Assembly (NCBI GenBank): GCA_010405405.1
Contig: MU004230.1
Coordinates: 3,307,744-3,371,743 of the forward strand
DNA from: Microthyrium microscopicum
Taxonomy: Eukaryota > Ascomycota > Dothideomycetes > Microthyriales > Microthyriaceae
Direction: 5' to 3'
DNA: 64,000 nt
Shown: positions 1-64,000 of the stretch, piece after piece
How positions within the stretch are numbered: position 1 is the stretch's first letter
Layout of the letters: each line of letters begins with the position of its first letter
The notes under the pieces: generated by a model
Databases searched by the model: none
What the model was told of the DNA's origin: nothing
Seen by the model: the letters and a program-made list of their open reading frames with translations, nothing else
Program-made: the position numbers and the translations under genes

Positions 1-597
1 AGCATCATGCGTGTGTCGTACCGTGCAAAACAATTGGCTCCGCTGTGGGCGCTGGTATTTGAGCAGATTTACCCCCTTCTACAGACTTGACTCTGGCAAG
101 AGCTTCAGCAGCTTGTCGTTCTACGGCTGTAGAGATCTCTTCAGAGCCGCCATTCCAGCAGTCGATTTCCACACATCGGCAGCCTCGAAGCAAAACCTAG
201 CTATCGTTAATGCAGCTCGCGGGTATGCATAGTAACGGAGTACATTTCTATAACCATCTACTGTTGCTCCCCCGTATAATTGATGGCCCATGAGGTATGT
301 GTTGTGAGAGCTTGATATGAAATAGGAAGCCAATGGAAGTGAGAGATTCGAAGATGGTGCTGGTAATAGCGCACTAGCGTCCGCTGAAGCCATGTACTTC
401 ATGAATTCAGAAAGAGGTTCCTTGGAATATACTTGCTGAGAATCAGGATAAATAGAGTCCTCGATTTCTCCATGGACTCTCTGTAGTGAGCCCAATACGC
501 TGGGCTCAAAGGACTTGACTGTAGCATGGTAGATCGACACGGCTGGAGAAGTGCCTCCGCCGGCCTGGAGTATAGGGTCTGCAGTTTTGGAAGCCAT
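1..597 (-). CDS. phosphoinositide-specific phospholipase C, 5' part
   Basis: Hydrolyses phosphatidylinositol 4,5-bisphosphate to IP3 and diacylglycerol at membranes. Exon 1 is 244-597, intron 197-243 (47 bp), exon 2 is 22-196, and a second intron opens at 21 and runs off the window. The join restores the family stretch YRNVLLRGCRCVEIDCW. Visible X-domain motifs are ISSSHNTYL, with catalytic His about residue 98, and the second catalytic His in PIVLHG just before the last donor. The N-terminus before the X domain is only about 85 residues, so a full PH domain does not fit; this resembles the short fungal PLCs. The gene is divergent from the PDI gene across about 390 bp. The rest of the X domain and the Y and C2 domains lie outside the window. 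Confidence 0.9.
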
Positions 598-990
598 TGA
601 GACGAAAGCAGGCCTTGAAGTCTTTCTGAGGAATATAATGGTGCAAATTCAAGCGCGTTTGCTTTATAAACGCAGCGTCGTCGGATTGGAAGCAGCAGCT
701 ATCAACTGTGGCTGTTCTTCATCGACTTCGCCACTATGACCCATCCGAACTTGTGGCTCGTTTTCGCATGGATCCCCCTGCTAGGCCGCCCTTGCCAGTT
801 TGCGGCGCGAACCCCAGCTCCATTTGGAAATGCTACACCTTGCACTTTCCCAAACGTCCAACTGGTTGCTGAAGAAGATGCCACTTGGCTTTCACTATCA
901 ACGTTCACTTGGTGTCCTGGAGTTTTTTATATCTTGACCTTCTTTTAGCTTCATTCTCTTTACACACAATCTTTCTTCAAGCCTTACAAG
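598..990. promoter_or_regulatory. shared upstream region of PLC and PDI genes
   Basis: This 393-bp gap separates two divergent start codons, so it must hold both promoters. Pyrimidine-rich stretches (for example around 935-985) lie just before the PDI start, as is common in fungal core promoters. I see no clear TATA box or recognisable operator. Confidence 0.4.
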
Positions 991-2493
991 ATGTGGTCAA
1001 CCATCGCTATTACTGCGTCAGCGGCAGGTCTGCTGCTAGCTATTCCGGCTTCTGCGGAGGGTTTATACTCCAAGAACTCGCCAGTAGTTCAAGTTACGGC
1101 TCAGAACTACGGTCGTCTGATTGCCAAATCTAACCACACATCTGTAAGTTTGCTGGCACTGTTTGCTTAACCTTTGACTAACGGCTTTGTAGATTGTCGA
1201 GTAAGTTGCCGTCCGTGTCGTCCCTACGCCCCGTCTAACAATACGCTCCGTCTAACAATACGCTCCAGGTTTTATGCGCCATGGTGTGGCCATTGCAAAA
1301 ACCTCAAGCCAGCATATGAAAAAGCTGCCAAAAAGCTGCAAGGTCTAGCGAAAGTAGCCAGTGTCAACTGTGACGACGACGCAAACAAACCGTTTTGCGG
1401 GGAAATGGGTGTCAAGGGCTTTCCTACCCTCAAGATCATCCGCCCAAGCAAAAAGTCTGGAAAGCCAACGGTGGAGGAGTATCAAGGCGCTCGATCAGCT
1501 AAGGCAATAGTCGATGCGGTAGTGGAAAAGATCCCGAATCACGTCAAACGTGTCACGGACAAGAGTATAGATTCATGGCTTGCTCAAGACAACGAGACAG
1601 CCAAGGCGATCCTCTTCACCGAAAAGGGTACTACAAGTGCTTTATTAAGAGCGCTTGCTATAGATTACCTTGGAAGCATCAATTTCGGTCAGGTTCGTAA
1701 CAAGGAGTCCGCCGCAGTGGAAACCTTTGGCATATCGAAATACCCATCGTTTGTCCTTCTACCGGGCGGAGAGAAAGATGCTGTCGTGTACGATGGTGAA
1801 CTGAAGAAAGAAGGAATGGCAGAATTCTTGAAGCAGGTGGCTCAGCCAAATCCAGATCCCGCCCCAGCAGCGTCCAAGAAGGACAAAGCCAAGGCGTCCA
1901 TGAAGACGTCAGCAGCAAAGGACAAATCCGAGAAAGACACACCGCCATCTGAAGGAAAGCCACTTATCCCTGCAATTAATGATGAAGCTACCTTGCGGGA
2001 GCGATGCTTACTTCCGACCTCCAAGATTTGTGCTCTGGTGTTACTGCCCAACATCAATCCCTCCAAGGAGTCCATCCCAGATGGATTCATAGAAAGCCTT
2101 AGAAGCCTCGCCGAAGTCTACGACAAGCATGCAAAACGTCGCTCAGCGTTCGCATTTTACTTGGTAGAACCATCGCTCGAGCTTGTGAAAACACTGCGCA
2201 AAGAACTCGGACTTGGGAACGAAAAACAGATGGAACTTGTGGCGGTGAATGCAAAGAAGCTATGGTTCAAGAAGTATACTGCTTCCGACTTTAAGCAAAC
2301 TTCTGTTGAAACGTGGGTCGATGCTATTCGTATGAATGAGGGAAAGAAGGAAGCATTACCAGAGAGTCTCGTGGCGCAAGAGACTAGGAAAGCGGATGAT
2401 ACCGAGGAGAAGGCTCAAGAAAAGCCATCGAACGATAAAAAGTCCGGGGACGAGAAGGAATCACAGAGTAAGGATGAACACGACGAGTTGTAA
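991..2493 (+). CDS. protein disulfide isomerase, one CGHC domain, HDEL tail
   Basis: ER oxidoreductase that forms and rearranges disulfides in secretory proteins. Exons are 991-1143, 1193-1200 and 1269-2493, giving 461 residues. The start gives a signal peptide (about residues 1-22, hydrophobic, ending near PASAEG). The thioredoxin active site FYAPWCGHCK lies near residues 55-64. A second thioredoxin-like region without CxxC follows, then a Lys/Glu-rich linker and a C-terminal HDEL retrieval signal. A single CGHC domain and HDEL fit the fungal MPD1/P5-like group rather than classical two-active-site PDI. Exon 2 is only 8 nt, but it is needed to keep the SIVEFYAPWC motif in frame. Intron 2 carries a tandem duplication of its branch-site region. 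Confidence 0.9.
1231..1264 (+). repeat. 17-bp tandem duplication with two CTAAC branch sites
   Basis: Two perfect adjacent copies of CCGTCTAACAATACGCT lie at 1231-1247 and 1248-1264 inside PDI intron 2, just before its CAG acceptor. Each copy carries a CTAAC branch-point candidate. Confidence 0.9.
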
Positions 2494-2929
2494 GCTAACT
2501 TTCAATCTATCATGCATTACGATCACAATATTCTATAAATTGATTCCGTGGCGCGCTATTTTACACAGGTGTTGCGGTCATTGTCATACTTTCCGCTTCG
2601 AGGCGTCTTAGTGTCTCAATCGCAGATAGAGAGCCATGTGCCACCAGGCTGGAAATCCATATATAATGATCGTGTCTTCACTAGTGCCGAGGTTTTGACC
2701 TGTCAATCGGGTATCGACAGGAAATTACGTGGTACAGTAACGCGTGTAGCACGGATATGAGATGACATTGTCATCAAGACTGAAAGATCATGCCGTGTGA
2801 TTGAAGAGCGAGGCGAAAATAGCTTGATTCTTCAACCTGCTCACCGTGGAATACGTGGACATTGTCGATATATCAGGATACATTTGTTACCAAGCTGGCA
2901 TCTGCAGCATATCTGGACTCATCATCGAC

Positions 2930-5169
2930 ATGGTCTTGCAAAGAGTCTTCTTGTTCGGTTTCTTTGTCTGGTCGCAAGTGGTGGCAGATGTTTTTGTTGT
3001 GGCGCCCCTCAAAGGGGGAGTGAATACAGTGACGGGAGCTAGACCTTTTCGAAAGGACCTCGAAACCTTGAATGGACCGGAGAGGGATCTGTATCTACAA
3101 GCAATTGCAGAAATACAGAAAGCAGACGAAACCGACAAGCTTTCTTGGTTCCAACTAGCAGGTTGGTACAGCCGTCGGCCAAGAGAATTGAGACGCAACT
3201 AATTGCAATATTCCAGGTATACACGGCTTGCCAGTAGCTACTTGGGACAATGTAGCGCCGTATAAGAATAACCCTGTGAGTAAGAACATCTCTAAGCATG
3301 GCAAACATACTCATATTGCGCAGGGGAATGTGGGCTATGCCGTTCACGGTTGCCAGCTGTTCCTTCCATGGGTATGCGACAACTATTCCTGACATAAAGA
3401 GTACCATTGTTGAGTTCAGTTTAGCATCGAGCGTACGTCTTATTGCTCGAAAATATTGTCTCAAGCCATGCATTGGACATTGCCAAAAGATATCCAGTCG
3501 GGACGCGCTCAACATATATCACGGCAGCGCAAAATCTTCGATTGCCATACTGGGGCTGGGAAAAGAAGCCTGCCGTCCCTAGTCTAGTGATGGACAGGAC
3601 GGTAAAGATCAACAGTCCCAATGGTCCTACTACAATCGACAATCCTTTGGAAGCATTTTCGTTTCATCCACCAATATCTCCGGAAGTAAGACAAATAGAT
3701 GTCAGTGAAACCTGTTCTGGTCGTCTTCTAATGCTGATGTATCAACTTGCAGTGGGCATTTTACAATGGTGTGGATCGGACTTTTCGATGCCCGGATAGT
3801 CAATTTCATACCAACTATACAAAGTTCGAGGATGATTGGATATCAACTTGTGCAAACTGCAGAAAAGATCTATACTCTACCTATATGGACGGGAGTGATT
3901 CATGGCCACAAGCAGCCACTGGAGGTGGAGGTAATATTGGGATTGAAAATATTCATGGCCAGCTGCATACTGTGCTGGGCGGCTATATGGTAGACATTCA
4001 AGCGAGTGCATTCGACCCGGCTTTCTTCCTTCATCACGTAAATGTCGGTAAGTTTACGTCTTTTCTACTGCTTCTCTCTCTCGCACTTGCACTCCGTGAA
4101 AGTTCGACTGTCTTGGAGGTGTTAGCTGTGTTATATTGGAGAAGCCTGAGCAGTAGGGCGAAGATAATAATTTCTCGAATCATAATATCACTGAAAAGGG
4201 GGTTTATGAACATAAACCACTTAAGAAGGTGCTGGATCGGCCCGCTGCATGCCTGCTTATATTGACCAGAAAGATCCATGATTTTGCTCCTGCTCACTCT
4301 GATTAGACCGGATATGGGAGATCTGGAGCGCAATTCATCCTACCAACAAGTACATTGAATCAAGAACATGCAATGCCGAGACTTTTGCTTCTCCAGCACC
4401 CATTGGGGAGAACCTCACGAGTCCACTATATCCATTTCATATGGACTCGCGTGGCTCGTTCCATACTCCCCAGTCTGTTCATTATACTAAAGGTAAGTAT
4501 TGAACCTGACATTTTCAAAAAACCAAGTGCAAATAGCTAACAGTATCAGACTTGGGATATGCATATGAAGACGTCCAAGATTGGAAATTTAGCAACCCTG
4601 ACCAGCTAGCAGCCGACGTGATCAGTCGTGTCAAACGAGAATATCAAGATCTAGCTGGCAAGAAATTCGTCTCACAGTCCGACACAAACAACACAGCTTC
4701 AGCAGCAACACAGCCTAAACGATGGATTATCGACTTCAACTTAACACTAGACACCGACCAATCCGCAATCGTCTACTTTTTCTACGGCCAGCCACCATCG
4801 AATCCAGACACGTGGAAGACAGCAGAAAACTTAGCAGCATTCCAAGCAATCCCAATGAACGCGCAGATTACATTGAGGTCAGCCCAAAAGATCATCGCGC
4901 CCATTGACGCCAAAGTCGCATCATCCGGCAATAGCAAGGCAGTGGCTCCGCCTGCTCCTTTGACCGACGGTGCAATCCCACAGTTTCTCAAAGATCAGCT
5001 TGACTGGCGCGTTGCAGTCTCAAACGGCTTGAACAGCACGATAGCGACGGCGCCAAATATCACGATACAAGTGGGCGATCAAGCAATTCTAAGCGTCGAC
5101 GATAATGGGCTGACGAAATATGGCTCCATAACAATGCATCCTGATCTTGCTTGGTCATGCACCAAGTGA
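2930..5169 (+). CDS. secreted tyrosinase / polyphenol oxidase
   Basis: Type-3 copper enzyme that oxidises monophenols or diphenols to quinones (melanin or phenol metabolism). Seven exons: 2930-3161, 3217-3275, 3324-3371, 3425-3685, 3753-4047, 4307-4492, 4550-5169, giving 566 residues. The chosen ATG gives a hydrophobic signal peptide (residues 1-20). CuA histidines: AGIHGLP (H80), GYAVHG (H105), PWHRAY (H114). CuB: IHGQLH (H268, H272) and FFLHHVNVDR (H294/H295). A C-terminal region of about 200 residues after the copper domain resembles the fungal tyrosinase C-terminal lid domain. Residue 103 is Ala where many fungal tyrosinases have the Cys of the Cys-His thioether. Intron 5 is unusually long (259 bp). 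The active-site set is complete; monophenolase versus catechol oxidase activity cannot be told from sequence. Confidence 0.9.
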
Positions 5170-7629
5170 AAAGCTCTCCAAGCCAGCTGGGCACGAGAGA
5201 AAGGTAACGATTGCAAGATCAGCTGTTTTTGCCGCTGGATTATTTTAATTTTCTGTTCTTGGTCCACTTTGAGCGTGGGTTGTTTCTCCACTGTGTGTCA
5301 AGAAGCTGTAATGGATTATCGTGAATGGCCCAGAATGGATTAGTTTAGTTTGAGTTTTGTTTTTCTCTCGAGTAATGGTTGTCAGCTTGTCATTCTGCAG
5401 CAGGGGTAGTTTTTTCTAGTTCGATGGAAAATTTTCAGTTGTACGGCATCGCAAAACATGACCAATAAAAGTCTGCTGGTAATACTGAATCCCTGTGTAA
5501 TTCATGGTGAATGGCTTCTTGTGATGCTTGGAGGTTGTCATCAACTTACCATAGTGTCGGATTCGGGACAGGTGTGGTATACCGGAGGTATGGAAGTGAT
5601 ATCAGGATTTTACTTACTCTCATCTGCACTCCTAATTGCATATCGGTATGTCCTGCTGTAAAGAAGTTCGATATGTAGTTTCTCAGCTTTTAGTGCCAAG
5701 CAAAATCATGACCTTTGTTGGAGGCAGAAGAGTTATGCTGTGCAACGAAAACATGTAGAATGTGCGTGAATGCGTTCACTCTTCTGAAGATGGCTGGACC
5801 TTGAAGTCTAGTAGGCTAATACTCCATCCATTGACTAATATTGAGTAATAGCCGACCATAGCATACGCACTTGAGCACGCCCATACGCAAGTTTCCTGGA
5901 TGTATGGAGGAAAGTAGGAAAACAGACACGCGACCGGTTTCCTAAAGTAATAAGCGGGAACGGTGTCGGCATATATCCCTGAGAAAGAAGTTGAAGTCTA
6001 TCGTGAGATACCAATCTCATCCGCGGAGATTTTCCAGTCTACGTCAGACAAGACGGACATAAAAAGCGAATTCGTTCACCTGCAGTACGCAGCGAAATGG
6101 GAACCAGTTGAGAAGATTCTGGTTAGTCAATTGGTATACCGAGTGCCATCCATAAGCCAGGATCTTGTCTTGATGCAGCTCTCTCATTCGAGGAAATACA
6201 AACTTTCATGTAATGTGCGGTTGAAGCCGGTGGCATATGCAAGTCATCGCGGCCGTAGAAGAAGCATTTCTCTGTCTGGAAAAGAATTGCGCAGAAGAAA
6301 AGAGACCAGATGGTGTCCTCGAATCCGCCACATTTCTTCTTTTGTTCAAAAGTGGTGTTCAGCAACCTGGTATTCCCATCGTTCTCGGCGAACTCGGGGC
6401 TGGAGCATGGAGTCATTGGCCAGCTTTTCAAATGTGGGGTATGCAGCTAAATATTTCCGTGCCAAAGGCACTAGACCTTTCGATTCTTGCGGATGTATGG
6501 CGATGAAGCATGCGCACAATGAAGGAAAAACAAGGATGACCTTGCGATAGACTTGATGATTGGGGTCAGAGTTCTATACGTGGCGTGGTTCAGTTCTGAC
6601 GACGCCGCATGCCGTTGAAGCCTTGACGAAGTCTGCAACCTCAGGTGACAAAATGCATCTAAACCTAGCAGGCTTGTACGGCTTGGTAGGCATAGTTAGG
6701 TGCAAAGTGTAAGGTTGAAATGCTGTGAGACCTTAAGGCGAGAGCTTACACCAATCAACTCCAGAGTAGATACTGGACTCTGTAAGTTGAATATTTTTCA
6801 TCGGACGCACATGAGATAGGCCACTTCAAACTTACCCACGTGTCAAGCTCTCTAGCATTGACGGGAAGAAGTAAGTCTGAAGCAAATGCAAGTCCAGTTG
6901 TTCAAATGCAATGGGAGAAAACTTTGCAGCCAAAAAGCACGAAGACGATAGTGTTGATCGCGTAACACACGTGAAAAAACTTGGCCTTTAGGGAGGTAGC
7001 CTCTAGCAACTGGATAGGAGGATCTCCAACATCCCTGGTTTGTTCTGGATGTTCCTGAAGGCGACTGAATTTGCTGCAGTTGAGGTTGATCCCCTTGGCG
7101 TGGAGTGACGACTAATCCACGGATGCCAGAGGTAGAAGTACACGAGAGCAACGGAACGAATCACGGGGCGGTCGAAAGCAGCTGTCTCGGAACCAGTTTT
7201 CCATACAATGTCTTTTCTCTGCAGAATCCAATGCACTTTGGTACTCAATGGAGCCAGCGGCTTTGCCGGTGGACCCGGAGTATCGTGAAGTTTTCTTGAG
7301 TTTTGTCACTAATCCACCGCATCTGCTGTTGTAAGGATCATTTGACCTGCGAAGAACCCAAGGCGTTGTCAAACATAGGGGGTACTGGGACCACGACTGC
7401 CCCTAGATGGCCATGGCCAAGTTGATAGTCCAGCTGATGTTGAAAAGCGGCGGCGACGATAGAGATAGGACAGTTCACCGACAAGTGTATTGAAAAGCGA
7501 TTGGAAGTGTTTGATGGTTGAGAAGGGGTCATTTGACGATGAGGTTGCACAGTAACGAGCCAGTAATATCGATATCGGTGAAGAGTCGATGCTCATTTCA
7601 TCGTTGGTGGCTGTTTTTGGCCACTTGTA
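5170..7629. other. gene-poor stretch with a weak coding trace
   Basis: About 2.5 kb between the tyrosinase and the transposon. A plus-strand trace around 5960-6510 has open frames that could be joined by short introns, with segments such as EKEVEVYREIPIS, VIAAVEEAFLCLEKN and GIPIVLGELGAGAW, but no start, no family and no clean end. It may be a decayed gene. Other open frames near 6850-7600 (minus) look like chance frames. Base composition here is normal, in sharp contrast to the island that begins at 7630. Confidence 0.3.
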
Positions 7630-7841
7630 TGACGCGTAATAGCGGCTAACCTGTTTACATCAGAGAACACCAAAACCAAATCCTGTAACCCCTAAATCTT
7701 AACTACAATTCTAATTTAGTAATGTATTCCCCTATTTATAATAATTTTAAGACCTATTCTAGACTCCCCTTAGTGAGGGCTATCTTTAGAAGGTATTTTT
7801 AAGAAAATTTATTTTTAGTTACGTAGTATTATAAAATATCT
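7630..7841 (+). repeat. left terminal inverted repeat
   Basis: Starts TGACGCGTAATAGCGG right after TA. It aligns without gaps to the reverse complement of 18683-18894 over 212 bp, with about 20 differences, all of them transitions. Similarity stops after ATAAAATATCT. At most differing sites this copy carries T or A where the right copy carries C or G. Confidence 0.9.
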
Positions 7842-8128
7842 AAAACCTTAATACTTTATTATAATATTCTTAGTATATAAGTAACTACTATCTCTATATA
7901 AATAAGAATAGACCTAGTATATAGTAGAGAGTAGTAAAGAATATATTAGGTTTCTAAGCTTAGAAAAAGTAAATACTATATATAGATATAGTTAGTAGGG
8001 TATATACTATATAATATTAGTTTTAATATAATAATAAATTAAAGGGCGCTACGTAATAATATTATATATTCTTTAATAAGTTATTTATAAGAAATTCTTT
8101 TATTTATAGATAGTTTATAAGTTCTTTT

Positions 8129-8214
8129 CCTTTTCTAACCTCTATCTACCTTTCTTTTCCTACCTTTTCTCCCTTTCCTAACCTCTACCTACCTTTCCTT
8201 TCCTACCTTTTTTC
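8129..8214. repeat. 43-bp pyrimidine-rich tandem pair
   Basis: Two adjacent units (8129-8171 and 8172-8214), each built on CCTTTYCTAACCTCTAYCTA followed by a further T/C-rich half. They differ almost only by C/T changes, as expected after RIP of a true duplication. The pair lies near the left end of the element and may be a subterminal motif. Confidence 0.7.
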
Positions 8215-9996
8215 TCTTTCCTTTCTACTTTATTTACTAATAATTCTTTTAGAATGCTTACTTATTATATTAATTTAAAGGAGTATTACCTTAATATTGA
8301 ATATCTTATTAATAATAAGGAGTATATATACTAAGATTTACTTAAGTAGTTAAAAAAATGTTATAATACTAAAGTATCTTTTTTAACCTTACGCTATAAG
8401 ATTAAAGAATAGAAGATTATTATATAAAAACTGCTTAAAATTATAGGAAAACTTAAGAAACTTACTAAATAGCTATTCTATTTTTAGAACTATAATAAAA
8501 AAGAGCTTTATATTTTTCTCTAGGTCTATAGCTATAATATAAAACTATAGATACTTTAGCAACTATATAAGAAACTAGGACTTAAATAGTAAAACCTTTA
8601 TATATCTTAAGAAGAGAGGGAAGTAGTATATGCTAAAGATTTAGTAGTATTTTAAGCTAAACTTAATAGATTATATATTAGTATTAAGAATTATAAATAT
8701 TACCTAATAGCTAATAGGCTACGTAAATAAGGATATAAGGTTTTATAATAAATTCTATAGTAGATTTAGAAGGAAGTAAATCCTAAAGCAGCATAAGCCT
8801 ACTAGAAGTAATCTTATTAAGTATAAGGTAACTATATTGTTAAAGGGCCTAACTAGGTCTAGTTAGTTAATAAGTATAATAAGCTTAAGAATTTTAGAAT
8901 TAAAATATATATATATATTAACGTATTTTCTTAATATATTATTTAGTACTATATTAGTATCTTAAATACTATAAGCGTTAGTACTCTTTACTAATACTTA
9001 GATAATTTGCTTAATATACTAAACCTTATTTAGCCTTAATTTATCTAGTTAGATTATAGAGATAAGATAGTTATAATAGTAGACGCGTATTATAAGCTTA
9101 TAATAGAGAGTTAGTAGCAAGTAATCCTTTTTAAAGATTATTATCTTTATAGAACTAGCATATAGAACTAGTAGATTAAACGTTAGTAAGAGGAACTAAG
9201 TAGTAGAGCGCTTATAGAGTAGAAAGTATAAAAGAATAGTACCTACCTTTATACCTCTTTATAACTAATATTATATTCTTTAGTTATTTTTTAAATCCCT
9301 AGAAGAATAGAGAGCCTACGCAAAGGACAAATATCTAAACTATATAGCTATACTAGCAATCTTTATGCTATACTTATAAATAGTTGTATAGGAATATATT
9401 ACTAACTAGAACTCTTATAAGATTATAAATAATAAAAAGAAAAGGCCTTACGCTATAAATAGAAGACTATACTTCTTTTATATAATAGCTCCTAGTACTA
9501 AATATTAAGGGTTACTAATTGCTAGAGAGCTAGTAGAGGAGAGGAAGTAAGTAGTAAGTAGATAGGATAAGGATGCTTATCTATTAGTAGACATATATAA
9601 GCTATATAATAGTTTCCTTACTTTTATTAATTTTAATCTTAATAAACTTCTTAGTAGAGAATAAGGTAGGCTAGGTAAGCTATTTATTTATATTTATTTC
9701 TAGCTATAATAATTCTTAGAGGTATATAAAGAGTTAGAGATAGAGCTATGCTTAAATTTACTTCCTACTCTAATTAGTAGTAAGTAATTTATTATAAATT
9801 ACCTAAATTATTCTATAGTTATAGTAACTATAAGGATATTATATAATAAGATTAGCACTAAATACTTATTAGCTAAGGAAAGTAGAGAGGCTAGTCTAGC
9901 CTCTAAATTAGAATATAATTTAGACGTATTAGGAGAATTTTAAGGTTCTAATTTAATAAGAATGCCTTAATCTTATATTAGCACTTATAAGGATAT

Positions 9997-10055
9997 ATAA
10001 ATTTTTAATATAATATACTTTAACTATAAATTTTTAATATAATATACTTTAACTA
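9997..10055. repeat. 29-bp tandem duplication inside the element
   Basis: Two nearly identical adjacent copies of an AT-only-like unit containing TTTTTAATATAATATACTTT. It may be a late slippage event, because the copies have not diverged by transitions. Confidence 0.7.
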
Positions 10056-13000
10056 CTTTTTTAAGAATACCCTATAAGGTAAAGTATAACTAATATTTCT
10101 AATAATAAATCTTACTACTTAAGAAATATTTATTATTTTACCTTACTATTATTACTTGCCCTAATAAATATTATCCTATCTTAATAAAATAACTCTATAC
10201 GTTTATTTAATAGCTACTATTATTAAATAGGACCCTAATAGTTAATAGCATAGCCCTACTTATAAACTAGGCTTAATTTTAACTAGCTATTATGAAAAAG
10301 CGCCTCTAGGCATAATAATTAATTATAAATAGAAAACTAAGCTATGCTATTATACCTACTTAAAACTAATAAATATACTTCCTAATATAATAATACTTAT
10401 AGAAAGTGATAAGCTATTTACTATGCCTTACTACTCTAGCGCTAACCTAAGGTAGTATAAAGGGCTATTACTAAAGCCCTATATTATTATAAATCCTTAG
10501 GATATTATTAAGATTAGTGATTCTCTAGTACGTTAATCTTTAGTTAAAATAGAAGAAAATATAGAAGCAAATAGCTATTAACCTTCTTTAGTAAGGGCTC
10601 TTAAAGCTTATACTAATTAGGTAAGATATAATGCTAGAATAGGTAAAGAATTAACTTAGGTAAAGGCTAATTAGGCGGCTACGTTAAGTTTAAAGGACTA
10701 ACTAAAGAAAGGTACGTAATATTATTACGTAAAAAGTATTAAGAAAGATCTAACTAATAAGCTAAAACTAGCCTAACTAAATATTAAATAGTATATTTAG
10801 ATTTTAGTATATATTATAGATTAGGTAATTAATAAAGATAGAGATAAGTCTTTAGAAAAAAAGGTATAAAAGTTTTATAAGTAGGACATTTTGCTAATAA
10901 TATATACTAACTATCTACTAGCGTTTAAGATAACTTGTAGATTTATTACCTATTAACTAATCTAGAACTTTACTAATTTAGTTAAAAAATAAGTTATAAG
11001 ATACTTCTCTTAAGCTATGCTAGAGAAGTATTACGAGCTAGGAAAAAAGCTTGTTTTAGCCTCTTACGTTACTATATCTAAATAGCCTTAGGTTCCCTAA
11101 ATTATTTTAAATAACCCTAATACTAATAAGCTAATATTTACTAATAACTTTATAAAAGCTTCTATAATTAAGTTAAAGAAGGTAGGTAAGGATAAGGTAT
11201 ACTAATAATATATTATTTTTAAAAAAAGATAATTTATAACTCCTAAGCTTAAGTCTATACTATTAATATTAAGAAGCTAATTAATACTAATACTTAGCCT
11301 AAAAAAGGTTATTAAGAAAGATTCGTTTGTTAAAACGGAGGATCTAAAGCCTCTTATAATTAATACTTCTAAATTTAAGAATCTTTAGTTATAGAAATTA
11401 CCTTCTTTAAATAATAATAAGGAGGAGCCTTTATCTAAACCTATAACCCTAGTTATAGAGGACAATAAAGGCTTAGATTATAAGCTTAATAAAGAGGATA
11501 AGGATAATAAAGAAGGTAATAAGGACGATGCTAATACTACTTTTAGAGCTAGTAAAGAGTAGTCTAATGCTAATATTGCTTTTAGAGCTAGAAAAAAGCT
11601 GCTAAAACTACTATATAAGTACGTAGCTTTATTATAGCTAGACCTAGGTAAAGGCTTATGAACCTATATAGTAGTTACTTATAGTAATAATTAGACTAAG
11701 CCTTAGTACTTAGTAAATTAATATATCCTACTAGTATATTTATCTATAGTTAGGCTAAAGGGTAGGCTTAGACTATTTAGTTTTTCTTTAGGGGTTTTAT
11801 ATTAGCTAGTTTTACTCTTTAATGGATAATTCTTTTATATTTATTAGTTTAATACCTACTATTAAGCTTTAGATATCTTTATAAATAACTAATTACTTAT
11901 TTAAGCTACTTATAGTAGGTAGTTATACCTTATTAGCATAATAGGTAATATTAACGTAGGAGCTATTATCTAATAGAGAAGACTATAAATATCTATAGTA
12001 AGCATTCCTATTAATAGCTAGGACTCTTAGTAAGTAGTAAGGCTCTTACTTTCTTATTAATTTATTTTAGATAGTTGTTAAGCCTTTTAAGTAGTATACT
12101 AAGAGCATAGATCTATATAGTAATAGGCTTAGGCGCTTAAGTAAGAAAGTAGATAGTAAATATCCTAGCTTACTTAGGGTACCTTAGTATCTTACTAGTA
12201 GTAATACTATACTAAAGCGTTTGCTATATAATTATCTATTTAGCTAGTTTACGCTATGCTCTATTTATATCTTTATTTACTAACTTATATACTACTCCTT
12301 ATAAATAAATTATAATAAAGAATTTTAGTTTCTTAAATTCTAGCTATAAAATATTAACTTTATACTCTAAGTCTTAACTACTAGTATATGTTTATACATA
12401 AACCTTAAACTTAAATAGAACTAAATCTTAGTAAGGGTATTAGCCTTTCTTAAAATAGGGCTAACTAATTTAATAATATGTTCTTATATAGGGCTACGTA
12501 TATATTATAAAATAATAAGTAACTAGCTTATTAACCTATTATACTCCTTCTTTATTCTACTAAACTAATACCCTTAGAATCCTTAAGTAGTTTATTAACT
12601 TATAAGTTAAATCTAAATAAATATTAGTAAGCATAATAATTAATATAGTTTATTAAGCAAAAGTTATAAAATATAGTATAGAAAACTACTATATAAAGAT
12701 AAAATAGTTAAGAAATAAGCTTAAGGAATTTATATAATATTACTATAAATACCGCTAGAATTAGAACTACTAACTAAAAATTAAATTAATTAAAAGTAGC
12801 ACTAAACTATGAATTTAGAGGCTAAGGAAGTTATTAGTTAAGTATTAATATATTTCTATAAAAGATTAGTTATATTTCTATCTAATACTATTAGCTACTT
12901 ACTAGAATATATAATAATAATTATTAAGCTTTAACTCTAATTTTAATAAACTTTCTTAGGCTACTAGTTTATAGAAGAGTTATAGTCTTATTTAAGATAG

Positions 13001-16000
13001 ATATAATATTAGTTAATAGGAAATAACTTAAGAAGAGTTAATAAAGTTAATTATTAGGCCGCTAGGTACTTAAGAGTAAAGGTAGTAAGCCCTTTAATAT
13101 CTAGACTATATCCTTCTAAGACTCTTTAATTAAGAGTAACTCTATTTTTTTCTTCGTACATAATATAGTTATCTATATCCTTATTATTAAATTTATAATA
13201 GCGCTCTAATAACTTCTTACTATTATACTTACAAAGAGGGTAGCCTTTATTAAAGTTAACTTTCTAAACTAATTACTTATTCTCTCCTTATTCTTTCTTA
13301 ATCTTTACTCTATTTATCTCTTTTAAAGCTCTTAAAGATATATCAATTTTTTTAGCATTATTTAAAATATAAATAGGCTAGTAATGCTCTCTCTATTTAG
13401 TACTATTTATCTAAATAAAGCTTGCCTTAGTCTTACTTATGCTTTTAAGAATTCTTCTTACTTACCTATATAATTTCTATAGTCTACCTTAAAAGCGTAT
13501 TAATAATATTAATACGCCCTTACTTTCTAAAAGATTTAAGTTACTAAACTTAACTAATAAGCCTATTATATTACTATCGTAATCTATATATATTTTTATC
13601 TTCTTTACTTTTAAATGTGCTCTAAAAATATCTAACTTCTCTTTACTATCTATATAGTATTAAAGGTCCTTATAGAAGGGCTCTAGGTAAGATTCTTTAA
13701 TTTAATATTATATTATATTAATTTATATCTAGTTATTAGTATTAAGGATTTAATTAAATCTATAACCCTTAGAGTAAATATTATTAAGATAATATATAGG
13801 ACGAAATAAAGCTTATAAATCCTTAGCTACCCCTTAGTAAACTAAGAGAGTAGCTAGAAACATATAAGCTTTATTTATTTTAAGGACTTTTTAGCTAAAT
13901 CCTTTTATATTAAAATGTCTTATAAAGTAGTAACTTTAACTATAGAGTAAGATCTAGAGAAAGTTATACCTATATTAACTTATAATTTTAATCTATCTTT
14001 CGTCCTAGATAATATACTACTAAAAGGTATACTATACTAAAAGAGGGTTAAAATTAACTTATATATACTTTCCTTAGTATTTTTAAGTCTATATCTTTTA
14101 ATATTAAACCCTAACTGCCTTCTAGATAAATTAAGAGAATAATTAGGATCTAATATAGCTTTAGAGGAGCTAATACCTACCTAAATTAGGATTTTTGTTA
14201 GTCTAATATTAAGTTAGTATTCTTTTTAATAATAAAAGGAAGTAGATAAATTCTTACCTATTAGTTATCTTATTACTAATATATGTTTCTTTTACGTAAA
14301 GCATTGCCTTAATTAATAATATAGTAGGTAGAGATCTAGTACTTTATTAGTATATATATAATTAAGTCCTTAGTAGAGATATACTATTACGTTAGATATA
14401 ACTATCTTTCTAAAAAGAAGCACTATTAGCTATACTTTAATTAATATCTATAATATATACCTAAGTTTATAATTAGCTTTAATCTATTAATATAATACTA
14501 TCCTTATAGATAAAAGACTTCCTAAAAAGATAAAAGAACTAAATATATAATAAGCATCTAGGGTAGGTAAAGTAGTATACTTACTTTACTATCCTAGGTA
14601 TAGTAATAATAAGTAAAAGTAAATATATTAAAAAATAACTACTAAAATAAATAGGGATGCTAAAAGTAATCTCTACTATCTTAAAGTAGATTAGTAGATA
14701 ATAGAGTAAATTTAGGACTTACCTAAAGCATAGGTTATAAGCTTAAATCTAGCAAAGGATAGCTTATAATATACTTTTTATGTTTTTATTTTTATTAGTT
14801 ATAATATATAAAATATAAGCCTACTATTCTATATCCCTAGATATTCTAAATAAACCCTTAGTTTATTCTTAAAGTCACTAATCATTACTAGGTAACGAGG
14901 TAGATAGATATATAAGCCTTATAAGTTAAAAGTTTAACTACTTAGATTTTATAACATCTTTTTATAAATAAGCATAACGATTAGTTAGTAACTACTATAG
15001 CTAGTAATATATTTTTAAATGTTAGCTAACTCTAAGCTACTCTTTTACTACTTAATTATCTAGTATTTAGATATATACTATAGTTGCTACTTCTACTTAC
15101 TAGGGACTAGTACTTTTTAACTTAAAGAGAACGTTACTTAAATAAAGATATTTAGAAGTAGTTAACTAGCCTGCCTCTATATATTAATAAACTAATAATA
15201 ATGTTTATTAATATCTATTTATATTATCTAGTATATATTAATAGAAAGTATATCTTTACCTTTCTCATAATATACTACTAATTATATATTAAGTAATAAA
15301 GTTTCTCTATTTTTTTAGAGGCTTCTATATCTATATTCTTTTAATAATAATATTTACTACTTTAGATTAATAATATATACTAAGATTTCTATCTAAGGAA
15401 AAATTAAGTATATTTAAAGTATAACTACTAGCTAATAAATAATATAGTTAAATTACCTTAATAAGGCTACCTAGAGTCCTTACCTAATAAACTTAACCTT
15501 CTTAGAAAAGATATATACTTTATACTAAAGTAAAGAGTATAACCTCTATTATGTATTAGAGCTAACGTATTAGATATGCTTATTAATACTAGATTAAAGT
15601 AGGATTACTTTTTGTAAATAAGAATACTTTTAGTAAAATTAAGAGCCTATAGTTTATATAGGTTAATAATTCTATAACCTACTTATACTATTTATATTAT
15701 TCCTAATATAGTGCTTATGCTTCTTAAGGATATAGGGTAGCGTATAGAATTATCTCTATATATAATAATAATAAGGCTATAATAATATTAGAAAGTCTTT
15801 AGAGAGCTTAGTTTAAATAAAAATTATAATAGAAAATTATAGTAGTTAGCTTTAGTTTTTAGGTAATCTTTCTTCTAATTGCTAACTTGCTAGTATTTAG
15901 TTTAGATAGTATTTAAATAATATACTAGTTTTTAACTAACTTTCCCCTATATTATAAAATATAAGCTCCTTTAATATATAGAATGACTTAATTACTATAT

Positions 16001-16933
16001 CTTAGACTAGAGTATAACTACTATATAAGCATAATAGGTTATATAGAACTATAGCCTTAGGAGAGTATTATTAATAAAATAAGTAAAGGAAGAATAAGAT
16101 TAGACTTAAAAGGTATACTAGAATTACTTTATTATAACTAGTAAGCCTATCTATAAGATAAAATCTCTAAATAAGAAAGTAATTAGTTATTATTAATAAG
16201 CCTACTATAGATAGTAGTCTATAATAGGCTATAACTAATAAAGGGTAGTAATATTATTTATATTCTATATATAGTGTCTCTAAATAGTAAGTAGTTATAG
16301 TATTTAGTATAACTAAAATACTAATTAATTAATAGTTAAAAACTACTTATATTGCTATGAATTAACCTAGCGCGATGTAATATATTAATATAGAACGTAT
16401 TAACGTTAAAGACGTTAAGACTTTTTTTTAAAAGAAAAAAATTAATATAAAAAATACCTTACTATTTTAATCTTCTCTAGAAAGCGTATTAGAGAAGGGT
16501 AACTAATAAAGTATAATAAGATATCTTTAATAATAAATACTAAAGCATAAATAGTTATAAAGATTATTATAATATTATTGCTTTAAAAGGGTCCTAATAT
16601 TAATTAAGATCTACTAAGATGCCTTTGTAGCAATTTTACTAAGTATTAGTATAAATATACTACTTAATAAGCTTTATTATAGAAAGCTCTACTTACCTAA
16701 GTAATACGTAGTATTAAATAATACTACTTAGTAATAAAAAGGCTTTATAGCTATCCTAGCTAATTAATACCTATATATCTAGAAAAGTAGACTAGGTTAT
16801 AGAGATAGGTTAGACTAGTAATCTCTAATCTCTACTAGTTTTAGCCGCCTTAAAGTTAAGTAATTATTAAATAGTACTTTAAAAAGTAACTATAAGTTAT
16901 TCTTTTTGTTTTACTAAAATATATATATGTAAT

Positions 16934-16997
16934 AAGTAAAATAATATCTTAATCCCTTATGTAACAAGTAAAATAATATCTTAATCTCTTATGTAAG
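16934..16997. repeat. 32-bp tandem pair inside the element
   Basis: Two adjacent 32-bp units, starting AAGTAAAATAATATCTTAAT at 16934 and 16966, differing by a C/T change in the CCCTTATGTAA part and at the final base. Confidence 0.7.
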
Positions 16998-18682
16998 GTA
17001 TCTCTCTACGAAAGGTAGATACTTTAATATATTCTAATAAGTTATTCGTAGAGCGCGTACTATAAGTAAAATACTAAGTATTTTACTATAAGGTATCTTA
17101 CTATACGTATTCTCTTAAGTAGTCCTTAGGGAGGAATAGCATAGTAAGCTTTATAATTAATTTTACGCGCGTAGAAGTATACTACACTAGAGAGTATAAG
17201 ATTAAGAGCAGAAAGAGCCTTTTAGCTAAGAAGGCTTACTCTATAGTAGTAAGATATTATTCCTAAAGTAATACTTACTACTAGATTATTATAGCAAGAC
17301 TACGTAGGTATAAAACTACTATATAGTATAAGCTTAATATTATTATAGATTCTACGTAATTTTTAACGTTACGTATTAAAATTTACTATAATTTTACCCC
17401 TTTTTTTCTATAAAAGAGCTAAAATTGCTAAGTTCCTCTACTTATCTAGCTCTTAATATAGCTATAAAGAAACTTAGTAAGACTTAAGTGCATATATTAC
17501 TTACTATATAAACTAGCTTAGCGCTACTTAGATATAATGGCTAGATTAGAGTTATAGTCTTCTTCTTACTTAATACTAAAAAATCTTACTTTACTAAACC
17601 TTCTTTACTATAATTCTATTACCTAATCGTGTTAGTTATGCTTAATTTAATAAGGAAAGATAAACTTATATATAATTTAGCCTTATAAGATTATTATATA
17701 GTAGCACTAACTATCTTAGCGTTAATCTTATACTATTTTTTTGCTTTTTTTATATTCTTATAGGAATAGTGTTCTATAATAGTAGGCTAGCCTCTTAGAT
17801 ATTTAAGTATAGATATATTTTATAAAATAATTAGTATTTATAAGGAATACTTACGCCTCTAGCGTTAGTAGTTCTACTAATTAGTAAGCTAAATAGTATA
17901 TATAATAGTTTAGTACGCAAGCTAAGGGATATAGGCTTACTAAAACGTAACTTTACCTTATGTAATATAAATAAAGAAGTCTAAAATACTCTATATTAAT
18001 GTCTTAAAGCTTACATAATTATATTAAAAGCTAGAAATTACTTTTAGGGATATAAATTAGTAGTAGAGGAGTATTAGAAAACGTTATAGCTAAAGGAATA
18101 GAAGTTTTTAGCAACTTAGACTTACTAAAAGTTAGTAAAGTAGTTATAAGTAAAAAGAACAACGCGCTAGAATAATATTATTTAGTAAGGGATTACGCCC
18201 TCCTTGCTATTAAGATATAACGCTTAACCTAAAAGGATAATATATAAAGGAATAACTTAAGAACTTATAAAAGAAATAATACCCTAAAAGGGATATTATA
18301 GCTAAGGCTTACCTATAAGCTAATTTAGTAAGGAACTACTACTACTAAGCTTTACTAAACTTTACTATAGTTATAAATCTATAACTTTGCTTTTATCCTT
18401 CTAAGGAAGAAGCCCTATAGTGCTTACCCTAATTAAAACCCTTGCGTAGTATTATTTTATTTATTAAAGCTATTTTAGAGGAGATATTATAAATATAGTC
18501 TTCTTAAAGAATATTTCCTTACTAAATTTAGTAAGCTTCTCTATAAACTAATATCTTTGCTTATAATATATCTTTATAACTATATTAAAATTTATATATA
18601 GCTTACTATACCCTTTTATATAAGCTATAGTATTATATAAGGGTACTGCCTTACTAATAATTAGTAACTTTCTCGCTTTTAA

Positions 18683-18894
18683 AGATATTTTATAGTACTA
18701 CGTAACTAAAAATAAATCTCCTTAAAAATACCTTCTAAAAATAGCCCTTACTAAGGGGAGTCTAGAATAAGTCTCGAAATTATTATAAATAGGGGAATGC
18801 GTCGCTAAATTAGAATTGTGGTTGAGATTTGGGGGTTGTAGGATTTGGTTTTGGTGTTCTCTGATGTGAACAGGTTGGCCGCTATTACGCGTCA
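18683..18894 (-). repeat. right terminal inverted repeat
   Basis: Inverted partner of 7630-7841, ending in TGACGCG on the minus strand next to TA (18895-18896). Its outer 120 bp keep more CA and CG sites than the left copy, so it is the less mutated end. Confidence 0.9.
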
Positions 18895-18896
18895 TA

Positions 18897-20015
18897 ACTT
18901 GTTCCCCCACCCCCACACTAAAGGGAGATGGGTGAATAATTTTTGACCCGCCATCACTTTCATGGAATCGTCCACAGACTCACAGTCCAAGAAGACTCTA
19001 TTTCCGGCCAAGATTGCTTGCGATTGCTGGCCGTCGCTGAAGAGCTTGGGCCGAAGCATCGTTTGATGAGCCACTGCCATCAGCTGCCTCAAGTTCCCGA
19101 ACCCAGACCCACGTCTGCAACATCTCCTGGCTTTCGCCGGCGTCTGGGGAAGAGGTGGGAGTTTAATCAAGCGTAGATGAAGACCTCTAATTATGGACTG
19201 CGACTGGCAGGTCCATCCATGTCCAGCCTCATCAACTGTTCGCATCAACAGTCCAGGCAGCGAAAAGCAACCACAAACCATAAGCTTGAGAAGATGTACC
19301 TGAGGCGTAGCGAAGGCCAAACAAGCTCAACTACAACGAAGATTGATCAGTAGATGTCTAATTCGCTGCAGGTCTCTCCATGATAGGTACTGGTACTTGT
19401 GGCCGTTGCAGCTAAGTCCACGAATGAAGGCATCGGATGCCTCTCCATGCTTCAACGATCCTGTGCCTGACAAGGATGGAGGAGTGATGGCGCGTCCAAG
19501 AAACTTCACAACGCGACCCCCGCAAAAGACCTTTAGTCTGTCAGAATATGAAGACGGTCAAGGGCTTCGCCCTCCGGCCAAGGCCCAAGGCCCACAAAAG
19601 GCTTGCAAGTTTAGTCTGCCCAACGCTGCCTCTGTAATAACAATAACATGGACTTTGGGGAAAAGCATGACGATCCAGGGCCATCTTAATTCTCAAGGTC
19701 TCCCTAGTCTGAAGAGTAGTCTCTCTTAGGGGTCGGGAAGACTTACTCCACTCGTTTGGTCTTCAGGCTGCGTTTGATGCCATTGCTAACACTTGTCACC
19801 TGCGCCCCCACACTTTCCTCCCATCTCACGATGTCATCTTTAATATTTAAACTGCTGCTAATCCCCTTCTTTCCAAAGCATCATTCATAACATTAGTTTC
19901 TTCATTCTACCTTTGTGCCTTGCGTTGTGGTTGTTGCTTTGCTATCCACCCTTTCAGCTTCAGCCCTCTTCAGCCTTGCTCTACCAATTGCACACTTTCT
20001 AAACAACACTTGATC
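18897..20015. other. gene-free flank and aldolase promoter
   Basis: Normal base composition resumes at the TA. I see no supportable gene here. The last part holds the promoter of the following aldolase: an A/T-rich stretch near 19835-19855 (TTTAATATTTAAAC) and pyrimidine-rich leader sequence up to the start codon. Confidence 0.4.
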
Positions 20016-21125
20016 ATGTCACCACATCTTGACACTCCTGAATCTACTTCTCCAATGGGAAGCTACTCAATGCCATCTCAATTCACTTCATCCATGGGCC
20101 ATGGCTCAGTGAGATCGCCGCTATACAGGCAATATCACGATAATTCGGAAACCAGCTCAATCAATTCCATAGACTCCCATAGTCACCGGTCAATGGTTCC
20201 AGGCATCTATGTTCCAACGGTTGCCTTTTTCGACCCGGAGACTGAAGAATTGGACCTGGACACGATATCATCCCACGCCATAAGGCTAGCAGCCGCCGGT
20301 GTACAAGGAATAGCCACCCAAGGCTCGAATGGTGAGGCGGTCCATATGACCCACCGTGAACGCAATCTCGTCACTTTTACCACACGCAAAGCTCTGGACC
20401 GTGCCGGACACTCAGACATGCCAATCATCGTCGGATGCGGTGCTCAATCCACAAGAGAAGCCATTGAGCTCTGTCACGACGCTCACACTGCCGGCGGCGA
20501 CTTTGCGCTTGTACTCCCCCCATCTTACTACATCGGTCTGCATGCCAAGTCCACCGTTATGGAGTTCTTCCGCGACGTGGCTACCGCCTCACCAATTCCC
20601 ATCCTCATCTACAACTACCCACCTGCAGCCGGTGGCATTGATCTCAACTCAGACGCAATCATCGAGCTATCCAAGCACCCCAACATCGCCGGCTGCAAGC
20701 TAACCTGCGGCAACACCGGAAAACTAAACCGAATAGCCGCTGCAACACGTGCAGTAACCCTCGAAGACCCTGGTTCTGGATTCATGTGCATGGGGGGTTC
20801 AGCAGACTTCCTTCTCCAGACCCTTGTTGGAGGCGGCTCAGGCATCATTGGAGGTTTCGCCAACATTGCGCCAAAGGCATGCGTTAAGCTCGTCAATGCC
20901 TTTGAAAAGGGCAATCTCAAGGAAGCGCGCCGACTGCAAGCTATAGTCGCTCGAGGCGATTGGGCTGCGATTCAAGGCGGCATCATTGGCACGAAAAGTG
21001 CTATGCAATCCCACTTTGGATATGGTGGTTACTGCCGCAAGCCACTTCCTCGACCCAATAAGGAGGAGACAGCGAGATGGCGTGAGGCTTTTGAGGAAAC
21101 CATTGCGCTCGAACAAGCATTATAA
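20016..21125 (+). CDS. DHDPS/NAL-family class I aldolase
   Basis: Single-exon TIM-barrel lyase of 369 residues that forms a Schiff base with 2-oxo acids. The start at 20016 is the first ATG of the open frame; a Ser-rich tail of about 60 residues precedes the barrel, which begins at GIYVPTVAFF. Motifs: GSNGE (103-107, the family's GTTGE-like loop), catalytic Tyr in IYNYPPAA (Y201) and Schiff-base Lys in AGCKLT (K228), then a Gly-rich GGGSGIIGG segment. Fungal members of this family include 4-hydroxy-2-oxoglutarate aldolases and 2-keto-3-deoxy-L-galactonate aldolases. Lysine synthesis by DHDPS is not expected in fungi, so a sugar-acid or hydroxyproline-type substrate is more likely (inference). 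The exact substrate is open. Confidence 0.88.
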   Translation: MSPHLDTPESTSPMGSYSMPSQFTSSMGHGSVRSPLYRQYHDNSETSSINSIDSHSHRSMVPGIYVPTVAFFDPETEELDLDTISSHAIRLAAAGVQGIATQGSNGEAVHMTHRERNLVTFTTRKALDRAGHSDMPIIVGCGAQSTREAIELCHDAHTAGGDFALVLPPSYYIGLHAKSTVMEFFRDVATASPIPILIYNYPPAAGGIDLNSDAIIELSKHPNIAGCKLTCGNTGKLNRIAAATRAVTLEDPGSGFMCMGGSADFLLQTLVGGGSGIIGGFANIAPKACVKLVNAFEKGNLKEARRLQAIVARGDWAAIQGGIIGTKSAMQSHFGYGGYCRKPLPRPNKEETARWREAFEETIALEQAL

Positions 21126-24100
21126 ATGCAAAACACTAATCCAAACCACTCGGTTTTTGCATTGGCGCAATGGAATTTTTGAGACTGGAGTCCTGATTTG
21201 TTGGTTCTGCTTTCTAGTGCTTTGAAAAGGTCTTGTTCACCGGATGCGAACAACTTTTAGCAACAACCTGGCATTTACATGCATATTTCAGAGAGGCGTC
21301 ATTTTGGGACATTGTCTGTCCAATGTCTCGTAATTTTGGGAGGTATTTTTGAAATTTTCAACAGTTTGATGGGAAGACAAAAAATTCATGGGTTCTTCAC
21401 CTGAACACACCGCATTGGAAGGAGCTTTGATATCATATTTTGGGGATCTACCATGTACTTGGAAGTAACATGAATTTACATGGTGTAATTACACTTTTCA
21501 ATTTTTCTTGAAGTTCATTGTGACTGTACTATTGTTTGAATGATGCCTTCAATCTGCACTCAATGATCATCATAACTCCATTAATGTAGAATGACATATG
21601 ACCAACTGTGCCTGCTTATGCACTGCCAACCAAGTAAATTCACTTATGTAATTATCCAAGATGACTTTGGTCAATCAGTTCGTCGGCACTGTAAGTTGGT
21701 CGATCGCCAAATTGATAGTGGCAGTTTGCACCTGTTCTACACTAATCCACCAGTTTCGAAATTGCACGTAAGGTAGCCGATTACCTGTTAGCCAAACGGC
21801 CGTTGTGGAATTGACAGCTATCTTTGATGTGCATCGAATTGCGCACCTGATGCAACCGGAGTCGGTGATAAAATACTGCAGCGGCAAGGAATCTTGGAAA
21901 GCGGTGTGATAAGTTGGCCCAGCAAGATATCACTTTTGGCCGTCCACGCCGTCAATCACCACTTTAGATTGCAATCACTTCATTTCCAAGCAATGTTCTT
22001 ATCTTTTAAATGCGCAGCAGCTGGACTTTGGTTCTCTTATTATAGATACTAAACTTGGAATCTGTAGTTCATTTGCGGCATCTTGCGGCAAGGCTACTTT
22101 GCTTTGCCGCATATACCACAATTGGAAGGACGTCAAGTTTAGTGTCGTCTATTCTTGCTTAGAGAGGATAGTACGAAAGCCAGCAACGTAAGGCATGATT
22201 ACCAGAGCAAAGATTATATCCAGGTCTGTGATTGGAGAGTTGGGGGCATGTCTTTTGCGATGTCCTGCATGTAATTTGCAAGGGCAGAATACTGGTTGGT
22301 CGATCATATCTCTCTGTAAGGAGTCACGCTAGAAGCCCCTCGTTGCTGATGTTTTGGCTGGGTAATACCTGTAAACTTGATGGTCACGATGGTCAAGTTT
22401 TTGCTAGACTACTACTTGGGCTTATATTCGCAATTGATGTTGTTGTATTGTCTGCAGTAGCGTCGGACTTTGTTTCAACGGCACCAACGCTATGTTTTTT
22501 AGCTGATGACCTTGACCGTCTTCAACTCTCGCCGCAAAAAGCTGGGGCGCAGAGTGTGGGTCCTTGATACTGGAGAAACCCGATCACCCAATGGCGTGGA
22601 TCTGATGCGCTCGCGTCACGCTGCCATAAGGGGTCGCAAGGCTGGACGAGAGTTGACGTGGGAGGTTACCGTACCGTATGCTGGGAAAGAGATACTGTAC
22701 CTTCCCTCTAATCGAAAGCGTTTGCGGCTCCAAAGATGAAGAGGAAACTTTCATATTTTATTCTTTCTCGTATTACAACCCAGTCCATTCCAGCGGGTTC
22801 CGACTGTATCAAGTGAACCGGCGATTTGGTGCGATCCAAGGTCCAGACCGTTGGCATCGTTTGCACGATTGGGATGGTGGTGTGGTGGTGTGGGATTACT
22901 CACGCCACTCTCACGCGCTGCCAAAGTGGTGACCTGAGCTCGCTTCAATGTTGCTTCTGAGAGGGCTACCGGTAACATCTAAGCGCCAAATATCGAACCT
23001 GTTTGGTACTGTACATACCCGCGAGGGATTAGGTGACCTGAGGTGTTTCGCCACAGTGCATTTACCCCTTAGTTTAGATTACGCCTGACAGCGCCATGAA
23101 AACGTTTGACAAACCCTTCCACGTGCACGTAATCAATTCAATGTTCAATAACAAGAAGCCGTTGTAGCGGCGTACTTTGTTGAGCAACGAAAGATCAGGA
23201 CCCCGTGTTTGTGGGCGAGTTGACCGAGCCCCAAACCCCGAAGGGAGGGGGACTGAGCGTTCCTGAAGATAAGCTCTCTAAGCCCAGGGTAGATATGAAA
23301 TCCCCTCGGAGTGAGCTTGCGAGCGTGAGAGTCACGATAGAAGGGAGAGGTGTTGCTGACCTGAAGATGGAAAGAACCCTTTCGACTTAGCGTTAAGGGG
23401 GCCAAGAGCGTTATTTACAGCCACTGAGGCGAAACACCTCAGCTCAGGTGCTACCTCCATACCCGCCGTTGGCAACGTTGGTTCTCCTTCTCGTGGGGAA
23501 GATTAGCGTGGGGCGTAAAGGTAAATTGAGTGGAGCCTCATATTCAGTGATGCAACTGATTATTCTCTCAACCTCGTTGGATAGTTCGATGTTGCTCCTT
23601 TTGCTTCTTCTACAATACTTCCTCTTTACCATGCCTGTTCACGCCTGGTTCTGCAATAATCAACATTATACGCTAGGCGGCCAATGATATAACGCGGGTT
23701 CTTACGTGGATCGATATCTCGCAGATTGAATTGAAAGTTGAAACATGCAAGAAAAGCGCGAGCTGCAGGAGACTGCGCTTCTTCCCCCAACGACTGGCAA
23801 CTGCAGAACACTCCATGTCCTATCTCTAGCTCCGCGTAAATATCAGCAGCATGCGGCCTTGGACAAATCTCTCCTCAAGGACAAGATGCAACAGGGGAGC
23901 AATGTGCTGATAGCAGATGCAGTGGGGATACGTTATTGTTACCTCTCTGTACATCAGTCGTCATGCAACTGACAGCTCAACAAGCTGTATCCCAATGTAG
24001 CTGATATATCCGTCTGTACTGCATGATCAAGCCACGTTGAAAGCCGGTGTTGGATGAGGCCCGGAGACGCGTCAAAGGATTTGCTTCTTTTGCTGACCGA

Positions 24101-24914
24101 CTTATTATAGCCAAGGAGCTCAGGAATAATAGGCGAAAGAATTGTGAACGTGATTTCTGATTAGCTGTTCAGCAGAGCCTCATGGAACTTATCTCTCGAG
24201 TACTCCTGATCGGCTATCAAAAACAAATACGATCCATGCTCTTAGGTAATAAGAAAGCAAGAGGCGAAGTTCGTGGGTTTAAGGTTGACTACCTGGTAGG
24301 ATGAGCAAAGGGGTGAGAACTGCAATTTCCCTCCGGCGTCATCCTGTGTGGAAATCGATCATCCCATTGCCAATAGCACAATCACATAATGCACTTGTAC
24401 CTGGCCTGAACGGTAGATAAGGACGAAAGTAAGCTTCTGTTACCTGTTACACACCTAGGGGCGTATATCTAATGCCGGCTCGCATCGACCCTGAATCTCA
24501 CTACATGTTAGGAAGACATTTTCTCCAGAACTATCAAGCAATTTGCTACAAGGTCAGCATTATGTTATACATGTTCACTGTAGAGAGTGTCTTACACAAC
24601 AAATTCGCGTTATACATTGTCAATCTATCTCTGAGTTGTTAAACTTGACTAACGCAAAAGTCAAAACTCAAATAATCAGCGACGCTGATCTCCTGCACGA
24701 CAACTCCGGGCAAGATAGTGACTTGGTAAGTTGGTAAGAACGGTTAGATATATAAACTTGTAAGAGGCTCAATGTGTACAATGGTATTTCTAATTATATC
24801 ATGGTCTGTTATCAATGATTACTGGAATTAAATAGCCCAAATAGGTTTTATGACTCTAAACAAAAACTCCCATGAATGCAATCTCCAGGCTCCGTTAATC
24901 CATTTTGATACACT
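21126..24914. other. 3.8-kb gene-free stretch
   Basis: Normal composition, only short unconvincing open frames on both strands. It contains one structure of note, the inverted-repeat-bounded segment 23038-23442 listed separately. No tRNA, rRNA or clear coding sequence seen. Confidence 0.5.
23038..23442. repeat. candidate MITE-like segment with short inverted ends
   Basis: The left end CTGAGGTGTTTCGCC (23038-23052) is matched exactly in inverse by GGCGAAACACCTCAG ending at 23442. A weaker match (CAGTG) follows inwards on both arms. The enclosed 405 bp hold no convincing gene. AGGTG occurs just outside both ends, but not immediately abutting, so a target-site duplication is only possible. Could be a non-autonomous transposon or a chance inverted repeat. 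Confidence 0.4.
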
Positions 24915-27490
24915 TCAACCCAGTGTAGTTTGCATCCCAGATGTCATATCCCATGAAGTGTCGCCAAACGTCAAAGCATCAAAGGATAAATCTCCAATCT
25001 GGAGACCAAGGTCTTGAACCCCTAAATCCTCATTCAAATCAACTCGAATATCAGTCGTAGTGGATGGTAAACCATGAGCCTTTTTGAATAATTCAAGCCA
25101 CTCTGTATTATCGGCGGCTGTTTGGTGCCATGCATCGTCTTCCTCATAGAGAATAAGCCGCGCCTGTCGCTGAAGCATACTGTCATTTGGAAATATTCCA
25201 AGCTGTAGTTGCTCTTTGACATAAGCACCCAGTCGTAGCGTTAAAATCTCCCAACAGGTCGATACTTTCGGAGACCTCTGAGACAGATTGCCATTGATGT
25301 CTAGCGCGGTGGTGTCGGTGAGGAGGTAGTTGTGTCCTTCATTTGAATTGAACGCGAAGCCGGAATTGTCGAATTCCATCTGAGCTGCTGCATTCCAATC
25401 AAACAATGTGTCCATGGCTTGGTCCTCTGTAGTCGGGCCCGCAACGGCACACATTGAAATCGGCTGGTGCTCTAATCCCATAGCCATGGAGAAGTTATTT
25501 ACAGCGCTGAATGGATTTAGGCTGTTGGATTCGTTGCCTATGAGGAAAGGGGGCATGGCGTTAGTTACCAGATTGGCGACCTCAGTGTCGAGGCCACGGC
25601 AGCCTTTCCAGTCTTTCATTCTGGCGCCCTCTTTGTAGTGCTTTGCGATATGATCACATCGTACTTTCCATGATGTGAACTTCTCGTTACAGAATCCGCA
25701 GCGCGATTTGATGTAGTTTGGTTCAGATTTCCAGGTCTCCATGCTTTTGATGAGTTCGCATCCATGGACTAGACGGAGGTGTTGTCGGAGGTGATCTTTT
25801 CGGTAGAATGTTCGTGCGGACATTCCTTTGCTTTCGCAAGTGTCGTGGCTGTGAGTTTCAAGATGTTCTTTTGATGGGTTTTCTTGCTCACAGTATGTGC
25901 ATGTCCTGAGCCCAGTTTTGGGGTTGTTGATGACATCGCCGAGAGGAGCACATATCCACTTCTCTAAATTTAGATGAAGACTCTTCTCGTGCCGAGTCCA
26001 ATCGAATTTTGTGCGAAATGTGTCGGTGCAGAAGGTGCATTGAAATGGTCTGGCTTCAGCCTGCTCTTTCCGGTTTGAGGAAGCGATGACCCTCTTCCTC
26101 CTGCGTCGGTCTTTTCGGTGGCCACTGCCATAGGAAAGAAGAGAGTTTCGTGAGCCATGAGATCGCGAAGAGCCCAATGATCGATTTGAGTGAGAGCCAC
26201 TGGAGTGACGGGAGTCGGACTTTCCAGTGCCGTGAGAAGAGATAGAGGGACATCGGTATTTGGTCTCAAGAGAAGATACAGATGGAACACGATGAAGAAG
26301 TGAGCCTGATCCACTAGACTCCACAAGGTTATTTCTGCTATGACTTCGAGACAGGCTTGATCCCGCCGAATCAATACGGCTGTTGGCCACGGCGTGGACG
26401 ATAGCCGGAATTGCGGCAGGTTCGTTTTCTGGTGGAGAGACCTTCCAACGTTCGAGAGGATCCATGATATCCCAAGTCTTTCCGTTATACACGCCTCTTT
26501 TATGTTCTGGGATGGCGATAGCCTCGCTGCCACCAGTACTGGTCGGCCATACTGGTGACCGTATACTGGGAGAGACTCCACGGATAGATTTGCGCTTGTT
26601 TCGGCGCCGTGTGTTTGCAAACCAATTCGATACTTGGCTGGCTGATAGGCCAGTACGAGTTCCTAACTCTTCTTTCTCCTCCTCAGATGGATATGGATTG
26701 TCAGAATGGGCATCGATCCAGCCTTTCAGCGTTTTGATTGCCTCCTTTGAAAATCTGGTACCAGTGCTTCTTCGACTAGGTCTATCATCTTCTTTCAGTT
26801 GTGGATGATCCATGGCTGATCGATCCCAACATCGCAGTGCTATGGCTCCAGTGAGCTCGCCGGAATCTTGCACAGTATCCTCATGCACGACGTGTAATGT
26901 GTCCATGAGAACCGGGAGGTGGTTTTCTACCGTAAAAGAGCAAGGACGGAACAAGGCACTTTGGGGAGTCAGCCTAATCGCATTGTAGTTGTTGGGTAAG
27001 TAGCACAAGGTTTGATCGATGTCATCAAGTGTCACCATGACTCTTACATGATTGATCAAATCTAAGGCTTGAAGAGGAAACTTACCAGCAAGCCGAACAT
27101 CCCGTTTGATTCTCATAGGTATACCAACACTCTAGTCCCCTGGACCGGCAATACTCGCAGGCCTTTTCTGGTAACTCATATCTTGGAATCCACTTGGCGA
27201 AGTTACCATAGTCAAGGGTTTCGGGATCTGCTGCTTCTTGGGAGATACCGAAATCATTGATAATGATTGCAGGTGTAAGGCCTCTTTGATCAGGTCAATA
27301 TTTGATTGCAATTGCGTTCAGCTGGTACGTACTCTGTTGTTACAGCTAACTGCTCCGAGCCTAGGGGACCGGAAACTGGCAAATCAAACATCTCCAGATC
27401 CCCAGGCATAACCAAATTGTTATCCGTATAACCAGCAGCTCCAAAGTCAAGGAACTCGTCCATGCCCGTGGATACAGGATACGACTCCAT
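24915..27490 (-). CDS. homeodomain plus C2H2 zinc-finger transcription factor
   Basis: Nuclear DNA-binding regulator of 799 residues. Exons 27333-27490, 27086-27283 and 24915-26958; introns 49 and 127 bp. Exon 2 holds a Cys-rich motif (CEYCRSRGLECW...GCSAC), completed across intron 2 as CALFRPCSFT; this module is typical of this fungal family. A TALE/KN-like homeodomain lies at about 182-242 (NPYPSEEEKEEL, SNWFANTRRR). A Ser/Arg-rich linker follows, then C2H2-type fingers at about 426-447 (CTFC...H...H), 474-495 and 530-550. The C-terminal 200 residues are acidic and likely activating. The longer open frame from 27116 reads through intron 2 and is not the true N-terminus. Target genes unknown; it sits between two aldolase genes. 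Confidence 0.87.
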
Positions 27491-28598
27491 GGCGATAGAT
27501 TAGGGCGTACAAGATGTTAACGGGTAAGAAAGCAACAACACGCCCTTTTGATAACTAGTGTGTAAGAAGAAGGAGAAACTCAATGCTTACGGAAACAGAT
27601 TGATATTTACACCAAGTAGGAGACTGAGGAGTCACAGGCAGACAATTGTGTTGTAATTGGCCAATGGCTGAGTACTCCACGCCCTTTACTTGTACTTGGA
27701 CAAGCACTAAACCTATAACAGGAACGACAACCTTTTTGGCCGATGAGGGGAGACGCCTTGCAGAAAATCGGCAGCTAGCCTTCCAGGTTATGATTTAAAG
27801 CGAGGCTGCGCCTATCATATGCGCAAGATTCTATTATTAAGATGCGCACCCTCGACCGCTAACTGAGAAGGTGTGGGTTGTTAGCATGTTCTAGAAGGCT
27901 CATGGAAACTTCGGAGGCTATGCTATCAGATCGACATAATAATAGCAGCAGCGGCATAGCGGCTATACGTATGGCTGCTTGGAAATATATCTACTTACCT
28001 TTATCATATTATCATTGTGGTATCAAAATCTGTTGATCTGGTAGCTCTTCCACCGATGGAACTTGTGATGAAGATGTATATGACTGCGAGCCTGTTTGCG
28101 GCACGAATCCATGGGCTTTACAAACGACTTGATCGGTGATGCAAACTTGCATGCGTAGGAAGGTTTTGTCATCCGACGATAAGGATTTATGTAGGGAACC
28201 CGGCGCAGCTCATGATATACCATGGCGAATCGGTGTAACTCGCAGCAAAGTCGGCCAACACCTTCCCTTTTCCCCAATCTTCAACAAGCCTGGATAGATC
28301 CGAAATAGCATAACCGACGTTTGTTGCGGGGCACACGGAGACTTTCCGCAGGATACCCCCAATTCTTTAATTTATCTTTTCATTACCTGTTCCCCCGCAA
28401 TGAGCTGTCCAATAGAATCCCTCACTTCCTCAGCTGCTCAGGTGGTTGCCGTCCAGGCGTGGCAAGTGTCTGTTTGATGCCTTGCATCCGAGTCGTTTAC
28501 ATCCTCCATCCTGCATATATCACTGGCTGTTTTCCTTTGTAGATCATTCGGTTTCTTTTCCTTCTCATATTATTATCCAAACGACCTATTCTTACGAT
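27491..28598. other. divergent promoter region
   Basis: About 1.1 kb between the transcription factor (minus) and the class II aldolase (plus), so it carries both promoters. A CCAAT box-like sequence occurs near 27659. No gene is supportable here. Confidence 0.4.
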
Positions 28599-29529
28599 AT
28601 GGCACCGCATAAGCAGGAAACTGAGCAACTCAAGGCTCTGAGCGATGGAGTTCAACCCACCTCGAAAAACGCGGCCATGGGTGGAAGCAAAAACAAAGCC
28701 ATCAGCTTCCCCATGCCCCCAAAATTCGAAGACAAGCTCCAAGAACGCGACTACTTGCTAGGCAGACTAGCAGCAGCGTTTCGCATATTCGGCAAGCTTG
28801 GTTATGACGAGGGAGTCGCTGGCCATATCACGGTTCGCGATCCAGTCGAGCCAGACACCTTCTGGGTCAATCCATTCGGAGTCGCATTCTCTTTGATCAA
28901 GAAATCTGATCTTATCCGTGTCAGCGAGGCAGGGGATATCATTGAAGGAGGCGAGGTTCGACTGCTTAACACGGCAGCGTTTATGATCCACTCGGCTATT
29001 CATCAAGCGCGTCCTGATGTTAATGCTGCTGCACACAGCCATAGCATTTATGGACGATCATTCTGTACGCTCGGTAAGGAACTGGATTGTATCACTCAGG
29101 ATTCCTGCGCATTCTACGAGGTGAGTTTTGGCGATGCGGATGGATGGAGGATTGGGCGCTGACGGTGGACAGGATCATGTATTGTATGAGGATTTTAACG
29201 GAATCGTACTGCAAGAGGAAGAAGGGATCAATATCGCGAAGGCTTTGGGTCAAAAGAAGGCTGCACTTCTACAGAACCATGGTCTCTTGACTGTTGGCGG
29301 CTCGATAGAAGAAACTGTATTCTGGTTCGTCAGCTTGGAAAAATGCTGTAGAGTGCAGTTGCTCGCAGATGCCGCCGCAGCTGGAACTGGCGGAGCTACG
29401 AAAAAGATTCGACACGACGAGGCAAAGTTCACTTACAAGTCAGTGGGAACTCCTCTTGCTGGATGGTTCTCAGCAAAGCCTTTGTTTGATGTGATTGCGT
29501 TGGAGACGAAGGAGGACTATCTCCAGTAG
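28599..29529 (+). CDS. class II aldolase/adducin-family protein
   Basis: Zinc-dependent aldolase-like protein of 292 residues. Exons 28599-29120 and 29173-29529, intron 52 bp (GTGAGT...CAG). Metal-binding His pair in AAAHSHSIYG (H146, H148) and third His in LLQNHGLL (H210). The NPFG loop and the GHITVRDP segment are typical of the fold. The upstream in-frame extension from 28446 is dropped because the ATG at 28599 gives the family's usual N-terminus. Family members include fuculose-phosphate and ribulose-phosphate aldolases, while many fungal copies are of unknown substrate. It is near the DHDPS-like aldolase and regulator, which may hint at sugar or sugar-acid breakdown (inference). Confidence 0.88.
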
Positions 29530-30626
29530 AGAGACGCAATGGCAGAGATTTGCATCGCCAGGTCGGTTATCATGGGTGCTGGACAATCTGGTTGCTCGAG
29601 TACGAAATTGTCGATTCAGCATGAGTTTGGATTGTTTGAATCTTGGATGAACAATATGTAAATATGGGATAGGGAAGGCGCGTCCTGGTACATCAATAGG
29701 GGGCGCGTTATGTAAGAGTGGATAGGGGCGAATTCTCGTCCTTTTTTTTTTCATGCATAGCAAAATCTATTCGGTACTTTGCACTGTTTACTTTCTTCTC
29801 TATCTTCTACATTACATCAGAAGCGTTTCCAAGTCTCCAGACGGAGAAAGCTTGATGTCTGAGGCACCTCCATCTCCATCTCCATGCTCAGATGTAGTCG
29901 TTGTGACTGCAAATCATGTTTATCAAAACCTCTATATTGGATCAGCATGAATCTTGATGTTAAACAGTTGGAGTCAAATCGCTACTTTCGCAGCACAACA
30001 GCCGCGATCGGTCGGTGTACTGGGTAGCGTTGTAATAGAGGTTGTCGAATAGGAACCGCTTATTGCTCTACCATAAAGAATTGATTACTGATTACTGGCC
30101 AGAAAATGATATGTTATACGGAATATGCATGAATTTGCAAGGCTTGTGTGGCCCCATGACGAGACACTTCTCCCACCATTTTCCTCCTTCGCCTTGTTCC
30201 ACAGGTCCACCACTTGTACTTCCAGGTCTTGTCTACTTTTGGCATCTTTACTCTAGAGTACCATTTTCTTCTTAAGCACTGCATCACCCGCGAACTGTCC
30301 GCTCTTCATCTTCACATCTCTTTTCACTGCGAGATAGTTCTGCGACCGATCACTGTCTACGTCACGCTGCGTCCCAAGCTTATGCGCGCTGTCTTATTAT
30401 CATGGCATAATTCATACCTCGACCTTGTTTGGAGATAAAAACCTATATCCGGTCATCTTTTTAATGCTTACTTTTCTCGCAAACTACAAGCCCCATACGC
30501 CAGTCTTATATTAACTTACTCCATTGCTTCCGTTTGGTCGAGGATGGGCTGGCCGCAACATGCCGTATTTTGTTCTATCGCCATTCGGCTAATCTGGGAC
30601 ACGACGGGCTGAAGCACAAAGCAAAC
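29530..30626. other. gene-free stretch and promoter
   Basis: About 1.1 kb between two plus-strand genes. A poly-T run lies at about 29741-29750. No supportable gene or RNA was seen. Confidence 0.4.
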
Positions 30627-32435
30627 ATGCCTCGAACTCCAGATAAACTTTTCGTTGTCAGGTAATCGTCCATTTCCTATGTGTTACTACTCCAGGGCCT
30701 TCTTACCTCCGGTCCTCGCGCCTGGCGATCGGCTTAGAACATGCAGAGCTGGGGAGTCAGAACGAAGATTGTGCCTACTTTGCAGATTCATGTTATTCAT
30801 GTCATATTTCATAACTTGAGACTTCGCTGGTGGATATGAACTAACAAATGGAATTGCAGACATGGCGCCAGGTTGGATGAAGTTAGGCGTCAACCACAAG
30901 AAGAGTTTGAATATTTCGAAGATTCTCCACTAACCATGGGAGGATGGATACAAGCTCAAACAACTGGATACCGGATTGCAAGCATGCTATTGGACCCAAG
31001 TCTCAACTCAGATGGACGAGTGAAACGAATATTCATCCACAGCAGTCCGTTTCTGCGCTGTATACAAACCACTATTGGAATCGCAGCAGGCATATCCGGG
31101 TTTGCGCCTTCCATTGAAGTCAAGTCGAACCTACCACCACATACCGAGTCATCTTCATCCGACTTTGAGCCAGAACCGTTACCTTTCCTCCAACCTGTCG
31201 TACGTATTGAGCCATGGCTAGGAGAATGGATGACCAAGAACTATTTCCGTGTCAATCCGGAGGATTCCAAAGTTGACGCGCCTGATCCCAAGGAGGTGTT
31301 CCAATATGCTTTTACAATCATGGGCGGCATGGGCATTGATTACCTGCCGAACTGTGATGAGGGTGATTATTTGCCCCCAACGGATCCAGCACGCGCTCCC
31401 ATCTCTAAAGAGCTTCTACAAGATGCTTTTGAAGCCATGGCTAGTGAAGATGCTGCACAGGAGGTGCGGCTCAATGGCAGAAGAAACAGCCATCCTCCTC
31501 TTCCCTTATCAGATCTGATCAACGGTGGAGCTTATGACCTCCAAACTGGCATCTATCAGAATCACAGTGAATACTCTCCATATCCGACAGATCAGATTCC
31601 AGCTGGTGTCATAGCCCACGCTCGAGACGCATGTCTAGCATTTGATTCGGAATGGAAAGGTCTCGGAGAAGGAGGCCATCTCGATGAATCATGGGAAGTC
31701 TTTACCAATCGCATCAGCACCGGGTTTGAATCCTTAATCTCTTGGTACTTACGAAACCCTCTCGACACCGCTGAAGAGAATATCTCACAATCTCAAGACG
31801 CACCCATATACAAAATATCCACCCATGACACTGATATCGACATGGATATACCCGATCTCGACCCCTTCGACCTCGATCCACAGGACTACGACATGGCCAA
31901 GAGCATCATGTCTGAACACCTCGCGCAAGAAAAAGAACGCCGAGACATCGACCACTGGCTCTCTCTTCTCAGTAACCTCGACACCGCCGACACTGCGCTC
32001 TCTGCCACTGACTACACGGCCCTACAATCTGCGAAAACAGATTACGAGCTCATTGTAATTTGCGTCACCCACAATGGTGGCTGCAATGCTTTTCAATTCT
32101 CATGCTCGCAGCGGCCAGTTCTCAATGATTTTCCACAAGCGAGTCTCACGCTTGCGTACTCTTCTCAAGAGCTGGATGCGGAGCAAGGCAAGCCGTTGCT
32201 TCCACAATATAAGATTGCACTTACTGGAAATGCTGATCATTTACGCCGAAAGTCGGTGTTTAATCGTATGGTTGATTCTACCAAGCGCGAGTGGCGCGAG
32301 TCTGCTCCTGCCTTCAGCGAGCGATTTCACCGAAGGGAAGAACCGGAAGAGAAACCGCGATTGGGGCTGTGGGGTTCCGGTCAGACTACAGCGTGTGAGA
32401 CCACTGCCGGGGGTGGGTTATGGCAGCCACGATGA
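30627..32435 (+). CDS. histidine phosphatase / phosphoglycerate mutase family protein
   Basis: Branch of the histidine phosphatase superfamily, 536 residues. Exons 30627-30661 and 30860-32435; the 198-bp intron ends in CTAAC...GCAG. Splicing builds the catalytic motif VVRHGARLD (RHG at residues 12-14), which is split by the intron inside the Arg codon. The phosphate pocket continues in HSSPFLRCIQT, and the second catalytic His is in CVTHNGGCNAF. An acidic insert rich in Asp (DLDPFDLDPQD) lies before the second motif. The protein is much longer than metabolic phosphoglycerate mutases and resembles fungal UBASH3-like/PGAM-domain phosphatases. Substrate unknown. Confidence 0.85.
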
Positions 32436-32778
32436 GTACTCTTTGGTGGCTCATTTCAGCAGAAAGCGACTACTCTAAACGACAAGAATTCCTACGCTAA
32501 AGAATGCCACATTGGCCAAGACAACACGGCTTTGTGCCAAATCGCGTTCCCACATTCTCAAGCTCCCGGAGAAAAGCCACTCGGCCTATAGATTAGCCTG
32601 GAAGAACACCTTTGGCCCTTGCTTTCCATATCTTCCAATACATCGCCGCGACCTCATACATGCTGCGGAGAGCGCGAAAGTCCAAATCTGGCAATGACGC
32701 TCACGATCTAGAGGTGATGCCGCCGTGCAATGTGGGCGAACAATCACAACGAAGCTTCGAAAATAATCCGGCCCCAAT
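32436..32778. other. short spacer with broken frames
   Basis: Open frames here shift repeatedly (for example 32512-32697 and 32612-32818) and may be the 5' part of the broken gene that follows, but no frame can be joined with good splice sites. Confidence 0.25.
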
Positions 32779-33359
32779 GTGGCGAATGGGAATGGGGCTG
32801 CCAAAAGCTCCTCTTTGAGATCGGATGTGTTTGAATCATTTCCAATACCAGAACAGGAAGTCTTCAACAGTGTCTGGATTAAGGCCCTCCGACCCTCAAT
32901 GGACGCGATTGAAAAGCAGAGCCCTCACCCTCCTGCCCCCCATTTTGGAGGCAGTGACGATATCGATATAAACACTCTTCTCGCAACGGCGAACTCAATC
33001 AAAAACCTAATCCACCCGCTTGACATAGTCAGATAAGGGCCCGTTGTTGTCGATAAGAGTACCATGAGAAGAAGTACAGTCCATATGGATGGACGCTGGG
33101 CTCCATCGAATACTCTAACGAGTGGCACGAGCCCAAATGGGCAGAACTCGTAGCCTGGCTGGAGTCAATCGCCTGCAAAATAGGCGTCGAAAGCACAGCG
33201 CGCGGACTATTGCAACCCGCAAAACACTCCGGCATCGTAGTCGAGGGAATTCAAGCGTTGCTTACTGGGAAGGTAGTACACGATATACAGGATGAGGCTG
33301 CTGAGGTCCAATACACGTTCCTAGAAATATGCTTTATCCTAAAGGGAAGCGATAACTGA
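32779..33359 (+). pseudogene. broken gene of unknown family
   Basis: A frame running to 33036 (segments FPIPEQEVFNSVWIKAL, INTLLATANSIKNLI, HPLDIVR) stops at TAA 33034-33036. The same frame continues as GPVVVDKST and then shifts near 33065 into a second open frame that ends at TGA 33357-33359 (segments KKYSPYGWTLGSIEY, WAELVAWLESIACKIG, SGIVVEGIQALLTGK). The two parts read like one protein split by a stop and a frameshift. No ATG starts the first part, and an in-frame stop lies just upstream. CAA to TAA would explain the stop. I do not recognise the family. A real gene with unseen introns is the alternative, but I found no usable splice pair at the break. Confidence 0.5.
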
Positions 33360-33630
33360 AGTGGTCACATCCGACAGACACTCTGGCAGGAGCAGTTCCA
33401 TCAACTACGCCTTCTAAAGGCAGTGTAATAGCAATGTCACACAAAGTCTATCAGCCCTTTCCTATCTTTGTATGAGAAAATATAAATTTCCGAAATCGCT
33501 CTCATCAAGCTCGATATAAAAACCGACCCAAGATCAATAATAATCTCCGCGTTCAAGACCTCGCGGTGCAAACCCCCAACTCCATGCTCTCTAATCAAAC
33601 ATAAATAGGAACCTTATACCCAATGCCCAG

Positions 33631-34431
33631 CTATCCACTGGCTCTTAACCGCCTCTCCAGATCCTCCGCCACACTCTCCCGCTGCACCTCCTCATACCCC
33701 GGCGGTCTCTCACTCGGTGGCTCCACGGGTTCCTCTCTACGCTGCGGCGCGCCTACACTGACCAACGGACTTGTCGGACTTGCCTCATACGCTGGCAGCT
33801 CGTCGAGATTTACATTGCCCATGTCCACGCCCTGTTCGCCACCGGATGCCATTTGCGCCACATCTACAGCCTGCAGTAAGCGCTCCTTGATACGCTCGAA
33901 TGTGCTGTGGAGATCAAATGCGCCGCCGTCTTTGAACGTCATTTTTAGTTCGAGAGCAGGCAAATGTGCGGGAATACCGCCGCCGGGCACGGGCTGTACG
34001 AGAGCGGTCCATATGTTTGCGCCGAACCAGGGGGCTTCGACGTGTGTGTCGTGGAGGTTTAGGATGGGGCATGCGAAGGATTGGAGGCGGTCGTTTGGTG
34101 TGGCGGGGAGGTAGATGACCTGTTCAGCCTTGTTAGCTTTTATATAGTATGGAGTTTAAGGGGAGGTGGCGTACGCGACGATTGGTGAGATGTACTGTGC
34201 CGCTGGTGCTGTCTGCAGAAAACGGCTCGTTGCCTGGATAGCTGGCAAGCGATTTGAGAACGAGAGATGTGCGTGGTGGAGAGGAGTAAAGATGTTGCTC
34301 GCCAGGAAGGGGTGTGAAGCCACGCGAATCGCTGGAGAGCATTACCCAACTAGGGGCAGTTAGTTGATTGCGGCGAGGCATTGCTTGGGGGAAGATATGG
34401 GTGGGTTATGGCGGACATACTTTATAGACAT
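33631..34431 (-). CDS. WBP2-like GRAM-domain protein with PPxY motif
   Basis: Small adaptor of 224 residues. Exons 34421-34431, 34175-34349 and 33631-34119; introns 71 and 55 bp. Only 11 nt of coding sequence lie in exon 1; the join gives MSINWVMLSSDSRGFTPLPG, the usual start of the fungal family. The GRAM/PH-like region spans about residues 20-150 (TSGTVHLTNRRVIYLPA, APWFGANIWTA). A Pro-rich tail carries a WW-binding PPGY motif in RPPGYEEV and an LPAY. WBP2-type proteins bind WW domains such as those of Nedd4/Rsp5 ligases, so a role as ubiquitin-ligase adaptor is plausible (inference from family). Confidence 0.88.
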
Positions 34432-35729
34432 GTTTGTGGTGGTTTAGGTCGGACCGAATACGAAGTGTCTGATATTGCACGTCTCGATAAAACTAGGACG
34501 CTGCTCTAGTTACAGATAGCTGTACTACGTTCTGGATATGGTGCTTGCTCCGTTGCGATTAGAGAGTAGAAGGATTGTAGTGTCGTTGTCTGAAATGTAC
34601 TGCTGAATATCTTCGCGCATGCAAACCAGGCGTATATGCAACGCTAAGATGGAGGTAGTTGAGCTGTCGGAGTACGGAAGACTGAGCCGACAGCAGCTAG
34701 GAACGAATGGGCGAATGAACCGGGCCCGCGTAGCTTCTTTGCTGCAAGTAATGCTGGCCGAGAGGGACAGTTGTTCGCTAATACCCGGGGAAGAGAGGGC
34801 GAAGGATTCTATGCTCAGCGATGTTGAAGAAATGTATGGGTGTGGAAATGTAGAAAGGAAGGGTCGTGGGGTCTGGAGGCGACTGGAGGAAAGGCGATGA
34901 TCGGCAGGACAGTTTGCAGGTGTCTGTCGATCAGATGGTATGAAAATAGAGCGTTCGAACAGGGAAGAGATCGGTATGTATTAACATAAAGTAGCTGCGC
35001 TCGATGTCAATATGATGCTTGCTGTGTATGCATGGACTGGTGATTGAGCGTCTAGGGGGCTGGAGGAAACAAAGCGTCGACTTCAGAGGTTGCTGAAGCT
35101 GAGAGGAGATGCTTCTTCAAGCACAACTGATTCAAATAGTGTAAAAGAAGATGAAGGGCGAAGTTGAGGAGTTGAAGAACAGTCAGTAGTGGGGGGCAAG
35201 ATGAGGTTCTGGCCATGAGAAATGTATCACATGTTGCGAATAACTTCAATGTTCATTCCTAAGTCGCCACGTTTTTTATCCCCTCTTGATCACAATAATG
35301 GTAATATACAGGTATATATGATTTTCACCTTACTGTATTTCTCTTGAAAATTGATAGTGCATACTCATCGTCAAAATGAAATACCTCCATTCCAGCAGGA
35401 GCTCAATGACCCACCCCGCAAAGTGACATGCATGAGAGCAAGCTACAATATTGCTTTTTACATCAATTCGAAATCACGAAGATAGAACGGAAATTTCAGT
35501 GCCAAATAGCATTCATTGCCAACCACTACTTACTTGTGTACCGGTAACTACCTCGCTATGCAACTATAGCAATACAAACACCAGTCCCATCCAAGCTATA
35601 TGATGTGACCCGCAAGCTTGTACACAGCAAGCCATAGCAATAAACGACAGACCGATGAATGAGACCAAAACCAAGGGTATAATACTATACAAACCCAATC
35701 CCATCCTGAACTTTTCCATACGCATTCCT
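34432..35729. other. gene-free stretch
   Basis: About 1.3 kb between two minus-strand genes. Only short open frames; nothing supportable. Confidence 0.4.
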
Positions 35730-38700
35730 TTAACCTCGTCTTCCCTTGCCCAAATTCTCATCCCCATCAGACCGCACTCCCGCCGATGATCGCGGCGACC
35801 TTAATCTAGGAATCTTGCTCGGGCTCACCAAAGCTGGGCTCGGCACCACCGGACTAGCCAATGTCTTATTCCCTTCAGCGTTCGAATTGCCCGCCGGTAT
35901 GCCCATGACAGTCTTAATGCCAGGCCGGCTCATCGGCAAATTCAACTTTGGCACTGGGCGACCATACTCATCTACACCAACGCTCGAGCCCGAGACCGCA
36001 CGGAATGCTGCCTCACGATATGTCGCACGAGATGTTGCATGGGATGGCTGGCGGGATGGCTGGCGTGATTCCTTGCGGCGCGGATATTCTTCCGAGGTCT
36101 TAGGGTGCGTGGACGCATGGCTATCGAATGATGGGCGCGAAGAGGCGTTTTCGTCGGCGAACGGATTTTCAGCTTCGAGAGGTTCGCCGTACACGTTAGA
36201 GAACTTCTCGTGAAGACGGGTATGGTCTGAGAAGCGCCGTTCGCGTGTATTTGGCTTTTCTCGGTGTGGAGGCGGGCTGGGTTCGCGAGGCAGACGAGAG
36301 CGGCTACGATAAAGACCGTCGTAGATGAGGTCGCCGCCAGATGACAGAGCCGAGTCGGAAGTCTGTGAGAGGAAATGCTCTGGCTCTGGACTGGAAGCGC
36401 GCATAAGAGGATGTATAAGAGATTCAGGGAGAGCAGGAGTTTCAGGGAAACTGGTATGGCGAGCTTTGAGGAATTCGCGAACTTGGCCCTGACTCTTCTC
36501 GAGTTGGCGGATGCGCATATTAAGTGCGTGGACATTGCGGTTCATGCCTCTGGATTGTTGGATTGCCGAGTCGGAGATGTGGATTAGGCGCTCAATATCG
36601 CCTGTGAGTTTGTCCACGCTGGTGCGCATGCCGCCGAGGTCGTCGGATAGTCGCTTTTCGACGATGGTGACGGAGCTGTGGACGCTTTTGATGTCTTTGG
36701 ATGATTCTTCGCCTTGGGACTTGACGTCGCTGATGGAACTGCCTAATTCGCTAACATGGCCATCGATGCTGTCTAGTCGGCGACGGAGATCACCAAAGTT
36801 TTTATTAAGGTGGCTGATGTTCTCATGATGTAGACGAGATAGCTCGCCAATGGTCTTGTCCGCGTCATCGTTGGATGTATCTCTGGCGGGCACACGTACG
36901 TTGACAGCTCCGGCACGCGTTGTGAACTCCCTCTGGAGGATATCTAGAACTCCACCTGAGTGACGGACTGAATTATCGGTATTTTGGCCAGAGGGACCAC
37001 GTTGATAAAGCGGAGTCGGCGCAGCAGATGGGAATTGCATGTTGAATGATGCTTCCGACGCCGATGGTATGATCATATCAGGAAGTTCTCTACTCTTACT
37101 GGTACCAAAACTAGAAGAAAGCACCTGTTCCAATTCCCCGCTTCCTTGTAAGGTAGTGCTTTCGCCAGTACCTGGTCCAGTGCTCGGATTTCCGCTGGAA
37201 GTCTGATGAGACTCTGGACTGGGCTCTGGAATGTTCACAGCATAAGCCTCAGACGCCATTGGATGCGAAACGGGATAGCGCGGATGGCGGACCAGATACA
37301 GATTGCGATCGTTCTATGTTAGCAACGTTAGCATCTTTGCTCATCGCAAATGGCATTGATGGGAATAGATGGACTTACATTGTGGCTGGGACGAATATCA
37401 AACTGCTTGAACTCTGATGCAAGACTGCCGTCAGATGGCGTGTAGAATCCAGGTTGTAAGATCTCAGGACGCGCCTGGATAGCAGCTGGCTCAATCCACA
37501 GATCGTCGTCACTATCAGGATAGATAGAGCTTGCAACAAATCGTCGCGGGGCGTTCGATTTTCGAGTACGGGCTGTAGTCTTTGGACTAACGTGTTCAGA
37601 GCCTTGATGATTCGCCGAGTGCTGATTACGCTCGCTACGACCCCATTGTCTGCGTGCTGGAACAGGAGTGATATCATAGTCAGAGTCAAACGGCTCAAAG
37701 ACAGAAGTAAGCGTGGCAGCAGCAGAGTTCTGCAGTTGCGCAGACTGCTCCTTCTTCGCTCGCAACATTTCATGGCGGGGCGAGTTGACGTTGACAGTTC
37801 CTTCTTCAATGATTCCACACATCGAACTATAACTTCCCTGGTGAACAATATTGACATTATTGCGCGATTCATATTCGCCATACTGCATGTTCGATGAAGT
37901 GCGTAAATAGTCCGAGTTGCGATCAAATTGCTGTGCTGGAGGTGGCATTGCAGCTGCTGGGCGGAGATCTGATGTAGTTCGCGGCCTACGCGGTATCTTC
38001 AATATCTCCTTCTCTGGCGGCGTCGGCGGCTTGTCATTGTTCATGTATTTGAGACTCTTGGTGCGAACAAGTCCTGGTGGACCACTGGATGCAAAATACT
38101 CTTGCGCCTTGACAGAAGTAGTCAATGCTGATGGCTTGGTGTAGCCTTGCGAAGTGGCGGGTCGTCGAATTTCAGCAGCGGCTTGAATTGCCTCAACGGG
38201 CGGCTCGGTTGATTGAGATCGCATTGCTTCCTTGTACTCCTCACGCATGGCTTGGAGTTGTCGGCGACTAGGCGTCAATTTGCGGTGCCAACTTCCACTA
38301 CGACGATCTCTCTTCTTGAGCATGTACGAATCATCGTCATCTGGAACATGAATATGCTGTGCGCCTAGAACGCGCTCTGCTTTGCTTGTGGAGCGGGAAT
38401 TCTCATCCAAGCCCAGCATTTTCATGGCTTTTGGTGGTGTATCCTGTGGAATGTCGGTATCCTCCTTGCCCACCTTGTTCTTTGATCTTTTTGGAGTCAT
38501 GTCAAGAGAATCGGAAGAATTATCGATAGACAGGTCGTCGTCAAACTGTGTTGTTGGACTTTCTGGAATAGGCGCACTTTTGGTACTTGTAAACTTGGAT
38601 GGAAAAGTCTCTTTCTTTGGCGAACTTGGTGGTGCGAAAAATCCAAAAGCTTTGGTAGGAGATCGAGGCGATATCAGTGAGCGCATGCCAAAGAAGTTCT

Positions 38701-39357
38701 TGAGTTTAGATTTCTCAGGCTGAACATTGGTCTCTGGTTTGAGATTTGTATTAAGTACCAGAGGCTGAGGTAACTTGGCCCGCACTTTTTTAGCTGGTGC
38801 TGAAGGCATTTGACGTGGAGCATTGTTCGAATCAGGCTCTGAATGAGGAATGCAATGAAGTGAAGTTGTTGATGATAATTGAATGGGGTGGTGGTGCTAT
38901 TGACAGATATTAGTGATTGATGTTCTGAATAGGGACAATAGGTGGATAGTGAGCTTTGTAGCATGTGAAAGGGTAAACATACCATCAAGCCTGTAACTCC
39001 AAGCTTACGACCAATGCCGGTGAGATTAGTTGCTGAGTGCTGCTTTTCTTGTTCATCAATAATTCGATTTTGATAGAAGGCATTGTAGACAGGAGGTGCA
39101 GCATTGCCCAGTGCCGCATGCCGTACATTTGGCAAGGCGGTAACTTCAAAATCGTCTTGATCAATATTGTAGCTTTCGAGAGTTGCATTTGATGCGTAAG
39201 CATTGGCCGAGTAGGGTTTACTCGCCGCTAGATTTTCTGACATCTGGTTATCGTTGTGGTGTCTACGTTCTGATGCTTGATGAAACTGGCGAGTGGGCGA
39301 CACTGAACGACGTGGAGAAGCTGAGCGCCGAAACGGATTGCCCATAGTGGCAGGCAT
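35730..39357 (-). CDS. large disordered coiled-coil protein, function unknown
   Basis: Three exons, 38983-39357, 37379-38896 and 35730-37313, introns 86 and 65 bp, all joins in phase 0, giving about 1158 residues. An internal ATG at 39345 (MGNPFRRSASPRRS) is an equally likely start. The first 600 residues are low-complexity, rich in Ser, Pro, Lys and Arg, with many SP/TP sites (LISPRSPTKAF, FAPPSSPKK) that look like proline-directed kinase targets. The exon 2-3 junction reads IRPSHNNDRNLYLVRHPRYP. Residues about 750-920 form a probable coiled coil (LHHENISHLNKNFGDLRRRL, then heptad-like segments to MNRNVHALNMRIRQLEKS). The C-terminus is basic and disordered, ending GKGRRG. I do not recognise a named family; a cytoskeletal or cell-cortex scaffold is conceivable. 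Confidence 0.75.
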
Positions 39358-40564
39358 CGACAACAACGTAGACTATGAACAAGTGAAAGTGCTGAAAAGA
39401 GTAGAATCGCGATGTTGCCTTGGTCAATGTGGACTTGACCTTGTGTTCTGCGGTGTGGTGAGGATATCAAAATGCGGGCAAGGAAAGTTGGTCGCAACCA
39501 AAGATTGTCTACCTCAGGAAACGAACGAGTGCCTGATTCAAAACGGGCTAAAGCTTCTGACCAGTCCAATTTAGACAATCATGAAGTTCCCAATTGCCAA
39601 GTGCAAGGTGGGCGATATGTTTTCGGTGAGGGATCGTGGTTGTCGCGGAAGCAAAGGGTTGGCCCCTCTACCAGAAGGTAAACAAAGCTTAGCTACAAAC
39701 CGTAATTTCTTCAGGAGGTGTCCTAGCCTGTCCAAGGAAATGCATCAATTCCAGTTGCAAAATTACATTCAATAGTGCTATGATCATTGATCAGTATATC
39801 AACTGTGATGACCAAACGCCCCAGCTATGGGCAATATCATGTCCCATCACATCCATGCTCTTGAAAGTATCTGTTCGCCGCAAGTCTTTTGATGATTATG
39901 CCTATTGGCAAGAAGTCCAAGTGGTCACACATGAGCTAGTTAGTGCCGTCGGATCGCTCCAAAATCCGAATCCAGGTCCAAGAGCCATATCCAGGGCCGA
40001 TGTTGATGTTGTCATAGTCTCATGAACAGCTCCTGGACGAGCATATCAAATAAAACTATGTGATATCTTGCGAAGAGGATAGTTTGATACTCACAGAAGA
40101 TGCGATTAGTAGTAGTTGCACAAACGATAAAAATCCAAGAGTCCACAGCTCTTTTGTACTGATACGTCCAGTCTATTGGCCTATGAATGAATAATACCTG
40201 TAAACACGCCGAGAAATGTAGAGGAAAAGGGACAAAGCAAAAAAAAAGTAGTCCAACGCAAACACATCGGACTATCTGTAGATGGGAGAAGACGACCAAG
40301 GAGTCGATTGTGGACACATAGAGAGAAAAAAACACTACAAACCGATCAAGAGAATCCCGCTACTATATCGCTCTTTTCAGCAATGAAGGTCTCCAAACTC
40401 CCCCTTATCCGTAAAACTCCTTTAGACTGCAATATGGGCCGTTCTTGTCAGGTGTTGATCCAATCGCTAGCTGATCCAATCCCGGGAGTCATAAGTATGG
40501 GATTGGCGTGCGAATGTGACGAGATTGCCTGGGTGTACTTTAAGCGGTTCGTAAAGTGTTGATT
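39358..40564. other. gene-free stretch
   Basis: About 1.2 kb between two minus-strand genes, holding the promoter of the coiled-coil gene and the 3' flank of cdc42. No supportable gene. Confidence 0.4.
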
Positions 40565-41423
<859 letters not shown>

Positions 41424-42712
41424 TCTGCTGGTATAATTTGCGACAATACGGAGCGATTCGCAGAGCTCAGATGTATGAATAACCAGGGACGACACAGACG
41501 TCAATGACCAGCCAGGCGGTAAGAGATGGAATTGATAGGTGTAACGGTCGCGACTGAAAGCTATCCAAGCTAGACGCGATTTGCGGGACTGGTGAAGGTA
41601 GGTAGGGGCTGAGGGGTTTGCTGCGAACTCTAAAACAACACCAGGTGATTAGCCAAGCTTGCGACCCAAAGAACAATGCTCGGATTTTACATTACAAAGC
41701 TCTAGAGCGAGCAACTACTCGGACCTCTTCTGATATTTGGCAGTGGTAGGTGGGTGGAGAGTTGATCGACAATGAGACAACGGGTTTGGCGTGGAATGGG
41801 GGGGGAGTAGTATTGATCTGAGCGGGCTGAATAGGTAGAAGGAGAAGCGGAAGGGTTAGAAAGCAAGAGGATGAAAAAGAAAAGTGGTTTAGCAATAGAA
41901 GTGAAGTCGCCCTGGGCGAGATACGGATGAGTGATTGTAGCAAAATTGAGGCACGAGTGAGGACGTTGATGAGGCAGGTGTGAGAGAGCAAGTTATGGTC
42001 AGGAACAAGCAAGAGAGCAACAGCAGTCTGCAAAGAAAGAGCGGCGGTCGCTCCTGCCTGCGCTATTGTTTCAAAGCCCATTGGGGATAGACGGTGAGAG
42101 TAGTCAGCATCTTTTCTTACAGCTATCGGCTTATGCCGGCCTAGCCTTGAAGATGTCCGACCCTAGCCGCCGTTCATCCCTTGCATAATTGGCCCAGAAG
42201 CTCTTGCATAATGTTGACAGCTTGATATCAATTATTACTGTTGCAAAGATTTGTATCAGGTCTTGTTCGGATCCTCACTTTTCCGTCGCGTCGGAATTTT
42301 GCAAGGTCTGTTAGGCATGGAGAAAAAGCTCTTATTTACGGAGGGTATAGGCATATTCTTTGAATGGTAAATGCGTCATCTTTCTTAGCCTTCTTCAATC
42401 TAATATGTCCACCTTGTTCATATCGTCCGCGAGCCTATTCATTCTTCCTACCGGCTTTCCCTGCTTGTTGCTAATGCTCAACGTGCTTCAGGATGGAGCT
42501 ACTAAAGTGTATGTGAGTACAATCATTCGCGGCGTGTTCCATATCATCCTCAGCCATGCGATAACAGGGGCCATCAATTCAAGCAGTCGTCGTGCATCCA
42601 GGGATGTACTTGATGCCATCCGACCTCTCTTCACATGCTTCCGCTATACCCCTCAATATCAGCAATCTTTTGATATCGTCAAAGCTCCTCCATATCAAGG
42701 CACGGTCCAGAG
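41424..42712. other. gene-free stretch
   Basis: About 1.3 kb upstream of cdc42 and downstream of the transporter. It probably holds the cdc42 5' UTR and promoter. Open frames on both strands (for example 41692-42081 and 42360-42712) show no family motif. Confidence 0.4.
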
Positions 42713-44693
42713 TTATTGCGTATTCGCGTCCGTTTGTGTCGATTCCTCGCTGCGTTTGTCGCTGCCGATAACAACGCCCTTAACTTTCTGGTCCATCTGG
42801 TCCAGTTTGTAATTCTTCATGACAAGGCTGAGAGGAATGAGCGGGATGCACACACAAACTGCAATTGTGAGCAGAATAGTCATCGTCTCCTGGTAGGCAC
42901 GAGCTATTGCATCACGTTCTGGTGTACCCATGGCCCATCCAGTGGAGGCCAAGGTCACATTGCCATAGATCGCGGCCGTTTGGTTTTGAATGCTTTCTGG
43001 TGCGTACTGCTTCAGCTTCAATGGAATGAAGTGAGACCAGACTGCTCCAGAGATTGCCGCGCCTACTGCTCCGCCGATCTCGAGAATGGTCAAAAATGCT
43101 GCTGTGGCTGCAGCGACTTGCTGATGGCTCACGGCGGCTTGCACTCCTAGCTGTGCTGGCACATTCAGCATACCTCCGCCAATGCCAACGGCAATCTGAC
43201 AACCAACTAGGGTGGCCGTGGATACACCAGTCGACCGATAACGAATCAGCAAGCCCATCCCCAAGAGGTAGATACAAGATCCTGCTGTAATGTAGTACTT
43301 GTAGTGCGCCGTGTACTTGATACAGAGAGCGATGAGAATAGAGGTAACTGTCGAGGTGAAAGTGAAGACTTGAGTAATATGGCCAGCAGCCTTGACTGAC
43401 TTGCCCTGAACGATCAACAAGTAGGATGAAAAATAGGGGTAGATGGAAAGGTAAAACGCCACTATACCGAGTTAGTCAATAAACTCAAGATTCATGGGAA
43501 GCTTACTGAAATAGAAAAAGGCAATTGCAACACCAGCAATAACGGTACGATTGTTGAACAGGTTTGGCGGGAAAAAGGCATGTGGAGCTAATTTGGAACT
43601 TCTCTCCCAGAATGGAAAAGCGACAAAGCAGACGCCTCCCATGACGAGCATTGCAATAATGCTTCCGTTTCTATAGCCATCCTTGGCTGAATTCGCAAGG
43701 GTCAAAGGGATAAGAATCAGAGCAATTGCCGCAGCTAGAAGTAGCAGCCCGAAGATGTCCAGGTCAAACCAGAGCTCCTTGGCGATTGCAAATGGAGCTT
43801 TGCCGGCGAAAGGATTAGGCGGTAGCTTTCCTTGTCGTTTAAGTTTTATTTGGAGCCTCAAAAGAACCACTGCAAGAGGTATGAATGCGACAGGAAGCAC
43901 GATGGCCCAAATGCCATACCCCCATCTCCAGGTTGAACGGGTCAGTATACTCTGGGCAATATCTGGACCTACCCAGACAGTCCAAAGAAAAGGGACGTCG
44001 AAGAGGGAGGAGTACAGAGCTCGATTAAGTAGATCTGAAGTGTCTGCTACAAAGATCTGCTGGAGTATTTGTAGGCCTTGGGAGCCTGCGGAATAGAAAA
44101 TCTGGGCAGCGGCATAGGTACGAACGTTATTTGACGCGGCTTGCTGGATATATCCAACGGTGAAGAGGAATATGGCAATCGAAAAAGCTTCGAATCGGCC
44201 AAAGACATCAGCGATCTTTGCCATGGGGGGCTTGATGACCGCTAGAGATGGTCAATATTTTTCATGGCGGAGCTTCATGATCACTTACCATTGACAGTAC
44301 CTTGCACAACGGTAACAGTCGCAAGTAGGGAGTGTGCCAGAAATGCACTTGTAGCAAATGGTGCCAGACTTATGGTAGTGTTTCCCTCTAACGATGTGGC
44401 ATTTGCAATGGTCAACAGCCTGCAGGAGGTTAGTCAAATATCTAGCATGAAGCGGCAAATACTTGCGATGCATAGGCTATAATCAAACCCCATTTGGTCC
44501 AGTTGCTGCTGATAGCTTCGATTTTCTTGACACCTTCCTGAGCTTCAGAGTTGGTGGAGCTGGAGCCAGGGTCCCCAGGGTCACTGTCGGCGACGAGAGA
44601 TCTGTGGTCATTTACAGACTTGTGGTCGTTGCCGGTATACACATTCTGCTCGCCACCAAGCTCTGGATCGCCGGTTGGGTTTGGTAGCTTCAT
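42713..44693 (-). CDS. siderophore iron transporter, MFS SIT family
   Basis: Multi-pass plasma-membrane carrier of 613 residues, of the type that imports ferric siderophores by proton symport. Exons 44467-44693, 44289-44419, 43507-44241 and 42713-43461; introns 47, 47 and 45 bp. Intron 1 starts with GC (GCAAGT), which is the only way to keep the frame: it yields IIAYASLLTIANATSLEGNT. The SIT signature AVIKPPMAKIADVFGRFEAF is present, and many hydrophobic segments follow (about 14 expected). The N-terminal 60 residues are acidic and cytosolic. The C-terminal loop IQNQTAAIYGN fits the family's extracellular loop. The exact siderophore cannot be told. It is divergent from an acyltransferase across 1.2 kb. 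Confidence 0.92.
44420..44466 (-). other. GC-AG intron in the siderophore transporter
   Basis: The minus-strand intron begins GCAAGTATTTGCC and ends CCTCCTGCAG, 47 bp, with a TGACTAAC branch site. The nearby GT (3 nt further on) would shift the frame of the conserved transmembrane segment, so GC is the donor that fits. Confidence 0.8.
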
Positions 44694-45922
44694 CAGAGAA
44701 TAAGAATAGCAGGCCAGCGGAAAGGCAGACGTGGATGAAGAAATAGGATTATTGGGTTGATATCAGAAGAGTAGGGGACAAGGCTGGAAAGAAAGCAGTC
44801 CGGTTGGACGATGGGGAGATCTTATCAATCAGAAATTCAAGTCCGAGGGTCACAGTTTCCTAGTCCACGGCCTGAAAGTTATGGTGCTCTTGTGGTGCTT
44901 GAGTAATTTGTGGAGCAGCCTGCAGGATGCGCGTCAGGTTCGCCTTGCTGGTGGGGGTTTTAAAGAGTTGGGAGGCAGCGAAGTAACGACTGGTTGACAC
45001 ATCATTTTGCGGCAATGACTACCAAAGTGGTATTGGATCGTTGGTATTGGCGTTGAAAGGCTACCTTGAAGGATTGGATTTGGTACACGAGCAGACGAGC
45101 TACACCAAACTAGAGGAGGATGATATTTCTCTGCCGTAATCGGAACGATCTAATCAGATGGGTTTTCAAGCCACCAATTTTAGCGTATTCTTCTCATTTG
45201 TACCCTGCAATGCCTAGAGTTCTCCACGACTCACCATCTTCTCTTCGCTGACAGCCCGGAAGTCTTTTCCACATAGCCTAAATGAAAGACCTCGAATCAT
45301 TACTTCCGACTTTACAGAAGATCTTGTCAGCAGGTTGATTTGAATGCTTGGGAATAGATTACTCTATACATCAGGCTAGCACTTAGCGGGGTTGTTGCGA
45401 CCATTCAAGACGCCATGCAGAGCCAATAAATGCAACTTTCTACCGGAAAGTGTGCTCTCGGAACTCGAATGATGATGCGATCGATGGATTTGACAAGGAT
45501 TGGTACGACGTTGCATATGCTTTCTCTCAACCATCCTACGTCTCGAGTACCAGTCAATCGACAGAGGACATTCGGGTAGCGCACCTTGTCTGAGTTCGAA
45601 TTCAACTATTAAGTTGGACATCGAACAGCCATTATCAACTTTTATATGCGAACTTTTTGAGGACGTAGACTCAGACTCCAGGTCCTTTATCATTCATGTT
45701 CAACTTTGAAAGGGTCAGCTTGTGCTTGCTGTGAGTACCTACGCAATACAGTTCTACTCATCAACTGTTCTCTCTCCATATTCCAACCAACCAATCAAAT
45801 ATCATGATTCAATATGATTCATTTAGTACTACTTCAGCGCACCTGAATTTCTATAAGTCTGCTGTTCTCGACCGCTATGACTTGTCTCAGTTGAGCCAAT
45901 TTCACCTGCCGCACTACGCATC
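44694..45922. promoter_or_regulatory. divergent transporter/acyltransferase promoter
   Basis: 1.2 kb between two divergent genes, so both promoters lie here. A minus-strand open frame at 45376-45693 has no motif and is not called. No binding site was firmly identified. Confidence 0.4.
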
Positions 45923-47311
45923 ATGACCGACTCGAATGATCTCCACGAATTCTATCTGGATGTCCTTGGACAACAGCCATTGATGAAAATATATACACAA
46001 ATCTGCTTTTGTTATGCAGTCCCGGAAAATGACTTACGAGAACAGATCCTCGATACACTGAATGCTGGGCTCCTTAAGTTGTCAACATCATTTCCCTGGA
46101 TCGCTGGCCAAGTTATCAGCGATGAGCCGATTTCAGGAGAGACATTTAGTTTCAAAATCGTACCTTTGGAAAAGACTCCTCGTTTGGTTGTACGATATTT
46201 CGACGACGACAACCGAGTACCGAACTATCAGAATCTGAGAGAGGCCAATTACCCTTTCAGGATGCTTGATGAGTCTCTCATCGCTCCTAGAAACACACTA
46301 CCAGGTCTCCCAGGAAGTTCCAACGAAGATATAGCACCGGTGTTGCTTCTCCAAGCCAACTTCATCACTGGTGGTTTAATTCTCACATTCGCTGCTCATC
46401 ACAGTGCAATGGATATGACAGGTCAAGGGCAGATCATGACTCTCTTATCCAAGGCATGCCATAATGAGCCATTTTCCCCCGAGGACCTAGCGTCTGGCAA
46501 CCTAGACCGACGCCATGCTATATCTTTCCTCGAGAATTATACACCAGGTCCAGAGATACAAGACCAAGTTCCATCTCCATCTCCAAAAACGCCCGCTGAA
46601 ATCCCCAAGAGCGAAACCACACCAAATGACCCTCCAAAACTCACTTGGGCATACTTCTCCTTTCCAGCAACTTCACTATCCGATATCAAAAAGGTAGCCT
46701 CCAGCACCATTGCCAGCCCAGCCTTCATATCAACCGACGACGCTCTTACAGCACTGATCTGGCAGTCCGTAACTCGCATACGCCAACCACGGCTCAAAAC
46801 AAACGAGACATGCCGCTTTGCGCGCGCAGTCGATGTCCGCTCAGCACTAAACATCTCACCAACTTACACCGGTTTCCTACAAAACATGACTTTCCATTCC
46901 TATCCCATCCAGAGACTCACCTCCGATCCGCTCGGCGACGTGGCCTTGAACTTCCGCGCTCGGTTGGATCCCAAGGAATTAGCATTTCGAACTCGGGCAC
47001 TGGCGACGTTCTTTAAACAGGCGGATGATAAGAGCATCGCTATCGATTTCACGGCTGGTATGGATCTGTCGAAGGATATCATGCTTAGCTCGTGGGTAAA
47101 GCCTAATTGCTATGAGTTGGATTTTGGCCTGGGCTTGGGAACGCCAGAATCGGTACGGAGACCGCAGTTTACAACGGTGGAGAGCTTGTTTTATTTGATG
47201 CCGAAGAGGCTGGATGGGGAAGTTTCTGCGGCGTTGTGTTTGAGGGAGGAGGATTTGTGGCGGTTGAAGAAGGATGAGGAGTTTATGAAATACTGTCAGT
47301 ATGTTGGTTGA
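45923..47311 (+). CDS. BAHD-type acyltransferase
   Basis: Single-exon, 462-residue acyl-CoA-dependent O- or N-acyltransferase of the transferase family (PF02458-like). The catalytic HxxxD motif is AAHHSAMD (H160, D164), in the usual place about one third in. The C-terminal structural DFGWG motif appears as ELDFGLGLG. Other family traits are the N-terminal PWIAGQV segment and DDALTALIWQS in the middle. In fungi such enzymes acetylate or acylate secondary metabolites, including in self-protection. The acceptor here is unknown. It is divergently paired with a siderophore-type transporter, so modification of an exported or imported metabolite is a possibility (inference). Confidence 0.87.
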   Translation: MTDSNDLHEFYLDVLGQQPLMKIYTQICFCYAVPENDLREQILDTLNAGLLKLSTSFPWIAGQVISDEPISGETFSFKIVPLEKTPRLVVRYFDDDNRVPNYQNLREANYPFRMLDESLIAPRNTLPGLPGSSNEDIAPVLLLQANFITGGLILTFAAHHSAMDMTGQGQIMTLLSKACHNEPFSPEDLASGNLDRRHAISFLENYTPGPEIQDQVPSPSPKTPAEIPKSETTPNDPPKLTWAYFSFPATSLSDIKKVASSTIASPAFISTDDALTALIWQSVTRIRQPRLKTNETCRFARAVDVRSALNISPTYTGFLQNMTFHSYPIQRLTSDPLGDVALNFRARLDPKELAFRTRALATFFKQADDKSIAIDFTAGMDLSKDIMLSSWVKPNCYELDFGLGLGTPESVRRPQFTTVESLFYLMPKRLDGEVSAALCLREEDLWRLKKDEEFMKYCQYVG

Positions 47312-47430
47312 CGAGTTGCTATAATTGGTATTCGAGAGCATGAGGAGACCTGTCTGTGCACGCCCTGTCTATGCTTAGGGAAGAAGGGATATGGAAATAT
47401 ACTTGTACATAGACACTAAAGTCAATAAGT

Positions 47431-48747
47431 TTACATTGCTTGGTTGGCCTTTGTGAAAGTCATCGCAACCATTCCCATGACTCCAGTCGCGGCATGACCG
47501 CCAGCGGACTCTCTCCTGATGCGGAATTAGTACTGAACCTACTGATCAATCTTGAGGCAGGACTTACAGAGGATGTTGTACGAGATCATACAAGATATTC
47601 ATCGTCAGAGCATCTCCCTTCTTCACAGGAATGGGCCCACCGCAAACCGACATCGATGAAATGGCAAGATATTTCTTTCCATTTACCTCAGTCTCTGAGC
47701 CGGCACCACCATATCCAGCCTTTGACGTGCAGACTGGCTTTCCATTGATCGCAACATCAACAGCGACTCCACCATCTGTGAATCATTAGTCAACGCCTAC
47801 CGAGAGCAGCGTGTATAAAACTTACCATGTAGATGGCCACGCGCTGTCATAATGCTTCCATCTTCCAAAAACGTAAACTTTCCACTAGTGGTGGTAGCGG
47901 GTCCAGTTTGCGACATCTTAATTTGCGTTCCACACTGTGTCGCCGAGATCAAAATTCCCTTGGTGTCACCACCGACTTTGCCTGGCATGTACTCGAGATC
48001 GTAGGTGATGTAGACTTGTTTATCTTCCTTGTTGTAGTTAACGAGCTGGACGTTGGCAAGGAATTTATCGCCCTTCTCAATATGATACCCGTTGTTGGAT
48101 GTGCCGTTCATGGACGTGTACATATATGGACCATCGCCAGAGTCTTCGCCTGTGCCGACAAAACCAGTGCCTACACCAAAGCTGCTAATACTGCTGGCGG
48201 GCTTGGTGGGGTTGTTGCAGACGGAGATGAATTTGGTTGTTTGTTTGGTCAAATCGGCGGTGAGGACGTGGTGGATGTATACACCTGTGGTTGTTAGCGG
48301 TTGTATTTGTATTTGCTTCGGTGGGCTATCATACCTTTGGCTGGATCGGCCTTGACGCCGTCGGTGAACATGACGCCGACTTGTCCTCCGAGTACCGTGC
48401 AGGGTCCGGCGCTGTTGCAGAAACCTTTGGCAATGTTCAACATGTAGGTCTGGCCGGCTAGTGTTGAGTCTCCTCCCATTCCGCCCATTGAATGTCCTTC
48501 GCCATGGCCACCTGCAGCTCCTCCTTTCGAACCTCTCAATGTGTATGCTAATATACAGTCAGGCACCACTTTACTAGTGTCGCGTGGGATACTTACGACC
48601 GAATTTAGTCAATGTTCTTTGCGCTCCAGTTCGGATTCTGGGCTCCAGCTTGTCGATACCAGCAACAACTGCACCAGACTGGCGAGACTGAAGTGTAGCA
48701 GCTGAAGCCACAATTGGCAAGAGCGAAAGGATAGAAACTGTCTTCAT
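47431..48747 (-). CDS. secreted SURNod19-like protein
   Basis: Five exons, 48597-48747, 48335-48547, 47826-48284, 47568-47775 and 47431-47515, introns 49-52 bp, giving 371 residues. It starts with a signal peptide (MKTVSILSLLPIVASA), then a Gly/His-rich stretch (GGHGEGHSMGGMGG). The core has VYIHHVLTADL, FVGTGEDSGDGPYMYTS and VNYNKEDKQVYITYDLEY, which I associate with the stress-up-regulated Nod19 family (PF07712). C-terminal region: NGKPVCTSKAGYGG, VCGGPIPV and GHAATGVMGMVAMTF. The His-rich pattern resembles copper-dependent secreted enzymes, but no activity can be assigned. It converges tail to tail with the acyltransferase, about 120 bp apart. Confidence 0.8.
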
Positions 48748-49397
48748 CGTGAAAGGAGTGTATATAGTTGGTGTTAGTGAGCAGAGGTAAGAGAATCACC
48801 CAGCAGATAGTTTGCAGACGACCACTTCGATCTATATTGCTGAAAGCTTATCTTAGATCTCATATGCCTAAGCACCCACGCGCTGGAACTGGTAGATTTT
48901 GGCAGATCATGTTTCGCTGAAACGAATAACAGTTGATCGGGCCGGTCATTATTGTTGAGATTTCCATATGCGGTCCAGCTTCCGAGATATAGCAATTTAG
49001 AATGACTTGCAAAATAGATGAGATAGCGGGTTGAACCCTGGTAGACAGTTGAAATTCACAGGTCCGATGAATTAGCCGCGGCGTGGAAGAGGGTTCGCTT
49101 GTTTGATGTATATGAAGATCTCGAGGTATGATTCTTCTTGGAAACCCTACTCTCGGAATACCTAGACGTGTATCGGCATGAAGACAACCGCACCGGGAAA
49201 CAAAGTTCGGGTACATCCTCGATCGTTTTGTTAGTAAGTCGGACCGATATCCTGCGTTCAATTGTACATTATATTTGGCCTACCAAATCCTATATCAATC
49301 CATTGTATTGGTGGATATTCTGGTCAGAATGAACTAGAAGCAGACGCATTTGCACGATGCTCATTACTCTGAAGTTGTCAATGGACCCACTGAAAGT
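48748..49397. other. gene-free stretch
   Basis: About 650 bp, with the promoter of the SURNod19-like gene and the 3' flank of the YTH gene. No supportable gene. Confidence 0.4.
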
Positions 49398-50431
49398 TCA
49401 GATATCAGTGTCCATACCGTCCATTCCACGAGCCTTGTCGACGTCCATATCGTTGGCCCCACGACCGTTGTCAACGTCCATGACATTAGCTCCGTGATCG
49501 TTGTCGACGTCCATATCATTAGCCTTGTCGTGAGCGGCCTGAACCAGAGCGGTATTGCTAAGCCAGTCACAAATGCGTCCTCCAACCTCACTATCGATCT
49601 GCTTGAAGTGTGGAAGAGCACTGAATCGAGTCTTCTCACCACAAGCCTTTGCCAGCTGTCCAGCCAACAAAGCATCCGCGTGGAGATCGAATGGCACTTT
49701 GCCCAACCACTCAAGGCGCATACCTCGACTATCGGACAATTGGCTCTGGCGGTCGTACCAGTTAGGCAGCGGGACAGTGCTTGGAGGGAGCTTGAGGCGC
49801 GCCTTTGTAGCAATTAGAATTGTCGATTATGTGGTAGGTGACGAAGAGCTTACATATCCTAGGATAGTTTGGAGCTTTTTTTTCTGCCAATGGAAGATGA
49901 GGAATACGTGCTGGTGCTTGTTGAACGCCTCCCGTAACTCCTGTTCGGTTCGTCGATTTTGAGCCCATAGTCCGTCGATCATGGACTCCTGGAGAACTTC
50001 TACATTCAGAGGTTTGACGATGAAGAAGGCTATGTCTGTGGATCCTATGACAGGCGGTGAGTTAGCATACTGTCAAGATCTTACCAGATTGCGGCATATC
50101 ATTTGCAATATGTGTGGGCCCAGGAAGCTAGATCAATCGCTTTTCCTTGATGGCTATTTGACTATCATAGCGCCAATGATGCCCATCAGACTACGCGGAA
50201 TGGTTGACTCTTACCTTGATATTGAAAGAAGGAGGTGATTGGTGAGCGTGACCGAATGGTGCTTTCTCGAGATTGTGGAGAGCGCGATCGCCCATGGCGT
50301 CTCATGGTCGAGGTACGGGGAGATCTCTCGCGGGTTCGTGTCGCTAAGGCTTTGGATTTCTTCTTTTGTGGTCCCTCCATAGGAATGTTGCTTTTGTGCA
50401 TATCCTTCAACGGTTGAGCGGAGCGAGGCAT
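49398..50431 (-). CDS. YTH-domain RNA-binding protein, small
   Basis: Likely reader of N6-methyladenosine or related RNA marks; 270 residues. Exons 50216-50431 (ending at 50215 with one base of the next codon), 49854-50044 and 49398-49802; introns 170 and 51 bp. An RS/SR-rich basic N-terminus (SRSPQSRESTIRSRSP) of about 65 residues precedes the domain. YTH-like features: AFFIVKPLN, the GLWAQ Trp (cage position), NEAF-like LREAFNKH, VFLIFHW, then GYARLKLPP across intron 2, RLEWLGKV and a C-terminal DSEVGGRICDWL. The tail has an 11-residue repeat rich in DVDN. The domain is divergent, so m6A binding is inferred. A second unlike YTH gene lies at 60.2-61.4 kb. Confidence 0.72.
49401..49529 (-). 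repeat. 33-bp coding repeat (11-residue DVDN repeat)
   Basis: About three 33-bp units encoding NDMDVDNDHGA-like, NVMDVDNGRGA and NDMDVDKARGM form the acidic C-terminus of the YTH protein. The reading frame stays open through all copies. Confidence 0.8.
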
Positions 50432-50625
50432 GGTAGCGAGGTGGTGGTGTCGGATGGAAGTTGAGGAGTAAAACTAATAACTTTGGTAGCAAGAAAATAT
50501 CAACTTAAAGCCATTTCTGGTGACGGAGTGCTCTAGTGACTGCAAGGCAAGTGGCGACACCTCGTCGCAAAATCGATCTCAAATCTGGGGTGGAAGGTAT
50601 TGATTTGCTAGCAAGCAAAGTCAAT

Positions 50626-52074
50626 TCACCTCTTTCGTTCCCAAGCACCAACGCGGTCAGTCCAGTCCACCCTTAGGTGTTCCACCTTATCCCATATGGT
50701 CTTTGCCAGTTCAGTGAATTCGCCCGTCTCCTTGTCTTCCTCACCCTCCAATCCCCAGTAGTCCATGTGTGTCGGAATAACGCGCTCCTTGCCCCAGCGA
50801 TTGCACCCGCTTCCCCACTTGATTTTCTTTGCATTGACCTTCTCCAGCAGCTCATCAGACTCCATTGCAAGCCAAACAGGCGCAGTTGCACCTTTGTGCG
50901 CAGTATTGACGTGCCATTTGCTGCCAAAGAATCGAGCTAGGTAAAAAGCTATAAGCTGTAGGTACGTCACGATGATTGGGAGCGGCAAAATTGAAGTGAG
51001 ACAAATGCCTGGGTGCGAAAGATACATGACAGGCGGGATCGTCTCCTCGTTTCGTCCAGAATGCGCACTGGAAGGCGAAGAAGTAGCATCTTTAGACGAA
51101 ACGAATACCATGCTCTTCTCGATATCATCTTGACTATCATTTGTGCTTGTGGGTGTGAAGAAGTCCTGTACCCTGCTCTTAAGCTCCTCTTTTTGTGATC
51201 CAATAGCCACCAAGTCTGTAACGACCTTGCTGCTCTCGTAGGCATCTAGTGTTTTCAACCCCTGAAAGTCATCGGACTCCAGAAATCTAGCCTCTACTTG
51301 ATTTGTGCTGCACCACACCACTCGACTTCGCTGCACACCGGCTAGAGGACCACGGTTGAGTAGGCTTGCGACTTCATGGACAAAGATGTAATGCCCAAAG
51401 AGATTTGCACAGAACACTTCTCCCAGTGGCGGTTCATCTCCTTTTTGTCCACCAAGGAGTTGCTGTTTCGTAGCCAGGCCCATGGTGCTTTTCTTATACG
51501 CAGGCTTGCCTACGAGCGCTACAACGCCTTCAGTATAAAATTGTCGCCATGCACCCCACCAGTCCAGTCCACTCCAGCCACCTATTCCAGCATTGCAAAT
51601 GAGGACATCTAGACGCGGTACGCTAGCAGCAAGCGCGCGAGCGGCGGAGAAGACTGTGGGTATAGAGCATAGATCGAGAAGAATCGGATCAATGGTTACG
51701 CGTTGAGAAAAGAGTGCTCGAGCATCTGCTGTTGGGGATGCTGGCGGTGTAGAGGGTGGCGTGTAGAAGAACAGTTGTTCCTTGATGTTGCCGGCTGCTA
51801 ATGCCTCGATGTGTTGCTGCAGGGACTCGACCGTTTCAATGGCTTTAGATTGGGAACGAGTTGTAGGTATCAAATGAAGATGTTGGTTCGCGGGCCGCGT
51901 GAGAAGGAAATTCGTAATGATCCGAGTACAAATGGCATAGCCGACTCCACTGTTGAACTCAACTTAGCTTGGTAGTTGTTTAATGTGAGTTAAAGGGCTA
52001 GCATACCTGTTAGCCCCGGTAACGAGTACATATAACGTGTCGCGATCTCCGCTATCTTTCGTTGGCGAACTCAT
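50626..52074 (-). CDS. erg27: 3-keto-steroid reductase (sterol C-4 demethylation)
   Basis: ER-associated short-chain dehydrogenase that reduces the 3-keto group during C-4 demethylation in ergosterol synthesis, working with Erg25 and Erg26. Exons 52007-52074 and 50626-51949, intron 57 bp; 463 residues. Splicing completes the cofactor motif VTGANSGVGYAI (residues 18-29). NAGIGG lies near residue 142 and the catalytic YxxxK in DAYESSK (Y260, K264). Length and inserts (for example LDWWGAWRQFYTEG and the low-complexity stretch before PPVMYLSHPG) match fungal Erg27 rather than generic SDRs. A hydrophobic segment (LPLPIIVTYLQLIAFYLA) could be a membrane contact. Confidence 0.92.
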
Positions 52075-53744
52075 GTTTCTGGTCTAATGTCATATATTCA
52101 TTTCCAGTTGTAAAGGTAAAGGTCAGCGTTTCTGGACGTTCTGTTCAAATGTTTGATATCTGGGGGTCAAGAAAACACGCTACGATCAACAATTCTTGGC
52201 AATAATGCACGGCCCATGCAAGGCTGCAGCCTTATGGGTTCTAACTTCATCCGTTCAGACATGCCATGATCAGCGTAAACATCGAGGAAAGTATCTACTT
52301 AGGCAACATCTGACATGTTGGGATCGGGACAAGCAAGGTGGCAGAGCGATTTTCTTAGCATCTGGTGGTTCGTTCCGTTGATTTATCATAATTCTGAGCT
52401 TGAAAGTTTATATCGTATTGTTATCGAATATTATGGTAGCCATCGAGTGTGATGGGAGTTGGACCGCATGACCGAATGCTTTGTTAAAGCAGTAAATGAG
52501 AATTATGGGCTGTTTCCTCGGACAGTTAGTGCTCTACTACGGTATAGTTCGAGGTTACTTTGGGTATTATTCATTTTGATATGAGACTCAGAGGCTAAAA
52601 TTGAAATAGAATAAATTTGAAAATCATTTGGGAGTAAAAGAAAAATAATGAGAAATGCGACAGCTTGAAAGTTAGGAAGTTGTTTCCTCTTTATATTCAG
52701 AAGCTGGGAATTTACAATAAACTTTTGGGCTCGTTTCTTGATAAATGTTATCAAAAAACATTGCTACCACTGTTGGTACTAAGTTCCCGAGCTAGCCGCA
52801 TTGGGTGTTCAAATACAATACGTGGGAGTTGGCTATTCAACATAATGTGGGAGATGGCAGTGAGTGACACGAGGGCTTTATGCATTCAACATGCTCGAAC
52901 ACCCAGCTCCCTCGGGGTCAGTCTATGGTCAAGATCTTCGTTGCGGTGAGAAGAAGCGTCAGCTGAACTTGCCTACATTGCTTGGACATACCGACCATAA
53001 TGTGCCAGCAGTGGCTGGTGGTTCTACTCCATCTGAAAGCCTGAATAATTGCAATTGCAATAAATAAATTCTTTTTTTTTGCTTCCTAATAGCTCAAAAA
53101 AATTCGCTGAGCCTTTTCAATCCCTTCGATGCCTAATTTAAAAAGCTCATGAGCTCTTTTTGGTAGCGAAGGTAGATATGTATCTCGTTTTCGAACTGGA
53201 GCCTTGACCTCCAAGTAGACTGTCTGGTCACAGTCGTCGAGGAAACTATGCTTCCGACCGTAGTATACTAATTTTTACACAGGATATATCAACTCTAACC
53301 TATCAGAGCAGACATCATTGAAAAATGCACTATATTTGGATCTACACCAGGATGAGATCCTTTATTGGCAAAGGATTCAACAAAGAATCTCTTGCTACAA
53401 TACTGTCATTGGATTCTTTGATCCCACGAACAGGCATTTGTGTGACTGCGCCCCTCTCAAGAGACAGGGCCCTGGTACAGGCTGCAAATTAGGCTCATGA
53501 TACTGACTCTTCGCCTTGAATGTTGTGCAATGGGTCTCCGTCTGATTACGGCTCTTTCTTAAGTCGGCCTGTAAGACCATTTGCTGCAAGACGCTTGGAT
53601 ACCTCGTACCGCTATTCGGCGATACCGTGCGACTAGACTGCCTCAGCGCTTTGACAATACTCTAGACCTCGCCCCGCGCGCAAACAGAGTAACCTGATTG
53701 TATGTCCCCATTATTTTCACTGAGCATCATACAAATCTCTAGCT
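52075..53744. other. gene-free stretch
   Basis: About 1.7 kb, with only short frames. It contains the ERG27 promoter near 52075-52300. A poly-T run lies near 53074. No gene supportable. Confidence 0.4.
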
Positions 53745-54901
53745 ATGCGTAGCTTTACCCAAATGGCGCTTTATTTGAATGTCTTTCCCAGCCATATCTT
53801 CGCGGAGGCATCTAGCGCCGGCCTTGGACTTCAGGTCCCGCAACCAACTATGAATCAGACAGCAATCTCGCAAGGACCATGCGGTAGTCAGATAATCAAT
53901 TGGCAAGATAATGCACTGGCTTGGTTCTCTGTAGGAGGCGATACTGTGTCTTTTAGCGTACAGTCATCCCAGGCGGCGGTAGATGTAGTTGTGCGTGGAA
54001 CGGTAGATGCTGTGGGAAAGAATTGGACCACAATCGCAGGGCCGCTGCGTTTGAAGCTGGATTCCAGCGGAAATACTACAGTGTGTGCTTTGGCAAATGG
54101 CACAGACAAGGGATGGATACCTGAAGGTTACGGAACGATTCAGATAATTGCTGCCACAGAAGTTGGGCTTCTATATTCGGTATGATTCCAACCACTGTGC
54201 CCGAAACAAGTGCGAGCTGATGTGGATAGTGTGCAGCAGTAAAATTTCGGCAGGAACGCAACGACCGAATGCCTTGGCCATGTAGAGGCTCAATTTCAGA
54301 TGGTTATGATGTAACTCAGGGAGAAATAGAAGCGGACTCCACGTTTACTGGCTTCCAAAATATTCCCGACAATGGCTATCAATCAACCGGTGCCTTACTC
54401 ACACCTCCAGGTATGCCAACGATCATGAGCGCTCTATCAAGCTAATGAAACCTAGATCGAAACGGTACTTTTGACCCGAGTCCCATAATAGGAAAAGCCG
54501 CGACTGGAAGAACCCTCATGATCGTATTTGCGACCGTGGGCGGCTTCGCACTTGTATTTGCGTGCCTCTGCGCCGGCTGGACAGCCTGTGTATACAGAAG
54601 AAACCGGAGAGGTCACGGTCAGCTTGATGATGTCGCTATACAACAAGGACAGGCCCTCAGAGAAGCACGAAACCCTACTACGAACACTCCAGCTGGTGAA
54701 TACTACGCTCCACAGAATAGTCAAGGCATCGAGTTTTACGCTCCGAGACTATCGCCGAGACAAGTAACGACAGCGCCGTCTGGTACAGCAGCTCAGCAAG
54801 ATTCAAATGCGGCTCTTTCTGGACCGTCAAACCAAGAAAGCCCAACTCGTTTCTCGCAGTTCAACTTCTTGAGAAGATGGAAGCCGGCTCATAACTCTTG
54901 A
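53745..54901 (+). CDS. BIM1/X325-like extracellular protein with membrane anchor
   Basis: Three exons, 53745-54179, 54230-54410 and 54456-54901, introns 50 and 45 bp, 353 residues. The first domain (about residues 25-155) has the pattern of copper acquisition factor BIM1-like/X325 proteins: GPCGSQI, GGDTVSFSV, NWTTIAGPL, a GWIPEGYGTIQ stretch and LLYSCAAVKF, with Cys residues in the expected spots. A linker leads to one transmembrane helix (MIVFATVGGFALVFACLCAGW, trimmed here, about residues 223-245) followed by a basic stop (RRNRR) and a 100-residue cytosolic tail. Unlike classical X325 proteins I see no mature N-terminal His for copper, and the signal peptide is weak, so an extra 5' exon is possible. 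Function unknown. Confidence 0.6.
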
Positions 54902-55865
54902 CCAATATCGCCCGTTCCCTTTAAAAACGATCCACATAAACGAACTCCATAGCTTTAGTTGTCTGGAGAAACCAATCAATGCTTGACTGGAATACCTACC
55001 TAGTTTCGGCCCATGTAGCAGGCTCACAACTGATCAAAAAACTAAATGGCGCGCTCCGATCGATTGTGGCGTCTACCATCGTACCTAATAAGGAGTGTAG
55101 AGCATACTCTCTGATTCACACCGTCTTCGATATTTCACAACAGGCTGTTGCGGAACTCTGGAGAAATAATGTAATCGATAACAGAGCATTCCTAAAGAAA
55201 GCCACAGAAGCTGATGAGAGCACGTTACTCATCCGGTCTATTGGAAGCTTTACATTCGAAGACCAAAGTGATGCCTGTGTATAATTGGAGGAAGCACAAG
55301 GTCTGCAAAGGTGCTTAGCTATTTGCCCTAGGGAGTATATTTACAACAGCTATGAAGTAGCTAGATTGGGTAGCCTTTTGATAATGCACTCAATGCAATC
55401 GTGTCATAGCAAAATATCTTGGGGGGATAGGTACTGACTGGTAGAAGCAGTCAAACTCAGTGTGAAGCTTATACACGGGCTGCGCAACGCGTCCTCCGAA
55501 TATATCGCTCCTCCGATGAGCTTGAGTCTTCAATCAAAGCATACAGATGCAGCTATCTTATAAGATGAGCCCCAGCATCACCAATGGCCATGACTCTGAA
55601 GCTGTCCTCCATAACTTCATCTCATGTAGTACAAGCAGCGATGCAACCACAACCATCGCCTTCCTCAGTCCCATATCCCTAATCCTGTAGCTGCGCCTAC
55701 TGTTCCACGCCCTTCAAAGACAAAGCAGGATCATATATATCATGTTCTCCATAATTCATGCTATAAATATTGTCGTCTCGTTTCTTTCCCGTAGTCTTCG
55801 GCACATGTGCAACAAACAAATAATCAATACTTCAGGTAAGTAAAACACAAACAGCGCAATGGACT
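54902..55865. other. gene-free stretch
   Basis: About 960 bp between convergent genes. An open frame at 54979-55284 (101 residues) has no recognisable feature and is not called. Confidence 0.35.
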
Positions 55866-58118
55866 CTATCGTTTGGAGTATTTCTGAGCGGTGACGACTC
55901 CAGCGATGAAGATCATCACCCCTGGTAGCCCATAAAGAAGGCCGATCATGAGGAGGAAAGCGATTATAAACAAGGTATGCGCTCCTATGTTGTGTTGAGG
56001 CTCCAAAATGGTCTGTTGGCCTTCAACAACACCAGGTAACTCATCATCTAGTGAGAGCTCCTCTTCGTCGTGAGGTTGATTTCGTTCGACTGAACGATTG
56101 CGAGCATATACAGCGTCAACAAATTCAGGTCCAATGAGAATTTCGCACAGGACTTTTGTCGTCATTTGGTCCCAACTCTCTTGCTCATCAACGGCTGACT
56201 CAATGGCTGCTTCTAATTGATGTGCAACGACTTGGCCGAGCTCAATGCTCTCGGAGGACTCAAGTTCATTGATTTCATCAACATCAGCATTGAGGATTGG
56301 AATCGCCTCAGATTCGACAAGCGGCTCCATCAAAGTTGTTCCATCCGCAGAGTCTGAAGTGCCCATGGGAACTACCGAAATAGGTTCATCAGAGTCCTGG
56401 CTGGCCATACTTGGCTGAGTAGGGTCGCCTAAGGGGACAGAAGACGACTCCTTTTCGTCTTCGGTCACTGGGCTGACTTCAGTAGTTGCTTTCGCTCCTT
56501 CGAGACCCGACACTCTATCAACCAGATGATCTCCGTAGATAAGAGCTGGAGAAGGGGTCTGCAAGAGTGGCTTCACAAGGGGCGACTCCTCTTCAATACC
56601 AAAAGCTGTGGATGTATCTGCTGCTGCCGTAGTATCTTCTGCAACAGTATATTTTGGTAACAATGAATCTTCAGTCTTCTCAATGTTATCCACATCCTCA
56701 AAAGTAGAGACAACAGGTTCGGCTTCTGTGTCAATTTCGTGTCCGTGAGCCGAATCGGTCTCCACGTCAGTTTCTTCGTTAGGCATGACTGTAACTTTGT
56801 GGCCTAGAAGTGATTCATCATCTTTCGACGATTGCGCGGGGGTGTATAAAGATGATAACGGCGAGGTTGAGGGACTTGACTCAAAGGAGTCGACGACTGC
56901 CTCCTTCTTGGGAGGAGTTGACCAAGATGCTTCAGGGGTGTCCTGAACAAGCTCCTCTTTGTACAGCGCATCTAAACCATCGATTGAGAAGTCATCCCCA
57001 GTATCAATGGCACTATATTCTTTTGTAACTGTCTCCTCGGCGGTTTCCGTCTCGTCAGTTCCAGAAAGGGGCTGTGGAACAGCCATTGGCTCCAAGAGGA
57101 GCGGTGGGTCGGGAAGCGAGTCGCCAACAAGGCTGTATGAGCCATAAACGGGCGCAACGGAATAAGAAGCGCTTGTTTCCTCTTCTACGTTGGAACAGTC
57201 GCTATAGTTCTCTGTTGGTTGAGTTGCGACCTGTTCTGAATATGCGAGAGTACGAGGGGACTCGACTGCTTCGTTTGATGGCTCTGAAGAGTCGGATAGA
57301 ATCTCCTGAGGCTCTGGGTTACCAGCTACGTGGATCTTATCGCCATTGGAATCGGTAATGGAGACTTCTAATTTCTGCTCTCGCACCATTTGCCGCTTAG
57401 CCTTACGAGACTTGCTTTTGTCCTTGCGCATACGAGAGAACAAGGCTTGAGCCTCAGGGGCCTCAGCTTGTACTTGAACACGCGCAACGTTGGGTTTCGC
57501 TTGCTTTGCATCCTTGATGGCAGCTTTTGGGGCCTTAGTGGGCTCTGATTTAACAGCTTGTGGGGTGACAGACACTGGCTTCGCCTTAGATTCCTTCGAC
57601 TTCGGTTCATTTGGGAGCTTTGGCTTTTGCGACTTCTTTGAAGAACCTAACTTCTCAAGAACTACATGCGGCTCACGGTGTTCTTGTCGGAGCTCAGCGA
57701 CGTCTTTGCGCATAGGTATGACATCCTTCATAAGCTTCAAAGACGAGGTGCGAGTTTTGGATAATATCTTTGGCAATTCGTGGAAAGGCGAGCGCTGTTC
57801 TGAGTGGCGAACAGACGACTTATGTTGGCTAGTGACAGCAGCAGTGGGCTTGGCCTGCTGGGGAAGCTCTTTTTTGCCCAATGCAGCAGCATAGGATTGT
57901 TCTTTCCGATAAAAGGAGGGCTCTTCAGCGGGTGCTTTTGCAAAATCGCAGTCCATGGACTGATTAACTTCAAGTGATGGTTCTGGAGTATGACTCGGAA
58001 TCATCATTTGAGGAAGATTTGGTTTTTGTTGCCCTCGGCCATTGCCACGTTTTGCAGGTTTGATGTAGTCAACCAAAGAACAAGTTGTCGATGGCGCGGT
58101 GAAATGAGTTGATTGCAT
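55866..58118 (-). CDS. long disordered protein with C-terminal membrane segment
   Basis: Single-exon open frame; the ATG at 58118 is preferred because the frame upstream to 58259 lacks protein-like character. 750 residues. N-terminal half: Lys/Ser/Pro-rich and basic (repeated KSKESKAKP-like and KAPKAAIKDAKQAKP segments). Second half: strongly acidic and Ser/Thr/Glu-rich, with no folded domain visible. A short ordered patch near the end (WDQMTTKVLCEILIGPEFVD) precedes a hydrophobic C-terminus (LFIIAFLLMIGLLYGLPGVM and following) ending KYSKR. The layout suggests a tail-anchored protein facing the cytosol. I do not recognise a family. Confidence 0.7.
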   Translation of the reverse strand: MQSTHFTAPSTTCSLVDYIKPAKRGNGRGQQKPNLPQMMIPSHTPEPSLEVNQSMDCDFAKAPAEEPSFYRKEQSYAAALGKKELPQQAKPTAAVTSQHKSSVRHSEQRSPFHELPKILSKTRTSSLKLMKDVIPMRKDVAELRQEHREPHVVLEKLGSSKKSQKPKLPNEPKSKESKAKPVSVTPQAVKSEPTKAPKAAIKDAKQAKPNVARVQVQAEAPEAQALFSRMRKDKSKSRKAKRQMVREQKLEVSITDSNGDKIHVAGNPEPQEILSDSSEPSNEAVESPRTLAYSEQVATQPTENYSDCSNVEEETSASYSVAPVYGSYSLVGDSLPDPPLLLEPMAVPQPLSGTDETETAEETVTKEYSAIDTGDDFSIDGLDALYKEELVQDTPEASWSTPPKKEAVVDSFESSPSTSPLSSLYTPAQSSKDDESLLGHKVTVMPNEETDVETDSAHGHEIDTEAEPVVSTFEDVDNIEKTEDSLLPKYTVAEDTTAAADTSTAFGIEEESPLVKPLLQTPSPALIYGDHLVDRVSGLEGAKATTEVSPVTEDEKESSSVPLGDPTQPSMASQDSDEPISVVPMGTSDSADGTTLMEPLVESEAIPILNADVDEINELESSESIELGQVVAHQLEAAIESAVDEQESWDQMTTKVLCEILIGPEFVDAVYARNRSVERNQPHDEEELSLDDELPGVVEGQQTILEPQHNIGAHTLFIIAFLLMIGLLYGLPGVMIFIAGVVTAQKYSKR

Positions 58119-60247
58119 CTTGGAATTGCGCTGAGTAGATATAGAGACGGTGATCAACAGATTGCGAGAGAGCTGGTATCTCAGTTGGAGAATAGTTGGG
58201 AAAAGCAATCTGGTCGCGAAGAGCAACGAGGAGATGAGCTGGGAGTGGACTATCAGCAAATGTTTCTATCGCGCTAGAAGGAGTTTTGTACTAGCAATGA
58301 AAAATTGCTTGGAAAGCTGGGTCAAAAACCTGGTGCTGAGGCAGAGATGTGGTGGAGAGACAATGATGGTTGAAGACGGTGTTTCGCTGTCGGGTTTTGA
58401 GACGTGGAAAAGCTGGAGGGAAGAAAGACAGAAAATCAAACATCTCGGAAACTTAAAAGGCAGAAGACATCATCTCCAGTGACAAGAGCGCGGCTGGTGT
58501 GCTCGAGGCATAGAGGTAGACAGCAGTGACTTTCTTTCACTTAACTTCCAGATCGGGAAAATTGAGTGCCTTTTGAACACCACAACAAACGGTCACCTAT
58601 ATCCGGTGACCCTCTCTGGTAGGTGTCGGCTCTCCATAGCAATATCATTCCGTGACCGTAAACGCGACAAATGGCCGATGCGGCTAATGAATGTCCTCTC
58701 TTCGTTGCATAACTTTCAAAAGTTCTGGGACAAGATCATTTTGTAGCATATCAGCCATCTTGTCTTGAAGGCAATAGCAAAAGGCAGAGTTAAGAGCGAA
58801 AGGAATTCGATATATAACGTCTTCCATATGCTGTAATGTGGTATAAATACCTACCTAGAAGGGCAGATATACTAGCATGGCCCTGGCGTTGGCCGAGAGT
58901 AGTCAGTTTTCTAGCTTGTAATATGGCGGAGAGAAATAATAACGCAGTTTTGCACCTCTATACGACATTGGACTGTAATAAGAACGTTCCGTTGAAGGCG
59001 ATGTAGCGACAAGAAACGAGGTGCCTTTCCATCGAAGATGATGGCTTCCCTCAACGCTACTGAACAGAAGATGCTATATACCCCATGGTACTCGGTTTCG
59101 TATCTTCACTTTGGCATCTTGTTGAAAATAAAACAAAAGTATACAGAGTGGTACCGCGTAGCATATGGTAGTCATGGCGCTTAACAGGAGCGTGCATGCA
59201 TTTTGCCAACGGACTCTCATTAGTGAGAGCGGCTGATCATTCATTGGCAGTTCCTGAAGACCTCTAGAAACGTTATGTCTCCTCGAACTTGATGGCTACC
59301 GCAGTACTCGATCAGACACGAAATCTACGGGGGTCATCGAGTGCAGTGGAGCATGGATGCTTTGGCTTCCTCGATCTTTCGCCACAGGAGGTGACTTGAC
59401 GTAGAGAAATCTTATCGTGAACTAGTCTCATACACCAACTTTCCATTATTGAAACCTCTAGACCTAGGACTTGGGGCTCCCTAGTGCAGTGAGAAGTGAT
59501 ATGCTCAACTCAGGCTGAAAAGACAACAAAAATTTTGATCTCGATATATATCAACATCTGACCGGTAATAGCTATTCAAGCTTCAGGGAAATGGTTAAAA
59601 TGAACTTCTTTTGAGTAAGGCCGTATTTGTTAATCGGACAATGATTAACATTGTTGTTTCAGGACAGTTACTTGTAACCAACATGCGCATTGTTACTCTT
59701 CGTTAGAGCACTAGTAGCGTGCAAGAAACCAAGATATGATATGCTATAGTGGGATAGATAGTACATGTTCTACGAAAACGAGAGCTTTAGTATGACTATG
59801 AAGTCAGTATCTCAGATGTGGTTATATTGCGAGTCGTGGGTAAAGACCTGTTGTTTAGGCCAAAGTTTGGGTACAAACTTCTCGGAAAGTCAGTTGTTAG
59901 GTTGTTTTTGACATCCTACCTAGAGTCTGATCAAAGAAGCCTTGACATCAAGTCCACTTCAGGAGGTAATTGCTCTGAACGCGATACTGCCGAGATTACT
60001 TCACATCTTTCAAATATCAGACCAAGCGCAGGCCATGGTCTCAAGCAACAATGAAGTGATTGAGTGGTTTTGCTCTATCTGCAATTCCCTAAAGGCCTCT
60101 ACAAAAAATCTGGAACTCGCGAAGCAATTCCAGATTTGTTTATACCGGTAGTAGGCCATTCTTGTAGAACCTCGAAGGTATCCAATAAAACTTACAATGT
60201 GGGTACAACAAAAGCCACATCGTGTCTTTACATAATCCGAACAAGAA
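58119..60247. other. 2.1-kb gene-free stretch
   Basis: No open frame with protein-like features on either strand; normal composition. It probably includes the promoter of the disordered membrane protein next to 58118. Confidence 0.45.
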
Positions 60248-61428
60248 TCATTCCTGAAAAGTACCATCCATCCACAGCATTAAGCGCTTACCCAATTCTT
60301 GTTTGACTTCATCTCCATCATGGAACTTTGCCCGATCCTTTCCTAGTGATGCTTCCAAATCTTTCATCAACATCGGAGCATGCTTGAAGCCCACAGTCTG
60401 GGTGGCGATCCATTTGATCTGGAATGCGTGACTATTTTTCCAGCCAAGGCGCGGATACCAGCTAGGCTTTCTCCACACCTTATGGGGAGCTTCTGTCAGT
60501 TGTGCCTAGGCAGGTATAAGCAGATGGAAGGATTGTGCTATAAGTGAAAACTCACATAACCCTGAAAGCCACCGCTTCTTTTGACGTGGAAGATGAGCAC
60601 TACTTGACCTTGATAGTAATAGGCTTTTTCTAGCTCTTTCTCAAAAGCTTTGCGAGTGACCCAGCTATTTTCGTTCTGCGCTATGCAAACAGCATCTTCG
60701 AGATAATCAGGTATTGTCATGATGAAGAAAGAGAACGGTCCTGCACGTGGGTTTAGTACTTGCCTTACTGTGGCGATAAGCGAAAGCCTCCACTCACCTT
60801 TAAGCTTGAGGGATTCCAAGAGTGTTTCACGCTGTCGAATTTGTGTTTGCCGCATGGTCTCTGGTGAGGCAGATCGTCGGCGAATTCGTCCGGGTCCTCG
60901 TGGAGCAATAATCTTGGATCTTGCGATGCCGACTTGTGAAGATGCTGTATTAGCATGGATGAGCTGGAGATCTCGATTTTTATCGCCATCGCTCGTTATG
61001 GATGGGTCAAGAAGTCTCAATGGAAGACTCTCGACTTGTTGACTTTGGTTAAGATCATTCAACTTTTCTTTCAAGTTTTGGATCTTTTCTTTTTCTAGCG
61101 TAAGCTGTGTTGTATAGTATTCGATTTGTCGCGCGCAATGGTTATGATTTGCTTCGGCCTCCAATTTAGCTTCTATAAGCCCGGCTCGTCGCGCGGCGAT
61201 TTCATCGCGTGGCTTTTGAACTTGATGCTTTTCCGGCTGTCTTCCGCGCCGAGTAGGCTTCTTTTGAGAATCGCGAGCGCTTGACGATTGGATTAGTTGG
61301 ACTCGATCTGGATGAACGGCCTCTGGCTTGACGCGCAGCGCAACCGTGAGACTCGTTTCGCTAGCCAATGGAGCAACGGCATCGGTTGTGATGTAATCTT
61401 GAGCGTGCTCAGAATGACGATCCGACAT
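60248..61428 (-). CDS. second YTH-domain protein, coiled-coil N-terminus
   Basis: 357 residues. Exons 60798-61428, 60556-60740 and 60248-60505; introns 57 and 50 bp. The N-terminal 200 residues are charged, with a coiled coil (NLKEKLNDLNQSQQ) and a basic RRGRQPEKH patch. The C-terminal YTH-like domain starts at KGPFSFFIMTIPDYLEDAV and has AQNENSWVTR (cage Trp), ELEKAYYYQGQVVLIFHVKR, GGFQGYAQLTE across intron 2, a Trp-rich stretch (WRKPSWYPRLGW), then HAFQIKWIATQTVGFKHAP. Intron 1 is 57 bp with no stop, so the unspliced mRNA stays in frame. The protein is unlike the YTH protein at 49.4 kb outside the domain. Confidence 0.75.
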
Positions 61429-62941
61429 GTTGATGGATCAACTTCGATGTCAGTAACTTTTGAAGCAAGTGGAAATTCGAAAGTGAAGGTTGAAGTGGGA
61501 ATACGACAAAGTTCAGGTCAACATCAAGAGGTGTAAAGGAACGAAGAGGCCTAAAGAGTCAAGAGGCGTAAAGTGCGGAATCAAAGTGCAATAAGCCAGC
61601 CTCGATATCTAATAGCAAGCACGTAAAGTGAAAGCGAAGGAAGATGACTTCAATTAGGAGGCAAGTGCTCGGGTTGTTCTTCTGTTCCTGCCTCAATTTG
61701 CTCAAACCCATGATTATTTGGAAGGTGCCTAGCGAGCTGCTGATAGACCGCTTCTGATTGGCTGACTGGCCATAAGGCTGAATAAAATGCCACCATTCCT
61801 GTTTCTGACACATCTCTTTGGATACTATTATATCAAAAACAACTGCTTTATAACTGAACACTCATGAGAATTAGTTTTTGAGGCAGGCTTTTTCTCACGA
61901 GTACACCAATTATTGGTCAAATGTCAAATACTAGTAGCGAGAATGGTGTTCCCACACCATGATATAGAAGAACTTAACGCGAACATTATTTTCTTTATGT
62001 AGCCAGTTGAGGAGTACACAAGTTCTGAACAGAGGCTAGCCCTCGGGAAGAGCAGTTGTTGTCATCGAAGTCTAGCACCAAGTTCCTGGCGATTAGATCA
62101 CAAAAGCCATTCTATCTAGTCTACACGTGTGATTCAAATAGATCCCAAGACTCGGTCATCCAGTCCTTTTAGGCATGATACCTGTAGTCCCAGCCACGGG
62201 TTAGTGCCACTCTCAAGGCGTTACGAGACACCAACTCCATTTTTGCCTCAAAGAGGTATAAAGACGAAGCGAAGGGCGAGGCTCGCACAGAAGATGTTTG
62301 AAATTGTTAGCTTACACCATGAGATAAGTTTCTATGAGGCAACCTTATTGCTCTTTGAAAAAGAATATGCTTGGATTTTATATGTCAACAGCTTTGAATA
62401 CATCTGTAGCGAAGCGTTCAATTTGATTTAGTCAACATATTCTACAGTCCCAATATGGTCTCTGCAAGAACTTTGCGTACCAAGTACCTAACTCAGCTGC
62501 TTCACATCTAAGACTATCGCTTCCCCTCCTTTGCAGCTTCATAATGACAAGTAATTGGAGATAAAAATGTGTTCCAGGCTCGAGCCTCTCATGCCCTCCT
62601 CCTACAATCCGGGGGCCTGGAGGAACAAATGACTGGCGGTTCCTATGATTTGTCAAGGAGCTTCTGACAATTCGACATCCAGAAATATGACAAATCTGGG
62701 AAACGATACTGTCGGAAGCGTCCTGATAACAACTCGACATCCAGAAATGTAACAAGTCTGGGAAACGGTTTGTCAGAAGCGCTCTCATAGACAGCAGTGT
62801 TCGTGCCGCTTGGCTCTGATTATTGTTTTGGACATATGTCGCTCAGCCTATAGCCGATTGTTGCCCGAAACCTTTGAGATATACCGATGGAATGTTATAA
62901 CGATGTATAATGATAATGGCCCCACTGGTCGCTCGGAAGTT
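61429..62941. other. gene-free stretch
   Basis: About 1.5 kb. It holds the YTH gene promoter and the 62-bp duplication listed next. No supportable gene; the minus frame 62432-62788 owes its length to that duplication. Confidence 0.4.
62672..62790. repeat. 62-bp imperfect tandem duplication
   Basis: Two copies beginning TCGACATCCAGAAAT (62672 and 62734), sharing CTGGGAAACG and GAAGCG later in the unit. Most differences between the copies are transitions. Confidence 0.65.
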
Positions 62942-64000
62942 TCACTTCCGTAGCAGATACGTTCCGGCAGTGAAGAAACCTAGCAGAATGACACCACCAC
63001 CACCGCCTGCCATATAAGCCAATGCAGTTGCGGCTGCAGCCCCGAGGTATGGGTGATTTGAGGCTGCAGGAACCTCATTCGGACTATCCGACTCATTGGA
63101 CTCATCAAAAAGAGCTTTATTTTGCTCTTCAAGTCCATTGGTGTGCAGCACGGCGGGTGTCTCGTTGGCCGGGCGTGGGTTTTGCGCTGGCACAGTAATA
63201 TTCTGGCGGGAAGTGGTAGCTGCAGAGACTTCTGGGAAGCATATTGTGCAGTTTATTCCACAATACAGATCATGGTCTGGGTTCACATCAGCGACTTCAG
63301 CTTGTCCATTACCAGTTTGAGCGCGAGGAACCTGTGCAGCTCCTGTCGCTGCGTTTGAAGAAGGTCGAGTTACTGGCAGCATTTGGGCCATAGCCTCCCC
63401 ACCTCCAACTGCCGCGGGTTGTTTAGAAGTAATACCGTCCTTGGTCGGAGCTTTATATTCCGACAGGGTGCCTGTAGTAGGTAATGAAGCTGGGACGGGG
63501 CCTGACAAAGTAGGCTCGATGGCTTGAATCACGGTATTATCATCATGAGTAAATTTATCCGGCATCTCCAGCTGACGATCTTGGTCGCTTTCCGCCTCGG
63601 TTTGCGGATTCATCTTCTCTTCTTCTTGTGGATATGGGGCCTTTTGATCGTTACCACTCAAAGTATTGACGTCTGCTTGCGCAATGGTCATGTCTGGGCT
63701 GACTGCTTCAACAATGTCGACAGCCGCGTCCGGTTGAACGTTCATACCAACAAATGAAGCCGATGGCCGCAGGGTATGGAAAGTATTTGAGGGTATAGGA
63801 TATACAGGGCTCGATGGAGTGAAAAGCTTTAGCAATTCTTGAGCCTGCGGAGATATAACAACGGCATTGATAAGTTGGGGAGAGTCGCTAGTGGGGGTGG
63901 CAGTATTGCTCTCCAAGGTAATAATTTCTTCCATAATGTAAGAAGGGAAAGGGTCAATCAAGCAGGGTGGCTCCATAGCGGGAAGAATCTGGGAGATAGA
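62942..64000 (-). CDS. disordered protein with C-terminal hydrophobic segment, possibly 5'-partial
   Basis: Open frame with an ATG at 63976 (344 residues to the stop at 62942), but the frame stays open upstream to the window edge, so the true start may lie outside. The sequence is low-complexity, rich in Pro, Ser, Thr and Ala, acidic overall. A small Cys cluster (LYCGINCTICFP) lies near residue 240. The C-terminus is Gly/Ala-rich and hydrophobic (AYMAGGGGGVILLGFF) and ends TYLLRK, consistent with a tail anchor. No family recognised. It resembles in layout, but not in sequence, the protein at 55.9-58.1 kb. Confidence 0.55.
   Translation of the reverse strand, partial: SISQILPAMEPPCLIDPFPSYIMEEIITLESNTATPTSDSPQLINAVVISPQAQELLKLFTPSSPVYPIPSNTFHTLRPSASFVGMNVQPDAAVDIVEAVSPDMTIAQADVNTLSGNDQKAPYPQEEEKMNPQTEAESDQDRQLEMPDKFTHDDNTVIQAIEPTLSGPVPASLPTTGTLSEYKAPTKDGITSKQPAAVGGGEAMAQMLPVTRPSSNAATGAAQVPRAQTGNGQAEVADVNPDHDLYCGINCTICFPEVSAATTSRQNITVPAQNPRPANETPAVLHTNGLEEQNKALFDESNESDSPNEVPAASNHPYLGAAAATALAYMAGGGGGVILLGFFTAGTYLLRK

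Follow-up and report, generated by a model that had tools for sequence, protein, structure and literature searches.

The AT-rich block of the window (the whole 64,000-nucleotide stretch of Microthyrium microscopicum DNA analysed here) is very probably a large cut-and-paste DNA transposon, now dead, with a transposase of the integrase DDE type. Its best placement is the IS3EU superfamily, and its interior was probably exchanged or homogenised between subfamilies. Three long-diverged chassis of this family hold an almost identical interior. The bounds of the element were established from its inverted arms, the flanks, a second copy and an exact terminus search.

7628..18896, no strand assigned: whole element, subfamily A, 11,269 bp, TATGACG...CGTCATA
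7628..7841, plus strand: left TIR, 214 bp, from the inverted-pair search
18683..18896, minus strand: right TIR, 214 bp, 91% complementary to the left TIR
7623..7627 and 18897..18901: left and right copies of the target duplication ACTTG, from the flanking sequence

The two arms lie 10,841 nt apart and form the longest of 14 inverted pairs in 7000-19500, where the runner-up measures 41 nt at 71%. The original prediction had placed inverted ends of 212 bp at 7630 and 18894, with TA on both sides. The arms are present, but at 214 bp and with imperfect complementarity. The ends move to 7628 and 18896, and the TA noted on each side is the outermost dinucleotide of the element itself.

CA and TG are nearly absent across the element, as expected from the RIP proposed earlier. 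Among 37 bins of 300 bp, the ratio (CA+TG)/(AC+GT) lies at 0.00-0.33 in all but the last, where it is 0.52, and TpA/ApT is 1.39-2.13. These dinucleotide ratios are close to saturated RIP. The G+C content is 21-26% in ten 1-kb bins (8001-18000), in agreement with the 11 kb of AT-rich interior first described, and 42-55% elsewhere in the window, two edge-straddling bins set aside. No open reading frame of 50 or more residues lies wholly within 7630-18894. Two frames of 64 and 142 residues overlap the right edge of the element and exit there, so the earlier statement that no frame reaches 60 residues is valid for the interior.

The whole structure is found a second time at C5:1793204-1804427, with a match of 90% over the full length. 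This bears out the idea of a single large, TIR-bounded and RIP-mutated DNA transposon. Window positions 8200-13500 match 33 places, but the match is full-length only in the window and at C5:1.80 Mb. Stretches of 4 kb or more from the right half are present at no fewer than 15 places, the window counted. The copies fall into subfamilies A, B and C, each with its own left module and its own right terminus. Type E is known by its ends and core, and type D by its core only. All long copies examined are heavily mutated, and of 14 short relatives that end like B or C, 12 are without a RIP signature.

7628..12450, no strand assigned: subfamily-specific left module (TIR, transposase and more sequence), from the match survey, with the switch at 12.45-13.05 kb
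8248..9252, plus strand: RIP-mutated transposase segment 1, integrase core, best match 8860-9225, from a RIP-aware score of 216.5, A-B transversion codon phase and indels
9281..9850, plus strand: transposase segment 2, in another frame, best match 9287-9607, RIP-aware score 78.5
8920..8922, plus strand: expected first catalytic D, now AAC (N), from the RIP-aware alignment
9052..9054, plus strand: expected second catalytic D, GAT (D), from the same alignment
9178..9180, plus strand: expected catalytic E, now AAA (K), from the same alignment

A predicted integrase-type DDE transposase (Pfam rva_4) lies under the RIP mutations. It was recognised by a RIP-aware comparison, in which RIP reversals are allowed in the scoring and no sequence is mended (background on RIP reversal: PMC3017866). 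The comparison relied on one transposase reference, which Pfam types as rva_4 at 94.5 bits, and on one scoring scheme. We take rva_4 to cover the IS3EU transposases. The window scores 216.5, compared to a mean of 44.1 and a maximum of 50.5 in 60 shuffles. The scores for segments 1 and 2 are 228.5 and 117.0 in the B copy, and 206.5 and 119.5 in the C copy. As a positive control, a mutated Copia-type copy scored 323 against a Copia reference. The C copy of L076 has GAA (E) at the catalytic E codon. Fixed A-B transversions are distributed over the codon phases as 71/40/36 at 8550-9299, and A-B indels at 8418-9254 are multiples of three or cancel each other. At 8400-9150, the matched frame shows no depletion of stop codons relative to other regions (0.098-0.171 per codon), and only the second segment has few of them. 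An intron or an indel may account for the frame change between the segments. A second gene is possible at 11.1-11.6 kb.

Ordinary family searches left the transposase unmatched in every RIPed copy tested. When the element was scanned against Pfam in all six frames, with X in place of stops, 0 families were returned, and the transposase segments read in this way (seven proteins) gave the same result. With stops read as Q/W, the same seven proteins gave no rva_4. One of them matched Clr5 at 13.8 bits (cut-off 22.3) on its N-terminal side; a match of another to Adeno_terminal (14.5 bits, cut-off 27) was taken as chance. The seven RIPed translations, used as a profile against the PDB, gave 0 hits. 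PF24764 was not found in the genome-wide raw frames; its E. coli control matched, but below the cut-off. PF02816 was absent from these frames as well, but it gave no signal in any control genome either, so this negative carries no weight. PF00665 was found in these frames at five places, and the two examined are a Gypsy-type element and a mutated Copia-type copy.

The terminus pattern occurs at 57 places, and the reversed pattern at 0. The termini are TATGACG..CGTCATA in A, TATGACGG.. in B and C, and TACGG..CCGTA in E. TA is thus also present at the ends of the relatives, and belongs to the terminus rather than to the target duplication. Of 25 insertions of types B, C and E, 24 are bordered, beyond the terminal TA, by duplications of 5-7 bp. 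These measure 5 bp in 16 of 17 C-type cases and 6-7 bp in all seven B-type cases, with 6 of 6 bases matching in E. In the window, 5 of 5 bases match. The duplication of the second A copy on C5 is imperfect (5 of 6 bases), and the C-type short element L050 is without one. That of L049 matches at 7 of 7 bases within a G run, or at 4 of 6 if read as a 6-mer. Duplications of 6 bp were scored by script, and those of 5 and 7 bp were judged by eye from the flanks.

A TA adjoining both of the ends first proposed had suggested a TA target duplication, and with it a comparison to Tc1/mariner elements. Since the duplication is ACTTG, this premise is wrong and the comparison fails with it. An oversized Tc1/mariner or pogo/Fot element is extremely improbable, as the 5-7 bp duplications outside the TA also argue against it. 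The Pfam-checked DDE_1 reference of the pogo/Fot type, which was the sole Tc1-type reference tried, scores 39.0, below its shuffle maximum of 46.5 (n=20). A Maverick/Polinton-type element would account for long TIRs and for the 6-bp duplications of B and E. This reading is very improbable given the 5-bp duplications of the C type, the TA..TA termini and the rva_4-type transposase. Polintons end in AG..CT, and are marked by genes for a protein-primed DNA polymerase B and a capsid.

The placement of the family in the IS3EU superfamily is the best available, and is based on its termini, the length of its duplications and the type of its transposase. As far as the available parts of the cited papers describe it, IS3EU has TA..TA termini and a target duplication of usually 6 bp (PMC10045372), and is already known, also from fungi (PMC12730594, PMC10853768). 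The TA..TA termini are present in A, B, C and E. Compared to the usual 6 bp, the duplications here are 6-7 bp in B, 6 in E, 5 in C and the window, and 5 of 6 in the second A copy. IS3EU transposases are of the integrase DDD/E type, and the rva_4-type match is well over the shuffles in A, B and C.

The rust IS3EU families in the accessible text of PMC12730594 end in TAYGG..CCRTA, a pattern that TACGG..CCGTA of the E element here also fits. The TET-carrying IS3EU elements of rusts and Tuber indicum described there have 6-bp duplications, like B and E, and genes beside the transposase. The rust families also carry an alpha-kinase gene. An eEF2K kinase reference scored 39.0 both in the window and in B (12 shuffles, at most 55.5), a comparison of low power that a distant fungal kinase could escape. 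In the same text, the description of IS3EU has no interior common to diverged chassis and chromosome ends. Styx of Zymoseptoria is also an ascomycete IS3EU-like element with 6-bp duplications, an integrase-type transposase and several ORFs. According to the available account (PMC10853768), it is 7,927 bp long with a 36-bp TIR, four ORFs and intact copies, whereas the elements here are ~11.3 kb long, with a 214-bp TIR in A. Sly1-1 of Neurospora crassa (PMC4592977), a DNA transposon that also has TIRs, is 11,534 bp long; it carries another gene next to that for its transposase, and its sister copies are RIPed. Its transposase is CMC-type, while that found here is integrase-type. Size alone is therefore not new. 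The proposal of an undescribed large transposon has to be narrowed, because the superfamily and Sly1-1 are known, but it may hold for the family and its shared interior, of which no description was found in the literature searched (Repbase and subscription papers were outside its scope). This is a new family of a known superfamily, and its shared-interior architecture is unusual.

13050..18600, no strand assigned: shared core, nearly identical in A, B and C, from transversion counts and binned comparison
14066..18605, no strand assigned: part of the core that also lies toward five contig ends, in one orientation, from sequence matches
18503..18605, no strand assigned: one copy of a ~94-bp unit that forms tandem arrays beside the contig-end copies

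The transposase genes of A, B and C differ by 12-15% transversions. In the core, transversions number 21/5536 (A-B), 14/5542 (A-C) and 21/5601 (B-C), i.e., 0.25-0.38%. The left modules within one subfamily differ by 0.20-0.24%. The 5.5-kb core thus differs between subfamilies about as little as left modules do within one. Fixed transversions between pairs number 4-13 per 499-500 bp at 17.25-17.75 kb, and 0-6 per 500 bp at 13.75-14.25 kb. The limits of identity are staggered: 12.45 kb (A-B) and 13.05 kb (A-C) on the left, where they are gradual, and 18.60-18.65 kb on the right.

The core occurs outside transposons too, near contig ends, and its left neighbour varies by subfamily. The element could accordingly be a composite, with a core that entered a transposon as a mobile element or repeat in its own right, or with TIRs from different elements. 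We consider this unlikely. The core limits vary by pair, with no single fixed insertion point, and the contig-end copies begin at 14066, away from the transposon limits. In A1, the TIR arms match one another and have a direct duplication on their outer sides, and the B and C copies consist of the core with matching ends in units of ~11.3-11.7 kb.

A stronger alternative, to which we give an appreciable but less than even probability, is that all chassis have carried the core since their divergence and that continual gene conversion, with the chromosome-end copies included, has kept it alike. Templates are many (five contig-end copies and at least 15 internal places), and the gradual left limits also fit. 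However, the core differs between subfamilies no more than left modules do inside a single subfamily, for which a single recent event is the simpler explanation.

We prefer an exchange or homogenisation of the interior between chassis, which would have occurred shortly before the last transposition burst. Because the identity limits differ between pairs, recombination or gap repair, with a copy of another subfamily as the template, is its most likely route. The transposase would have recognised the ends specific to its subfamily, excised the 11-kb unit and inserted it at a target cut with a stagger of 5-6 bp. Afterwards RIP would have mutated every long copy, but would have spared most of those of ~0.6 kb.

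No convincing frame was seen in the core by stop density, codon phase or unresolved stops. A read-through scan of the B-type copy on C7 gave DUF1803 (14.6 bits) and CjCas9_PI_CTD (13.2 bits), both below cut-off. DUF2812, on the minus strand at approximately 13.6-13.8 kb of the window, reached 20.7 bits (E 0.0005), below its cut-off of 27.8. Nine of ten references scored RIP-aware on the window were not above the best of 12 or 20 shuffles; the Gypsy pol reference (49.0) equalled its best shuffle. The Gypsy integrase of L040, at 51.5 in the window (shuffle best 50.0) and 40.5 in B, was taken as noise. RecQ and TLH were scored since a telomere-linked RecQ helicase repeat was considered for the core. 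These references (RecQ without a Pfam check) gave 44.5 and 43.0 in the window, with shuffles of at most 46.0 and 53.0.

For the right half, captured cargo, as suggested at the outset, is a reasonable conjecture. More tentatively, and with some doubt, the core may be subtelomeric DNA or a gene that was acquired and traded among diverged chassis, with the chromosome ends as its reservoir. If true, sequence from chromosome ends would have been carried across the genome by transposons, or transposon sequence would have been seeded at chromosome ends, and a cargo module would move between transposon families by recombination.

A RIP-saturated element without a 50-residue interior frame can thus be assigned by scoring with RIP reversals, without mending the sequence. 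The analysis adds an 11-kb family of IS3EU type from a presumably filamentous fungus and a clear example of mosaic evolution, in which old, diverged transposition machinery surrounds a young common interior that is also present near chromosome ends. The spread of TET/JBP genes between transposon families has been reported (PMC12730594). If the interior described here has a function, exchange between chassis would be a route for genes to pass between transposon families.

The inverted ends of the original prediction are borne out; the arms that close the element in the window are:

7628-7841, left terminal inverted repeat, 214 nt, 91% complementary to the right arm
18683-18896, right terminal inverted repeat, 214 nt, 91% complementary to the left arm

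TATGACGCGTAATAGCGGC is read at both ends. The TA previously taken as flanking sequence is the element's own first and last dinucleotide. The window copy (subfamily A) is bordered by the target duplication ACTTG (5/5 matching). A second copy of the full structure, at C5:1793204-1804427 (90% identity across its entire length), has the flanks CCCGTC and CCCGTT (5/6 matching). Duplications were also read at all 14 short elements and at the ends of the long ones. Outside the TA they measure 5 bp in 16 of 17 C-type elements (11 of 12 short, 5 of 5 long; the short element L050 has none), 6-7 bp in 7 of 7 B-type elements (2 short, 5 long), and CCAACC (6/6) in the E-type element. The element therefore spans 7628-18896 and duplicates 5-6 bp rather than TA.

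With up to three mismatches, the B/C-type terminus occurs at 57 genome places, comprising 14 short pairs (553-1,192 bp), 10 long pairs and 9 single ends; the pattern read backward occurs at none. Twelve of the 14 short elements have escaped RIP, since their (CA+TG)/(AC+GT) stays above 1.0. The six short elements compared have only the terminal 40-84 bp in common with the long copies. Identity is 72-92% in the 29 listed pairs that could be aligned within the set of 14. The B/C-type ends were therefore mobilised separately from the long copies. A lone 70-bp A-type end fragment amid ordinary G+C (L011 4713-4782, G000:C10:122212) is perhaps the footprint of a lost copy.

Erasure of the long element by RIP is borne out, and is near saturation. 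Between the inverted ends the G+C content is 21-26% (ten 1-kb bins, 8001-18000). CA/TG dinucleotides are nearly absent, with (CA+TG)/(AC+GT) at 0.00-0.33 in 36 of 37 bins and 0.52 in the last. The right half of the window copy was aligned to 17 other stretches. Over the 15 comparisons of 1,960 sites or more, the proportion of differing sites is 8.6-11.6%, and transitions make up 80-96% of the differences; the remaining two, of 600 and 301 sites, differ at 10.7% and 13.0%, and transitions make up 86% and 72% of these differences. No ORF of at least 50 aa lies entirely within the element, in line with the reported lack of open frames. Elsewhere in this genome (36.9 Mb, 20 contigs), which is probably that of a filamentous fungus, a Gypsy-type retroelement (L040, G000:C6:2134500-2142500) keeps long open frames of 416, 747 and 275 aa; it was apparently spared by RIP, while the long DNA transposons are saturated. 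Open frames elsewhere in the window include:

24915-27116, minus strand, ORF of 733 aa combining a homeobox KN domain with a Tc5-transposase-type DNA-binding domain and a weak C2H2 finger; it may encode a transcription factor derived in part from a transposase
45923-47311, plus strand, ORF of 462 aa carrying the Pfam domains TRI-like_N and Transferase; it matches the solved trichothecene 3-O-acetyltransferase 2zba at 457 bits

Pfam-type family searches of the element's mutated frames gave no transposase match. The segment at 8.25-9.25 kb is conserved between the A and B subfamilies: by codon phase, the fixed transversions at 8550-9299 number 71/40/36, and indels in 8418-9254 either have lengths divisible by three or offset one another. 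All six frames of the unaltered DNA were therefore scored in a RIP-aware manner against an integrase-core protein, each T or A being allowed, at a penalty, to stand for an original C or G. The reference, a fungal protein, is assigned by Pfam to rva_4 (PF24764; 94.5 bits). Scores in the window are 216.5 at 8860-9225 and 78.5 at 9287-9607, against a maximum of 50.5 over all frames (mean 44.1) for 60 shuffled references. Subfamilies B and C score 228.5 and 117.0, and 206.5 and 119.5, respectively. The control, a Copia reference run on a mutated copy of Copia type, gives 323. Nine of ten other references score at or below their shuffles in the window; the tenth, a Gypsy integrase, gives 51.5 against a best shuffle of 50.0 (n=12). 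Counting against the transposase reading, stops in the matched frame at 8400-9150 are no rarer than in other frames (0.098-0.171 per codon). The expected catalytic positions read:

8920, position 1: AAC (N) in the window, N in the C copy
9052, position 2: GAT (D) in the window, D in the C copy
9178, position 3: AAA (K) in the window, E in the C copy

Complete IS3EU families have TA..TA termini and duplications of usually 6 bp (PMC10045372), and rust IS3EU has termini TAYGG..CCRTA (PMC12730594), the type seen in our E element. This element (L013 and L014, G000:C5 2514979 to ~2541800) has TACGG..CCGTA ends ~27 kb apart and the CCAACC duplication; its core is broken near window-equivalent 14.60 kb. 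Styx, termed IS3EU-like, has 7,927 bp and four ORFs (PMC10853768), and Sly1-1, a fungal DNA transposon of 11.5 kb, belongs to a different superfamily (PMC4592977). We file the window element as a putative new IS3EU-type family; the literature searched on IS3EU and fungal transposons held no description of it.

At least 15 genome places, the window among them, share 4 kb or more of the right half, a count that is a lower bound from the matches listed. Sorted by the sequence to the left of the junction, they comprise A (2), B (6) and C (5); D and E, both seen in part, have one place each and a left stretch matching no other. One B-type element (L075 and L012, G000:C5:2106964-2162539), with ends 55.6 kb apart and a perfect CACAGC duplication, was apparently split by ~47 kb of later insertions. 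The left module differs within subfamilies by 0.20-0.24% transversions (9/4,412 between the A copies; 47/19,928 in B and 32/13,963 in C, as pairwise sites in the 1.4 kb adjoining the junction). Between subfamilies, with a single representative of each, the transposase differs by 12-15% (47/382, 55/376, 83/601), a lower bound from the best local alignment only, and the interior by 0.25-0.38% (A-B 21/5,536, A-C 14/5,542, B-C 21/5,601). Interior divergence between subfamilies is thus about that of the left module within them, which suggests that the interior became common to them roughly when each last spread. Binned similarity begins at ~12.45 kb for A-B and at ~13.05 kb for A-C, and ends at 18.60-18.65 kb. 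Variability is higher in 17.25-17.75 kb, with 4-13 fixed transversions per 499-500 bp. The interior could have spread by insertion of a discrete element, or by recombination or conversion. Because the limits of similarity are staggered, we favour recombination or conversion as the probable route.

Pieces of the interior, all within 14066-18605, also lie near contig ends:

C12, at the start, the contig opening with CCCTAA repeats
C11, at the very end
C14, up to ~12 kb from the contig end
C16, up to ~12 kb from the contig end
C4, 49-56 kb from the contig start

Telomere repeats are seen at the contig end for C12 only. In all five copies the 14066 side points toward the contig end. They adjoin arrays of a ~94-bp unit, of which the window has a single copy. 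Their identity to the window is 82-84% over 16.97-18.6 kb, with many small indels, but fixed transversions number only 22 across 1,629 columns. An additional interior copy lies within C4 at 1.73 Mb. At the C12 start (L042 1-7000), telomere repeats pass directly into 94-bp-unit arrays and two 1.48-kb core pieces, a higher-order subtelomeric repeat. The shared interior is the unusual part of this family.
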